From positions 1 to 44,487 of IMG/VR virus record IMGVR_UViG_3300011114_000625: a stretch of DNA of 44,487 nt. One strand, given 5' to 3'. Positions 1-44,487 of this stretch are shown piece after piece. The position numbers were made by a program, and so were the translations under genes. Each line of letters begins with the position of its first letter. The stretch's first letter is position 1. Source of the stretch: a virus. A model generated the notes under the pieces. It did no database searches, was not told the DNA's origin, and worked only from the letters and a program-made list of their open reading frames with translations.

Positions 1-426
1 GCCAATTCTTGGGTTGTCAGCAATAGTTTCATATCCAGCGGCACTGGCTTTATCTCGGTCGCTTAATGTTTCTGCAACCTTTTGAAATTGTTGTCTTCCT
101 TCTCGCTGAGACAAATCAATAGCGCCAATATCACTAATTATTTTTCCACGTTTTTCAAGTTTATCTGCTGCGTTACCAGCGGCATCTGCCACCAATGTGT
201 CAGGATGCGTTTCTTGCAACTTTCTAAACGATGGTGCATCTCTGTTGGCGGCGGCGTTGTCAAAAACATTAACAGGATCGGAGTCTAATGACACAGCATC
301 ATCTACCGGCTGCGTATTTAAACTAACGGATCTTTCAACAGAACCATCAGCAGAAGTTAATGCGGCAGGGCCAGGAGGCGGTACGGGCGCAGCAAGATTA
401 GGAGGTGCAATAGGAGTTTCAACCAT
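1..426 (-). CDS. virion protein, partial (N-terminal 142 residues; allele of 41413-43152)
   Basis: The ATG at 426-424 opens a frame that runs off the left edge of the window. It is the second allele of the complete 579-residue gene at 41413-43152. It differs from that copy by a few conservative changes (Arg to Ser, Ala to Asp and Leu to Ile in the visible part). The N-terminus is rich in Pro, Ala and Asp with no signal peptide. Function is not recognised with certainty; its place between the Ala/Gly-rich and Pro-rich virion genes suggests an internal or ejection protein. It is partial only because the circular molecule was cut here. Confidence 0.8.
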   Translation of the reverse strand, partial: MVETPIAPPNLAAPVPPPGPAALTSADGSVERSVSLNTQPVDDAVSLDSDPVNVFDNAAANRDAPSFRKLQETHPDTLVADAAGNAADKLEKRGKIISDIGAIDLSQREGRQQFQKVAETLSDRDKASAAGYETIADNPRIG

Positions 427-472
427 GATTTATCCAATCAAACAAAATGTGTTAGCACTGCTAAATTAATCA

Positions 473-1090
473 TTACCCAGGCAGTCCAAAAAGCATGGGA
501 AGAACTTTCATAGCAATTTGAGAAATGTCAACACCTCCACTGCGAGTACCATTTTGTGGCTGTCCATTATTTGGAGGAATCGCAGCCGTAGATGCCCTTT
601 CCAAAGCAGCATTTGAATCTGCTTGCTGTGCAGCATTGTTTAATGGATTGGGAGTAACTCCACTATCTGTCATGCTTGATTTAAAAACACTATCAACATC
701 TTTGTTTGGATCGCTTACGGGTTGAATTTGTTCAGCCGGTGCAGGACTTCCAGGTTGCCATGACTTTAAATCAGCAGCACCTTGCTCAAGCATGCTTTGT
801 CTTTGCTCATTAGTCATGCCATCTTGACCAGTTGATGTTGGCGGTACAGCAGTTGGTTGTGCCGTTGAAGGCGCAGGAGCAGATCCTGTAATAGCGTTGC
901 CCAAAGCTTTTGTAGGGTTAGAAAAAAACCCGCCCATATTGGCTTTATCAACAGCACCTGATTTGATCAAACCATAGGCAAGCCCAGCGGCTGGAAGCAA
1001 CTTTACAAGTTCGTTTACAGGGCCACCTTTAGTAAATCGTGCTTCACCACCAAACATCCCCATTCCTGCGCCATCAAATGCTGTTGCCAT
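473..1090 (-). CDS. hypothetical virion-associated protein, 205 aa (left copy)
   Basis: A 205-residue protein. The first 60 or so residues have a Gly-rich start followed by a hydrophobic, possibly membrane-interacting stretch (roughly 25-45). The rest is low-complexity, rich in Pro, Gln, Ser, Thr and Asn, and ends in a short hydrophobic tail. There is no recognisable enzyme motif. It lies 9 bp after the preceding 240-residue gene with a GGAT-type ribosome site just before the ATG. Proteins of this composition in this position of podovirus late operons are often internal virion or ejection proteins; here that is inference. The encoded protein is identical to the copy at 43199-43816. Confidence 0.75.
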   Translation of the reverse strand: MATAFDGAGMGMFGGEARFTKGGPVNELVKLLPAAGLAYGLIKSGAVDKANMGGFFSNPTKALGNAITGSAPAPSTAQPTAVPPTSTGQDGMTNEQRQSMLEQGAADLKSWQPGSPAPAEQIQPVSDPNKDVDSVFKSSMTDSGVTPNPLNNAAQQADSNAALERASTAAIPPNNGQPQNGTRSGGVDISQIAMKVLPMLFGLPG

Positions 1091-1099
1091 GATTGATCC

Positions 1100-1822
1100 T
1101 TACATTCCGATTCCGCTGGTCTTGGAGGAACCTCTTTGGGTTGTTCCTTGAGTGCCAGTAAACACAGGTGTTGTATTTGCTTGAGGAATACCGTAAACCA
1201 CTGAAGCGTACTTGCTGTACACATCCTGTGGAGCGCCAGCCAAGCCCACACGGGCGGCAGCGGCTTGATTTGCGGCAGACAGTCCTTGACCACCAAATGA
1301 TGCCAGTTGATTTGCAGCAGCGGCACGGTTTGCTTCCACGCCAGCAGAGGCGGCAGCAGCAGCGGTTGCTTGACGCTGTTCACCCAGTTGACGTAGGTTG
1401 GTGTCAGCCAAGGCTTGTCGAGCGCCTCCAAGGCCACCAGCACCACCGTACATGGCATTCTGTCCAGCCAACTGCTCACGGGTGGCTTCTCGACCGGCTT
1501 GCAGGGCTCCTTGAACTTGTTGTTCTTTGTACTGTGGGCCAAACAAGGATGCCAAACCGGTCAGACCGGTTGCCAAAGCGCCAGTACCAGCGGCTTCTTG
1601 CAAAGCACCGGTTCGAGATGCAACATCAGATGCCCCGCCAGCAGCCTTTGTAACGGCTGGCATAACCTGACCCATAACCTCTTTTGCCCCGCCTACAGTG
1701 CCTTGATAAGCAGGGAATGCTGTGCCTTTAAGAAATTCAGTTTGTGCGGCAAGCAGATCTTTCTGCTCCTGCATTGGCTGAACTGTCGTTTGTTGACTAC
1801 CAGATGATTTTCCACCGCCCAT
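1100..1822 (-). CDS. putative internal virion (DNA ejection) protein, Ala/Gly-rich, 240 aa
   Basis: The 240-residue product starts with Gly/Ser-rich residues and has a long, highly Ala-rich, probably helical centre (about 60-200). It contains a GGAGGLGGAR segment and ends in a Thr/Gly/Ser-rich tail. This pattern resembles small internal virion proteins of podoviruses that are ejected with the DNA, but I know of no catalytic motif to confirm it. Its ATG (1822-1820) overlaps the stop of the preceding gene by one base, so the two are probably translationally coupled. A diverged allele is at 43826-44487, where the substitutions cluster in this gene rather than its neighbour. Confidence 0.7.
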   Translation of the reverse strand: MGGGKSSGSQQTTVQPMQEQKDLLAAQTEFLKGTAFPAYQGTVGGAKEVMGQVMPAVTKAAGGASDVASRTGALQEAAGTGALATGLTGLASLFGPQYKEQQVQGALQAGREATREQLAGQNAMYGGAGGLGGARQALADTNLRQLGEQRQATAAAAASAGVEANRAAAANQLASFGGQGLSAANQAAAARVGLAGAPQDVYSKYASVVYGIPQANTTPVFTGTQGTTQRGSSKTSGIGM

Positions 1823-2115
1823 TATTGCGCTCCTTTACCCTTGCCAGCAGGGGTTTGTGTTGATTGATTATCCATTTGCCCAGTAGTGTTTGGGTAAGGG
1901 TTTGGCTGACCGGCAGTTGCTCCATCTGTTGGAGCCACATATCCAGCATTAACAGGTTGCAATCCAGCGTTGCCATTGGCATTTGGTTGGCCCATTGTGG
2001 GCTGTCCAGAGGTCAATGACATGCTTTGGCTGGGCGTACTTGGAGACACCCCTGCATTCTTTCCAGCGGGTGTTGAAGACTGACTTGACTGAACTTGTGC
2101 AAAAGGTGCGCCCAT
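1822..2115 (-). CDS. hypothetical protein, Ser/Gln/Pro/Asn-rich, 97 aa
   Basis: A low-complexity 97-residue protein rich in Ser, Gln, Pro, Asn and Gly with no predicted domain. The start at 2115 (product begins MGAPFAQVQS) has an AAGGGAAATC ribosome site and lies 8 bp after the upstream oxygenase gene stop. The longer possible start at 2154 would overlap that gene and lacks a good ribosome site. It sits inside the virion gene block and is followed by an overlapping start of the 240-residue gene. A structural or accessory virion role is inferred from position only. Confidence 0.6.
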   Translation of the reverse strand: MGAPFAQVQSSQSSTPAGKNAGVSPSTPSQSMSLTSGQPTMGQPNANGNAGLQPVNAGYVAPTDGATAGQPNPYPNTTGQMDNQSTQTPAGKGKGAQ

Positions 2116-2123
2116 GATTTCCC

Positions 2124-3233
2124 TTATCGGAAGAATTTGCCGACCATCCAGCAAACAACTGAATATCTCGTACCCTCTTCAATATCCTCAACGCCATGCA
2201 TGAGGAAACTGGGGAATACAAGAACTGTGCCTTTGCTTTGCGGGGGATAGAACCGTTCGTGACCGTTCTGTAAATAGAATTTGCCTCCCTTGAAATCATC
2301 ATTCAGGAAAGCCAATACGGTGAGTTTACGACAATCCTCGCCGTGTGCCAAGAAAGTATCTACATGGGACTGATACCGCCCACCGGCAGGATAAATCAAG
2401 AATTCAGCCTGATTGGCGTGGGTGATGTCAAATTTCCAATTGAAATGGTTGGCAGCAAGACCAGCCGCAGCCAATCGTCCACCAATATCCTTGTAGGTAG
2501 GTAGAAGAACCCGCTCTACGTTTCTGATCGACTTGTCAATGGCTCCAGTGCCTGTTCCGATCACCGGAGGTTCTTTGGGTACGGCAGAACCGCTGTACAG
2601 CTTGATCAAAGAATCACAGGCTTCCTTGGTCAGGATGTCTGTGTAACTCCAATATTGCATGTCCTGAACTGGCAGATTCAAACCTGGTCGCTTGTCAAAC
2701 TTCCATTCTTTGTGTGGGCCATCGGCATCAACGTAGTGAAGAAAAACCTGCGCTTGCCATTCACCTTTGAACTTCTTGCGCCAATGGTATTTTTCCATTC
2801 CACGGTAAAGAACAGCATCGCCAACAGCCATTTCAACCTTGCTGGCATTTGCACCGCCCTCGTCACCCATGTAGATAGGCCAAACTTTGCCATCAAAACC
2901 AAGGGTTAATGTGGCGCTGATTTCACATGATTCACGGTCGGTGTGAATTTCAAGCTTCTCACCTTTTTTGTACAAACGAGCGTAGCTGTACGTTGGATAC
3001 AGTCGCTTGCCTGATGCTTTTTCAAAGTGAGGCAAAAGATCGACAAGCAATTTGTCAAACGCCATAGCACCATGAACAGCCTCAGACTTTGGACATTGCG
3101 GATCTTTAACAGTGACTTGTTGTTCAACCAACCGCTTCAATTCAGCAGTCAATTCTTTGCAATTATTAATATCAAGGAATCCCTTGAGGTGTACATACTT
3201 TTCAATAGTGAACTGAGACAATTGATTACACAT
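2124..3233 (-). CDS. tandem 2OG-Fe(II) oxygenase (prolyl-hydroxylase-like), 369 aa
   Basis: Two double-stranded beta-helix oxygenase domains sit in one chain. The N-terminal domain (about 75-170) shows an HTD iron motif (His97, Asp99) with a candidate third ligand His150. The C-terminal domain (about 270-366) is the clearer prolyl-4-hydroxylase type: His290-x-Asp292, the segment LNDDFKGGKFYL, His346 and Arg356 for 2-oxoglutarate binding. Enzymes of this family hydroxylate protein side chains or other substrates using oxygen, iron and 2-oxoglutarate. Single-domain versions are common in aquatic phages; the double arrangement with iron ligands kept in both halves is less usual. The substrate is unknown. 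It lies between fibre genes and ejection-protein genes, so it is expressed late. Confidence 0.85.
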   Translation of the reverse strand: MCNQLSQFTIEKYVHLKGFLDINNCKELTAELKRLVEQQVTVKDPQCPKSEAVHGAMAFDKLLVDLLPHFEKASGKRLYPTYSYARLYKKGEKLEIHTDRESCEISATLTLGFDGKVWPIYMGDEGGANASKVEMAVGDAVLYRGMEKYHWRKKFKGEWQAQVFLHYVDADGPHKEWKFDKRPGLNLPVQDMQYWSYTDILTKEACDSLIKLYSGSAVPKEPPVIGTGTGAIDKSIRNVERVLLPTYKDIGGRLAAAGLAANHFNWKFDITHANQAEFLIYPAGGRYQSHVDTFLAHGEDCRKLTVLAFLNDDFKGGKFYLQNGHERFYPPQSKGTVLVFPSFLMHGVEDIEEGTRYSVVCWMVGKFFR

Positions 3234-3433
3234 TAAGCCCCCGGTGGTACTGGAATAGGTTTGATTGTTTGATCAGATGGGTCGTACCAGAATTGGTCTT
3301 GTACTACGTCATCTGCACATGGTGTCCAGAACATCTCCACAGATACAGGAAATGTTTCTCCAGTTAAAACAACTTGAGCAACACGATAACCCGTTTCACG
3401 AGGTTCAATGGTTGAAATTAATGCTTCTTTCAT
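3233..3433 (-). CDS. small conserved hypothetical protein, 66 aa
   Basis: A 66-residue protein with a beta-rich look and several aromatic residues (segments VEMFWTPC and FWYDPSD), ending in Pro-Pro-Gly-Ala. The start ATG at 3433 follows the glycine-rich fibre gene closely and its stop overlaps the ATG of the oxygenase gene by one base, so it is part of the same translation unit. Similar short proteins accompany fibre genes in aquatic phages in my memory, possibly as tail accessory or fibre-assembly factors. No motif supports a specific role. Confidence 0.65.
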   Translation of the reverse strand: MKEALISTIEPRETGYRVAQVVLTGETFPVSVEMFWTPCADDVVQDQFWYDPSDQTIKPIPVPPGA

Positions 3434-3445
3434 CAGTAAAACTCC

Positions 3446-4081
3446 TCAATAAAATTCTTCAACGATAACTACGCCAGCAGTGCCAACGCCACCAGCATAG
3501 TTGGTTGCATTGCCGGTATTGAGTTTATTGCCACCACCACCACCACCGCCGTATTGCTGCGCATCAAAGCCAACACCAGTATTAATTTGAGCTTTTGCAC
3601 CACCGCCAAACATAGAGCTTCCACCGCCGCCGCCGCCGCCACTACCGCTAGTATTTAATGTCCCCCCGCTTCCAATGCCACCGGCTCCAGACACCCCAGA
3701 TGCCCCATTAGTGCCAGTGGCTCCTCCTGTTGCCGTAATAACAGTAGCAGGCGCAACCCCAAAAGACGAGCTAGCCGCTATTCCACCAACTGTATAAGGT
3801 TGCGGGCCAGGCAAAGATGGGGCAGGATAAACTTTTATAGAAGTCCCGCCGCCGCCGCCACTACCGCCTGTACCACCGGATGGGTTAGGGGACGTACTGC
3901 CACCACTACCGCCACCGCCAACAACAGTTACTTTAATTGCTTTAACGGTTGCTGGTTTTGTCCATGTGGCTGAAGACGTATATACGTTTAAAACAGGAAC
4001 ACTTGTTGTTGAATTTGCAGTTGATTGAACGGTTGCATCTGGAAAAGTTACACCAGGTGCGCCAATTGATGTTGTTGCCAT
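3446..4081 (-). CDS. glycine-rich tail fibre tip protein, 211 aa
   Basis: After a short Thr/Ser-rich head, the protein has a segment beginning WTKPATVK at about residue 41 that leads into strand-forming residues and then repeated runs of Gly. It ends with GVVIVEEFY. This plan (a WTxP entry strand, polyglycine sandwich, closing strand with a GVVIVE tail) is typical of phage glycine-rich fibre or adhesin tips that contact host receptors. It follows two other fibre-like genes on the same strand with spacings of 12 bp or less. The exact role as receptor-binding tip is inferred. Confidence 0.8.
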   Translation of the reverse strand: MATTSIGAPGVTFPDATVQSTANSTTSVPVLNVYTSSATWTKPATVKAIKVTVVGGGGSGGSTSPNPSGGTGGSGGGGGTSIKVYPAPSLPGPQPYTVGGIAASSSFGVAPATVITATGGATGTNGASGVSGAGGIGSGGTLNTSGSGGGGGGGSSMFGGGAKAQINTGVGFDAQQYGGGGGGGNKLNTGNATNYAGGVGTAGVVIVEEFY

Positions 4082-4093
4082 GCTTTACTCCTT

Positions 4094-4450
4094 TTATCCT
4101 GCACTGATAGTGCCAGTTGATGAAATTGTCACTATGGTTGTTGCGCCATACTTAATAACCAAATTTGCTCCAACTTGCGTAATTGTAAAATTGGTTGTTG
4201 CCAAACTTGCTGCTGATCCTGCTGCATCACCTGTAATATTAATTCCCCAAGTGCCAGTAGCTCCAGTTCCAGTTGGCGAAGGAACATCAACTCCAATTTC
4301 AAGGCCAAGATTATCTCTGGCAGCAGAAGCAGTTGATGCGTTTGTACCACCCTTGGCAATTGTCACAGGTGCATTAATTTGACTAGGTGGCATCCCGCCA
4401 GAAGAGTCTAGGCTATTGGCAAAGTTTGCCAGATTCATTGCTTGGGTCAT
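4094..4450 (-). CDS. tail fibre protein, short (KGGTN-type), 118 aa
   Basis: The segment IAKGGTNASTASAARDNLGL at about 31-50 is the familiar phage tail-fibre motif (KGGT followed by AARxNLGL). It is followed by a Gly/Thr-rich beta region with WGINITGDAAGSA, as in many fibre shaft or attachment domains. The start overlaps the end of the upstream 720-residue tail protein by 4 bp, suggesting coupled translation and physical partnership. The glycine-rich tip follows it. At 118 residues it is short for a stand-alone fibre and may be a connector between the large protein and the tip. Confidence 0.8.
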   Translation of the reverse strand: MTQAMNLANFANSLDSSGGMPPSQINAPVTIAKGGTNASTASAARDNLGLEIGVDVPSPTGTGATGTWGINITGDAAGSAASLATTNFTITQVGANLVIKYGATTIVTISSTGTISAG

Positions 4451-6609
4451 TTTGTACCTTTCAGCATTTCTATTTCAGATTTTAAACTTTCAAGCTGCTT
4501 TTGCATATCGTCAAACAACTCCCTCATGCTGGGCTTGTATTCCAACTGGAATGGCATATCCATACCCAAAACACCGGCAGCGCTGATTGAAGACGCAGAT
4601 GCCTCTCCAGCCTTATTGAATGCTATAAATTGGACAGGTTGACCGCTAAATGACAAAGAACCAATTAAAGTCAGCGTGTAACTCAATGTACCAGCGCCAG
4701 GAATTGTGTAATCAGTACTAGGCTTGAGTAAAGCGCCATTCAACCACATCAAGTGCGAGTTTCTGTAAAACTGTGTAGGAAATGCTACGTTTGAGTTTGC
4801 ATAAGTTGTTTGAGTGTAATTTTCTGAAAAGATCAAAGCATTTGCATTGTTAAAAGCAAACACTACGATATTACAATCTCCACCAACAGATGGTATGTAC
4901 AGCCGGTAACCTTGGTTTGTGCCTATGTAATCATAATCAGCATCTACCAACAGAACACCGTTTATAAAAATTACTTCTGCGCCATCAATGTTGGTTGAGG
5001 TAATGTCAGTTTGACCGTAAACCAATGTTTCGTTATCAACAACAAATGGCACTTTGTCTAATGTTGTCGTTGCGTCAATTAATCTAATGTAGTACATCTG
5101 AATCACATCATTCAACACACATGGATCTGACAAAGTAACTATTGATGATGTTCTTGTAAAGTCAGTGCCAGGTTTTAAAAATGATCCATTGCGAAATACC
5201 AGAATCTGGTCATCTTGAGCATTTGAAAAAGTAAAAGCAGTTTGGCTTGCTGTGGCAAGTGTTTGCAATGTGCTGTAAAGAACAGTGTCCAATGCTGATG
5301 CTTGAATAATTCGACCAAATTCATCAACTTCAATTGCAGAAGTTCCGGCTGGGTCAAATGAATAACCGCCGGTATCTCTACCTTGACCATAGGGATCAAG
5401 ATTTAAATTAACAATTCCATTTGCGCCAAGATTGGAATACCCAATACGTCCAGATGTTGGGCTGGTAACGCTGGCAACAAGCAAACCTGATCTCATGTAA
5501 AGATCAACGTATGGGTCAACTGTTACTGTTTGCGCTGTTAAATTAAACCACCCAGTGTTGTCTGGAGGATCATTTGATAAATTAATTTGAACGGTGTTGC
5601 CGCCAGTTGTTCTGACCCAAAGATTTACGCCAGAGCCAAATGTGTCGCCAGAATCAAACCAAACGTAATCAGCAGGGTTGCTGTCAATTGCAATGATGTC
5701 TGAAGGTTGAAGGCCATACCAAGTTTTACCAGCGGGGTCTGTTGACGTTGTACCGCCCGTAGAACTGGTTCCATACAGCACAAGCAAATACCTATAAGGC
5801 GATTCAATAATTAATGGATCACTTGAAATAATGCCAAGGTCATTCATTGCGCCCAATGTGGCGACATCTAAATTTAATGTTGTTCCATAGATGTACGGGA
5901 TATACCCAATTGGCTTGTTTTCTGCCGGAACCAATGAAATGTTTCTGCCGCCAAAGCTGCGGTAATACATCTCATAAGTTGTACCAAAAGCAAATGGCGA
6001 CCATTCATAATCCAAAGGGTCTATTGATGCAGTGTTGTCATCAGATGTGTAAATGCCATAAAACAAGGCATTTGTTTGGTCATCCCCAAAGCCTGTGCCA
6101 ATGCTGTCAGTAGCAAACTTGATTGACATCCATTGCAAAAACGGTTCAAAAGGGTTGTCCAGATCGATAGAGCGTAAAGGTACAAGCCGCCAGTTTTGAT
6201 TTAAATCCGGCGCTTCCTGAGAAGCTGCAAATGTGGCATGGCGACCTCCGGCGGTAACCACCCAAAGCGTCTTGGTGGCCCCAAAGCCTCCAGTGACTTG
6301 GAACCATGTGTACTGGTTGGGATCAACGCTTTCTGTGACTGTGTCAGTGTTGTAAATGCCAAAATACAGTCTGCCGTAAGGGTTGTCTGTAAAGTTTGAT
6401 CCCGCAGTATCGTCAGCATATTTAACATCTAAATACCGATATTGGTATTGAAGCAACGTACCTACAGAATTAGAAATAAAACCAGTTGTCGGATTGTTGT
6501 TGACAACATATTCTCCAAACGGCGTTCCGGCACTCAGGTTTGCCAAAATGTAATTAATCGCCTCAGCAATTTCTGAAGGCGAAGGGTTGCCGTTAAGTGC
6601 AAATGTCAT
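4447..6609 (-). CDS. large tail/fibre protein with three internal repeats, 720 aa
   Basis: The N-terminal half has three related repeats of about 100 residues starting near 57, 158 and 273. Each has an LDVKYADDTAG-like strand, an acidic loop, an (F/Y)GIY or WYG segment, a D(P/N)xxYxW motif and a Gly-Gly-Arg/Asn turn. The middle and C-terminal parts contain further beta modules with phrases like VFINGVLL and WLNGALLKPSTDY, common in tail fibre baseplate-proximal domains. The last 35 residues form a charged coiled coil that probably trimerises. The ATG shares one base with the stop of the upstream tail gene. It probably links the tail hub to the fibre tip proteins downstream; receptor specificity cannot be read from sequence. 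Confidence 0.75.
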   Translation of the reverse strand: MTFALNGNPSPSEIAEAINYILANLSAGTPFGEYVVNNNPTTGFISNSVGTLLQYQYRYLDVKYADDTAGSNFTDNPYGRLYFGIYNTDTVTESVDPNQYTWFQVTGGFGATKTLWVVTAGGRHATFAASQEAPDLNQNWRLVPLRSIDLDNPFEPFLQWMSIKFATDSIGTGFGDDQTNALFYGIYTSDDNTASIDPLDYEWSPFAFGTTYEMYYRSFGGRNISLVPAENKPIGYIPYIYGTTLNLDVATLGAMNDLGIISSDPLIIESPYRYLLVLYGTSSTGGTTSTDPAGKTWYGLQPSDIIAIDSNPADYVWFDSGDTFGSGVNLWVRTTGGNTVQINLSNDPPDNTGWFNLTAQTVTVDPYVDLYMRSGLLVASVTSPTSGRIGYSNLGANGIVNLNLDPYGQGRDTGGYSFDPAGTSAIEVDEFGRIIQASALDTVLYSTLQTLATASQTAFTFSNAQDDQILVFRNGSFLKPGTDFTRTSSIVTLSDPCVLNDVIQMYYIRLIDATTTLDKVPFVVDNETLVYGQTDITSTNIDGAEVIFINGVLLVDADYDYIGTNQGYRLYIPSVGGDCNIVVFAFNNANALIFSENYTQTTYANSNVAFPTQFYRNSHLMWLNGALLKPSTDYTIPGAGTLSYTLTLIGSLSFSGQPVQFIAFNKAGEASASSISAAGVLGMDMPFQLEYKPSMRELFDDMQKQLESLKSEIEMLKGTK

Positions 6610-8228
6610 TAAAACGCATCCTCAACAACACTGGCTTGCCAATTCATAGCTGTCAAATTCCATGCATCTGTTGCATCATTAGATTCAACCTTTATGGACA
6701 CGGTACGCACAGAGTTTTGCTGGGTAGTCACCCAAGGATTGTCGGTCACTATGGCAACATGGCCTGTTTGACCATAGGTTGGATCTTGAGCAGTTGAATT
6801 TGCCCCGCCAAGAGTAATGTCAACCGTTCCAGTACCAGCAATTTCCGGCAACGCACGGTGGATGTAAACCTTTGAACTGTAAGGAACCGGCCCTTTTTCA
6901 GTTTGCAAAACCACGTTGTTGCGTTCAAACAACGCAGGAATTGGTGCGCCATCAAACGAATTGCCTTGATTGGTCTGAACCATTTGGGCGCTGGACACGC
7001 CGCCCACGCCGTAAGTGACGCATCTTGAGGCATACATGAAGTCAGCCTCATCAGAGTTGTAGACCGGCGCTTCACAGGCGTTACAGGCTCCCTGAACGTC
7101 TTTTGGAGCGTTCCATACATTCAGGTCATACCGCCAAGACAGCATCTTGTTGCACCAGCCGGTGCTGTTGAGATCAGGATAATAGATCTCAATTTGATAT
7201 TTTTGTGTATTGTTGACCACAAACAAGCGGTCTTGATAAGTTGGGCTGAGATTGGCAAAAAAGTAATTTCTGACTTTTTGGTTGCCCAAGGAACTAAAGG
7301 TAGACCCGTCAAACACCCAGATATCACGGCTGTCCACGCCATAAACATATTGGTCAGTGTTGGCCCAGCAATTGTTGTTCAGCAAGCCACGGCCTTGATT
7401 AAACAGGCGCACTCCAAAGATTGGGGCGGTACTGCTTTGGTAGGCGATAGGGCTAAACACTACGGTGTCCCAGTACGAGCAAACATAAAAGTTGCCACCC
7501 AAGAAAAAGCCATCAATCAACGGCCCACGCACGGGCACTTCTTGTTCGTTGGCAATGTTACTTAAAGTTGGCTCCCAAGTGGCTGGAACGCCGGTATTTG
7601 CAAATGCTTGCGACCATCTGACGGTCGTTGGGTAGTTGACGGTAACGCTGGTATCCAAATCTTGGGTCAGGTTGCCAGCAATCAGGATGTTGCCTACATT
7701 GGGCGAACAAAAGTTGCGTACAAATCCAGCACGGGTTGCAATTACGCTTGTACCGTAGTTCCAAACAAAACTGTCCGGCGCTGCATCATAAATTTGGATT
7801 TCGGTATCAGTTGGGCGGTAATACATTGGTGGGCGCAACGTGTCATTGATGAAAAACACACCTCCTACCCATGATGCCGTAATGTTTATGTCATCACTAT
7901 AGCCAGACAGAGCAACATTGGGATTGGCTCCAAAACCTGGGGTAATGTTGGTTATTCCATTGGCAGTAATTAAATACCACTTACCTTCTCGAGTGGCTGC
8001 AATATAAACCCAAGTGGCTTGAGTGCGGAAGTTGCCTTCAATGAATATTGTGTGTCCTGGGATCTGATCCAGAATTGACTGTTCTCCATTGATTTTTTTG
8101 ATGCCGCGCACATCTGCTTCTACGTTCAAACCGCTGTTGTACTCGTTTGGGCCCAAAGCATTGCTGGGCACATCGGGTGTGAAACTCATGTTCAGGAACG
8201 GGGTTCGCAATCTTGAATAATCTGACAT
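6609..8228 (-). CDS. putative tail hub / head-closure protein, gp10-like beta-propeller, 539 aa
   Basis: A long all-beta protein with repeated aromatic strands, for example WVYIAAT, GGVFFINDTLRP and FYVCSYWDTVVF. This is consistent with the propeller-type stabilisation proteins (P22 gp10-like) that close the podovirus head-tail connector; similarity is by general character, not by an obvious motif. The start at 8228 is chosen because it has a GAGGTACAAC ribosome site. A start at 8276 would overlap the upstream glycosyltransferase gene. It is followed by the large repeat tail protein with a one-base overlap, which fits a role at the tail tip. Confidence 0.55.
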   Translation of the reverse strand: MSDYSRLRTPFLNMSFTPDVPSNALGPNEYNSGLNVEADVRGIKKINGEQSILDQIPGHTIFIEGNFRTQATWVYIAATREGKWYLITANGITNITPGFGANPNVALSGYSDDINITASWVGGVFFINDTLRPPMYYRPTDTEIQIYDAAPDSFVWNYGTSVIATRAGFVRNFCSPNVGNILIAGNLTQDLDTSVTVNYPTTVRWSQAFANTGVPATWEPTLSNIANEQEVPVRGPLIDGFFLGGNFYVCSYWDTVVFSPIAYQSSTAPIFGVRLFNQGRGLLNNNCWANTDQYVYGVDSRDIWVFDGSTFSSLGNQKVRNYFFANLSPTYQDRLFVVNNTQKYQIEIYYPDLNSTGWCNKMLSWRYDLNVWNAPKDVQGACNACEAPVYNSDEADFMYASRCVTYGVGGVSSAQMVQTNQGNSFDGAPIPALFERNNVVLQTEKGPVPYSSKVYIHRALPEIAGTGTVDITLGGANSTAQDPTYGQTGHVAIVTDNPWVTTQQNSVRTVSIKVESNDATDAWNLTAMNWQASVVEDAF

Positions 8229-8256
8229 GTTGTACCTCGGTCGTATCCCCTTGATT

Positions 8257-8700
8257 CTAGAGGTTTTTGGCCTCAATGTAAGGCAAGATTTCTGAAGACT
8301 TCATAAAGCTGTTGGCGTTAAATTCGGTGGATTCCCACCATAAAAACTGGTTTACGGTCAAAAAATACCGGTCTTTAAGCAAATTGGTGTTTTCCGGATG
8401 CCCAAAAATCAGTGGATCAGACACTGACCACAGCACTACGCCTGGTTTGTTCTCTGTCCAGCAAAGGTGCTGAAAGAAGCTGTCCACGCTTACCCATGTC
8501 CGACATTCTTGAATCAGGTCACAAAGTTTTGCAATAGGCAAATCACATCTGAAATCATCTACCAATTGCTTTTCGCCGGTCACACCAATTTGAACAATTG
8601 GCTCATCAATCATGGCAATCAATTCTTGCCAATATGGAAAGTTCTTAGGGTTTTCCTTACCTGATGGCAAAACTCTAGAAAATGGATGGATGATGATCAC
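8257..8700 (-). CDS. GT9 (heptosyltransferase-like) C-terminal domain, 147 aa, GTG start
   Basis: The sequence starts with the IIIHPFSR strand and has a (S)VDSFFQH segment (Asp73, Ser74, His78) followed by PGVVLW and DPLIFGHP. This matches the order of the nucleotide-sugar binding C-terminal Rossmann domain of family 9 glycosyltransferases. The N-terminal half of such an enzyme is missing here but is present at the end of the previous gene. The start codon is GTG, overlapping the TGA stop of that gene (GTGA). The two halves would therefore be made as separate, coupled chains, or joined by a -1 shift. Activity and substrate are unknown. Confidence 0.7.
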   Translation of the reverse strand: MIIIHPFSRVLPSGKENPKNFPYWQELIAMIDEPIVQIGVTGEKQLVDDFRCDLPIAKLCDLIQECRTWVSVDSFFQHLCWTENKPGVVLWSVSDPLIFGHPENTNLLKDRYFLTVNQFLWWESTEFNANSFMKSSEILPYIEAKNL

Positions 8701-9665
8701 AGGTACATCCTTTCAAAAGCCTTTTCTAAACTTCCTGTCCACTTCCATTGATCCATCTTTTTGTAGATATTCCATTGTTCAATGTCACCATACAAAGACA
8801 TGGCGGTGGCTATTGACTCGCCCTGGATGACATCTGGATAGCAAGTAAATACCCGTGCATTCTTGATCTTGGGCAAAACCTTGCTGAACACAATATGGTC
8901 ACCCAAGCCGCAATTCAGCACCACAATCGTGCCGTTTGCCATAGCCACATGGTTTTTAAATATTTGCTCATCATGAAAGTAGAGTGATGGATCTTTTTCC
9001 ACTCGAATACCGCCATGAGCATCTTTCAAATGCCATGAAATTGCATTGGGCACGACAAACAATTTCCATCCCTTTTGATGCAGACCATAGGTAAACAAGC
9101 TTTCTTCTCTGTGCGCCACTCTGGACAAGGCAAGGTTGTAGTCATGTACACCGGCACGATAGAGAAATGATTGATAAAGATGTTCGACCTGTTTCTTTTC
9201 TTTGATCCAGCCCCATTGAATGTTTGGCTCACGCTCAATATTGGCAATCAAGCCTGTTGAATTCAGGACTTCAGGCACAAGCGGAGGGTTCATGATTGTC
9301 CCGCCTACAGCGCCAACATCATGAGTAACGTGTCTACAAAGCGTTTCAAGAACATTTGGCTCGGGCACAGCGTCATCATCGACACGCCACACAAACTCAT
9401 AACCCATTGTGTTTGCCATCTGATGAATGTGATGCTGCCCTTTTTTGGGAGCAAATACAAATTCCCAATCAATGCCTTTGCATTTCAGGACATAGAAAAG
9501 ATTTTGATAAAGCGGCTCTTCCCGCAAATCCTTGGGCTCATCATTGTCATCAAAGATCATCAGCTTATCTGGCAGCCTTGTTTGGTTCATCACGGCTTGA
9601 ATGACCAATGGCAAGGTGGTGAAGTATCTGCCTCTGGTGGCAATAGAGCAAAGTACCTTATTCAT
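8697..9665 (-). CDS. glycosyltransferase family 2 fused to GT9 N-terminal domain, 322 aa
   Basis: Residues 1-235 form a GT2-type (GT-A fold) glycosyltransferase. The N-terminus VLCSIATRGRYF is the nucleotide-sugar strand, VDDDAVPEP (Asp96-98) is the metal-binding DxD region, and there is an HREE element near 185. From about 244, NGTIVVLNCGLGDH followed by a strand ending CYPDVI resembles the N-terminal half of a GT9 heptosyltransferase-like domain, and the chain then stops. The C-terminal GT9 half is encoded next door through a GTGA overlap. The start at 9665 overlaps the upstream methyltransferase by 8 bp. Likely a sugar-transfer role on virion, host surface polymer or DNA; substrate unknown. 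Confidence 0.8.
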   Translation of the reverse strand: MNKVLCSIATRGRYFTTLPLVIQAVMNQTRLPDKLMIFDDNDEPKDLREEPLYQNLFYVLKCKGIDWEFVFAPKKGQHHIHQMANTMGYEFVWRVDDDAVPEPNVLETLCRHVTHDVGAVGGTIMNPPLVPEVLNSTGLIANIEREPNIQWGWIKEKKQVEHLYQSFLYRAGVHDYNLALSRVAHREESLFTYGLHQKGWKLFVVPNAISWHLKDAHGGIRVEKDPSLYFHDEQIFKNHVAMANGTIVVLNCGLGDHIVFSKVLPKIKNARVFTCYPDVIQGESIATAMSLYGDIEQWNIYKKMDQWKWTGSLEKAFERMYL

Positions 9666-10332
9666 TGTCCCACCTACAAAGCATCAGATTGCAACGGTTT
9701 GTCTCACTGACAGGTTCCATTGTGGTTGTGCATTTCCCATGTTCAGACACATAAGCAAAGTCAAAACCGACAAAATCTTTTTCTGTCAAACCATGCAATC
9801 TATGATGTTCACCCCAAAAACCAACAGGCTCATTATGCGGAACACTAATCAGCAATCGCTTGCAATGTTGTTTAAGTCTTTCAACAACTTCAAGGCCATT
9901 GTCTAAATGCTCAATGACCTCAAAAGCCAAAATAGTTTCATGTTCCAACAGTTCATAGGTATTGATGTCTGCATGTACAAACCATCGCTTCAATCCCCAA
10001 TCTTGTTCTTTTGCCGCATCAATAATGATGGGGTCGTAATCAAGTCCAAGATAATTTATTTGTTGAGGGAAGAATTGCGTACCGTATCCAGTAGAGCAAC
10101 CAATCTCCAACATTGAGTTTCCGCATAGGTGTTGGTTTGCCCACATGTATCGAGCAGCTTCTCTAACGTGGACTTGATCGCCCTTGAGAAATACTGCACG
10201 TTCAAAGTTGTTGGTCAGTCGCCAACGATACCAATCAGGATGATGCTCTTTAGCAAGTTTTAGTACATGAATATCTAAGATTTTTTCCCATTGCGTTGCT
10301 ATGTCAAGTCCATACAATTCTTTGCTTTTCAT
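9658..10332 (-). CDS. SAM-dependent class I methyltransferase, 224 aa
   Basis: Motif I is LEIGCSTGYG at about 75-84, followed by YLGLDYDP (acidic motif II), an ADINTYELL strand and FEVIEHLDNG, the usual motif IV/post-IV of small-molecule or sugar O-methyltransferases (Methyltransf_23-like). No DNA-methylase catalytic motif (DPPY or PC) is visible, so DNA is not an obvious substrate. Its place directly before two glycosyltransferases and after the collagen-like fibre suggests methylation of a glycan or protein on the virion. The start overlaps the fibre stop by 4 bp. Confidence 0.8.
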   Translation of the reverse strand: MKSKELYGLDIATQWEKILDIHVLKLAKEHHPDWYRWRLTNNFERAVFLKGDQVHVREAARYMWANQHLCGNSMLEIGCSTGYGTQFFPQQINYLGLDYDPIIIDAAKEQDWGLKRWFVHADINTYELLEHETILAFEVIEHLDNGLEVVERLKQHCKRLLISVPHNEPVGFWGEHHRLHGLTEKDFVGFDFAYVSEHGKCTTTMEPVSETNRCNLMLCRWDNE

Positions 10333-12674
10333 TTTTCTCCATTCAACTTTTTCAATTCCAATTCAAGGTTAATAACTCGTTGTGCGAGTTGGATACATGC
10401 TACCAAAGCCGCATTGCCATATGCCAATGACAACATGCCATCTTCTTTTACTCCCACTGCTTCAGGCAAAAACTTTTGAATATCTTGAGCCGAAGCGCCA
10501 ACTTGACGGGCTGTTGAGTTGATGTGATCGTAAGTGCCGTGTCTGACAGTAGCCAATTGATCAACCAAATTGATATTTAAATCAGCCCAGTTTGATTTCA
10601 GTCGCTCATCGGATGAGCCTGTGTGCGTGACAGCACTCAAGTCTCCAGTTGATGGCGTGAAATAGACTGCCGAAGTTGTTGAAACAGTAGGTGTTTGATT
10701 GGAGCCAGCCGCAGCTACACCAACCACATATTGAGTGGTTGCAGCAGTGCTTGCAGTTGCATTGATAGCAGTACCTGGGCCAGTGCCTCCAGTGGCTCCT
10801 GAATATCCAGAATACCCAGAAATACCGGAATATCCAGAAAAACCGGATGTGCCATTTGTGCCATTTGATCCACTGTAGCCACTGAAACCAGATGTACCGA
10901 CAGCGCCTGAATAACCGCTAAATCCAGAAGTGCCTACAGCACCGGAATACCCGCTAAAGCCGGATGTGCCAACAGCGCCAGAATATCCACTGATGCCAGA
11001 ATAACCGGAAATTCCTGAAAATCCTGAAGTGCCAACGGCTCCTGAATATCCGCTTATTCCAGAAAATCCAGAATAACCTGAAGTACCAACAGCGCCTGAG
11101 TATCCACTGAATCCAGACGTTCCTACAGCGCCAGAGTAACCGCTGATGCCAGAAAAGCCTGAATAGCCAGAAACGCCAGAACCTGAGTAACCAGAAAATC
11201 CAGATGTGCCGACAGCACCGGAATATCCAGAAATGCCGCTGTAGCCCGAATAACCGCTATAGCCACTGTATCCCGATTGGGTGTACATGACTTGTGTGGC
11301 AGTCACAATCAAAGAAGGAATTGCCGGACTGATACCACTGGCAGCAGTGTAGTCAAGACCAATACTGGTATTGTTTGTTGACCAAACCAACTCAACGTAA
11401 TCATTTGCAGTCAATGACAATACAAAATTCCACGCTGGAACTACATACGGGTTATTGGTTGGGCAAGTAATCTTTGTGTCAGTGTCTGGAACATTTGCGC
11501 CGTTTTTACGCAACCAAATATTGACAATTTCTCCAGAACCGCCGCCAGAATTGTTGTGCAATTGAGCAGAAAACTGAAGGTCATAAACGCCAGTATTTGC
11601 AAATGTAATTTGTGAACTTGAAACAATAGAAACGCCGCTTGAATCGGGGTCTGTGTTGTTTAAGGTCATTGCATAGGCAGTGTGGATTGCCGCTGCTGTT
11701 TGACTTACCGTTGACCAAAAAGATCCCCAGTAACCTTGTGTACCGCCAGCACCAACTGCACCCGAGTACCCGCTATATCCTGACGTACCTGAAAAGCCCG
11801 AGATGCCGCTGTAGCCGCTAAATCCTGACACGCCGCTACCTGAGTACCCAGAGTATCCAGAAAAGCCGCTTACGCCCGATCCTGAGTAGCCAGAGATCCC
11901 AGAAAATCCACTTGTTCCGGAAAACCCAGAAATGCCAGAAAAGCCTGAATAGCCAGATATACCGGAATACCCTGAAGTACCCACAGCCCCGCTGTATCCA
12001 GAATAACCTGAAGTACCTGACGCACCAGAATAGCCTGACACACCGCTTCCGGAAAAACCTGAGTATCCGCTTTGACCGCTAAATCCACTGATTCCTGAAA
12101 AGCCGCTAATACCTGAATATCCGCTGGCTCCGGAATAGCCTGATGTTCCAACAGCACCGCTGTATCCGGAAGCACCAGAATAACCAGAAATGCCTGAATA
12201 GCCACTTTGACCAGAACCTGAAAACCCACTGAGGCCGGACGCACCGCTGTAACCTGAATATCCGCTGTAACCAGATGTGCCAACTTGACCAAATAAACCT
12301 GGAACCGTCCATGTCAAAGGATCTGTATTTCTAGAATTGACAAGTGTGATTGATACCCAAATTTGATCAGGGTATGTAACTGATGTCGGTGGTTGTGATG
12401 TCCATCCAGACGGGGCAGTACCAGAGTTTGTTGTAAAGCTCCATGAGCCACCGGTCGGAGTTGCTGGAGCAGTTGCGGCTACTTGAAAAACAAACCATTC
12501 AAAGTATGAGCCGCCAAAGGTAGTACCGCTGCCATATAAACCGGCTGATTCAGAACCTGGGGATGCCACAACAGAGCCATTAGGGCTCGTACCATACAAA
12601 CCAGGCGTTGCAGCACCAGGTTGTGCAATGATTGCTCCATCTCCACTGCTTCCATAGAGGCCACCTGTTGCCAT
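10329..12674 (-). CDS. collagen-like tail fibre with C1q/TNF-like domain and S74 chaperone, 781 aa
   Basis: Order of parts: an N-terminal head with three GLYG repeats (1-50); a small beta domain (about 55-125); a collagen-like Ser-Gly-x block (about 130-305); a jelly-roll, C1q/TNF-like domain beginning GYWGSFWSTVSQTA (about 312-455); a second Ser-Gly-x block (about 460-655); a linker; and a C-terminal intramolecular chaperone of the Peptidase_S74 type (about 686-781) starting SSDERLK with the Ser and Lys of the self-cleavage site. The repeats use almost only Ser, Gly, Tyr, Phe, Ile, Val, Ala and Thr, with no Pro or Lys. S74 domains trimerise fibres and are then cut off. Ribosome site GAGGTAAAAC precedes the ATG. 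Confidence 0.92.
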   Translation of the reverse strand: MATGGLYGSSGDGAIIAQPGAATPGLYGTSPNGSVVASPGSESAGLYGSGTTFGGSYFEWFVFQVAATAPATPTGGSWSFTTNSGTAPSGWTSQPPTSVTYPDQIWVSITLVNSRNTDPLTWTVPGLFGQVGTSGYSGYSGYSGASGLSGFSGSGQSGYSGISGYSGASGYSGAVGTSGYSGASGYSGISGFSGISGFSGQSGYSGFSGSGVSGYSGASGTSGYSGYSGAVGTSGYSGISGYSGFSGISGFSGTSGFSGISGYSGSGVSGFSGYSGYSGSGVSGFSGYSGISGFSGTSGYSGYSGAVGAGGTQGYWGSFWSTVSQTAAAIHTAYAMTLNNTDPDSSGVSIVSSSQITFANTGVYDLQFSAQLHNNSGGGSGEIVNIWLRKNGANVPDTDTKITCPTNNPYVVPAWNFVLSLTANDYVELVWSTNNTSIGLDYTAASGISPAIPSLIVTATQVMYTQSGYSGYSGYSGYSGISGYSGAVGTSGFSGYSGSGVSGYSGFSGISGYSGAVGTSGFSGYSGAVGTSGYSGFSGISGYSGAVGTSGFSGISGYSGISGYSGAVGTSGFSGYSGAVGTSGFSGYSGAVGTSGFSGYSGSNGTNGTSGFSGYSGISGYSGYSGATGGTGPGTAINATASTAATTQYVVGVAAAGSNQTPTVSTTSAVYFTPSTGDLSAVTHTGSSDERLKSNWADLNINLVDQLATVRHGTYDHINSTARQVGASAQDIQKFLPEAVGVKEDGMLSLAYGNAALVACIQLAQRVINLELELKKLNGEK
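10795..11275. repeat. collagen-coding minisatellite, block 2
   Basis: Degenerate 9-base units, on the plus strand variants of CCAGAATAT or CCGCTGAAT, encode Ser-Gly-Tyr/Phe/Ile/Val triplets of the fibre gene. Longer higher-order units containing the Gly-Ala-Val-Gly-Thr break recur several times. Such arrays can change length by slippage or recombination. Confidence 0.85.
11755..12290. repeat. collagen-coding minisatellite, block 1
   Basis: Same kind of degenerate 9-base coding repeats as the downstream block, separated from it by the C1q/TNF-like domain of about 480 bp. It encodes the first Ser-Gly-x shaft of the fibre. Unit variants such as Ser-Gly-Ser-Gly-Val-Ser-Gly interrupt the triplet rhythm at several places. 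Confidence 0.85.
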
Positions 12675-12682
12675 GTTTTACC

Positions 12683-13663
12683 TCACTTAAAGCTGTATCT
12701 TGGGCTGCGGGGTTGGAATTCAGATGTTAAATGCTGATCTCCACCACGCCACTTGTCCTTGAAGTTTTGATCTTCAATCTTGCCGTAGGCATCTTCAAAG
12801 CGACCATCCCATTTCAAAGCTTCTTCGTTGTTTTTGTTTTTGTCGTAGTACGCCCACAATGTGCCGTACATGTAGCCTTCCGGAAAGGAAGCTAAGGCCG
12901 AATTGTTTTGAACAATTGGGTTAAGTTCATCCTCTGTTGGACTAAACAAAAATGGAAATGTTCGCTGGTAGTACGCTTTGATAACAACGGCAGCGCCAGG
13001 GTTTGGCGTAAACACATAGTTTGGCCCAACCTCACTGAATGACGCTCGAATCACTCTAGGTACACCAAAGGGTCGGACGTACAGTTGGTCAATCATGCGG
13101 CGGCGAATGATCTCTCTGTCGCCCACACGGTCGTAAATAATCCACGGGCCATAGGCTGAAGGATTTTCTTCATTTGACGGCTGGGTTTCTTGGAAAAACA
13201 AAATAGGCCAATTCATGTCTGCCGGAATTGGAGCCATGCCGTTTGTATCTGTAGTCAGAATAGTTGGATCAGCCGCATCGTATGGATTGGTACGAAGACC
13301 AGGCAACTCAATCACACGCATCTTAAGTTCAGCCAATTGAATACAAGCTTGAATCTCCAAAGATGATTGTGTTGGTAATTTGAGTATGACAGCGCCAGGA
13401 TAAGTAACAGCAGACCAAACGGCTTCTGGGTCGCTGACAGTGATTGTGGTGCTGGTGGTGCTTAATATTGCGGTGTAGTTCTTGATGCCATTGGAAATGA
13501 AGTCACCTTCAAACACCAAGGTTGTCGGATCAGCCGAAACCGTAATGATGCCAGTTGCTGAATCATAGGAAGTGGCAGTAATTGTCAAAGGTGATGGTAT
13601 TGCCCCTACCCACTGTGCAATGCGGCTTACAAGCGCATTAGCTGATTGAATAAATAGGGACAT
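12683..13663 (-). CDS. putative head-to-tail adaptor protein, 326 aa
   Basis: The N-terminal 100 residues are Thr/Ser/Val-rich beta structure. The remainder contains helical and mixed segments with GREIIRRRMIDQ-type charged helices and a long C-terminal region ending in Lys. Its place after the capsid gene and before the fibre gene is that of connector components in podoviruses (adaptor or P22 gp4-like accessory factor). I see no enzyme motif. It ends 8 bp before the fibre gene start, and starts 8 bp after the preceding gene. The call rests mainly on synteny. Confidence 0.5.
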   Translation of the reverse strand: MSLFIQSANALVSRIAQWVGAIPSPLTITATSYDSATGIITVSADPTTLVFEGDFISNGIKNYTAILSTTSTTITVSDPEAVWSAVTYPGAVILKLPTQSSLEIQACIQLAELKMRVIELPGLRTNPYDAADPTILTTDTNGMAPIPADMNWPILFFQETQPSNEENPSAYGPWIIYDRVGDREIIRRRMIDQLYVRPFGVPRVIRASFSEVGPNYVFTPNPGAAVVIKAYYQRTFPFLFSPTEDELNPIVQNNSALASFPEGYMYGTLWAYYDKNKNNEEALKWDGRFEDAYGKIEDQNFKDKWRGGDQHLTSEFQPRSPRYSFK

Positions 13664-13671
13664 GGACTACC

Positions 13672-14175
13672 TCACTTGGTCGGAATAGCTGGATTGTAGG
13701 GCAGAGGTATCTTTCCGCTTGGGTGGCAAACAAAATCAGAATAGTATTCATTGACAATGGCATAAAACAAGATTTTGTCTTCTTTTTCTTGTTTAATTAA
13801 ATCCCAAGGACGGTTGTTGAACCACTTTGATGCGATTTCATGGGCAAAGCATTTGGGAAGTTGCATTGCATGAAACGTACCGGCAAACAGCGGGTTGTCT
13901 GTTCCATAAATCTTGTGAAACTCCCGGCGCTCTTTGCAGAATTGCTTAACTTCTTCAACATTCTTTTGATCGTATTGAACATACCGGTGACCATTGATTG
14001 CGCCAACCTTGTAATCCAAGTTTTTGGTTTTGAATGTTTGTGACCAAGTACCAGACTTGACCTCTTTAAAAAGTTTGTCGTTTTGGCGAAATACGCCATC
14101 TATGCCAGCCTCAAGATTGCCTTTGGTGAAGTAATCTTCACTGATTCGCGGTGTTGAGTCGTTGTCCAATTCCAT
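13672..14175 (-). CDS. hypothetical protein between capsid and adaptor, 167 aa
   Basis: A mixed helix/strand protein of 167 residues with many Lys, Phe and Tyr, for example the aromatic segment FYAIVNEYYSDFVCHP. No signal peptide, membrane segment or recognised motif. It lies behind a hairpin that follows the capsid gene, so its expression is probably lower than that of the capsid protein. Its position suggests a head-completion or connector role, but nothing in the sequence confirms this. Confidence 0.6.
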   Translation of the reverse strand: MELDNDSTPRISEDYFTKGNLEAGIDGVFRQNDKLFKEVKSGTWSQTFKTKNLDYKVGAINGHRYVQYDQKNVEEVKQFCKERREFHKIYGTDNPLFAGTFHAMQLPKCFAHEIASKWFNNRPWDLIKQEKEDKILFYAIVNEYYSDFVCHPSGKIPLPYNPAIPTK

Positions 14176-14185
14176 ACTTTGCTCC

Positions 14186-14215
14186 TAAATAAGGAAAGCC
14201 CCGAAGGGCCTTCCT
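14186..14215 (-). terminator. partial intrinsic terminator after major capsid gene
   Basis: A 10-bp stem (14192-14201 with 14206-14215, one G-T pair) closes a four-base loop that reads TTCG on the minus strand. It is followed in the leftward direction by TATTT. The U-tract is short, so read-through into the next gene is expected. Such leaky terminators commonly set a high capsid level relative to downstream genes. Confidence 0.7.
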
Positions 14216-14225
14216 ATCTTGACAA

Positions 14226-15380
14226 TTAAGCCAAGTAACGCTTGACTTGATCGGCATCGCGAGGACTTGTCACAATATCGCCTGTAGTCATAGCTGCCAA
14301 AACAGCCACACCAGCAGGGTTGCGAACAATCAATGTACCTTCCATGATGTATTGATCCAAAGAAGCATCAGCATTGCTGAAGACTTCGTTATTTGGGCCA
14401 AGTTCACGCAAAGAACCCCACTGAATAACATCAGGATTCAAGAACAGAATCGAGGTGTTATCTGAGCCTGTCTGATCCATGATCCAAGAATCATCAATCT
14501 GATAGGTGTAGTTGAAGTCACCTTCGTAAGTACCAATCGTGTCGCCCTTGTCAGCAGGGTTAAAACGGTTGATAGAACGGCTCTGAGGAATATTGTCAGA
14601 GATGGTGGTACGCAACGAGGTTGGGACAACCATGTTGGTAATCTTGGCATTAAAACGCTGTTCAGCGGCAGTAACCAATTGCTTGTACAGCACGGGGCTG
14701 AAAGCTTGCAAGGTAACATCATCACCAAAAGAGAAATATCCAAGACCAGCATTGCTCAACACACCATCAAAAGGAGTATTGGTAGCAGTTGGAGAGGTAG
14801 TGTCATCGCCATCGCTGGTAGCAATGTTTAAGACAGAAACACCGTCTGTGTCATTACCTGAACGAGTTCCAGCAAAAGAGAATAGTGAACCAAAACGGCG
14901 ACCGTCATTAGGTGAGCCACCCTGAGTTGCTGCCTGACCTGAATATTTAATGGAAGCGCCATCGGCACGAACCATTTGCAATTCAACGTCAAACATGATC
15001 TCAGTCAATTGCTTGACTTCTTGGTAAGCCTGAGGATCACCACCAGCTTGTTCTACAGCACGGGCAGTGCCAGTAGCACCAATAGTGGTTGTAAAAATCT
15101 GCGTGTAATTACCGCAGTTAGCACGGGTGTTACTGTCAGCATTACCAGCAGAAACAGCAGCGCCTTCTAACTTGGCATTCAGGGTTGGTTGACGGAAATA
15201 GTCAATAGGCCAAATGTGCAGAGTCGAATTAACTTTGCGTTTTTTGGACATTGCCATGTTGGTGATTGGAGTGCGGTCTTTAACGTAGTTAGAGACAGTC
15301 AAGTCCAGATCCTTAACAACGATATCGGTTGCATATGCACCATTACCATTGCCAAGGCTTGTTGAGGTGATTGTAGACAT
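14226..15380 (-). CDS. major capsid protein, SU10/DUF5309-like, 384 aa
   Basis: The 384-residue product resembles the SU10-type major capsid family (DUF5309). It starts with a Thr/Ser/Gly-rich arm and a TDIVVKDLDLTV segment, followed by the NYVKDRTPITNMAMSKKRK region, an extended beta part and a C-terminal GTLIVRNPAGVAVLA strand typical of the HK97-fold A domain. It follows the scaffold gene by 17 bp and is followed by a hairpin terminator. A good ribosome site (AAGGAG) lies just upstream of the ATG. It would form the icosahedral shell; no separate protease gene is visible, so maturation may be cleavage-independent. Confidence 0.85.
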   Translation of the reverse strand: MSTITSTSLGNGNGAYATDIVVKDLDLTVSNYVKDRTPITNMAMSKKRKVNSTLHIWPIDYFRQPTLNAKLEGAAVSAGNADSNTRANCGNYTQIFTTTIGATGTARAVEQAGGDPQAYQEVKQLTEIMFDVELQMVRADGASIKYSGQAATQGGSPNDGRRFGSLFSFAGTRSGNDTDGVSVLNIATSDGDDTTSPTATNTPFDGVLSNAGLGYFSFGDDVTLQAFSPVLYKQLVTAAEQRFNAKITNMVVPTSLRTTISDNIPQSRSINRFNPADKGDTIGTYEGDFNYTYQIDDSWIMDQTGSDNTSILFLNPDVIQWGSLRELGPNNEVFSNADASLDQYIMEGTLIVRNPAGVAVLAAMTTGDIVTSPRDADQVKRYLA

Positions 15381-15397
15381 TTAAAACTCCTTGAAGA

Positions 15398-16513
15398 TTA
15401 ACGGCGGCGTGTTTTGTTAGCCGCCAACATTGTTGCCAATAGATCCCGTGCTGCGACTTTATCGCCTTTGTTGGCTCGTTCTTGAAGTTGTGCGGTTGCA
15501 GGGGTTGGCGATGTTTTGGATCTAGCCGTCAGTTTATTGGACGCAGCCAATGAACCACCAGCGTTCTTCACTTTAGGGCCTTCTCGAAACTTCATACCGT
15601 CCCGAATCAATCCCAAAATGTACTCATCACTGGACACCAAATCAATGTTTGGAACACCAGGGACAAATGAACCCTTTGCACCTTTCCAATCCTTTTCCAG
15701 TTTTCCCCTCAGTTCTTCAAAATTAGCTTTGTTGGCTAACTCCTTGTCACTGAAACTCTGTCTAGCTTGTTCAAGTTGTTCTTGAACCATCTGCGACCGA
15801 GCTTGAAAAAACTGTTCAACCTTCGGGCGGTTTGATCGAATGAAATTGGCTTTCTCTTCAATCAGTTGGGAGTTTTGGCGAATTGCCGCTTCTGCCTTGC
15901 TACGACCTATTTCGTCAGTAGCCTGATTTCGGATCTGCTCCCATTGCTGGTTGTATTGTTGTAAAGTAACTAACTCATCTGCCGCACCTTGTAGCTGCGG
16001 AACAATTGTTAATTCCAATCCAATTTGTAAACCATCAAGTTCAATCTTTCGCTTGCCCTGAAACTCTTCAAAATCTGCCTTTTCGGCTTTAAGTTTTCGC
16101 GCATTTTCATGTATAGCACTGCCTTGACCAAGAATAGCAGCCGCCTTAGATGCTGAGAGTTCCACAAAGCCGCCTTCTGCGTCCTTGTTTGGAATTTTCA
16201 ACATTACATTAGGATTCTGCTCCGCAAATTCCAAGAAGTTGACAGCTTCGTTTACTCCATCGGAGGATTCAGCTTCTTCTTCGGACTTTATCGGCTCATC
16301 AGTCGATGCATTGCTTACTTCAGGTTCGGCTTCCTCTTCAGGAGCCGCCTCCGGTGCTGAACTGTTTCCAGTTGTACCGGCTGGTGGCGGCTGACTTCCA
16401 TCTGGTTGCGGTGTGTTACGCCTGTTGGCGGCAATCATCGCAGCTATGGAGTCGGCAGTTGGTGCGCTACCAGTTTGCTCAGTGGCGGTCGCTTGTGCGA
16501 TTACGTCTGACAT
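15398..16513 (-). CDS. capsid scaffolding protein, 371 aa
   Basis: A highly charged protein. The first 95 residues are acidic and low-complexity (Glu, Ala, Pro, Ser). The middle (about 130-270) is a long Gln/Glu/Lys/Arg-rich coiled coil. The C-terminus is basic, ending in TRRR. This composition, and its location directly between portal and major capsid genes, fits a phage scaffold that binds the capsid interior with a basic tail and leaves before DNA packaging. No protease motif is seen. Confidence 0.8.
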   Translation of the reverse strand: MSDVIAQATATEQTGSAPTADSIAAMIAANRRNTPQPDGSQPPPAGTTGNSSAPEAAPEEEAEPEVSNASTDEPIKSEEEAESSDGVNEAVNFLEFAEQNPNVMLKIPNKDAEGGFVELSASKAAAILGQGSAIHENARKLKAEKADFEEFQGKRKIELDGLQIGLELTIVPQLQGAADELVTLQQYNQQWEQIRNQATDEIGRSKAEAAIRQNSQLIEEKANFIRSNRPKVEQFFQARSQMVQEQLEQARQSFSDKELANKANFEELRGKLEKDWKGAKGSFVPGVPNIDLVSSDEYILGLIRDGMKFREGPKVKNAGGSLAASNKLTARSKTSPTPATAQLQERANKGDKVAARDLLATMLAANKTRRR

Positions 16514-16522
16514 ATCTTACCC

Positions 16523-16852
16523 TTATTTCTCTAAAGTTTCAGCCTTTTTACGGGCCACCTTTCCGAGAAGTTCCTGCTTTTCGACAAAGCCAAGAAAATC
16601 CCGAACCCCAGCAACAAAATGTGCGTTGCTAATCCGATCAGCGTCTGTGCTTACATCTTCCAAACGCTCCAACAAGTTAAACCTGTACAGGTTAAACATC
16701 AATGCAAAATCTTCATTCAAAAGAAGGCGGCTGGCGCATTCTCCATTTTGTAAAACAAGTGTTCGTTGTTCTGGACTTGCCTCCTTGTATGTGTGTTGTA
16801 CCCTTGTTCGGCGGTTGAATGCCTCCCTGATTTTCAATACCATGCTTTTCAT
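16523..16852 (-). CDS. hypothetical protein between portal and scaffold, 109 aa
   Basis: A 109-residue, mainly helical, basic protein with no membrane segment or recognised motif. It is tightly packed between the portal stop (12 bp away) and the scaffold start (9 bp away). Genes in this place in related phages are often small head-morphogenesis factors; I cannot assign one. The ATG at 16852 gives the longest frame; a second ATG three codons on (KSM) is also possible. Confidence 0.65.
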   Translation of the reverse strand: MKSMVLKIREAFNRRTRVQHTYKEASPEQRTLVLQNGECASRLLLNEDFALMFNLYRFNLLERLEDVSTDADRISNAHFVAGVRDFLGFVEKQELLGKVARKKAETLEK

Positions 16853-16864
16853 TGCTATCCTTTA

Positions 16865-19015
16865 TCAGTCAATTTCAACGGCACTCAGCTTTCCACTGGC
16901 TGCTGCTTTCTTTACAAATTCGTTGTCTATGTCAATGTCTTCAATTTTCTTGTACAACAATTCAGCTTGAGCAACCTTTTCTTGGGTACTGGCTTTGTTC
17001 AGATCCATTTTGGTTTGCTTTTCTTGGTCATCCATGCTTGGGCCTTGTTGGGATCTAGCTTGAGCAATTTTTCCTGCTTCTTCTATTGTCGGCAAGTATG
17101 CGTCTACGTCTTTGACGTTCAACACTCGCAAGGTGTCCTCGTAAGGACGGCGCACCTTAGCAAACAACTCAGGGACGCTTGGGTCAAGCTGCATCATGGC
17201 CTGAGCAAAAGCTGTTTGACATTGAACAATCAACTGTTGACGGGTCAAGCGGTTTTCTTCAGACAAGAAACCCAGTGCTAAATCTATGTTGATCAACTTA
17301 CGATCAATAAACTCAAAGTTTTTCATAGACAAGGCATCCATGAATGGTTTACCGCCAGACACTACACCAGCCAACTGTTGGATGTTGTAATCATCTTCAT
17401 ATTGAATAAGGGTTTTCCAGACCAGATAGATCATGTCTCGCAAGCCAATGGCGCAGTTCTTGACCATCTCATCTTGAATCAATTGATTTGGCCCCATAGC
17501 CAATTGGAGCTTGTAACCGCTGTTGCCGTCTTTCATGACTTCAGGATTCAGCACATCATTGGGGCTAGTCATGCCAATCATTGCCATCTTGTCGGCATCA
17601 AACCGCTGCATGGCAGACTGAACGTAAGCCAGGTTACCTTGCATCGCCTCAAACTCATAAACGTGCTTCTGAGGGTCAAATTTACGGTCAAGAATGAACA
17701 TGGCAGACACGCCACGCTGGATTTCTTCGGCATCCACAAACTCAGGGTTAACACCAATTCTTGGAGTAGATGACTGCATGGCAAATGCCATTTCGGCACG
17801 GGCGATGGCGGTTGCATATTCTTGCATGGGCACAAGCCGTTCAGCAAGGCTGTAACCAAAGAAGTTGCCAACAATTGGCTTGGGGCACATGTTCGCCAAA
17901 GGAATGAACTCAACCTCTTTGGCGTAGATTACATAGCTTCCGGAAAAGCAGCATTCAATCAATTCTTCTTGCCCATCACCGTCAATGTCCCTGCGAAGCC
18001 AAGCTGTAGTCAACATAACAACACGGCTGTAGCGGTCAGCGCCTTGGGAGGCAATTACGCCTTGGCCTGGTACTGGGGTTGAGTCACGGGCGTGGAGCGC
18101 CAGATCGTTTTCCAGTGCGCCAGCTTGGTAAGCACCGGCAGGGCCGTAGGCAGCGTGATCGGCAAACTTTTCGAGGTCAATGTACGGGAATTGTTCTTTG
18201 GCCTCATGGATTGTCATGGGGTCATAGAAACCACAGAAGTCCTGATCTTGAATGGTGGAAATGGTGGGGTTGCAGACAAAGTAATGTTGGGCAACGTGCT
18301 TGATCTTGACTTCGGTTTCATAGCCGGTCAGTTTGTATTCGGCACGGTAGATTACGTTGGCATTGAGGGTTTCGTTAATGTCTGTGGCTTCTGGGCCTTG
18401 GGCCATTGTTTCTTGCATGGCTCCTTGCAAGTCCACATCGATCTTTCGCATGTTCTGGCGCTTGGTGGTCAAACCCTTTTCGCCAGCCATGATTTCAAAA
18501 GAACGCAACTGATCTTTTGTGCCTTCGACCTGTTTATATTGGGTAATAGGCCGTCTATTAGGGGAAACCATAACAATGCCGTTTTTGTGCAAACAAGCAT
18601 CTTGTGCCCAATCTCGAATGACCTGATACGAGTCATTTTTTGAGTTGATCATGTACTTGGTCATCTCAGTGGCTTGATTGGATTGATCAGAATCCATTTC
18701 TGTAAATCGCTCAAACTCAAAGTTGACTTTGCCGTTGGGCATCAAGCATTTGGTAATGATGGCGGTGGCGTAATCAATGCCTGGAGCCACCACAGGGTGA
18801 ATGTAATCAATGCCTCGAATAGGTTCGGTCGAGTTTGAAATAGGAATGTTGAGGTAGTGATAGTCACTAAACCTGTTGTAGGTATTCTTGGATTGCGTCA
18901 GTCGTAGGTAATCTACCATCTTGACGTAAATCTCATGAGCAACTTTGTTGATCAGATCTTTATTTCCGGACGGGCTTTCAATGCCTTCAACGATTACGTT
19001 TTGTTTATCTAACAT
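16865..19015 (-). CDS. portal protein (podovirus type), 716 aa
   Basis: At 716 residues it has the size of P22-type portals. It has the expected sequence: an N-terminal helical region, a wing region with GIDYIHPVVAPGIDYATAII, a stem-like hydrophobic/charged middle and a C-terminal barrel region rich in Gln and Lys (about 640-700) with coiled-coil character. The gene is directly downstream of the large terminase (9 bp gap), as in nearly all tailed phages. The portal forms the dodecameric DNA gate at one capsid vertex, docking the terminase during packaging and the adaptor afterwards. Confidence 0.88.
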   Translation of the reverse strand: MLDKQNVIVEGIESPSGNKDLINKVAHEIYVKMVDYLRLTQSKNTYNRFSDYHYLNIPISNSTEPIRGIDYIHPVVAPGIDYATAIITKCLMPNGKVNFEFERFTEMDSDQSNQATEMTKYMINSKNDSYQVIRDWAQDACLHKNGIVMVSPNRRPITQYKQVEGTKDQLRSFEIMAGEKGLTTKRQNMRKIDVDLQGAMQETMAQGPEATDINETLNANVIYRAEYKLTGYETEVKIKHVAQHYFVCNPTISTIQDQDFCGFYDPMTIHEAKEQFPYIDLEKFADHAAYGPAGAYQAGALENDLALHARDSTPVPGQGVIASQGADRYSRVVMLTTAWLRRDIDGDGQEELIECCFSGSYVIYAKEVEFIPLANMCPKPIVGNFFGYSLAERLVPMQEYATAIARAEMAFAMQSSTPRIGVNPEFVDAEEIQRGVSAMFILDRKFDPQKHVYEFEAMQGNLAYVQSAMQRFDADKMAMIGMTSPNDVLNPEVMKDGNSGYKLQLAMGPNQLIQDEMVKNCAIGLRDMIYLVWKTLIQYEDDYNIQQLAGVVSGGKPFMDALSMKNFEFIDRKLINIDLALGFLSEENRLTRQQLIVQCQTAFAQAMMQLDPSVPELFAKVRRPYEDTLRVLNVKDVDAYLPTIEEAGKIAQARSQQGPSMDDQEKQTKMDLNKASTQEKVAQAELLYKKIEDIDIDNEFVKKAAASGKLSAVEID

Positions 19016-19024
19016 TTTTGTTCC

Positions 19025-20617
19025 TTAAATTCGCTGAACTTTGCCTTCTATTGCCGCTGGACGGCGAAAGGCAAAAGAATTTGACCGGCTGACCTGGCTT
19101 TCACCGTGACCCTGAATCAAAGCAAGAATGCCGATTCTGGCTGAGTCAATGTGATCGTCTGGATCAGAAAATCTTCCCGCATCATCAATAGCGTAATTTC
19201 TACATTCATCCAAAAATGCTATGCAAGACTCGTTAATTCGGAAAGTCCCACGCTCCATACCCATTCGCATTATATTGATGCCGTATGCTTTGTGGTTGGT
19301 TACTTTGCCTTGATCGTTTGGCGGGTTAAGAATCGCTCCCGATATGCAGTTAAGACCGTAGGAGTCCTCAAATACCTCTCTAACGGACTGCTCTGTGAGG
19401 GTATACCGCCCAGCCAATCCAGCATCATGCGGAAGCGCAATCGGAACATCTTTGGATTGGCGGTCAAGAAGGTAGTGAACATATTCATCCGGCGTTTCAC
19501 CTGTGGGGATAGTAACTTGTCGATGGAGATAGATAATCTCTTCGACCGGATCTCTAAAAAAGAACGAGATAACTGTCGGGTCATTTTTGATTCCTAAGTC
19601 AAAGCCGATCAGGCGTTCAAGCTTGGGATTGTTTTGCAATTCAAGGTCAAGAGATTTGTAAATAGGCCAGTTCAGGATTGGGAAGACCACGCCTTTACCG
19701 ACAAGCGGTATGCCCTTCATGCGGCAGTCTCGCTCCCAAGGCATAAAGTCTCGCTCAAGCTGATCTCGTTCTTTTTGAGAAAAGAAATTTTCTCCCCATT
19801 CGTTAACATAAGGGACATCATCCCAAGTAACTCTCACATGGCAGTAGCCATCAATGTTGTCCCAGAACTTTCTTACAAGCCCTGAGAGTCCTTTGAGCGG
19901 GGTGAAAGAACAGATAACCTGTCCTTCTCGAGATGCTGTACGCACAACAAGCTCCGAGAAAATTTCGTCAGGTGGTTGCTCGTCAAGAAGGACGAGGTCG
20001 AGTTCAAAGCCCTGAAGGTGTCTAACTTGCTGGGTGTAGTTGGAAAAGTAGAGTTTGGACTTTCCTCCGCTGGCATGCCAGACTTCAATGGCAAGGACAT
20101 TCTGACCATCCGCTCGAATGGATTTGACATCAATTTTCTCCCGTGGAATAGAGCCTGATCCTAGCTTATAGGATTGCTTGATGTCATCGCAGCCAAGAAT
20201 TTTTGACTGTAGCGTTTTTGCAACTTGCTCCCAAGACTCGCCGGTAGCCATAGCAATGATAGGCTTGTCCCAGCGTTTGCCGTCCCACCAATCTGGGTAC
20301 ATGCCGGTCAAATGGTAGGCCACTTCAAAGGCAGAGGCAACTGTCTTTCCGGAACGGTTGGCAGCAATCATCCCACGGCGGGTGTAGTCTTTGCCAGTTT
20401 TGAAAAAAGTAATTTGGTAAGGAAACGGTCGAAACCACTTGATGGCGTTGAATTGCATGTCTTCAGCAATTTTGTTTCTGGCAATCATCATTGCTCTGAG
20501 TTGATCAGCATCAAGGGATTTGGCGTGTTTCTTTCCACCGGCAAGCTTGACCAGATGTTTCAACGCCCGATCTTTGTAGAGCGGGAGTATGTAATTACTG
20601 GCTTCACTTTTTGCCAT
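19025..20617 (-). CDS. terL: terminase large subunit, 530 aa
   Basis: The packaging motor. Walker A AANRSGKT at 85-92, adjacent to the conserved FPYQ region; Walker B LDLVLLDE at 206-213 with the catalytic Glu; coupling segment CSFTPLKG at 236-243. The RNase H-like nuclease domain starts at GFDLG (Asp340), with further acidic residues at Asp398 (PHDAG) and Asp488-491 (DDHID). All ATPase and nuclease residues appear intact. The start overlaps the preceding 62-residue gene by 14 bp. It cuts concatemeric DNA and drives it through the portal encoded next. Confidence 0.95.
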   Translation of the reverse strand: MAKSEASNYILPLYKDRALKHLVKLAGGKKHAKSLDADQLRAMMIARNKIAEDMQFNAIKWFRPFPYQITFFKTGKDYTRRGMIAANRSGKTVASAFEVAYHLTGMYPDWWDGKRWDKPIIAMATGESWEQVAKTLQSKILGCDDIKQSYKLGSGSIPREKIDVKSIRADGQNVLAIEVWHASGGKSKLYFSNYTQQVRHLQGFELDLVLLDEQPPDEIFSELVVRTASREGQVICSFTPLKGLSGLVRKFWDNIDGYCHVRVTWDDVPYVNEWGENFFSQKERDQLERDFMPWERDCRMKGIPLVGKGVVFPILNWPIYKSLDLELQNNPKLERLIGFDLGIKNDPTVISFFFRDPVEEIIYLHRQVTIPTGETPDEYVHYLLDRQSKDVPIALPHDAGLAGRYTLTEQSVREVFEDSYGLNCISGAILNPPNDQGKVTNHKAYGINIMRMGMERGTFRINESCIAFLDECRNYAIDDAGRFSDPDDHIDSARIGILALIQGHGESQVSRSNSFAFRRPAAIEGKVQRI

Positions 20618-20792
20618 ACTTGTCCCGAATTTCTAACAGGACTTCAGCAGCAGAAGCAAGGTAAAAAATGTCTTCAGCGTTGAATTTATGGTTGGTTTGC
20701 AAATCTTTCTGAAGCATCTCCAAAGACTTTCTGGCACATACTTCAGCCTGACTTGCAAGTCGATCTCTGAATACTACAGAGTAATCTTCCAT
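20604..20792 (-). CDS. small helical protein before terL, 62 aa
   Basis: Sixty-two residues, probably two helices, charged, ending GKK. It starts directly after the preceding stop (TAAATG) and overlaps the terminase gene by 14 bp, so it is translated with it. Its position invites the idea of a packaging accessory or truncated small terminase, but the length is too short for a typical TerS, and a better TerS candidate lies at 22006-22341. Confidence 0.6.
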   Translation of the reverse strand: MEDYSVVFRDRLASQAEVCARKSLEMLQKDLQTNHKFNAEDIFYLASAAEVLLEIRDKYGKK

Positions 20793-21434
20793 TTACGCCC
20801 ACGGGTCGGTGATGTTTTTAGAAGAAGTTGCACTAATGTCTTTGTCGATCATGCGCCAAATGCCGCTACCTTTTTCGCCTGAACAATACAAGTACAAGCC
20901 ACGGCCTTCTTGTGTAAATGTGCCATCAGGACGGCGAAGGACTCGCTCTTCAGTGCGCGGATCAATCCAACTGTATTTTTCAGGAACTGATTGCCCATAT
21001 TTATTAATTCTTTTGCCAACAGCAATTTGCTCAGTTGGCCCTGCAATTTGATATGTAATCAATCCATTTTCATATTTCCAAAAATTAATTTGGACTTTTT
21101 TGTCACCCTGCGGATCTTTAGGGTGAGGCATATTGAACGCGCCAAAGAAATTTGTGCGGCTTTCAATAGGAGGTAAATCTTCACTGCGTGGAGGTAGTTT
21201 ACGTTTTTCATCAACAGGAATGGTTTCCCGTTTGTCAACGTAAGGGTTGAGATCGGTAATGTATTCTTGAGGAATTTTTTTACCCTCAAGGGCATTCTTC
21301 GCAACTTGATATTGATCTTCTTTTGTTTTGCCAATGAGATCCAGAGCTATCTGGGTGCGGTCATAAACAAACTGTGCAAGATCTTTAGCCGTGGGAAGAT
21401 CAGCCTTGAGGGCTTCTATGTCATACGTTGCCAT
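20793..21434 (-). CDS. hypothetical protein, 213 aa
   Basis: A 213-residue soluble protein. The N-terminal 65 residues are helical and charged; the C-terminal part has beta strands and a Pro/Arg-rich linker (for example EKRKLPPRSEDLPP). No recognised catalytic motif. It lies in a run of small genes between TerS candidate and TerL, with spacings of 0-10 bp, and belongs to the late unit. Possibly a packaging or head-assembly factor, inferred from position only. Confidence 0.65.
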   Translation of the reverse strand: MATYDIEALKADLPTAKDLAQFVYDRTQIALDLIGKTKEDQYQVAKNALEGKKIPQEYITDLNPYVDKRETIPVDEKRKLPPRSEDLPPIESRTNFFGAFNMPHPKDPQGDKKVQINFWKYENGLITYQIAGPTEQIAVGKRINKYGQSVPEKYSWIDPRTEERVLRRPDGTFTQEGRGLYLYCSGEKGSGIWRMIDKDISATSSKNITDPWA

Positions 21435-21444
21435 ACTTTACCTT

Positions 21445-21672
21445 TTAGACGTTTTTTGGAACTGAGGGTTTGGTGAACTTGCCGCTGTTACGCACATTGT
21501 TTGTGTGCTGACTTGAAACAGTATTGACCTTGTAAGCGTTGTTTACCGCTGTCGCCACCACTTGACGGCGATCATTTTCGCCTTCATGGCTTTTACGTTT
21601 GTCATTGATGTCTTTAGAAAGACCCTTACGCATTGAAGCGCCGCCTGAAAGTACTTGCCCATAATTTGACAT
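21445..21672 (-). CDS. small basic hypothetical protein, 75 aa
   Basis: Seventy-five residues rich in Ser, Asn, Lys and Val with no predicted domain; likely disordered and basic. It follows the 95-residue gene by 7 bp and precedes the 213-residue gene by 10 bp. The segment NYGQVLSGGASMRKG is Gly-rich. Nothing identifies a function; its operon position is that of small virion or packaging accessory proteins. Confidence 0.6.
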   Translation of the reverse strand: MSNYGQVLSGGASMRKGLSKDINDKRKSHEGENDRRQVVATAVNNAYKVNTVSSQHTNNVRNSGKFTKPSVPKNV

Positions 21673-21679
21673 GCTTGCC

Positions 21680-21967
21680 TCACTTCAAAAAATTGTTGCG
21701 GTCTGAGTTCATGTAGCCAGCATTCTTGATGCGACCATCGTAATCACAGTGTGTGGTCACCATGACTTTTTGGTGCATACCTGTAACGCTGCCACCGGCA
21801 GAAGGTTTTCCTTGTGAGCCATCCGGCGTGTACAGCGAACCTAGTTTTCCAGTGACCGCAGTCACTCCACCTTTGTTGCTGGGCAGATGTTTGGAAACAT
21901 TGCCTTTACGGTTTGGCGCTTGCGCCATTTGGGTTGGGGCATTGTTGCCAGATGTGTAACCGCTCAT
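21680..21967 (-). CDS. small Gly/Asn-rich hypothetical protein, 95 aa
   Basis: Ninety-five residues, low in hydrophobic content, with SGYTSGNNAPTQM at the start and a Gly/Thr/Lys-rich centre. It resembles the next gene product in composition (both basic and Gly/Asn/Ser-rich), so the pair may be related or act together. It is separated from the TerS candidate by 38 bp, with an AAGGTAAATC ribosome site before the ATG. No motif recognised. Confidence 0.6.
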   Translation of the reverse strand: MSGYTSGNNAPTQMAQAPNRKGNVSKHLPSNKGGVTAVTGKLGSLYTPDGSQGKPSAGGSVTGMHQKVMVTTHCDYDGRIKNAGYMNSDRNNFLK

Positions 21968-22005
21968 GATTTACCTTTCGGTGTTGGTTGAATTTCAGGC
22001 ATATG

Positions 22006-22341
22006 TTAAACCTTTTTGAGGGACTGTATGAAGTTTTCAAGAGCGCCGTCAGCATCCTCTTCATCATCCCGCTGGACATTCTGTACATGTTCAATCGAAA
22101 TAATAGGCGCACGGGAGGATTCAAAGGGAGCCAGCTTGTCAGCAATCCTGGCTTTGTCCTTGATATCTAGTTCATCAGACTGCATGGCTTCAATCAAAAC
22201 TTCCATAGCCGTCTTCAGGGGAGGCAGTCCGGCATCAAGTCTTTCTTCGTTGAGGCGGTTAAACAGCGCACCGTACTCAGTGACTTTATTGACATCAGAG
22301 GGGCGACCTACTGGCCTTTTGAGTTTTGTGACCGTAGCCAT
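22006..22341 (-). CDS. putative small terminase subunit, 111 aa
   Basis: The N-terminus KLKRPVGRPSDVNK has an AT-hook-like GRP stretch. It is followed by helices (about 20-70) and an acidic C-terminal part with DDEEDADGALENF and a basic final helix (SLKKV). Small terminase subunits commonly pair a DNA-binding N-terminus with an oligomerising core and a tail that contacts TerL. Size and position upstream of terL fit, but several small genes intervene, which is unusual. The ATG has an AAGGATTGGA ribosome site and overlaps the end of the upstream gene by 34 bp. The assignment is tentative. Confidence 0.45.
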   Translation of the reverse strand: MATVTKLKRPVGRPSDVNKVTEYGALFNRLNEERLDAGLPPLKTAMEVLIEAMQSDELDIKDKARIADKLAPFESSRAPIISIEHVQNVQRDDEEDADGALENFIQSLKKV

Positions 22342-22853
22342 TCCAATCCTTTTTCTGTTCTCATCCAGGCATATGAGCCATTGACAGTAAACCCACGTTT
22401 CTCATGGATCTTAACAAAAGCACCATGTTCCATCCTGATGGAGGTAGAACAAACAACGGGTACACCGCAGTTACCGGCCCACAGGATATGTTGGTCGATC
22501 ATCTCATTTATCAAGGTAATCCGCAACCGAAGCGGAAGATGAAGGTCAACAAAATGGAATTTGGAATTTGAGATCTCTTCAATCGAGTAGGTAGTGTAGC
22601 CACCACGGTCAAACCAACAAAAACCCAAAAGACTTCCATCCGGCCTATCAGGATCATCAAAGGATCTACAGACAGCAAGGAACTCTTTACTCTTGTCAAA
22701 GAGTTGAACAGTGGCGGTAACTGTCGCATGACGCTTTAAAGCAGCAGGGCTTTTGGTCAGGATGCCTTCTGTCTCAGCGCCGTACTGTTCATCAGCCATC
22801 TGGACAATGTCATCAATATCAAATCTAGGGTCAGCCAGTAACCATTCACGCAT
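22308..22853 (-). CDS. GNAT-like acetyltransferase family protein, 181 aa
   Basis: The start at 22853 (product begins MREWLLADPRF) is chosen for its AGGAAATGAA ribosome site; a longer frame would run through the tRNA gene. The C-terminal half has the order expected of a GNAT fold: a central strand with LLGFCWFD, a helix with INEMIDQHILWAG, the strand GVPVVCSTSIR and HEKRGFTVNGSYAW, typical of the closing strand-turn. Such proteins occur in podovirus head-gene regions. The CoA-binding loop (R/QxxGxG/A) is not clear, so it may be an inactive structural relative. It ends inside the TerS candidate (34-bp overlap). Confidence 0.6.
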   Translation of the reverse strand: MREWLLADPRFDIDDIVQMADEQYGAETEGILTKSPAALKRHATVTATVQLFDKSKEFLAVCRSFDDPDRPDGSLLGFCWFDRGGYTTYSIEEISNSKFHFVDLHLPLRLRITLINEMIDQHILWAGNCGVPVVCSTSIRMEHGAFVKIHEKRGFTVNGSYAWMRTEKGLEWLRSQNSKGQ

Positions 22854-22870
22854 TTCATTTCCTTTGCAAT

Positions 22871-22945
22871 TGGTAGCGGGGGCTGGATTCGCACCAGCGG
22901 TCTGATGGTTATGAGCCATCCGAGATACTCCTTCTCCACCCCGCA
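22871..22945 (-). tRNA. tRNA-Met (CAT), initiator-like
   Basis: A 75-base cloverleaf with encoded CCA. Acceptor stem GCGGGG with CCCCGC. D stem GAGA/TCTC with a 7-base loop. Anticodon stem GATGG/CCATC with loop CTCATAA. Variable region 5 bases. T stem GCTGG/CCAGC with loop TGCGAAT. The first base pair is a T-T mismatch, and pair 11-24 is A-T, two hallmarks of bacterial initiator tRNA. The 5' segment GCGGGGTGGAG matches bacterial initiator tRNA as I know it. It lacks the full three G-C pairs at the base of the anticodon stem. A CAT anticodon could also mean Ile after lysidine modification, but the initiator traits argue against it. Confidence 0.9.
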
Positions 22946-23095
22946 ATAAGTTGTCAGCTACTCGCTCCACTGTGGCGAACCAACTTTGAACGGCACACAT
23001 CGGTATTGGTTGAGGCGACTTCAACCACAGCATCCGCTTTCACCAACACGGCTGGGGACTGCTCTGAGCGAGAAACAAGAAATTGGTTGGGCAAC

Positions 23096-23135
23096 CATCA
23101 ACAATTTCAATCCCCATGCGTGTAGGTTGTTGATG
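23096..23135. repeat. inverted repeat (9-bp arms)
   Basis: CATCAACAA at 23096-23104 pairs with TTGTTGATG at 23127-23135 across a 22-base loop. A smaller GGTTG/CAACC hairpin lies immediately to the left (about 23085-23096). It could be a hairpin in a leader RNA or a protein-binding site. Confidence 0.6.
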
Positions 23136-23184
23136 TGCTGCCTTGAACATTAACGCAGCTTAACAGTCTCAGGCTTTCGCCACA

Positions 23185-23282
23185 CCAACAAGTATGCAGA
23201 CTGCGGGATCATCGGTTTCAATCCTCACCCTATGGCTGCAACCAAACAGTCTTGCAGGACTGTCAATCTACATACTTGTTGG
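23185..23282. repeat. long inverted repeat (12-bp arms) with inner hairpin
   Basis: CCAACAAGTATG at 23185-23196 is the exact reverse complement of CATACTTGTTGG at 23271-23282. Inside lies a second perfect hairpin, ACAGTC (23246-23251) with GACTGT (23258-23263). The nested structure suggests a small structured RNA or a replication-related site; it does not match a tRNA cloverleaf. Confidence 0.65.
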
Positions 23283-23744
23283 AACCGCTTACGTCTACGG
23301 CACAGGCTTTCACTGTCGTACGCTTTTACAGGTTAGCTTTCGCCAACTAGGTCTCAACACCTTCATTCTAGTAGCAAAACATTTCTAAGGAAAATTTTTT
23401 TTAGGAAAAGGTTATTGTCGTAAAGTTTTTAAAAGAATTTTGGGAACGACTTAGTGGGCCCCCCCTTTTTTTGGTGCTTCCAGTGCTACCCCCCTCCCCC
23501 CCCCTTGCGCCTGGGCGATAGGGCCATGCTATCGGTAGGGCCAGACTGATAGAGCGGGCCATAGGTTAGGGTTTACCTGAGTGCATAGGCTTAACCTATC
23601 GGAAATGCTTATCAAATAGAGAGGCACTATTAAACCTGGCAAGAGCGGCATCACTTTGAGGGTTTTCAGTTATCGGGTTGCACGGCTCGGCTCTGCTTAC
23701 ATCCCTCTGTGCTTACCTACAGTTAAAAGAGATAAAGATCAATA

Positions 23745-23872
23745 AAGCCGAGGGTTTAAGGGTTTATTTGCGAGCCCTAGGGTATAGCTGCAAAGCCCTA
23801 CTAAAGCCGTTTAAAGCTTGTCTAATGCCATTTATCTATCCCTCTATGAATGCATGATCAAGCCGAGGGTTT
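23745..23872. repeat. direct repeat AAGCCGAGGGTTT, two copies
   Basis: The 13-base word occurs at 23745-23757 and 23860-23872, both times shortly after a GATCAA sequence. A related GAGCCCTAGGG word lies between them at about 23772 and again in the terminator at 25768. Possible iterons of a replication initiator or operator sites. Confidence 0.5.
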
Positions 23873-23879
23873 TATCTTT

Positions 23880-24170
23880 TCTTTTTTGCTCTTGATTAAT
23901 CGATTAAATCAAGTTAATGCACAAGTTATCCACAATCTAAGCCGAAAACTTGGCATTCACTGTATTGGTGCAATTTATAGATTTGATGCTTTGTTATAGT
24001 GCATGACAATATACTTTGCACCAATAGAGGGGATTATCAATATTAGATTAATAGATTAATGATGTCGATAGGTTTAATTATCGGTAAGTTTAATAGTGGT
24101 ATAAAACGTGCAACAGTATTTGTATCGGATTCACCGATAAAGCTCTAAACCTAGAGTTATCAACAATGCA
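23880..24170. other. candidate replication origin with DnaA boxes
   Basis: TTATCCACA at 23926-23934 is a perfect bacterial DnaA box and TTATCAACA at 24157-24165 is one base off. Around them are AT-rich GATTAAT words (about 23893-23912 and 24042-24060), an 11-bp inverted repeat (23963-24026) and two small hairpins (24123-24139, 24143-24156). This combination of DnaA boxes and AT-rich unwinding-type sequence fits a theta origin that recruits host DnaA. The phage encodes no obvious polymerase, consistent with such dependence. Function is inferred. Confidence 0.5.
23963..24026. repeat. 11-bp perfect inverted repeat around a possible promoter
   Basis: TATTGGTGCAA at 23963-23973 pairs with TTGCACCAATA at 24016-24026, with 42 bases between. 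The interval contains TTGATG (23983-23988) and, 17 bases on, ACAATA (24006-24011), a weak sigma70-like pair pointing toward the operon at 24188. Arms flanking a promoter are a common arrangement for a dimeric or looping repressor. Confidence 0.5.
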
Positions 24171-24187
24171 AAGTAAAGGAATCAATC

Positions 24188-24487
24188 ATGAATGCAGTAA
24201 TCGCTCTCAATCCATCGGTTCAATCAATCATTGATGAATACGGCTCTATCGATTCAGAGATTAAACGGCTTACAAAGCAAAAAGAATCATTGTCTATACA
24301 GATCAAACAAGCGGGAGCCGGTAGATATACCGCATCAATTTATGAAGCTCTCGTATTCGATGTAAAACCTAGAGTAACGACAGACTGGGAATCCATCGCT
24401 CTGAAATTCAATCCATCGCATCAATTAATCACGGCTCACACTAAAACCGGAGAAGCTTCTTTATCTCTCAAAGTGACAAAGGTTTAA
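24188..24487 (+). CDS. hypothetical protein, 99 aa, first gene of rightward operon
   Basis: Residues 1-45 form a charged helix of coiled-coil type (IDSEIKRLTKQKESLSIQIKQ). The second half is mixed with an aromatic DWESIALKF segment and ends LSLKVTKV. No membrane segment and no family recognised. An AAGGAATCAATC ribosome site precedes the ATG, and the next gene starts 2 bp after the stop. As the first gene after the candidate origin, a regulatory or replication role is possible but not shown. Confidence 0.7.
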   Translation: MNAVIALNPSVQSIIDEYGSIDSEIKRLTKQKESLSIQIKQAGAGRYTASIYEALVFDVKPRVTTDWESIALKFNPSHQLITAHTKTGEASLSLKVTKV

Positions 24488-24489
24488 TC

Positions 24490-24726
24490 ATGAAAGCATT
24501 CTATAAAAGAGGATCTTTACTAATTAAAGCTTATGACATGGGCAATGATTGGAAACTTATTCGTAATGATGGCAAAGAGCAATGGTTTTCAAAATGGCAA
24601 TATAACGAATACGGCTCATTAAGCAGGGCTTTTTATGATGTCGTGGCAAAAAGTCCTGATTGTTTTGGTAATGAACGTATGTTTTGGGAATCAAGCATTA
24701 TGTTATGTGAGCCGTGTCACTCTTAA
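24490..24726 (+). CDS. hypothetical protein, 78 aa
   Basis: Seventy-eight residues rich in Trp, Phe and Tyr (for example KEQWFSKWQYNEYG) with a C-terminal CEPCHS that could bind a metal. It starts 2 bp after the upstream stop, so the two are co-translated. No family recognised. Its codon and word use, with many CGGCTC words, matches the neighbouring genes of this module rather than the late genes. Confidence 0.65.
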   Translation: MKAFYKRGSLLIKAYDMGNDWKLIRNDGKEQWFSKWQYNEYGSLSRAFYDVVAKSPDCFGNERMFWESSIMLCEPCHS

Positions 24727-24735
24727 GGACAAATC

Positions 24736-24819
24736 ATGGATCAAATTGATAAATATGTCATGTTGGTTTGCTTTGTTGCATTCCTTGTCCTTGTCGTTAT
24801 TCTTATTATCGGAGCGTAA
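24736..24819 (+). CDS. 27-residue single-pass membrane peptide
   Basis: A very short frame with a good AAGGACAAATC ribosome site 9 bp after the previous stop. The product is MDQIDKY followed by an unbroken hydrophobic stretch of about 18 residues (Val, Leu, Ile, Phe) ending in Gly-Ala, so it should insert in the inner membrane. The next gene begins 3 bp after its stop and takes its ribosome site (GGAG) from the last codons. Tiny membrane peptides in phages can inhibit host membrane enzymes or alter exclusion; the role here is unknown. Confidence 0.6.
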   Translation: MDQIDKYVMLVCFVAFLVLVVILIIGA

Positions 24820-24822
24820 ACC

Positions 24823-25581
24823 ATGATCAACCCTTACAAAGCACTATTAAAAGCAAAGGGCTTGCCCTATAAGACTATTCTTGGTGAATCCTCTACTAAG
24901 ACTGTAAAAGGTGAATCTATCGGCTTTTTGACGGGCATTATCTACTTAGTGCCCGATCATAAGCTTTGCCCTTTAGCAGAGCTTGCCGGTTGCATGATCC
25001 CTTGCCTTAAGTCATCCGGTAGGGGAGCTTTTAACTCAGTGCAAGAAGCTCGCAAAGCTAAGACTGCATTCTTTTATCAAAATCAAGAAGCTTTTTTGTT
25101 ATCTGTAGCTGCGGATATTTGGTCATTAACCCGTAGAGCCGAAAAACTCGGCTTGATCCCTTTGGTACGGCTTAATGGCACGAGCGATATCCCCTATGAA
25201 AATCTAATTGTCGTTGATGGCCGGAATATCTTTCAAGAATTCCCCGATACTCAATTTTATGACTATACAAAAATACCGAGCCGGAATCTAAAGGGTAAGA
25301 CTATCGGCAATTATGATTTGACCTATAGTTATTCGGCTCTCACACCGGAAAAGATAACGCATAAGGGTTTGCTCAATCCGAACAATTCTAGGGTTGCCGT
25401 GGTTTTCATGAAAAAGGCCGATATTCCCTTATCTTTTAACGGCTGGCAAGTGATTGATGGCGACAATACCGATGTGCGCCATATTGAGCCGAAAGCCGTA
25501 GTAGTAGGGCTCTACGCCAAAGGCAAAGCAAAAAGAGATTATTCCGGCTTTACTCAAATTAAAGGGATTCACTATGCATAA
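24823..25581 (+). CDS. GP88-like phage protein, 252 aa
   Basis: The region with Cys49, Cys57 and Cys61 and the phrase CLKSSGRGAFNSVQEARKAK, followed by FFYQNQEAFL, matches the pattern of the 'gene product 88' family (PF17338-like): a Cys-rich motif, then SxGRGxxxxVQxAR and an aromatic helix. A second conserved part contains PLVRLNGTSDIPYEN. The family is widespread in phages and its biochemical role is unknown to me; position next to a candidate origin hints at DNA metabolism. GGAG lies 9 bases before the ATG. Its stop overlaps the start of the next gene. Confidence 0.7.
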   Translation: MINPYKALLKAKGLPYKTILGESSTKTVKGESIGFLTGIIYLVPDHKLCPLAELAGCMIPCLKSSGRGAFNSVQEARKAKTAFFYQNQEAFLLSVAADIWSLTRRAEKLGLIPLVRLNGTSDIPYENLIVVDGRNIFQEFPDTQFYDYTKIPSRNLKGKTIGNYDLTYSYSALTPEKITHKGLLNPNNSRVAVVFMKKADIPLSFNGWQVIDGDNTDVRHIEPKAVVVGLYAKGKAKRDYSGFTQIKGIHYA

Positions 25582-25750
25582 ATCTATACCTATCGGCTCT
25601 GTTGGCGTGATTACGACAAGCGACAATCAACGGCTCTATCGGGTTAATTCATTCTTTGAGGGTTTGCTATATCTACAGAGTATTGATGGCTGCATAAGCT
25701 TTAAAACCGTTTTACCGTGGCATTTTTGGGTATTAGTTGATTCCCTTTAA
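25574..25750 (+). CDS. hypothetical protein, 58 aa
   Basis: The ATG lies inside the last codons of the GP88-like gene (8-bp overlap), with AGGGATTCACT as ribosome site. The 58-residue product has a small beta-barrel look (IGSVGVITTSDNQRLYRV, then FEGLLYLQ) and an aromatic end with PWHFWVLV. It contains no membrane segment. It is the last gene before a clear terminator. No family recognised. Confidence 0.6.
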   Translation: MHKSIPIGSVGVITTSDNQRLYRVNSFFEGLLYLQSIDGCISFKTVLPWHFWVLVDSL

Positions 25751-25765
25751 AAGTAATTAAACGAG

Positions 25766-25794
25766 AGCCCTAGGGTAATTCCTAGGGTTTTCAT
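25766..25794 (+). terminator. intrinsic terminator of the 24.2-25.75 kb operon
   Basis: CCCTAGG (25768-25774) pairs with CCTAGGG (25781-25787) around the loop GTAATT, with one or two extra weak pairs, followed by TTTTC. It ends the rightward operon 15 bp after the last stop codon. The same CCCTAGGG word also occurs at about 23774. Confidence 0.75.
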
Positions 25795-26293
25795 TTCATT
25801 TTTTTTGAAGTGAGTACTTACATCCTGAAATCAACGATTTGAGAGCCCGAAATTTTATGCATATCTACCTATTACCGAGCGACAATAAGCGCTTAAAAGC
25901 CCGTTTAAAGGGCTCTATGCGCCTATTACTCACACCGAGCGACAATAAACCGAAATGCTATGCTTTTCTTGAATTGATAAATTAAATTGAGTATTAATTA
26001 TGATAAATCATTTTGATAAATACCAAATTATATATTATTTAAGTATAGTATACTTTGCGATATTATATTATGCGATAATATATAGAAATAATAATATTAG
26101 TCTGATAAATGTGGTGTTTTCTTATGCATACGCACATAAAGACCCCCCCCGCCCAAAAAATTTAAGCCCTCTTTTTTTAATGAAAGGATTTGCATATTTA
26201 CCACAGACTAAAAAATGGATTTGCACATTGCCTATTGCGTGATGTCGCAAAGTTGATTAACATGAACACACTTTAACTTTTTGGAGTATTGAA
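25795..26293. other. AT-rich intergenic region with iteron-like repeats
   Basis: About 500 bp without a supported gene. ACCGAGCGACAATAA occurs at 25874-25888 and again at 25934-25948; a related AGCGACAATCAA is at 25619-25630 inside the 58-residue gene. Between the two exact copies is a two-level hairpin: GCGC (25889-25892/25919-25922) enclosing AGCCC/GGGCT (25898-25902/25910-25914). It is followed by a very AT-rich stretch (about 25985-26110) and then a run of C (about 26144-26152). It resembles a replication or partition site but could also be a promoter region for the methyltransferase operon. An 80-codon frame at 26000-26242 lies in the AT-rich part and is probably chance. Confidence 0.55.
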
Positions 26294-26578
26294 ATGAATA
26301 GCATTGAATCTTGGAAAGACTACACCCACACAATTGAAATTGCAGGACATGCATTGTTTGCTGTTTGCAAATCGATCATGACAGTTGAAGAATTGCTTGA
26401 ATGGAAAAATGGTAGTTCAGCAAATAATTTCATTGATGCAAATCAAGTGCTAATTGATATCCTTGATGATCTGGGTATTGATATTGATATTGAAGATCCT
26501 GAAATGAACAAGCTTTGGCATGATTGCTGGAATAAAGCTATTGCCTTGAATCAATCTAAAAACTACATGGGGGAATAA
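26294..26578 (+). CDS. hypothetical acidic protein upstream of the methyltransferase, 94 aa
   Basis: Ninety-four residues, acidic and helical, with the run DILDDLGIDIDIEDPEMNKL at about 50-69. TTGGAG lies before the ATG. Its TAA overlaps the ATG of the methyltransferase gene by one base (TAATG), so the two are coupled. No family recognised. It may assist or regulate the methyltransferase, but that is only position-based. Confidence 0.7.
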   Translation: MNSIESWKDYTHTIEIAGHALFAVCKSIMTVEELLEWKNGSSANNFIDANQVLIDILDDLGIDIDIEDPEMNKLWHDCWNKAIALNQSKNYMGE

Positions 26579-27585
26579 TGAATGAGTTGGCTCTTTTCTC
26601 AGGCGCTGGTGGAGGAATTCTCGGAGGTAAATTGCTTGGATGGCGCACCATCTGTGCAGTCGAGTGGATGCCCTACCCAAGTAGCGTATTGTGTGCCAGA
26701 CAAAATGATGGCTTTCTCGAAAGCTTCCCGATCTGGGATGACGTACAAACCTTTTCCGGAAAACCGTGGCGAGGAATTGTTGACGTTATATCTGGCGGGT
26801 TTCCATGCCAAGACATCTCAGTTGCCGGTAAAGGAGCCGGTATCGATGGAAAACGATCCTCCATGTGGAGCCATATGGCAAGGATCATTGATGAAGTACG
26901 ACCTCAATACGTCTTCGTGGAAAACAGTCCAATGCTCGTTAGTAGAGGACTCGACAAGGTCGTTGGCGACCTTACCGAAATCGGGTATGACGCTAGATGG
27001 ACAATTATGGGCGCTTCCGATGTTGGAGCGCCGCACCAAAGGAACCGGTTCTGGATGGTGGCGCACACCCGATACCGGAGCCGGAGGGACATCGGGATTG
27101 CTGAAGCAAGGCATTACCCACCGCCCCAATGGGCAACCTATCCAAGTACGTTTAGTGGATCAGGTGAACAATCCGCATTTATGGGCAACACCCACAACAA
27201 TGGATCATCTACCACCAAAGCGAGAAGAAGTTTTAAAGCGCCAATACGACAAGAATCGGGCGGGAAGAACCTCTCATTCGAATTTGAGGGAGCAAGTAGT
27301 TTATCCACCGCCCAAAGTGATGTGGCCCACCCCAGCGGCGACCGATTACAAGGGCTCAGGGAAGACGGGAACCCTCCGGGATCGGTTGGACTATGCGACA
27401 GAGCGGGGAGCGACCAAGACACGGGTTTATGGGGAACCAGCAACTACTGGGCAACTGAACCCGAACTGGGTCGAGTGGCTGATGGGGTGGCCTGTAGGGT
27501 GGAGCGACTTAAAGCAATTGGAAATGGACAAGTCCCGCTTTGTGCCGCTGAAGCTTGGCGCTACCTAATGACCCCCCCTGCCTAA
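26578..27585 (+). CDS. C5-cytosine DNA methyltransferase, 335 aa
   Basis: All main motifs are visible in order: I FSGAGGG (7-13), IV GGFPCQDIS with catalytic Cys77, VI ENSP (Glu115), VIII QRNR (154-157), a variable target-recognition part (about 165-295), and IX/X with GRVADGVACRVERL and KAIGNGQVP. It methylates cytosine C5 in a short target that cannot be read from sequence, probably to shield phage DNA from restriction. GGGGGAATA serves as ribosome site. Unusually, nearly the whole gene is overlapped by a second open frame (26582-27568) that itself looks like a real protein. Confidence 0.92.
   Translation: MNELALFSGAGGGILGGKLLGWRTICAVEWMPYPSSVLCARQNDGFLESFPIWDDVQTFSGKPWRGIVDVISGGFPCQDISVAGKGAGIDGKRSSMWSHMARIIDEVRPQYVFVENSPMLVSRGLDKVVGDLTEIGYDARWTIMGASDVGAPHQRNRFWMVAHTRYRSRRDIGIAEARHYPPPQWATYPSTFSGSGEQSAFMGNTHNNGSSTTKARRSFKAPIRQESGGKNLSFEFEGASSLSTAQSDVAHPSGDRLQGLREDGNPPGSVGLCDRAGSDQDTGLWGTSNYWATEPELGRVADGVACRVERLKAIGNGQVPLCAAEAWRYLMTPPA
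26582..27568 (+). CDS. overlapping WPTP-repeat protein in +1 frame of the methyltransferase, 328 aa
   Basis: This frame starts four bases after the methyltransferase start (ATGAATGAG), can use the same ribosome site, and stays open to 17 bases before the methyltransferase stop. The product is not random-looking. It has LTLYLAGFHAKTSQLP (68-83), SSWKTVQCSLVEDS (111-124), LPKSGMTLDGQLWALPMLER (131-150), Trp-x-Thr-Pro motifs at 160, 201 and 248, and LNPNWVEWLMGWPVGW (292-307). From memory these features belong to a phage/prophage family linked to DNA methyltransferases. Its GFHAKTSQLP is encoded by the same bases as the methyltransferase GFPCQDIS motif, which suggests the family may have arisen by overprinting. 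Expression is unproven; function unknown. Confidence 0.6.
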   Translation: MSWLFSQALVEEFSEVNCLDGAPSVQSSGCPTQVAYCVPDKMMAFSKASRSGMTYKPFPENRGEELLTLYLAGFHAKTSQLPVKEPVSMENDPPCGAIWQGSLMKYDLNTSSWKTVQCSLVEDSTRSLATLPKSGMTLDGQLWALPMLERRTKGTGSGWWRTPDTGAGGTSGLLKQGITHRPNGQPIQVRLVDQVNNPHLWATPTTMDHLPPKREEVLKRQYDKNRAGRTSHSNLREQVVYPPPKVMWPTPAATDYKGSGKTGTLRDRLDYATERGATKTRVYGEPATTGQLNPNWVEWLMGWPVGWSDLKQLEMDKSRFVPLKLGAT

Positions 27586-27617
27586 AAAAAAGGACTCCCG
27601 TTTTTTTGGGAGCCCTT
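27583..27617 (-). terminator. intrinsic terminator for the leftward early operon
   Basis: A 10-bp stem with one mismatch (27590-27599 with 27608-27617) closes an 8-base loop. In the leftward direction it is followed by a run of T (27584-27591 read as complement). It lies between the convergent methyltransferase gene and the last leftward early gene. In the rightward direction there is no U-tract, so it mainly serves the minus strand. Confidence 0.8.
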
Positions 27618-27639
27618 AAAGGTAGGCAACTGCAACCTA

Positions 27640-27993
27640 TTAGAGGAATCGCAGTTTGTAAAGTGTACTGTCAATTTGGTCGGCGATCTCGTCAATCAGG
27701 TTTTGGATTTCACTGTCTTGCGGAATGCCTTCTTTGTGGCGCTCTTCATCAACGTAATCCTTCAGCATCTCGAGTTCCTCAAGGCCAGTGCTCGCCGGTG
27801 CATAGTATTGGACGGGGTAGTCAATCAATTGCCCTGTGCGCCCTTGTGTGGCCTCTACAACCGCATCCACAAGGTCAGGCAGGGCTTGGTAAAACTCACC
27901 CAGCGCGGAATGCTCAGAGAATGAATGGCTTCTTAGATGGAGCAAATGAGTATTTGTTGCTGCATGAAGCAAGGTCAGTATGAATTCACCCAT
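27640..27993 (-). CDS. Dps/ferritin-like small protein, 117 aa
   Basis: The start at 27993 is chosen over a GTG at 28008 because of a GAGG ribosome site and an 8-bp overlap with the upstream gene. The N-terminal half HLLHLRSHSFSEHSALGEFY followed by a long helix with DAVVEATQ resembles the first helices of Dps-type proteins (His and Glu spaced as in the ferroxidase half-site). The C-terminal part is a charged helix pair. Similar short Dps-like phage proteins exist (DUF5856-like, from memory). At 117 residues it is shorter than cellular Dps. Iron binding or DNA protection is inferred. Confidence 0.6.
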   Translation of the reverse strand: MGEFILTLLHAATNTHLLHLRSHSFSEHSALGEFYQALPDLVDAVVEATQGRTGQLIDYPVQYYAPASTGLEELEMLKDYVDEERHKEGIPQDSEIQNLIDEIADQIDSTLYKLRFL

Positions 27994-28369
27994 TTTTGAG
28001 TTCCTCACGGTACAGGTTGATTAAGTGTTCGAGTGCATTCCTTGCCGCTTCCACCTTCCAAGGCTTTAGGGCAGGACTTACCCCTATTTTGCGCCATTCC
28101 TCGATTTGCCGCAATAAAGCTGCATAGAAGATGTCCCTTTTTTCTTCTTTAGAGAAAGACCCCCCCTGGTCAAAAAGTGAATGGCAGTTATGGCAAGACC
28201 ACACTGTGAAGCAATCCTCGGCCTTCAAACTCTTCCCCTTGCCATGCTCCATCAGGTTTGAGTGCGCCGCCACCGTGGTGGAACCCTCATCCCCCATGCA
28301 GTCATCAGAAATCTGAAGTAGACATTTCTCGCCTTTGGCAAGCTTCAACAGGTTTGGATCACGGTACAT
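27986..28369 (-). CDS. YbcO/DUF1364-like nuclease, 127 aa
   Basis: The start at 28369 has GGGGATTGAA as ribosome site; a longer frame would lie inside the preceding gene. Cys16, Cys24, Cys59 and Cys62 could bind zinc, and His36 (AAHSN) and His63 (CHNCH) lie where DUF1364/YbcO phage recombination nucleases have their conserved histidines; EHGKGKSLKA is also characteristic. This HNH-like family is thought to act in phage recombination as a DNA endonuclease. It is in the same operon as the RuvC-like resolvase, supporting a recombination role. Confidence 0.75.
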   Translation of the reverse strand: MYRDPNLLKLAKGEKCLLQISDDCMGDEGSTTVAAHSNLMEHGKGKSLKAEDCFTVWSCHNCHSLFDQGGSFSKEEKRDIFYAALLRQIEEWRKIGVSPALKPWKVEAARNALEHLINLYREELKNG

Positions 28370-28370
28370 T

Positions 28371-29195
28371 TCAATCCCCACAGAAACAGGCGATTGTTTC
28401 TTCTTTTTGGTCAAACATATCAATTTGGTCTTTTGCAAATTGAATCATTGACGCATAGGATGGACGGTCGGAACGAAATACCGCCCCGCTTGGCTTGGAT
28501 GCCAATGCCAATGCCAATGCCTCCATTTTTGCCCACCAGATACCACGTTCTGGCTTTTCCGCAATCAAAGATAACACTTGTGCGCCGCCTTTGAGAAAAC
28601 AAAGGTCACAATTTCCGTGCATAGTCACGCCATTCATGTTTGGCAATTCAAGGTCAAAAGATTGATTTCGCCAAAACTCACCAACAGTTTGTTTAGTTAC
28701 ACCAGCGGCAACCAATGGAATTCTTGATTTATCAGCAATCTTTGCGGCTCTGCGTTGCTCATCTGCTCGCATTCCAACCCAATCCATGTGTTCATTATGT
28801 TCCCATCCCAAAGATTTCAAATATTTGTGAATTGTGCGTATTTTTAATTCTGCCGTGCAAAATCTTGTTACTGGATTTGGCAAATAATTGCGTTTTTTAA
28901 TCAATGCTTCAAATGGTTCACCATTTCTGCTGGCGGTTTCAAATGTCACACGTTCAAAAGCCGGGTCTGCATCACGAAATTCAACCCAATGAATTTCTAC
29001 GTTCCAGTTATCAGCACAGGCTTGCACAAATCTCAAAGTTGCCTCATCTTCCTTGCCAGTATTGGCAAAACAGACGATAGCTTCGCTTGGCAGTTGCCCC
29101 CCCCCGCACTCTAATACTTTATACAACATATAAGCACTTGTGCGTCCACCGCTGAAACTAATGCATGTTGGCTCTGTAATTTTGTATGGATCCAT
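28371..29195 (-). CDS. PAPS reductase-like (PP-loop ATPase) protein, 274 aa
   Basis: The PP-loop SFSGGRTSAY is at 13-22, followed by VCFANTGKEDEATLRFV, as in phosphoadenosine-phosphosulfate reductase-family proteins. CDLC near the middle and CFCGD at the very C-terminus could form a metal or iron-sulphur centre with other cysteines. Phage members of this family are frequent; relatives act in sulphur metabolism or in DNA phosphorothioation (DndC), but no dnd partners are visible here. The start ATG at 29195 overlaps the upstream stop (TGATG). A Gly-rich linker and Ala/Leu run (about residue 225-232) is encoded by short GCCAAT repeats near 28500-28520. Confidence 0.8.
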   Translation of the reverse strand: MDPYKITEPTCISFSGGRTSAYMLYKVLECGGGQLPSEAIVCFANTGKEDEATLRFVQACADNWNVEIHWVEFRDADPAFERVTFETASRNGEPFEALIKKRNYLPNPVTRFCTAELKIRTIHKYLKSLGWEHNEHMDWVGMRADEQRRAAKIADKSRIPLVAAGVTKQTVGEFWRNQSFDLELPNMNGVTMHGNCDLCFLKGGAQVLSLIAEKPERGIWWAKMEALALALASKPSGAVFRSDRPSYASMIQFAKDQIDMFDQKEETIACFCGD

Positions 29196-29518
29196 CACAT
29201 TCTCATTTCTGCTCGAAGAGTGTATTGCTCAGTCTTCCAGACTTCCACACGCATCTCTGCTGCTTTCAACATATACCTTAGATATTCTTCTTGAATGACA
29301 GCATCTTTTAATGCTTGCAGTTGATCAATGTAGCGACCATGTGCATATGCAAATGCTTCTTGTGCGCCCAGTGTCTTTTCATCTGACTCGCTCATCAGTT
29401 GAGCTTTTACTGTCTTCAGGAATGACTCCAGATGCACCCTTGTGCCTTTTGCATTGGCATAAGCCTGGGCGTTCTCTTGAATGAATTTAATGGCTTTGTT
29501 TGGGTCAATTGCTTCCAT
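29195..29518 (-). CDS. helical hypothetical protein, 107 aa
   Basis: An almost entirely helical, charged 107-residue protein (Ala, Glu, Gln, Lys, Met), probably a coiled-coil dimer. AAGGAAAAGC precedes the ATG. It overlaps the preceding 59-residue gene by 14 bp and the PAPS-reductase-like gene by one base. Similar proteins stand near recombination genes in other phages in my memory, but I recognise no named family. Confidence 0.65.
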   Translation of the reverse strand: MEAIDPNKAIKFIQENAQAYANAKGTRVHLESFLKTVKAQLMSESDEKTLGAQEAFAYAHGRYIDQLQALKDAVIQEEYLRYMLKAAEMRVEVWKTEQYTLRAEMRM

Positions 29519-29684
29519 TGCTTTTCCTTGATAGTGCTTTTGAATAAATAAATACCTGGTTCTTTTCGTTTATGTCTCTTCCCATTTGTTTTGCCTGTGC
29601 AAAATCCTCGCCTTGTTTTAATCGCTTCAGTTTCTTGTCGGTCATCCACAAAGATGGGCCTTTGTAATCGAATGCTGTTTTCAT
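29505..29684 (-). CDS. small protein with FDYKGPSLW motif, 59 aa
   Basis: Fifty-nine residues starting MKTAFDYKGPSLWMTDKKLK. The N-terminal part is clearly related to the 55-residue product of 31137-31304 (FDYSGPSLWTTDTKLK). The rest is basic and helical. Its stop overlaps the next gene by 14 bp, and its start overlaps the stop of the preceding gene. A basic small protein of this type may bind DNA or RNA. No named family. Confidence 0.6.
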   Translation of the reverse strand: MKTAFDYKGPSLWMTDKKLKRLKQGEDFAQAKQMGRDINEKNQVFIYSKALSRKSNGSN

Positions 29685-29887
29685 TTTTCTCTGGCCTTCA
29701 ACATTGCGTCTGCCATGCGGTAGCAGTCCTTTGCAATTTCATATGTGTTGTCATATGGACGAACAGTAAATCCTATTTTTTGCATAGCTTTTGCCGCAAA
29801 GTAGTCACGCAATGTCATGCCTCTTGAATTTGTTTCTTGGTCTTCAATGTAAACGCTTTGCACTGGAAATGCTGGTTCGTTGTTCAT
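29681..29887 (-). CDS. small phage protein with MTLRDYFAAKAM motif, 68 aa
   Basis: Sixty-eight residues with the segment GMTLRDYFAAKAMQ in the middle and YRMADAML near the end. I know this as a conserved short phage/prophage protein of unknown function. The ATG overlaps the previous stop (ATGA) and its stop overlaps the next start, so it is one link in a chain of coupled small genes. Function unknown. Confidence 0.7.
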   Translation of the reverse strand: MNNEPAFPVQSVYIEDQETNSRGMTLRDYFAAKAMQKIGFTVRPYDNTYEIAKDCYRMADAMLKAREK

Positions 29888-30054
29888 TTCTTGAGTCCCT
29901 TCAAGTAAATTGCTATGCCACTCAATGTGTCTTTACCAAATGCATCCCTAAACTCATTCTCAAGCTTGAAAGCCGCAAACTCTAAAGCTGCATTCCATCC
30001 GCTGTCATACATGTCTGTCAATAAGCCGCTGGATTCCTCGTTCAATGCTTCCAT
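29884..30054 (-). CDS. hypothetical protein, 56 aa
   Basis: A 56-residue helical protein preceded by a strong AAAGGAGATTGGCG ribosome site, which lies inside the 3' end of the upstream DNA-binding-type gene (50-bp overlap in another frame). The end overlaps the start of the next gene by 4 bp. Acidic N-terminus, aromatic middle (MYDSGWNAALEFAAF), basic end. No family recognised. Confidence 0.6.
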   Translation of the reverse strand: MEALNEESSGLLTDMYDSGWNAALEFAAFKLENEFRDAFGKDTLSGIAIYLKGLKK

Positions 30055-30280
30055 CGCCAATCTCCTTTAAGTTCATTCTCTGTATGTTGTTTAAGTTCAG
30101 GTTGAAATTCTCCTGCACCTTGTTCTTTGGCCTTCCTGCACCTTCTCTCTTTCCACCCCATTCACCTATCTCTCTACCTAGTTTTTTTGCCCACCATTGA
30201 CGGCGGTATTCTCTTTTTCTTTCTTTTTTCCATTGCGGCGTACCTTCCGGATAAACGAACGGGCTGTCAATCGTTGCCAT
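30005..30280 (-). CDS. putative DNA-binding protein with AT-hook-like GRP and helical C-terminus, 91 aa
   Basis: The N-terminal third is rich in Trp, Lys and Arg (QWKKERKREYRRQWW). It is followed by KREGAGRPKNK, an AT-hook-like tract, and a C-terminal segment with IGDGSIERGIQRLIDRH, a pattern common in small phage helix-turn-helix or ribbon-helix-type DNA-binding proteins. It may regulate the early operon. The start overlaps the RuvC-like gene end by 14 bp. The 3' end is shared in another frame with the start of the next gene. Confidence 0.6.
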   Translation of the reverse strand: MATIDSPFVYPEGTPQWKKERKREYRRQWWAKKLGREIGEWGGKREGAGRPKNKVQENFNLNLNNIQRMNLKEIGDGSIERGIQRLIDRHV

Positions 30281-30725
30281 CTTGCTTCCTTAACCAGTAG
30301 GCCAACAGCAAAGCTTCAGCCCGTCCATTGTCTTTCTGGCGCTTGAGCGGTGCATCAGGCCAATGACCCCTAGCAAGGACAAGGCTCTTTTGCTTGTCAG
30401 AATCGAGTTTGAGGGCCTTTTTCCAGACTTGTGGTGTCACGGCTTGCCAACTGAAATCAAGCCGCTGTGCAAGGGCTACAGCACCCCCATAGGCCACCCC
30501 AAATTTAAAGCTAGACGATACCCCTTGCTTGGGCATACTGTGCACGGTTTCGACCACCACAACATGATCATCACCGTTTAAACAGTCAATGATTTCGCCA
30601 AAGATGACATTGGTCATCAGGTACTTGTCGGTGTGGTGCATGTCCCCGCAGCCTATGTACTCGTTGTTGTGGTCAATCATGCCCCAAGCCCCGCTAAAGC
30701 CTGGGTCTATGCCTATATATATCAT
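30267..30725 (-). CDS. RuvC-like Holliday junction resolvase, 152 aa
   Basis: IGIDPGFSGAW at 4-14 gives the first catalytic Asp7; VVVVETVH gives Glu59; and the C-terminal DNGRAEALLLA gives Asp132 and Glu137. The order and spacing match RuvC-family crossover-junction nucleases of phages. The central SSSFKFGVAYGG region corresponds to the strand/helix that approaches the junction. It would cut branched DNA before packaging. The ATG overlaps the preceding stop (ATGA). Confidence 0.88.
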   Translation of the reverse strand: MIYIGIDPGFSGAWGMIDHNNEYIGCGDMHHTDKYLMTNVIFGEIIDCLNGDDHVVVVETVHSMPKQGVSSSFKFGVAYGGAVALAQRLDFSWQAVTPQVWKKALKLDSDKQKSLVLARGHWPDAPLKRQKDNGRAEALLLAYWLRKQDGND

Positions 30726-30874
30726 TCCTTTGCCCTCTGTTTTTTACTCTCCTGAAGCAAGCTTCTAAGCCATCTGGCGGCTCCAAGCTTCACCCATTCT
30801 TGATATTCGGACTCAGTCAATCTGACTCCTATTGCCCTACCGCTTTTTGTTAATTCACTCTTTGCTCTTGGCAT
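30722..30874 (-). CDS. small ribbon-helix-helix-like protein, 50 aa
   Basis: Fifty residues: MPRAKSELTKSGRAIGVRLTESEYQEWVKLG. This has the short basic N-terminus, strand (AIGVRLT) and following helix usual for MetJ/Arc-type ribbon-helix-helix proteins. Such proteins bind DNA as dimers and often repress their own operon. It overlaps the upstream gene by 20 bp and the RuvC-like start by 4 bp. Confidence 0.6.
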   Translation of the reverse strand: MPRAKSELTKSGRAIGVRLTESEYQEWVKLGAARWLRSLLQESKKQRAKE

Positions 30875-31031
30875 TTGTCTCTTTCATGTGCTTTACAAGG
30901 TCATTTGCTATTCCACGCCATAGTCCTGATGGGTGTGCATCAAGTTCTTTCGTCCTTGCCCATCCGTACTCTTTGGAACCCTTCTGAGAACACAAGAGGA
31001 CAAGGTGGTTCAGTGTGCTTTGGTACGACAT
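30855..31031 (-). CDS. hypothetical protein with ELDAHPSGLWRGIANDL motif, 58 aa
   Basis: The start at 31031 gives MSYQSTLNHLVLLC followed by YGWARTKELDAHPSGLW and GIANDLVKHMK, which I recall as a short conserved phage protein. The frame is open further up to 31112, but that part overlaps the 66-residue gene and looks less coding-like. About 92 bp are read in two frames if both genes are real. The ribosome site at 31031 is weak, so translation may be coupled to the upstream gene. Confidence 0.5.
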   Translation of the reverse strand: MSYQSTLNHLVLLCSQKGSKEYGWARTKELDAHPSGLWRGIANDLVKHMKETNAKSKE

Positions 31032-31140
31032 GTCCAAGGTCGCCTGTGACCCAAAGAGCTTTGGTGACTTCGACAACTGGGTGGATTCTGATTCCATGTT
31101 TATGTTCATCAAGTAATGTGTTTGCTTCCTGGCGGTTCAT
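30940..31140 (-). CDS. hypothetical protein with MNRQEANTLLD start, 66 aa
   Basis: The N-terminus MNRQEANTLLD and VTKALWVTGDLG match a small phage protein pattern I know (helix, then an alpha/beta segment ending TGDL). The C-terminal 30 residues are Pro/Glu-rich and less certain. It overlaps the preceding gene end (ATGA at 31137-31140) and the next gene in another frame. Function unknown. Confidence 0.6.
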   Translation of the reverse strand: MNRQEANTLLDEHKHGIRIHPVVEVTKALWVTGDLGHVVPKHTEPPCPLVFSEGFQRVRMGKDERT

Positions 31141-31304
31141 TTGTTTTTCCTTTTGCTTTGCAATGGATGAAAATCTGGTATCTCAGTGCGCTTCATTTTT
31201 TCACGCCGCTTTGTGCCATTGATCTTTCCTATGTTGATGCTCTTCAGTTTTGTGTCAGTTGTCCATAGGGATGGCCCTGAGTAATCAAATGCGCTTTTGT
31301 TCAT
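31137..31304 (-). CDS. small basic protein with FDYSGPSLW motif, 55 aa
   Basis: Paralogue of the 59-residue product at 29505-29684: MNKSAFDYSGPSLWTTDTKLK, then a Lys/Arg-rich tail with IPDFHPLQSKRKNK. The start at 31304 is chosen over 31322 because it aligns to the paralogue and has GGGAACAACACA before it. It overlaps the preceding gene by 20 bp and the next by 4 bp. Two related copies in one operon suggest duplication. Confidence 0.6.
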   Translation of the reverse strand: MNKSAFDYSGPSLWTTDTKLKSINIGKINGTKRREKMKRTEIPDFHPLQSKRKNK

Positions 31305-31488
31305 TGTGTTGTTCCCATTCATTACATAGCTTTTTTACAGTTGGAGTCTTTCTCTTTTTTGCACAAACTGCGCTCACGGATTTGTACTTGGCCTTGGCTT
31401 GCAAGGTCATTGGAACCGGCGGCTCAGGGTTTAAACCATGCCAGCCAACCGTACCCAGCACAGCACTGAGAATGAGTCGGTCAATCAT
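31285..31488 (-). CDS. small basic phage protein, 67 aa
   Basis: Sixty-seven residues. LQAKAKYKSVSAVCAKKRKTPTVKKLCNEWEQH is a basic helical segment that I have seen in small Burkholderiales phage proteins; the first 28 residues are hydrophobic and Pro-rich. It overlaps the upstream gene by 4 bp and the downstream one by 20 bp. Possible nucleic-acid binding from charge alone. Confidence 0.6.
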   Translation of the reverse strand: MIDRLILSAVLGTVGWHGLNPEPPVPMTLQAKAKYKSVSAVCAKKRKTPTVKKLCNEWEQHNEQKRI

Positions 31489-32069
31489 GTGTTCTTCTCC
31501 TCGGCATAGCCGTTCTTTTGCTTGAGTTTGGCTTCAATGGATTTGCAAATAGCAACAATCCGCTCTTCAACTCCCTCTACGCCTGTACCGTATTCATAGA
31601 TGTAATCAAGCAACTCATGCCCTTCTTTGCGTGTTGCGTCCATGACCTCCTCCCCCGTCAGCCCTACCCATGTGCGCTGTGGTGGGGTGGTGTAGAGCTT
31701 TGTACCAATTGGCAGAATCTTTACAAACTTACACTCAAAAGCCTTGTCGGTAGCATTTACAACCTCACCAACAGGCTCTTGCTCTGGCTGTGGTGGAGCG
31801 GCTGTCTTTGCAAGCAACAATTCCATCTTGTCGAGAAACTGTTTTTGGTTCAAAACAATTTCATGCCACGCCTCAGTCTCTTGCTTTGTTTGTGGTGCGC
31901 CCAAAAACTTTTGAACATTTGCCTCATGTCGTTCAATGTTTGTTGGCTCTTGCTCTGGCTGTGCCAAGGCTTTTTTGATAACGGTGATGGCTCTCGCAAT
32001 TAAAGGGTCATAATTCGTTGCTCTTTTCAACGCCTCAAGCGACAGCTTCAGTGCTTCATCTTTTGTCAT
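31485..32069 (-). CDS. phage protein with EPVGEVV and LYTTPPQR modules, 194 aa
   Basis: A modular protein: an N-terminal helix with MTKDEALKLSLEALK, linkers containing AQPEQEP twice, a small domain starting EPVGEVVNA and ending LYTTPPQR, then a C-terminal helical part. These linker and TTPPQR phrases are extremely common in phages and prophages of Burkholderiales. The next gene has the same EPVA...LYTTPPQRK module, so parts have been shuffled. Function unknown; some relatives carry restriction-alleviation-type zinc domains, which I do not see here. Confidence 0.7.
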   Translation of the reverse strand: MTKDEALKLSLEALKRATNYDPLIARAITVIKKALAQPEQEPTNIERHEANVQKFLGAPQTKQETEAWHEIVLNQKQFLDKMELLLAKTAAPPQPEQEPVGEVVNATDKAFECKFVKILPIGTKLYTTPPQRTWVGLTGEEVMDATRKEGHELLDYIYEYGTGVEGVEERIVAICKSIEAKLKQKNGYAEEKNT

Positions 32070-32443
32070 GTGTTCTCCCTAATATCGTGAGCGGCTTCTA
32101 TGGCACGGGCAATTTGACGGCGACCAAATGAACCCGTGTTGCCGTTTTCGTCAGTCCACTTTGCACAAATTTCGCTTACTTGTTCTGCGCTCAACGGCTT
32201 GCGCTGTGGTGGGGTGGTGTAGAGGGGTTGACAATCTGGATTGTGCCGATGCACAGAATCGGTACTTACGCTGTCTTTTCTCTGATTCCACCAAGCCACA
32301 GGCTCTTGCGCTGACTGTGCTTTTGTTTGCCAGTAGTGCACATCACACAAATCGCCTTGGTCAATATCGTCCTTGTACAAGTTGAAAGCATAGCTTCCGC
32401 ATCTGTGCCCATCTTTCCCGATGTGTTTGCATCTCTCGTTCAT
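32066..32443 (-). CDS. phage protein with Cys/His N-terminus and TTPPQRK module, 125 aa
   Basis: The start at 32443 has GGAGAACAAGC before it. The first 45 residues include CKHIGKDGHRCG and LCDVHYW, a Cys/His pattern that could bind zinc. It is followed by AQEPVAWW, LYTTPPQRKPLSAEQV and a helical end with IARAIEAAHDI. The central and end modules resemble the 194-residue protein downstream (TTPPQR then a 'LxxEEV' helix). Function unknown. Confidence 0.65.
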   Translation of the reverse strand: MNERCKHIGKDGHRCGSYAFNLYKDDIDQGDLCDVHYWQTKAQSAQEPVAWWNQRKDSVSTDSVHRHNPDCQPLYTTPPQRKPLSAEQVSEICAKWTDENGNTGSFGRRQIARAIEAAHDIRENT

Positions 32444-32454
32444 GCTTGTTCTCC

Positions 32455-32658
32455 TTAACAAATCAAGGTAAATATTTTGACGGGCTTATCCTCATCAATT
32501 CCTACCCAGTATTTCAAATTTTGCAACAAGGTTTCCTTACTGTCAGATGTAATTCCAAAGGGTGTTTGGCTGTTTTTTTGGAAGTAAACCGCCACATACA
32601 GTTTGAGTGTCTGTATTTCGTAATTGCTTACTGGCGTTGTTTGTTCTTCAATTTTCAT
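32455..32658 (-). CDS. small hypothetical protein, 67 aa
   Basis: A GGAGAACAAGC ribosome site, identical to that of the next gene, precedes the ATG. The 67-residue product has beta-type segments (LKLYVAVYF) and a KPVKIFTLIC end. It contains no membrane segment. It overlaps the preceding gene by 4 bp. Not recognised. Confidence 0.6.
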   Translation of the reverse strand: MKIEEQTTPVSNYEIQTLKLYVAVYFQKNSQTPFGITSDSKETLLQNLKYWVGIDEDKPVKIFTLIC

Positions 32659-32903
32659 GCTTGTTCTCCTCTGGCTCTGATGGCATCACCACACGCCAAA
32701 GAAGCTATGTCCCACATTCCTTTATCTGAATCACTGTAGACGTTTGGTGCTGGCAATTCATCGCACACCTTTGCACATGCTTCACGTTCTTTGGCGGCTA
32801 CAAGGTTGACAAAGGCTTCAAGAAAATCAGGCATGCCACCTATTCCCTCTCCCCAGCCAATGCCAGCCTCTCTTGCCATTTCAATGATTTCTTCTTGTGT
32901 CAT
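32655..32903 (-). CDS. phage protein with REACAKVCDE motif, 82 aa
   Basis: Starts MTQEEIIEMAREAGI, then LEAFVNLVAAKEREACAKVCDE and ends GDAIRARGEQA. The AKEREACAK...AIRARGE pattern is a widely repeated small phage protein type, and a second copy is in the gene at 33118-33411. Helical, with two to three Cys. Function unknown. ATGA-type overlaps join it to both neighbours. Confidence 0.7.
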   Translation of the reverse strand: MTQEEIIEMAREAGIGWGEGIGGMPDFLEAFVNLVAAKEREACAKVCDELPAPNVYSDSDKGMWDIASLACGDAIRARGEQA

Positions 32904-33121
32904 GTGTAGTCTCCTTCCTCAGTATGCTCTGTCAGCCGCTTTTGCAAACGCTGGATGCGCTTTTCGTTGTAGCTAACAATTGAAACTGCATATTCAACAC
33001 CTGATTCTGCTTCTAATTTCTTTTTGTGTGCTTCTTTCAATTCAATGGCAATAATTTCTCGAATTGTCTTAGTTCGAGTAATTTCACGCAGGAATTTGCT
33101 GGTTGATTCTTTTAAACTCAT
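32900..33121 (-). CDS. coiled-coil hypothetical protein, 73 aa
   Basis: A Lys/Glu/Arg-rich, completely helical protein with heptad-like spacing (about 15-65). It overlaps both neighbouring genes by 4 bp. It lies between two REACAK-type proteins and may pair with them; no family recognised. Confidence 0.65.
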   Translation of the reverse strand: MSLKESTSKFLREITRTKTIREIIAIELKEAHKKKLEAESGVEYAVSIVSYNEKRIQRLQKRLTEHTEEGDYT

Positions 33122-33411
33122 TCTGCTCCCCTTGTTCCACGCATTTGCTCAAAAATCCATTCAGTATCTTCTTCTTCATCTTCACCTCTGGCTCTAATAA
33201 TGGCGGCTAACAATTTGAAAGAATCGTAAAAATTTGAACCTCCATAGGTTGCATATTCATCTGCTTCTTTTGCACAGGCTTCACGTTCAGCAGCTAATGC
33301 CGTTTTCAAAGCATTACGCATTTCATCAATTGATTTCTGCATTGAATAATTCTTCAATCCAGAGCCAGATGCTTTCAATATGTTGTCCAAATGTTGGTCA
33401 AGTTCAGTCAT
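33118..33411 (-). CDS. phage protein with REACAKEADE motif, 97 aa
   Basis: Contains LAAEREACAKEADEYA in the middle and AIIRARGE near residue 75, the same pattern as the 82-residue gene at 32655-32903. The N-terminus is a helix with MTELDQHLDNILK and the C-terminus is acidic with DEEEDTEW. The two copies probably derive from duplication. Function unknown. Confidence 0.65.
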   Translation of the reverse strand: MTELDQHLDNILKASGSGLKNYSMQKSIDEMRNALKTALAAEREACAKEADEYATYGGSNFYDSFKLLAAIIRARGEDEEEDTEWIFEQMRGTRGAE

Positions 33412-33761
33412 ACACGCCCCCTGATTGCATCTAATCTTGCCTTGATGTCTTCAGGCATAGGGACGGCTTTTTTTCTGTCCTCATCAAGCTTGACCAAAGG
33501 GTTTTCTATTTCCTTGACTTCAGGTATCTCGGCCCCATCCCAACGCTGCTGGTTGAGGTAAACAAGCGGAGCCGGTATGAATGACCCGTTTTGTTTTTGC
33601 CACCCTTCAGTGGTCTTCATCCACTCAACGTGTTTGATGATCTGGTCAGCATTGCTTTCATAAAGCCTGTTGACCCACTTTTCTCTGCACATCAACTTAG
33701 CACCTTTTCGGGGTGATGTTGGATATGCCTTCCAGAACTTATCGAATCCACTTTCAAACAT
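33408..33761 (-). CDS. replication protein O-like / replisome-organiser-type domain, 117 aa
   Basis: FDKFWKAYPTSPRKGAKL at about 6-23, W(VN)RLY and the stretch GWQKQNGSFIPAPLVYLNQQRW match the C-terminal domain of phage replication-initiation proteins, which have FxxFWxAYPxKxGKxxA and DGxFIPxPxTWLNQxRW. The N-terminal DNA-binding domain is absent, so this is a short form. In lambda-type systems such proteins recruit the host helicase to the origin. A GGAGAAAG ribosome site precedes the ATG; a DnaA box lies 126 bp upstream. Confidence 0.7.
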   Translation of the reverse strand: MFESGFDKFWKAYPTSPRKGAKLMCREKWVNRLYESNADQIIKHVEWMKTTEGWQKQNGSFIPAPLVYLNQQRWDGAEIPEVKEIENPLVKLDEDRKKAVPMPEDIKARLDAIRGRV

Positions 33762-34158
33762 TCTCTTTCTCCTTTACTTTGCTCTTGACAATAGTTCTCC
33801 CAAGGGTGGATACAGAGGTATCCGACCCGCTCCAGACTGATTGAATGATCAATGAGTCCCAAGTGCGTATGACGAGTTTGTTCACTTTATCCACAAGCCT
33901 TGTTCCACCGTGTACTTGTGGCATTACCGGTCGCCAAACCAACGCCGGTCGCATTTTGCACAGGGGTGTACTGTGTGCGGTGTTTCTTGGGTTCAGGCCA
34001 TTCAGCCCATTTGCTATCCCGCCCTGAGGGATGCTGTAACCATAAAAAAAGCCGCTTACAACTGCATTCGGGTAGCACCCCTTGAGAATCCCCAAGGGCC
34101 TGAACGCATGTGTAAACGGCTTAATTACGTTGTGTGCTACAACAACAGGGCAGATCAT
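33754..34158 (-). CDS. doubtful frame, 134 aa, over a structured leader region
   Basis: An open frame of 134 codons ending 8 bp inside the replication-like gene. It runs through a strong hairpin with a T-run (34044-34122) and several other inverted repeats. Its product has no recognised motif, an ordinary helix is lacking in the first half, and no ribosome site is seen. Shorter versions (66 codons from 33954) are possible. I regard the region as more likely a leader or control sequence than a gene. Confidence 0.25.
   Translation of the reverse strand: MICPVVVAHNVIKPFTHAFRPLGILKGCYPNAVVSGFFYGYSIPQGGIANGLNGLNPRNTAHSTPLCKMRPALVWRPVMPQVHGGTRLVDKVNKLVIRTWDSLIIQSVWSGSDTSVSTLGRTIVKSKVKEKENV
33887..33895 (+). 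promoter_or_regulatory. DnaA box (TTATCCACA), second site
   Basis: A perfect consensus DnaA box just upstream of the replication-protein-like gene. A perfect 6-bp hairpin (GGATAC/GTATCC, 33808-33823) is nearby. Lambda-type origins can lie in or beside the replication gene, so this is a rival to the candidate origin at 23.9 kb. Confidence 0.5.
34044..34122 (-). terminator. long nested hairpin with T-run downstream of the Cro-like gene
   Basis: AAGCCGCTTACA (34049-34060) pairs with TGTAAACGGCTT (34111-34122) at 11 of 12 positions. Inside, CCCTTG (34079-34084) pairs with CAAGGG (34093-34098). Read leftward, the structure is followed by seven T (complement of 34044-34050). It could be an intrinsic terminator with an internal stem, an attenuator or the end of a small RNA. 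GTTCAGGCC at about 33991 also pairs with GGCCTGAAC at about 34098, offering an alternative fold. Confidence 0.6.
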
Positions 34159-34166
34159 ATCAAACT

Positions 34167-34340
34167 TCAGGCCGGTGTCAAATCACTGAACCACTCAGGC
34201 ATTTTTTCCTTGAGTTGGTACACCCGCAGATCAGGCACTTTGCCTGTCTCACGCCATTTATAAACCGCTGGAGCAGTCAAGCCCAACACCTTGGCAACCT
34301 TATACAGGCTGGCCTTTTGTTCCAATTCAGCTACCGTCAT
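34167..34340 (-). CDS. Cro-like helix-turn-helix repressor, 57 aa
   Basis: A short gene with AAAGGAGTTTGAA before the ATG. The product MTVAELEQKASLYKVAKVLG followed by LTAPAVYKWRETGKVPDLRV has the Cro/DicA pattern: helix 2 (YKVAKVLG), turn, recognition helix (APAVYKWRE), then PxxRVYQL. It stands at the point where two early units diverge and faces an inverted-repeat control region, as expected for an early-promoter switch. No partner CI-type repressor or integrase was found. Confidence 0.8.
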   Translation of the reverse strand: MTVAELEQKASLYKVAKVLGLTAPAVYKWRETGKVPDLRVYQLKEKMPEWFSDLTPA

Positions 34341-34353
34341 TTCAAACTCCTTT

Positions 34354-34440
34354 AGTTGTCGATGGGTTTAGTATACACACCTCCGCTAAACCTGAGTAAT
34401 CCATGTGTGTATGTTATACAACAGGTTGACAACAACCCAA
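34354..34440. promoter_or_regulatory. divergent control region with operator-like inverted repeats
   Basis: ATACACAC (34373-34380) is inverted as GTGTGTAT (34405-34412). Outside these lie TATACT in leftward reading (34370-34375) and TATACA (34415-34420), candidate -10 boxes of two divergent promoters. A TTGACA at 34426-34431 and inverted GTTGTC/GTTGAC words flank the region. The likely binder is the Cro-like protein. The -35 elements are weak, so promoter positions are tentative. Confidence 0.5.
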
Positions 34441-34492
34441 GTAAATCAGACACTTCAATTGTCATTTTTGGCGTAACACACAGGAGAGAGCA

Positions 34493-34738
34493 ATGACTTA
34501 CACAGCGACAGCGACTTACTTCCCACTGCCAGCACTTGCACCAATTAATTTGGGAGGCTTCCAGGCAGACAATGCTGAAGATGCAATTTCACCCCTCATG
34601 GATGAAATACGGGAATTTATGCGTAATGAGGAAAGCAGTGATTGGTGGGATGACATCACAGTATCTGTCCACCATGATTCAGTGATCAAGCATTACCCTT
34701 TCAAGCATTGGGCCACCCACTTTGCATGGAGCTTCTAA
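34493..34738 (+). CDS. hypothetical acidic protein, 81 aa, first gene of rightward early operon
   Basis: A strong CAGGAGAGAGCA ribosome site precedes the ATG. The product begins with a Thr/Ala/Pro-rich segment, then an acidic helix with DEIREFMRNEE, and ends with aromatic HWATHFAWSF. No family recognised. It is the first rightward gene after the Cro-type switch, so likely among the earliest expressed phage proteins. Confidence 0.7.
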   Translation: MTYTATATYFPLPALAPINLGGFQADNAEDAISPLMDEIREFMRNEESSDWWDDITVSVHHDSVIKHYPFKHWATHFAWSF

Positions 34739-34954
34739 ATGTTTAAAACCAACATTTTTTCCGGCAGCACTTACTTTGAAACCAAAAACCACAAAACATC
34801 TGATGATGGAACTTTTTTCACAAAAATGGGCAACACATGGACGGGTAGCAATGGGGTTCAGGTTCAGCAAATCGGTGATCAACTGATGAATTTAAAAACC
34901 GGCGTGATGTCCAGTTGGGGCGACCCTTTCAAAGAAGACAAAAATGAACGATAA
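34739..34954 (+). CDS. conserved hypothetical phage protein, 71 aa
   Basis: Starts directly after the previous stop (TAAATG). The product has TFFTKMGNTWTGSNG, GDQLMNLKTGVMSSWGDPF and an acidic end, a pattern I know from short phage proteins of unknown function (strand-rich, with recurring 'TxMGNTW' and 'TGxMSxWGDPF'). The stop overlaps the next gene by 11 bp. Confidence 0.7.
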   Translation: MFKTNIFSGSTYFETKNHKTSDDGTFFTKMGNTWTGSNGVQVQQIGDQLMNLKTGVMSSWGDPFKEDKNER

Positions 34955-35153
34955 AACGACATTCAACATCAGCAAACAGCAGTACACCCGTGAGGTCATG
35001 TATGAGGGCATCCATGTCCTTATTCAGTACAGCAGGGACGCTGATGGCAGCTTTGGTCTTGATGCGGTTGTGACCCCTGATGGTCAGAACATCACTGACC
35101 TTGTGAGAATACAAGCATTGAAGTATTTTGAGAGTTTACTCAGAGAGGATTGA
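34944..35153 (+). CDS. hypothetical protein, 69 aa
   Basis: Sixty-nine residues with alternating strands (YEGIHVLIQYSRDADGSFGL) and a C-terminal helix. Overlaps the preceding gene by 11 bp; the next starts one base after the stop. A good ribosome site (AAAGAAGACAAA) is present but weak. No family recognised. Confidence 0.6.
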   Translation: MNDKTTFNISKQQYTREVMYEGIHVLIQYSRDADGSFGLDAVVTPDGQNITDLVRIQALKYFESLLRED

Positions 35154-35154
35154 A

Positions 35155-35304
35155 ATGGGAAATGCACTTGGAATAGCTTGTTTTATAGCTTGGCTGACAC
35201 ACATTTTTTATTGTTTTGCACATGCAATGTGGGGTTTCCTTATTGCTGGCGCATTGTTCTTCCCGATTGGAATCCTCCACGGGTTTTTTGTTTGGTTTTT
35301 TTAA
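35155..35304 (+). CDS. conserved two-pass membrane protein, 49 aa
   Basis: A 49-residue hydrophobic protein: ALGIACFIAWLTHIFYCF (first segment), short loop with HAMWG, then LIAGALFFPIGILHGF (second). The 'AWLTHI' and 'ALFFPIGIxHG' phrases recur in small membrane proteins of phages of Burkholderia and relatives, from memory. GAGAGGATTGAA before the ATG. Inner-membrane location is likely; possible roles include superinfection exclusion or blocking host functions. Confidence 0.65.
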   Translation: MGNALGIACFIAWLTHIFYCFAHAMWGFLIAGALFFPIGILHGFFVWFF

Positions 35305-35314
35305 GAGGCACATC

Positions 35315-35539
35315 ATGAGAATGAAAGAGTACCAACAACAGTTGATTAACGAACACATGAAGTCTAGTGAGACTTATTGCTGTTACTGCATGGAACCACA
35401 AGGAGAAAAGTGGCATTGCTGTCAAGAGAATCACTTTATGAAGTTCAGCGACTTTGATGATGAAACAAGGCGTGAATTTATTGCATGGGAATTGGAAGAG
35501 TACGAGCAGTGGGCAGCCAAACAAGGAGCATTGTCATGA
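35315..35539 (+). CDS. putative zinc-binding small protein, 74 aa
   Basis: The start at 35315 has AAGAGGCACATC before it; a longer frame would run through the membrane-protein gene. The middle has CCYC (x)MEPQGEKWHCCQENH, a Cys/His set that could bind zinc. It is followed by an acidic helix with DDETRREFIAWELEEYEQW. Stop overlaps the next ATG. Function unknown; regulatory or nuclease-inhibitor type roles are guesswork. Confidence 0.65.
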   Translation: MRMKEYQQQLINEHMKSSETYCCYCMEPQGEKWHCCQENHFMKFSDFDDETRREFIAWELEEYEQWAAKQGALS

Positions 35540-35820
35540 AAGTCAAAACAACCGCACACATTCACTATGTCAAATTCGATTGGGATACCGAAGGCAAGTT
35601 TGAAGTTCTCAGTTTTAAGGCTGATGATGACAATTACCGAACCTATGTAGGCCAACAAGAAATTGAAATTGAAGTGCCTGAGGACTATGACCCACGGGCG
35701 CAGAAAATTGCTGCTTTGGAGAAACAAAAACAAAAGGTCATGGCTAACTACCAGAATACCGTAACCGAAATTAATGAACGCATTAACAAATTACAAGCAT
35801 TGGAATACACAAATGAATGA
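35536..35820 (+). CDS. hypothetical protein with C-terminal coiled coil, 94 aa
   Basis: The start at 35536 has AAGGAGCATTGTC before it and gives MKVKTTAHIHYVKFDW, a beta half, followed by EIEIEVPEDYDPR and a coiled coil (about 55-90) with KQKQKVMANYQNTVTEINER. It overlaps both neighbours (ATGA at each end). Position just before the Erf-like gene suggests a recombination accessory role; not shown by sequence. Confidence 0.65.
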   Translation: MKVKTTAHIHYVKFDWDTEGKFEVLSFKADDDNYRTYVGQQEIEIEVPEDYDPRAQKIAALEKQKQKVMANYQNTVTEINERINKLQALEYTNE

Positions 35821-36454
35821 AGTAAGCAAAGCAAATATGGAGGTGTATCGCAAACTGGCAGTTGCACGGGCAAAGCTTCGGGCGCAAGTCCTTAAAAAGT
35901 CTGGCCTTAACAAGTTTGCCGGTTACCAGTATTTTGAGTTGGGTGACTTCCTGCACCCCACCCTTGAAATCTTTGACTCTATCGGTCTGATCGGCATTGT
36001 CTCGTTCACCAAGGATGAGGCCATGCTGTCAATCGTAGACGTTGATGGCGGCGGTGAGATTGTGATCACCAGCCCGTTTGGTTCGGCGGCTCTCAAGGGT
36101 TGTCATGAAGTCCAGAATATCGGAGCGGTGGAAACCTACCAGCGCCGGTACTTGTGGGTGGCTGCAATGGAAATTGTCGAGCATGATGCCCTGGATGCCA
36201 CAACCGGCAGAAAAGGCGATGGCCCGATCATTACCCCCCGTGGTGAAGTAAGTGTCGAGGACAAGCGCATGAGCGTTGTTGTTGACGTATCAGAAGCAAT
36301 CAAAGAAAGGATGGAATCAGACGATTTAATTGGCGCATACGAAGAGTACATCGGCATCACTGATGGTGAAGAAAAGATTGCATTGTGGGGAATGCTTGAC
36401 AGTAAAACCCGTAGTGCCCTGAAGAAACATGGCGAGAGCTTGAAAGGTAAATGA
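35813..36454 (+). CDS. erf: Erf-family single-strand annealing protein, 213 aa
   Basis: The start at 35813 follows the previous gene with an 8-bp overlap. The conserved Erf-type core is visible: ARAKLRAQVLKKSG, then KFAGYQYFELGDFLHP, LSIVDV, ITSPF, and EVQNIGAVETYQRRYLWVAAMEIVEHDALDA. Erf proteins form rings on single-stranded DNA, anneal complementary strands and circularise or recombine phage genomes. The C-terminal 70 residues are a charged, helical tail with DGEEKIALWGMLDS. Its partner SSB-like gene follows directly, an arrangement typical of phage recombination modules. Confidence 0.8.
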   Translation: MNEVSKANMEVYRKLAVARAKLRAQVLKKSGLNKFAGYQYFELGDFLHPTLEIFDSIGLIGIVSFTKDEAMLSIVDVDGGGEIVITSPFGSAALKGCHEVQNIGAVETYQRRYLWVAAMEIVEHDALDATTGRKGDGPIITPRGEVSVEDKRMSVVVDVSEAIKERMESDDLIGAYEEYIGITDGEEKIALWGMLDSKTRSALKKHGESLKGK

Positions 36455-36726
36455 TGGAGAAAAAAGCGTTTGATCCCACAAACCGTGGGACATTGGCAAG
36501 AAACGAAAAAAAAGAATCAGACACACATGCTGACTACAACGGTCAGTTAAACGTGAATGGAACTGAATACTGGCTTAACGGCTGGATCAAAAAAGGCAAT
36601 GAAGGAAAGAATTTTCTTTCTTTGTCGATTAAACCAAAGGCTCCCGCAGCCCGTCAGAGTTCTGAGCCCACCCGAAAAGGTGGCGCTACCGGCTTTGATG
36701 ACTTTGATAACTCAGCACCTTTTTGA
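36451..36726 (+). CDS. SSB-like small protein with acidic C-terminal tip, 91 aa
   Basis: The product starts with Lys-rich residues followed by YNGQLNVNGTEYWLNGWIKKG and FLSLSIKPK, a short OB-like beta domain seen in small phage single-stranded DNA-binding or DUF736-type proteins. The C-terminus is FDDFDNSAPF, an acidic tip ending in a hydrophobic Phe, as in bacterial SSB tails that recruit partner enzymes. Directly downstream of the Erf-like gene (overlap of 4 bp), it fits as its single-stranded DNA partner. Confidence 0.65.
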   Translation: MMEKKAFDPTNRGTLARNEKKESDTHADYNGQLNVNGTEYWLNGWIKKGNEGKNFLSLSIKPKAPAARQSSEPTRKGGATGFDDFDNSAPF

Positions 36727-36734
36727 GGGAAAAA

Positions 36735-36944
36735 ATGACAGCAGCACAGCGTATTTATATTGTTGGACACGGCACAGAAGTTCGTCTGATCCGTGCCCCG
36801 CACAAAGCACAAGCATTGGCCCATGTGGCTCGTTCATTGATCAACGTCAAAGTGGCAACACAGGACGAATTGGTAACGGCTCTGGGGCGTGGTATTTCTG
36901 TTGAATCAGCAGTTGACCCAGCGCAAACAACTTTGGTAGAATAA
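36735..36944 (+). CDS. hypothetical protein, 69 aa
   Basis: The start at 36735 is preceded by GAGGGAAAAA; the upstream TTG is rejected. Contains an alpha/beta pattern MTAAQRIYIVGHG, then VRLIRAPHKAQALAHVARSLI and ELVTALGRGISVESA, similar to small phage proteins with a conserved 'RLI.A....QA..hv' helix. No catalytic motif. Function unknown. Confidence 0.65.
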   Translation: MTAAQRIYIVGHGTEVRLIRAPHKAQALAHVARSLINVKVATQDELVTALGRGISVESAVDPAQTTLVE

Positions 36945-37047
36945 CCAACAGAGGGAAAGCGGATGCTGATACAGGGGATTGCGGATCGGCGGTCAGTCAG
37001 TGCAGCGAGTACCTCAATTTTTCAAGAGAACCTTTCAGGAGAAAACA

Positions 37048-37380
37048 ATGAGTAAATTAGACGATATCCATTTTGGCGGCGTAGTTAAAAACTTTTTTGG
37101 CTTACCTATTTTCAATAGAGCCAGGAATTCTGACCCCGTGACCAGCCATCAGGCAGCAGATCAGGTCACAACCACTTCAAAACACTTCCAAATCATCCAT
37201 CTAGCCCTCATTGAGCGTGGGCCTATGGGTAAGGATGAGATTGCCCATTTCACCGATCTGGAGCCCAATGCGGTGGCTCGTAGACTGCCTGAGCTTCAGA
37301 AGCTTGGTTTGGTTACTTTGACCGGCAAGACAGTTCAGTCAAATGCTGGCAGAAAGGAAAGACAATGGAAAGCCTGTTAA
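37048..37380 (+). CDS. winged helix DNA-binding protein, 110 aa
   Basis: The start at 37048 has CAGGAGAAAACA before it. After a linker (to about residue 45), SDPVTSHQAADQ leads into helices and a winged-helix: MGKDEIAHFTDLEPNAVARRLPELQKLGLVTLTGKT, where AVARRLPEL would be the recognition helix, then a basic wing with GRKERQWKA. The pattern is common in small phage and prophage proteins. It may regulate the early or late genes. About 100 bp upstream (36945-37047) is non-coding. Confidence 0.7.
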   Translation: MSKLDDIHFGGVVKNFFGLPIFNRARNSDPVTSHQAADQVTTTSKHFQIIHLALIERGPMGKDEIAHFTDLEPNAVARRLPELQKLGLVTLTGKTVQSNAGRKERQWKAC

Positions 37381-37478
37381 ACATTGCAGCCCTGATCTTG
37401 ATGTTGTCAGCCTCAATATTTGTTTTTATTTTGGTTGGCCTGTTTATTTTTATTTGTATTGAATTGATAAAGGATTGA
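37365..37478 (+). CDS. 37-residue single-pass membrane peptide
   Basis: A very short gene beginning inside the end of the winged-helix gene with AAAGGAAAGACA as ribosome site. Product: MESLLNIAALILMLSASIF, then an unbroken hydrophobic run to CIELIKD, long enough to cross the membrane once or twice. The next gene starts one base after the stop. Role unknown; possibly an inhibitor or membrane modifier. Confidence 0.55.
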   Translation: MESLLNIAALILMLSASIFVFILVGLFIFICIELIKD

Positions 37479-37479
37479 C

Positions 37480-37719
37480 ATGAACCACTTTTCTTTTTTT
37501 TCACAGACATATTGGTGCGACAGCTTGAGCGAAGAGCTCGAGATCTGGTATGACAACATTGAACATGAGCCCGAAAACGGCATCAATTGGGAATTTGAAT
37601 GGGAAGCTATGGACAGCCGTAACTTTGACCGTAAAGACGAAATGTCAGCCAAAGAATACAACGAGGTCGAAAAGGTAATCAGAGACTACATATCCGACCC
37701 CGTTAATCGGGACGATTAA
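37480..37719 (+). CDS. hypothetical acidic protein, 79 aa
   Basis: Aromatic and acidic: FFSQTYWCDSLSEELEIWYDN, then a Glu/Asn/Lys-rich helix. AAGGATTGAC precedes the ATG. Last gene of the rightward early unit; its stop converges on the endolysin gene with a 4-bp overlap, and only a short CCCG/CGGG hairpin lies here. No family recognised. Confidence 0.6.
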   Translation: MNHFSFFSQTYWCDSLSEELEIWYDNIEHEPENGINWEFEWEAMDSRNFDRKDEMSAKEYNEVEKVIRDYISDPVNRDD

Positions 37720-38144
37720 GCAAATGCCCGTGTGCCCTGTTTGTCAATGATCAAAGCCATTGACCTTGGGGCACTGTCTTCAGTGTTGGGGATTGAAACA
37801 TGCGTCCAGCGGTCGAATTCCCTGATCACTTGATCAAAGGGTAGGCCAGACTCAATGATGGCGGTCACCACCTCATCCGGTGTCATACCTGGCACACGAA
37901 TATCGGCGGCACATCCACGGCGGTGTTGTGATTTGTCGCTGGAACCCACGGCACGGTTTACTTCAGCACACCTAAATGCACTATTTACCATAATTGGTTT
38001 TCCGCCTAACACTACCTTTACCTGTTCCAGAAAGTCAGCCAGCCGGTACAGGTTTGCCAGTTCATCAGCGTCCGGCATGTTGTCAAATTCACGGTGATCT
38101 GTGTGGGTAAGTTCTTCAAGGGTGAAATTAGGTGTGAGATTCAT
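37716..38144 (-). CDS. endolysin, M15-type peptidase, 142 aa
   Basis: NSAFRCAEVNRAVGSS, then SQHRRGCAADIRV with His74 and Asp81, and WTHVSI with His115, form the zinc triad of the Peptidase_M15_3/A family, which cleaves peptide cross-bridges in peptidoglycan. There is no signal peptide, so release needs a holin. The N-terminus FTLEELTHTD is typical of this family. It is the last gene of the leftward late unit and overlaps the Rz-like gene by 4 bp. Confidence 0.92.
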   Translation of the reverse strand: MNLTPNFTLEELTHTDHREFDNMPDADELANLYRLADFLEQVKVVLGGKPIMVNSAFRCAEVNRAVGSSDKSQHRRGCAADIRVPGMTPDEVVTAIIESGLPFDQVIREFDRWTHVSIPNTEDSAPRSMALIIDKQGTRAFA

Positions 38145-38626
38145 GGTTTTGCTTTCAAGGTTTGGAGGGCTTCGTTATAGAGGTTGACGCAGGTTGAGAG
38201 CTTTCTGATGGCGGCATCTCCTTCGCTGGCGATATCGAAAAGAGCTTTTCCAACTTCTGCACTAAGTTCGGCTGTGGGAGGTTCTGCGTCAACTCGGCTG
38301 GCAGCGGCGGGATCTGCGGTGGCGTGTACGGCGCACTCGGAGGCTTTGACAGCGACCCGCAGCCGCAAAGCACCACTGTCAAGATCACTGTTGCGCTTTT
38401 GTTGGATAAGCTTTGCATTTTGATTGGCTTTCATCAATTGGGTGGACTGAATGCTGACGGCGGCAACCAGTGCCTGTTCCTTGGTTCTGGCTTCCTCGTT
38501 CAAACCGGCAATAATTAATTTCTGCTTGTTTTGCTCAGAATGCACACCCTTGTAATAACCGGTGGAAGCAGCACCCCCCAGGGCAAAAATAAATCCCAAT
38601 ATCACCCACGGGTTAAAGATGCTCAT
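38141..38626 (-). CDS. Rz: Rz-like inner-membrane spanin, 161 aa
   Basis: N-terminal hydrophobic segment (about 8-25: VILGFIFALGGAASTGYY) followed by a long periplasmic charged helical part, Lys/Glu/Gln-rich, then an Ala-rich end. This is the i-spanin architecture. A second frame inside it encodes a lipoprotein (Rz1). Overlaps by 4 bp with the upstream membrane gene and with the endolysin gene downstream. Spanin complexes fuse inner and outer membranes at the end of lysis. Confidence 0.85.
   Translation of the reverse strand: MSIFNPWVILGFIFALGGAASTGYYKGVHSEQNKQKLIIAGLNEEARTKEQALVAAVSIQSTQLMKANQNAKLIQQKRNSDLDSGALRLRVAVKASECAVHATADPAAASRVDAEPPTAELSAEVGKALFDIASEGDAAIRKLSTCVNLYNEALQTLKAKP
38155..38418 (-). 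CDS. Rz1: Rz1-like outer-membrane spanin lipoprotein nested in Rz, 87 aa
   Basis: Fully inside the Rz-like gene in a different frame. A short basic start, a hydrophobic stretch ending LCGC (lipobox Cys20), and a Pro-rich mature part (PPSAPYTPPQIPPLP). Longer than the lambda Rz1 but with the same plan: a lipidated outer-membrane spanin that meets the Rz periplasmic domain. This out-of-frame nesting is the classic spanin arrangement. Confidence 0.85.
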   Translation of the reverse strand: MQSLSNKSATVILTVVLCGCGSLSKPPSAPYTPPQIPPLPAELTQNLPQPNLVQKLEKLFSISPAKEMPPSESSQPASTSITKPSKP

Positions 38627-38979
38627 GGCACTTCCGAATTATTTGCTGGCAGATTGGCGCTCAAAGGCTTGACCATTGGTTTTGGCAACTCATCATTGTC
38701 GGTGGCTTCTGCTTTGGCAACAGCCTTGGCAACCGCTTTGACACCGGATCTACCGGCAACACCACCAAGTACGCCTGAGACAAACACCATGATGGTGGAG
38801 ATCTGCTGGGTGTATATCTTGTCGATGGGCGCAAGGCCGCTCATTGGCTGGGTCACGAAGCTTACAGAATAGAGAAACATTGCCATTGATCCCAAAAGGA
38901 TCAGTACCAAAGAAACGATTACAAAGGCCCATACACGGGCTTCAATTTCATCAGGGCTAAGACGGGTGTGGGATGCCAT
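38623..38979 (-). CDS. two-pass membrane protein, holin candidate, 118 aa
   Basis: Two hydrophobic segments (about 17-40 AFVIVSLVLILLGSMAMFLY and about 62-78 STIMVFVSGVLGGVAG) with a Lys/Ala-rich tail full of KAVAKAVAKAEA. Size and two-pass topology with a charged C-terminus fit a phage holin. GGAGAAGAAATA precedes the ATG, and the start overlaps the lipoprotein stop by one base. A smaller holin-like gene at 40013-40222 is a competitor. Confidence 0.65.
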   Translation of the reverse strand: MASHTRLSPDEIEARVWAFVIVSLVLILLGSMAMFLYSVSFVTQPMSGLAPIDKIYTQQISTIMVFVSGVLGGVAGRSGVKAVAKAVAKAEATDNDELPKPMVKPLSANLPANNSEVP

Positions 38980-39158
38980 TATTTCTTCTCCTGTTCGGGT
39001 TTAACAAGCATTTCAGGGCATGTGCCGGTGGCGGTGCAGATCGGCGGCTTGCATTCTGGATTGTTCCAGTTCTTTGGATCTTGGCAAGGGTATCTAAAAT
39101 GGTCTTCGCACCCTGTCAAAAACAGGATTGTCATTAAAAGTATCAGGTTGTTTATCAC
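38979..39158 (-). CDS. small lipoprotein in lysis cassette, 59 aa
   Basis: The GTG start at 39158 has GAGAGGAAGACCC before it; a longer TTG start is less likely. The signal ends in LTGC (Cys17) so the mature protein would be lipidated. The mature part, YPCQDPKNWNNPECKPPICTATG with several Cys, looks like small phage lipoproteins of unknown function. It is not the Rz1 partner, since an Rz1-type protein is already nested in Rz. Possibly a superinfection-exclusion or virion lipoprotein. Confidence 0.65.
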   Translation of the reverse strand: MINNLILLMTILFLTGCEDHFRYPCQDPKNWNNPECKPPICTATGTCPEMLVKPEQEKK

Positions 39159-39438
39159 GGGTCTTCCTCTCAAGACGTTTTTCTATTTTCTCTATTTTTT
39201 CCAGCATTCGCTTGGTTTCATTTTTGGTTTCCAAGATGTCAAGATAAAGAAATGCGCCCAAGGGCAACAGGAAAGCCACCAAAACAATTGCTGATATGTA
39301 CCCCATTGCACCCATCATATGGTCTTCAGGTTGTTCAGGTAGAGGAGGAACAGCCACAGGTATGCGATAAGGATCATAGTCACTACGCTGATTCCCAGTT
39401 TTAACCGTTGGCTTGCCTCTCTTTGCTGACGTTGCCAT
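39094..39438 (-). CDS. single-pass membrane protein with coiled coil, 114 aa (start uncertain)
   Basis: The core is a membrane segment (GYISAIVLVAFLLPLGAFLYL) followed by a charged coiled coil, NETKRMLEKIEKIEKRLERK. Two starts are possible: 39438 with GAGAGGAAAAG (114 residues), or 39318 which overlaps the upstream stop (ATGA; 74 residues). The first 40 residues of the long form, Pro/Lys-rich, are read in two frames with the upstream gene. Close to holin-type accessory proteins in plan. Its end overlaps the lipoprotein gene. Confidence 0.6.
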   Translation of the reverse strand: MATSAKRGKPTVKTGNQRSDYDPYRIPVAVPPLPEQPEDHMMGAMGYISAIVLVAFLLPLGAFLYLDILETKNETKRMLEKIEKIEKRLERKTRDKQPDTFNDNPVFDRVRRPF

Positions 39439-39989
39439 CTTTTCCTCTCGGTCTTTGCCGCCAATGACAATCGTGCAGCTTCCTGCTCCGCACCTACAAT
39501 TTCACGCATCTCAAACACCTTGCTGTACAGGGCTCCAAGCTCCTTGGGGGCGTTCCAAGTCATCGCCATCCTAATGTCCTCAACAAGCTTTTGCATCTGG
39601 TCTTGCGCCCTCACACGCTTAAGCGCCTCTTCCATCAGGTTGGCATTGGGATCATAGACATTTCTGGAGCGTTCTTCAGATTCCCTTATGTGGGCAGAAA
39701 GCTGCTCCTGAAGGTGGAAAAACTGAACAAGCTGGTCTACGACTTCGTTGAGGATTTGCTCTTCATCAACAGCAACGAACTTTTCTTTCTTTTTCGCCAC
39801 AGGCTGGGGCGCGGCTGACTTGGGTTTACCGGCAAAGAACTGGACAAGCTTGGCAATAAACCCCTTGGCTTCTTTTCCAATTTGAACAACTTCATCAGCG
39901 GTCTTCTTTATTTCAACAAACTGGGTTTTTGCTTCACGGTACAAATCGCAGCCAGCTTGGATCTGCTTCACCAGACCCGCAGCCAACAT
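39315..39989 (-). CDS. coiled-coil protein with C-terminal membrane segment, 224 aa
   Basis: N-terminal hydrophobic/helical part with LVKQIQAGCDLYREAK, a Lys-rich linker, then a long coiled coil (about 75-195) and a C-terminal membrane anchor (ISVVTMILIAYLWLFLLYL). The first ATG gives MLAAGLVKQ, without a clear ribosome site. The same frame is open upstream as VIDPITIC with no AUG, so a non-AUG start near 40010 is possible. Perhaps a lysis or tail-fitting factor. Overlaps the next gene. Confidence 0.6.
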   Translation of the reverse strand: MLAAGLVKQIQAGCDLYREAKTQFVEIKKTADEVVQIGKEAKGFIAKLVQFFAGKPKSAAPQPVAKKKEKFVAVDEEQILNEVVDQLVQFFHLQEQLSAHIRESEERSRNVYDPNANLMEEALKRVRAQDQMQKLVEDIRMAMTWNAPKELGALYSKVFEMREIVGAEQEAARLSLAAKTERKRWQRQQREASQRLKLGISVVTMILIAYLWLFLLYLNNLKTI

Positions 39990-40012
39990 GCAGATCGTTA
40001 TCGGATCGATAA

Positions 40013-40222
40013 CTAACTCTTATTGACAAACAAATGGATCAGGAAACCAGCAAGGGAACTCACGCCGGACATGATTGCCATACCAACCCAGATGCCCCCC
40101 TTGCCTTGATTGACCATTGCAATCAAACGCTCAACAGACTCTTCCATCTTGTCAATTTTTGATTCAAGATTTTCGACTTTTTGGGTCAATATGCCATAGG
40201 CAATAGGATCAATTTCAGCCAT
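40013..40222 (-). CDS. small holin-like protein (helix plus membrane segment), 69 aa
   Basis: MAEIDPIAYGILTQKVENLESKIDKMEESVERL is a charged coiled coil. It is followed by GIWVGMAIMSGVSSLAGFLIHLF, a membrane segment, and a short basic end. This is a well-known layout of small phage holin or holin-accessory (XhlA/DUF1515-like) proteins. AAGGTAAATC precedes the ATG. Ends directly upstream of the 224-residue gene. It may be the true holin, an antiholin, or a partner of the two-pass protein. Confidence 0.65.
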   Translation of the reverse strand: MAEIDPIAYGILTQKVENLESKIDKMEESVERLIAMVNQGKGGIWVGMAIMSGVSSLAGFLIHLFVNKS

Positions 40223-40230
40223 GATTTACC

Positions 40231-41412
40231 TTATTGTTTCAGTTGTAGTGGATCTGTCAGACTGCGAATCAACGAACCGCCGCCTTGACCAATTTCATTA
40301 GGACGCAATGATGGAGGAGGCACGGCTGTTAAATCAGTTCGCAAAGGAATGCGCCTGTCTTTACGAATATCTTTTGGAATGTCACTGTATTTGGGGCGTA
40401 TTGTGACTTCCCGATATTTGTCATCCATTTCTTTGTGTGTAGCAAATGGTTTTCCATCGTTATATTGATCAATAAACGCTCTTGCGCCATCTACTCCATG
40501 CACAGTTGTAAGCCACGACATACCTTTGCCCCAGCCTTCAGGCAATTTCATTTTTGGTTTTGGCGGGGCTTTTGCTGGCGGCTGTTTTTCCGGCGTAGCA
40601 ATTGGAGTTGCTGTTTCTTTTATGGCTTTTACTTGTTGTTCAAGTGTTGCTTTTGGAGCAGGAGTTTCAGTGGCTGTTTTCGCGGCAGTTTGAGTAGGCG
40701 CAGCTGGAGCATTAAGCGCCAAAGATGCAGTAGGTGGTTCCCATGCTTTTTTGGGAGTATTTACAGGAGGAGGATTGACAATTACTTCAGCCGCAGGAGT
40801 ACTTGCTGAAATTTGCTTTAAATACGCATCACGCACCGGTTTGTTTATAGCTTGACGATCTAAAATTTGCTGATCTACTGCGCTTAACTTAGGCCCTTCA
40901 GGCGGTGGAGGTGGTGGAGGCGGGGGTTTAGTGTCTCCCATAGGAATATCACGGGTACGATCAATAGGTGGTACAGCTTGTTTATCAGAAATAAGAAATC
41001 TATCAACAAGCTTTTTAGCGCCATATACAGCCAAGCTTCCTAAAGCGGCAGTACCTCCACCCACTGCATATTTTTCTGCTGTGGACAGGTTGTTCCAAGC
41101 CGCTGAAGCAACATCAGGCAATGATTTAGAACCTACAGGTGGCGCTGTAATTGTGTTTACGGTTTCTCTTGCAGTTGAGGGTACAAGGGCGTAATTTTCT
41201 GCTTGGGCAGCAATGGACTTATCTTGTGCGCTCAAAGGGGGAGGAGCAGAACCAGTAACAGGCGCTGTCTGTTCAACAGGAGTGCCAAGACCATTAGCTT
41301 TTTCAAAGCTATCAAGTTCTTGATTAATTTGCTCAGGCGTAGCATATTCACCATGCTCCTTCTGAAGCATTTCAAATGCCGCCGCTCTATCGTATTTTTG
41401 AGGATCAGCCAT
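40231..41412 (-). CDS. Pro/Ala/Lys-rich virion protein candidate, 393 aa
   Basis: Acidic N-terminal helices (about 1-40), an Ala/Pro-rich linker, a hydrophobic segment YAVGGGTAALGSLAVYG at about 115-131, a run of nine Pro (about 162-170), long Pro/Lys/Ala/Thr linkers and a C-terminal folded region with WGKGMSWLTTVHGVDGA. The mix of a membrane-active segment and disordered linkers is compatible with a DNA-ejection (internal virion) protein. It is co-operonic with the 579-residue protein; the next ATG follows one base after the previous stop. Confidence 0.65.
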   Translation of the reverse strand: MADPQKYDRAAAFEMLQKEHGEYATPEQINQELDSFEKANGLGTPVEQTAPVTGSAPPPLSAQDKSIAAQAENYALVPSTARETVNTITAPPVGSKSLPDVASAAWNNLSTAEKYAVGGGTAALGSLAVYGAKKLVDRFLISDKQAVPPIDRTRDIPMGDTKPPPPPPPPPEGPKLSAVDQQILDRQAINKPVRDAYLKQISASTPAAEVIVNPPPVNTPKKAWEPPTASLALNAPAAPTQTAAKTATETPAPKATLEQQVKAIKETATPIATPEKQPPAKAPPKPKMKLPEGWGKGMSWLTTVHGVDGARAFIDQYNDGKPFATHKEMDDKYREVTIRPKYSDIPKDIRKDRRIPLRTDLTAVPPPSLRPNEIGQGGGSLIRSLTDPLQLKQ

Positions 41413-43152
41413 TTACTTTTTACCTCCAAATGCATTTTTCAAGCTATCTTGTATAGATTTACTAGCTTGATCAGCTTTTTGTCTTGCGGTGGCAGCTTTT
41501 TCGTTTTCTCGTTTTTGTTTCAAAACTTTTTGCTGTTCATCTGAAGGAGGAATTGCTGGCGCTTTAAGCTCACCTTGAGTCATTGCAGGAAGATCTTTTT
41601 GCTCAACAGTAAGCGCACCAGTGACCGCTTGATTAGGCAACAACTCATTAGTAATGACAGGCGGCTGAGTGCGAATAATTTCTTTTGCTCTTTGATTGTA
41701 TTTGTTGTTTAAATCTTGGTTTTGATTTGTGCCAACAAAAGCGCCTTCATAGCGACCAGGTTCAGGTGTAAATGATTTGTCGTTCCCTGTTTCAAATTCG
41801 TAATTTTTCTTTCTGAAATCATAAAACGATCTCATTTGCTCGTAGGCTTTTTGCGTTTGCAATGAATGCAATAGCAAGCGATTTGGTTGATCTGCAATGT
41901 CAAGTTTGCTGGTTGGCAATTCAATAAAGCCAGGAATTTTGTCGGCATTTGTAGCAAATGCTTTTTGGTTTTCTTCCTCAAGATCAAAATAAAGCTTAAC
42001 AGCAGCAAGCCCAGCAGGGCCAAGACCTTGCGCTAGCATTTGTTCTGCCAAATTTTGTTTGGTGGTTTGGAATGTTTTTTCGACATTTGCACTATTGGTT
42101 TGAGATTTCAACAAATTCTTTAATGTGTCTGCACTAAATCTATTTCCAGCCGAATCTTTCCAAGTGTTGTTGCCTTCAAATGTCAAAGCACCTTTAACTC
42201 CACCGCCTAAACTTTTTGCATCTTCAGCACTAATCTGTTCTCCTACACCAATGTTTGCTTGGTTGACAAATTGCAACATCCTATTTAGATTTTGCGTCAT
42301 GCCAATTGAGCCTGTTGTATAGCTAGACAAAACTTGTTGTTGTGCAGGAGTAAACCCTTTAAAAATAGGGTATAGATCTTCTTGGCGCTTTGCGCGTTGA
42401 GCTGCTGCGTCTAATACACCAAGTGCTTTGCTGTTATTTTCTGAAGCAGTTGCAAATGCGGCAGTGTTCTTTTCAATGTTTTTCTTTTGAATATCTCTAG
42501 AAAGAGTATGTTCAAGCGCACGGCTTCCACCATTTGCCAAATATTCTGCGTATGGAATTAAATTGTGCGATGCGTCATAAACAGAGTCAACCTGTCCAAG
42601 GTCATTTCTGTTGACAAGCATAATTTTGCCTTTGTCATCAAACTCAGTAAAAGTTTTTACATTTCCACCGGTAATAGACATGACTGCGCCAGCTTTATCG
42701 CCAAGCAAGAATTTAACAAGAGCATCGCCAATTCTTGGGTTGTCAGCAATAGTTTCATATCCAGCGGCACGGGCTTTATCTCGGTCGCTTAATGTTTCTG
42801 CAACCTTTTGAAATTGTTGTCTTCCTTCTCGCTGAGACAAATCAATAGCGCCAATAGCACTAATTAGTTTGCCACGTTTTTCAAGTTTATCTGCTGCGTT
42901 ACCAGCGGCATCTGCCACCAATGTGTCAGGATGCGTTTCTTGCAACTTTCTAAACGATGGTGCATCTCTGTTGGCGGCGGCGTTGTCAAAAACATTAACA
43001 GGATCGGAGTCTAATGACACAGCATCATCTACCGGCTGCGTATTTAAACTAACGGATCTTTCAACAGAACCATCAGCAGAAGTTAATGCGGCAGGGCCAG
43101 GAGGCGGTACGGGCGCAGCAAGATTAGGAGGTGCAATAGGAGTTTCAACCAT
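41413..43152 (-). CDS. large virion protein (ejection candidate), 579 aa
   Basis: A 579-residue, mainly helical protein. The first 50 residues are Pro/Ala/Ser-rich; long Gln/Lys/Asn-rich helices follow (about 100-150 and 220-400), then a Lys/Gln/Ala-rich C-terminal tail. A hydrophobic Gly-rich stretch lies near 145-165. No lysozyme or peptidase motif was noticed. Large helical proteins in this position of podovirus late operons are often ejected with the DNA to form a channel in the cell envelope; this remains inference. An allele of its N-terminus is at the left window edge. Confidence 0.7.
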   Translation of the reverse strand: MVETPIAPPNLAAPVPPPGPAALTSADGSVERSVSLNTQPVDDAVSLDSDPVNVFDNAAANRDAPSFRKLQETHPDTLVADAAGNAADKLEKRGKLISAIGAIDLSQREGRQQFQKVAETLSDRDKARAAGYETIADNPRIGDALVKFLLGDKAGAVMSITGGNVKTFTEFDDKGKIMLVNRNDLGQVDSVYDASHNLIPYAEYLANGGSRALEHTLSRDIQKKNIEKNTAAFATASENNSKALGVLDAAAQRAKRQEDLYPIFKGFTPAQQQVLSSYTTGSIGMTQNLNRMLQFVNQANIGVGEQISAEDAKSLGGGVKGALTFEGNNTWKDSAGNRFSADTLKNLLKSQTNSANVEKTFQTTKQNLAEQMLAQGLGPAGLAAVKLYFDLEEENQKAFATNADKIPGFIELPTSKLDIADQPNRLLLHSLQTQKAYEQMRSFYDFRKKNYEFETGNDKSFTPEPGRYEGAFVGTNQNQDLNNKYNQRAKEIIRTQPPVITNELLPNQAVTGALTVEQKDLPAMTQGELKAPAIPPSDEQQKVLKQKRENEKAATARQKADQASKSIQDSLKNAFGGKK

Positions 43153-43198
43153 GATTTATCCAATCAAACAAAATGTGTTAGCACTGCTAAATTAATCA

Positions 43199-43816
43199 TT
43201 ACCCAGGCAGTCCAAAAAGCATGGGAAGAACTTTCATAGCAATTTGAGAAATGTCAACACCTCCACTGCGAGTACCATTTTGTGGCTGTCCATTATTTGG
43301 AGGAATCGCAGCCGTAGATGCCCTTTCCAAAGCAGCATTTGAATCTGCTTGCTGTGCAGCATTGTTTAATGGATTGGGAGTAACTCCACTATCTGTCATG
43401 CTTGATTTAAAAACACTATCAACATCTTTGTTTGGATCGCTTACGGGTTGAATTTGTTCAGCCGGTGCAGGACTTCCAGGTTGCCATGACTTTAAATCAG
43501 CAGCACCTTGCTCAAGCATGCTTTGTCTTTGCTCATTAGTCATGCCATCTTGACCAGTTGATGTTGGCGGTACAGCAGTTGGTTGTGCCGTTGAAGGCGC
43601 AGGAGCAGATCCTGTAATAGCGTTGCCCAAAGCTTTTGTAGGGTTAGAAAAAAACCCGCCCATATTGGCTTTATCAACAGCACCTGATTTGATCAAACCA
43701 TAGGCAAGCCCAGCGGCTGGAAGCAACTTTACAAGTTCGTTTACAGGGCCACCTTTAGTAAATCGTGCTTCACCACCAAACATCCCCATTCCTGCGCCAT
43801 CAAATGCTGTTGCCAT
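43199..43816 (-). CDS. hypothetical virion-associated protein, 205 aa (right copy)
   Basis: Same protein as at 473-1090, residue for residue. It is followed 46 bp later by the 579-residue gene. The start has GGATCAATC before it. In the circular genome these two copies are one gene. The lack of any difference here, against clear differences in the adjacent 240-residue gene, makes this a conserved block inside a mosaic overlap. Confidence 0.75.
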   Translation of the reverse strand: MATAFDGAGMGMFGGEARFTKGGPVNELVKLLPAAGLAYGLIKSGAVDKANMGGFFSNPTKALGNAITGSAPAPSTAQPTAVPPTSTGQDGMTNEQRQSMLEQGAADLKSWQPGSPAPAEQIQPVSDPNKDVDSVFKSSMTDSGVTPNPLNNAAQQADSNAALERASTAAIPPNNGQPQNGTRSGGVDISQIAMKVLPMLFGLPG

Positions 43817-43825
43817 GATTGATCC

Positions 43826-44487
43826 TTACATTCCGATTCCGCTGGTCTTGGAGGAACCTCTTTGGGTTGTTCCTTGAGTGCCAGTAAACACAGGTGTTGT
43901 ATTTGCTTGAGGGATACCGTAAACCACTGAAGCGTATTTGCTGTACACATCCTGTGGAGCGCCAGCCAATCCCACACGGGCAGCAGCAGCTTGTTGTGCG
44001 GCAGACAGTCCTTGACCACCAAACTGAGCCAGTTGATTTGCGGCAGCGGCACGGTTGGCCTCCACGCCAGCAGAGGCGGCGGCAGCAGCGGTCGCTTGAC
44101 GCTGTTCACCCAGTTGACGTAGGTTGGTATCAGCCAAAGCCATACGAGCGCCTCCAAGGCCACCAGCACCGCCGTACATGGCATTTTGCCCAGCCAACTG
44201 CTCACGGGTGGCTTCTCGACCGGCTTGCAGGGCTCCTTGAACTTGCTGTTCTTTGTACTGTGGGCCAAACAAGGATGCCAAACCGGTTAAGCCGGTTGCC
44301 AGCGCACCAGTACCGGCAACTTCTTGCAAAGCACCGGTTCGAGCGGCAACATCAGATGCCCCGCCAGCAGCTTTTGTGACGGCTGGCATAACCTCACCCA
44401 TGACATTACCAGCGCCACTTACCGTATTTGAATAAGCAGGAAATGCTGTGCCTTTAAGAAAATCAGTTTGTGCCCTGAGCAGATCTC
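43826..44487 (-). CDS. putative internal virion protein, partial (allele of 1100-1822)
   Basis: The frame is open to the right edge of the window, where it lines up with codons of the 240-residue protein before its internal Met; an ATG at 44401 is inside the gene and is not the start. The visible part keeps the Ala-rich body and the YGIPQANTTPVF tail. Differences from the left copy include SNTVSGAGNV for QGTVGGAKEV, EVM for QVM, AQF for ASF and AAQQ for AANQ. Partial only because the circular molecule was cut. Confidence 0.75.
   Translation of the reverse strand, partial: DLLRAQTDFLKGTAFPAYSNTVSGAGNVMGEVMPAVTKAAGGASDVAARTGALQEVAGTGALATGLTGLASLFGPQYKEQQVQGALQAGREATREQLAGQNAMYGGAGGLGGARMALADTNLRQLGEQRQATAAAAASAGVEANRAAAANQLAQFGGQGLSAAQQAAAARVGLAGAPQDVYSKYASVVYGIPQANTTPVFTGTQGTTQRGSSKTSGIGM

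Follow-up and report, generated by a model that had tools for sequence, protein, structure and literature searches.

Overlapping reading frames of one phage gene likely encode the two subunits of a DNA (cytosine-5) methyltransferase

The closest described systems include two DNA (cytosine-5) methyltransferases divided between two polypeptides, M.EcoHK31I and M.AquI. The small chain of M.EcoHK31I, about 176 aa long, is read from another frame inside the gene for the large chain. The two chains of M.AquI are adjacent, rather than one frame written over the other. The usual role of orphan methyltransferases in phages is protection from host restriction. To our knowledge, same-strand overlaps of ~1,000 bases with both frames under selection are rare among documented prokaryotic and phage genes. 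For M.EcoHK31I (YGGCCR), the account given in PMC3404938, citing Lee 1995, places motifs I to VIII and X on one polypeptide and motif IX on the other, and PMC3404938 locates the predicted target-recognition domain (TRD) in the larger chain. ShiLan-type hidden HNH endonucleases are encoded as a second protein within phage methylase genes, out of frame with the methylase (PMC11855218).

The DNA analyzed here, referred to as the window, is the whole of the 44,487-base virus record IMG/VR IMGVR_UViG_3300011114_000625. It also encodes an SU10-type portal protein, a large terminase, and, at 10329-12674 on the minus strand, a tail-fibre-like protein that has collagen repeats and ends in an endosialidase-type chaperone. 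The original prediction had described two long frames in one methyltransferase gene, the second starting four bases after the first, and their coordinates and lengths were reproduced (Table 1). The +1 frame (beta) is fully nested within frame 0 (alpha), so that both frames cover ~98% of the larger gene. The motifs named for the +1 product (SSWKT, LPKSGMTLDG, and three WxTP motifs, namely WRTP, WATP, and WPTP) are all present. We consider it quite probable, from sequence comparisons, that the locus encodes a two-subunit DNA (cytosine-5) methyltransferase, with alpha and beta produced from overlapping frames of one gene.

Table 1. Features of the overlapping gene pair, with positions in the window
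Feature	Position	Strand	Description
Upstream 94-aa ORF	26294..26578	+	Stop shares one base with alpha start (TAATG)
Shine-Dalgarno-like GGGGGA	26569..26574	+	~3-4 nt 5' of alpha ATG, 7-8 nt 5' of beta ATG
Alpha, putative C5-cytosine methyltransferase large subunit, 335 aa	26578..27585	+	Frame 0, ATG 26578; motifs I-VIII and X; PF00145, PHROG_363, AlphaFold2 (AF2)
Beta, 328 aa	26582..27568	+	Frame +1, ATG 26582 (4 nt inside alpha); PTP-rich presumed recognition region and motif IX; N-terminal extension; PHROG_1008
Alpha catalytic domain, residues 1-165	26578..27072	+	PCQ at 26803-26811; AF2 pLDDT mostly 80-96; same bases encode beta N-terminal extension
Beta residues 160-290, three WxTP motifs	27059..27451	+	Constrained frame is +1; alpha product predicted disordered
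Beta motif IX, LNPNWVEWLMGWPVGW	27455..27502	+	Frame +1; opposite alpha GRVADGVACRVE; near-invariant in A3
Alpha motif X, GNGQVP	27520..27537	+	Frame 0; overlaps beta C-terminal tail

Alpha has the features of the catalytic part of a C5-methyltransferase. The Pfam match to PF00145 (2.4e-33) is limited to residues 4-184, and alpha also matches PHROG_363. Frame 0 contains motifs I, IV, VI, VIII, and X, including the PCQ nucleophile and the HxRxR motif, and PC, N116, and H153-x-R155-x-R157 are invariant in A4. It had been stated that all core motifs are present in this frame; this was wrong, as motif IX is absent from frame 0 and sits in the +1 frame. The AF2 model of the alpha core gave M.HaeIII and M.HhaI as best PDB fold matches (E 4e-12), and a confident motif X helix was predicted at the C-terminus (residues 304-331). 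Residues 175-305 were predicted to be disordered, with pLDDT of about 32-47 in the middle. Judged by the extent of the Pfam match and by the AF2 model, a small domain with TRD and motif IX is absent from the alpha chain.

The +1 frame is open far beyond chance. Randomization of synonymous codons in the window gene left it open in 0 of 2,000 replicates, with a mean of 7.5 to 7.9 stops. For relatives, we searched viral contigs with the frame-0 protein only, which is unbiased towards the +1 frame, and obtained 50 usable genes. Over the catalytic domain (first ~163 codons), the +1 frame was open in 48 of them, versus 3.6 expected under free choice of synonymous codons. It contained seven stops (147 expected), all of them in two indel-bearing genes, and the +2 frame of the same 50 genes contained 450. 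A separate set of 122 genes had been filtered on +1 length, and its zero +1 stops are partly by construction; statements on openness therefore draw only on the 50 genes found with alpha and on the 135 motif-defined loci described below. The reciprocal test of frame 0 shares the length filter, so we took from it only the expected value, 319 stops in 8,614 codons.

Selection was compared in independent pairs of relatives, codon by codon. The control was a PAPS-reductase-like gene of the same window (28371-29198, minus strand), a single gene from a different phage set. It matches PF01507 at E 4e-4, below the curated cut-off, and is common among viral contigs, with identities of up to 95%. Within alpha residues 1-160, conservation is higher in the alpha frame than in the beta frame. 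At a protein identity of 0.89, divergence at third codon positions was 0.27 in this region versus 0.42 in the control, and divergence at first and second positions was equal in the two genes. The third codon positions of alpha are the second positions of beta. Identity in the +1 frame was 0.69, 0.59, and 0.51 at frame-0 identities of 0.89, 0.83, and about 0.76, respectively, versus 0.55, 0.45, and 0.38 for the shadow frame of the control. Conservation of the N-terminal half of beta is partly forced by the highly conserved alpha frame. Over residues 161-290, amino acid identity in most blocks was 0.36-0.55 in the +1 frame versus 0.22-0.32 in frame 0, and the fastest-evolving sites were the third codon positions of beta. 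Nearly all third positions of codons 293-314, where motif IX lies opposite GRVADGV, were conserved in 67 sequences, as were those of several of the first 11 codons. These patterns indicate that the +1 frame is a real conserved coding frame and that both frames are under selection. In the middle of the gene, frame 0 is the passive frame, because the C-terminal half of beta is homologous to a segment of the catalytic frame in single-chain enzymes. The central claim of the original prediction, that the gene is dual-coding, was borne out, and none of the checks proposed for refuting it went against it: the +1 frame stays open in nearly all relatives, and constraint acts on both frames rather than on the methyltransferase frame alone.

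Beta is conserved in more than 200 loci. When its homologues were searched, as had been suggested, each of 94 loci from bacteria, plasmids, and phages had them in the +1 frame of a C5-methyltransferase, as did almost all of a set of 135 phage loci; no beta without an overlapping catalytic frame was found among the 94. More than 100 viral contigs carry the long form, whose beta frame opens 4 nt downstream of the alpha start and spans the entire catalytic domain. This form also occurs in plasmids and phages of Leptospira, Acinetobacter, Vibrio, and Pseudomonas, and in bacterial contigs assigned to Pseudomonadota, Planctomycetota, Verrucomicrobiota, Spirochaetota, and others. These totals are lower bounds, as they come from the best 80 of at least 599 viral and of at least 342 bacterial stretches. 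At three loci, in Acidovorax phage Alfacinha3 (L147), Synechococcus phage Ssp-JY39 (L148), and a Sphingomonas plasmid (L139), the annotated CDS is the beta frame and the overlapping catalytic frame is unannotated. The Alfacinha3 CDS in the beta frame is named cytosine-specific methyltransferase.

We surveyed the placement of motifs IX and X by motif, with no requirement for open frames. The layout of the window, in which the +1 frame holds motif IX and the catalytic frame holds motif X, was found at 135 distinct loci. The catalytic frame was free of stops between motifs VIII and X in 133 of these (about 16,700 codons), and 13 of the 14 stops found lie in a single broken gene (L121). Motif X was instead located in the +1 frame, behind motif IX, at L072, L262, and L264, where the catalytic frame contained 25 stops in 700 codons. 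The same placement was found at L116 and L069, where the catalytic frame stops mid-gene and only after motif IX, respectively. Stops are thus kept out of the middle of the catalytic frame mainly so that it can reach motif X, as predicted for two complementing chains.

Single-chain relatives were identified in Gordonia phage Lton and Propionibacterium phage PFR1 (L145 and L146). Their catalytic frame contains, in order, the catalytic domain, LPTPxAxD, motif IX (L-x3-F-x-EWMMGLPDG), and motif X, and PF00145 covers the two proteins almost whole (residues 11-316 and 3-312 of 324, respectively). Opposite the linker, the +1 frame of both still contains beta-like stretches (ETW..SGMTR, and LLPTP in Lton), suggestive of a dual-coded ancestor whose parts were later rejoined in a single frame.

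Several loci depart from the common layout. An HNH-like zinc-finger stretch (CxxC...HRHHLDxNPxNN...CxxC) lies between motifs IX and X in the third frame (+2 to the catalytic frame) at L116:3403 and L069:3645, so three frames may be used there; the L116 stretch gave no Pfam match at E 1e-3. These stretches recall the out-of-frame HNH insertions of PMC11855218. L256 has one in-frame alpha stop directly after motif VIII in an otherwise intact pair. Both frames of L121 are broken by an insert with another methyltransferase-like coding sequence. L117 has the catalytic part of alpha fused to the C-terminal part of beta, without motif X; it and L135 look like indels or sequencing errors.

Beta matched PHROG_1008, labelled 'DNA methyltransferase', at 5.5e-22. 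No match to beta was found in Pfam, NCBIfam, or PADLOC, and no PDB relative was found by phmmer with beta or with a beta profile. BLASTP of beta against the single-chain Lton enzyme was weak (E 0.017), and profile comparison was needed to align them. With hhalign, the PTP region and motif IX of beta aligned with the Lton enzyme (probability 83, E 8.5e-6); the comparison with PFR1 aligned motif IX only (probability 77). Because of the alignment with Lton, the C-terminal half of beta is assigned to the small-domain segment of a C5-methyltransferase, comprising a PTP-rich region and motif IX, and the PTP region is presumed to be the TRD. The first 150 residues of beta have no known relatives. The original prediction had viewed the +1 product as an unrelated family born by overprinting. 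The homology of the C-terminal half runs counter to unrelatedness, and overprinting survives as an origin for the N-terminal ~150 residues only, which look newly written over the catalytic domain. Beta alone was predicted poorly by AF2 (mean pLDDT 56), which would not be surprising for a subunit that folds on its partner.

The starts of the two frames were compared across relatives. The +1 ATG was kept in 112 of 118 distinct relatives. At 17 of these 112 loci, the aligned frame-0 codon is a non-start codon and alpha begins 3-6 codons upstream. Shine-Dalgarno matches of at least 4 nt were placed 6-9 nt before the beta ATG in 70 of 91 cases. Six of the 17 loci have AAGGAG or AAGG inside alpha, 6-8 nt before the beta ATG, and this points directly to a ribosome site used for beta. 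The GGGGGA of the window appears better placed for beta than for alpha. Both chains would be made from one mRNA. Since TAATG occurs at the alpha start and the spacing of GGGGGA suits beta, alpha may be initiated at ATG 26578 by termination-reinitiation coupled to the stop of the upstream ORF, and beta may be initiated directly at ATG 26582 from the Shine-Dalgarno site.

In the proposed enzyme, alpha would provide cofactor binding, catalysis (PCQ), and motif X, and beta would provide the small domain, with its PTP-motif target-recognition region and motif IX. Neither chain has the full set of motifs, so the active form would be an alpha-beta complex. We infer that both chains are made and bind each other, and that DNA is methylated by the complex. 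The first ~150 residues of beta probably arose later, as an extension overprinted on the catalytic domain. For the origin of the whole arrangement, we cautiously favor a single-chain ancestor that was split by frameshifts. Each half of the gene would then be ancestral for one subunit and newly written for the other: the first ~150 residues of beta would have been created over the catalytic domain, and the middle ~130 residues of alpha would be held open only to reach motif X. Such reciprocal overprinting over the whole length would have spread through phages and prophages of several bacterial phyla.

Three other explanations were weighed. The +1 frame could be a shadow, open because of the codon use and amino acid composition of the methyltransferase, with its similarity a by-product of frame-0 conservation. 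The N-terminal half of frame 0 is indeed highly conserved, homologous DNA will yield seemingly homologous +1 translations in any case, and even the control shadow frame retained an identity of 0.55 at its highest frame-0 identity. This explanation is nevertheless hardly credible given the excess of open relatives over expectation, the conservation of the +1 frame beyond the control, and the conserved +1 ATG. Mid-gene, conservation is higher in the +1 frame than in frame 0, opposite to the pattern of a shadow, and together with the synonymous randomization this led us to reject a shadow ORF for the middle and C-terminal parts. It is also improbable, on present evidence, that beta is a different protein (a regulator, an inhibitor, or an anti-restriction factor) that acts outside the methyltransferase reaction, with alpha active alone. 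The lack of relatives for its N-terminal 150 residues and of database matches would suit such a protein, but its C-terminal half aligns with the part of single-chain enzymes that holds the PTP and motif IX elements, alpha lacks motif IX, and beta overlapped the catalytic frame at every one of the 94 loci.

Programmed frameshifting from the catalytic frame to +1 after motif VIII, and back for motif X, would yield a single chain rather than two subunits. Single-chain relatives do exist, one shift would be enough at the five loci where motif X follows motif IX in the +1 frame, and L117 joins the two parts, though without motif X. The common arrangement, however, would need two opposite shifts, and no conserved slippery run was found near codons 138-175, where third positions are mostly 42-84% conserved outside Trp codons. 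Frameshifting also does not require a conserved +1 start of its own or an open N-terminal half, and we regard it as unlikely. Against the two-subunit reading itself stand the poor predicted fold of lone beta, which lends no structural support to the presumed recognition domain, the negative PDB searches with beta, and the placement of the predicted TRD of M.EcoHK31I in the larger chain. The share of N-terminal beta conservation imposed by alpha and the use of a single control gene also count against it.

Annotation pipelines mostly retain one of two overlapping frames. If the two-subunit reading is correct, cloning only the annotated frame would give an inactive product for many phage genes labelled as a complete 'DNA cytosine methyltransferase', and the annotated 'methyltransferase' of some genomes, such as Acidovorax phage Alfacinha3, would be the other subunit. 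The hundreds of homologues, the single-chain relatives, and the frame changes of motif X provide a natural series of frames dividing one enzyme.

The overlapping pair was not found reported in the open-licence literature on overlapping genes, phages, and cytosine methyltransferases. The original prediction had called a dual-coding gene of this length exceptional, which holds in so far as same-strand overlaps of about 1,000 bases are rare; precedent nevertheless exists in M.EcoHK31I and in two annotated phage loci. Escherichia phage K1G ('putative C-specific methylase' and 'putative Mte8-like protein') and Paenibacillus phage Diva ('g49 internal gene') have an overlapping +1 frame with a homologous C-terminal part, and their depositors already annotated both frames. 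Unlike in the window, beta starts internally in K1G and Diva, and the +1 frame is closed by stops over the first ~30-60 codons of alpha; Lacticaseibacillus and Mycobacterium phages also have an internal beta start. The K1G 'Mte8-like' ORF matches the beta profile at 4e-11, which offers at most an indirect link between beta and the chains of M.EcoHK31I.

As far as M.EcoHK31I is described in PMC3404938, the window and the 135 loci share its motif split, with motif IX in the second polypeptide and motif X in the first. The window beta is longer (328 aa) and has its own start 4 nt after that of alpha, and the TRD, placed in the large chain there, is indicated in the small chain here. M.AquI (CYCGRG), as far as its published description goes, likewise divides the catalytic motifs and motif IX between its chains; its I-VIII/IX-X split recurs at the five loci where motif X is in the +1 frame, whereas motif X is on the large chain in the window. 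Lton and PFR1 have PTPxAxD, L-x3-F-x-EWMMGLPDG, and motif X in common with the pair, all in one frame and one protein. In the ShiLan-type genes, the second frame encodes an inserted homing endonuclease, whereas here it would encode the missing part of the enzyme itself. The locus is thus best explained as a far more overlapped, nearly full-length, and widespread form of an already known split C5-methyltransferase.
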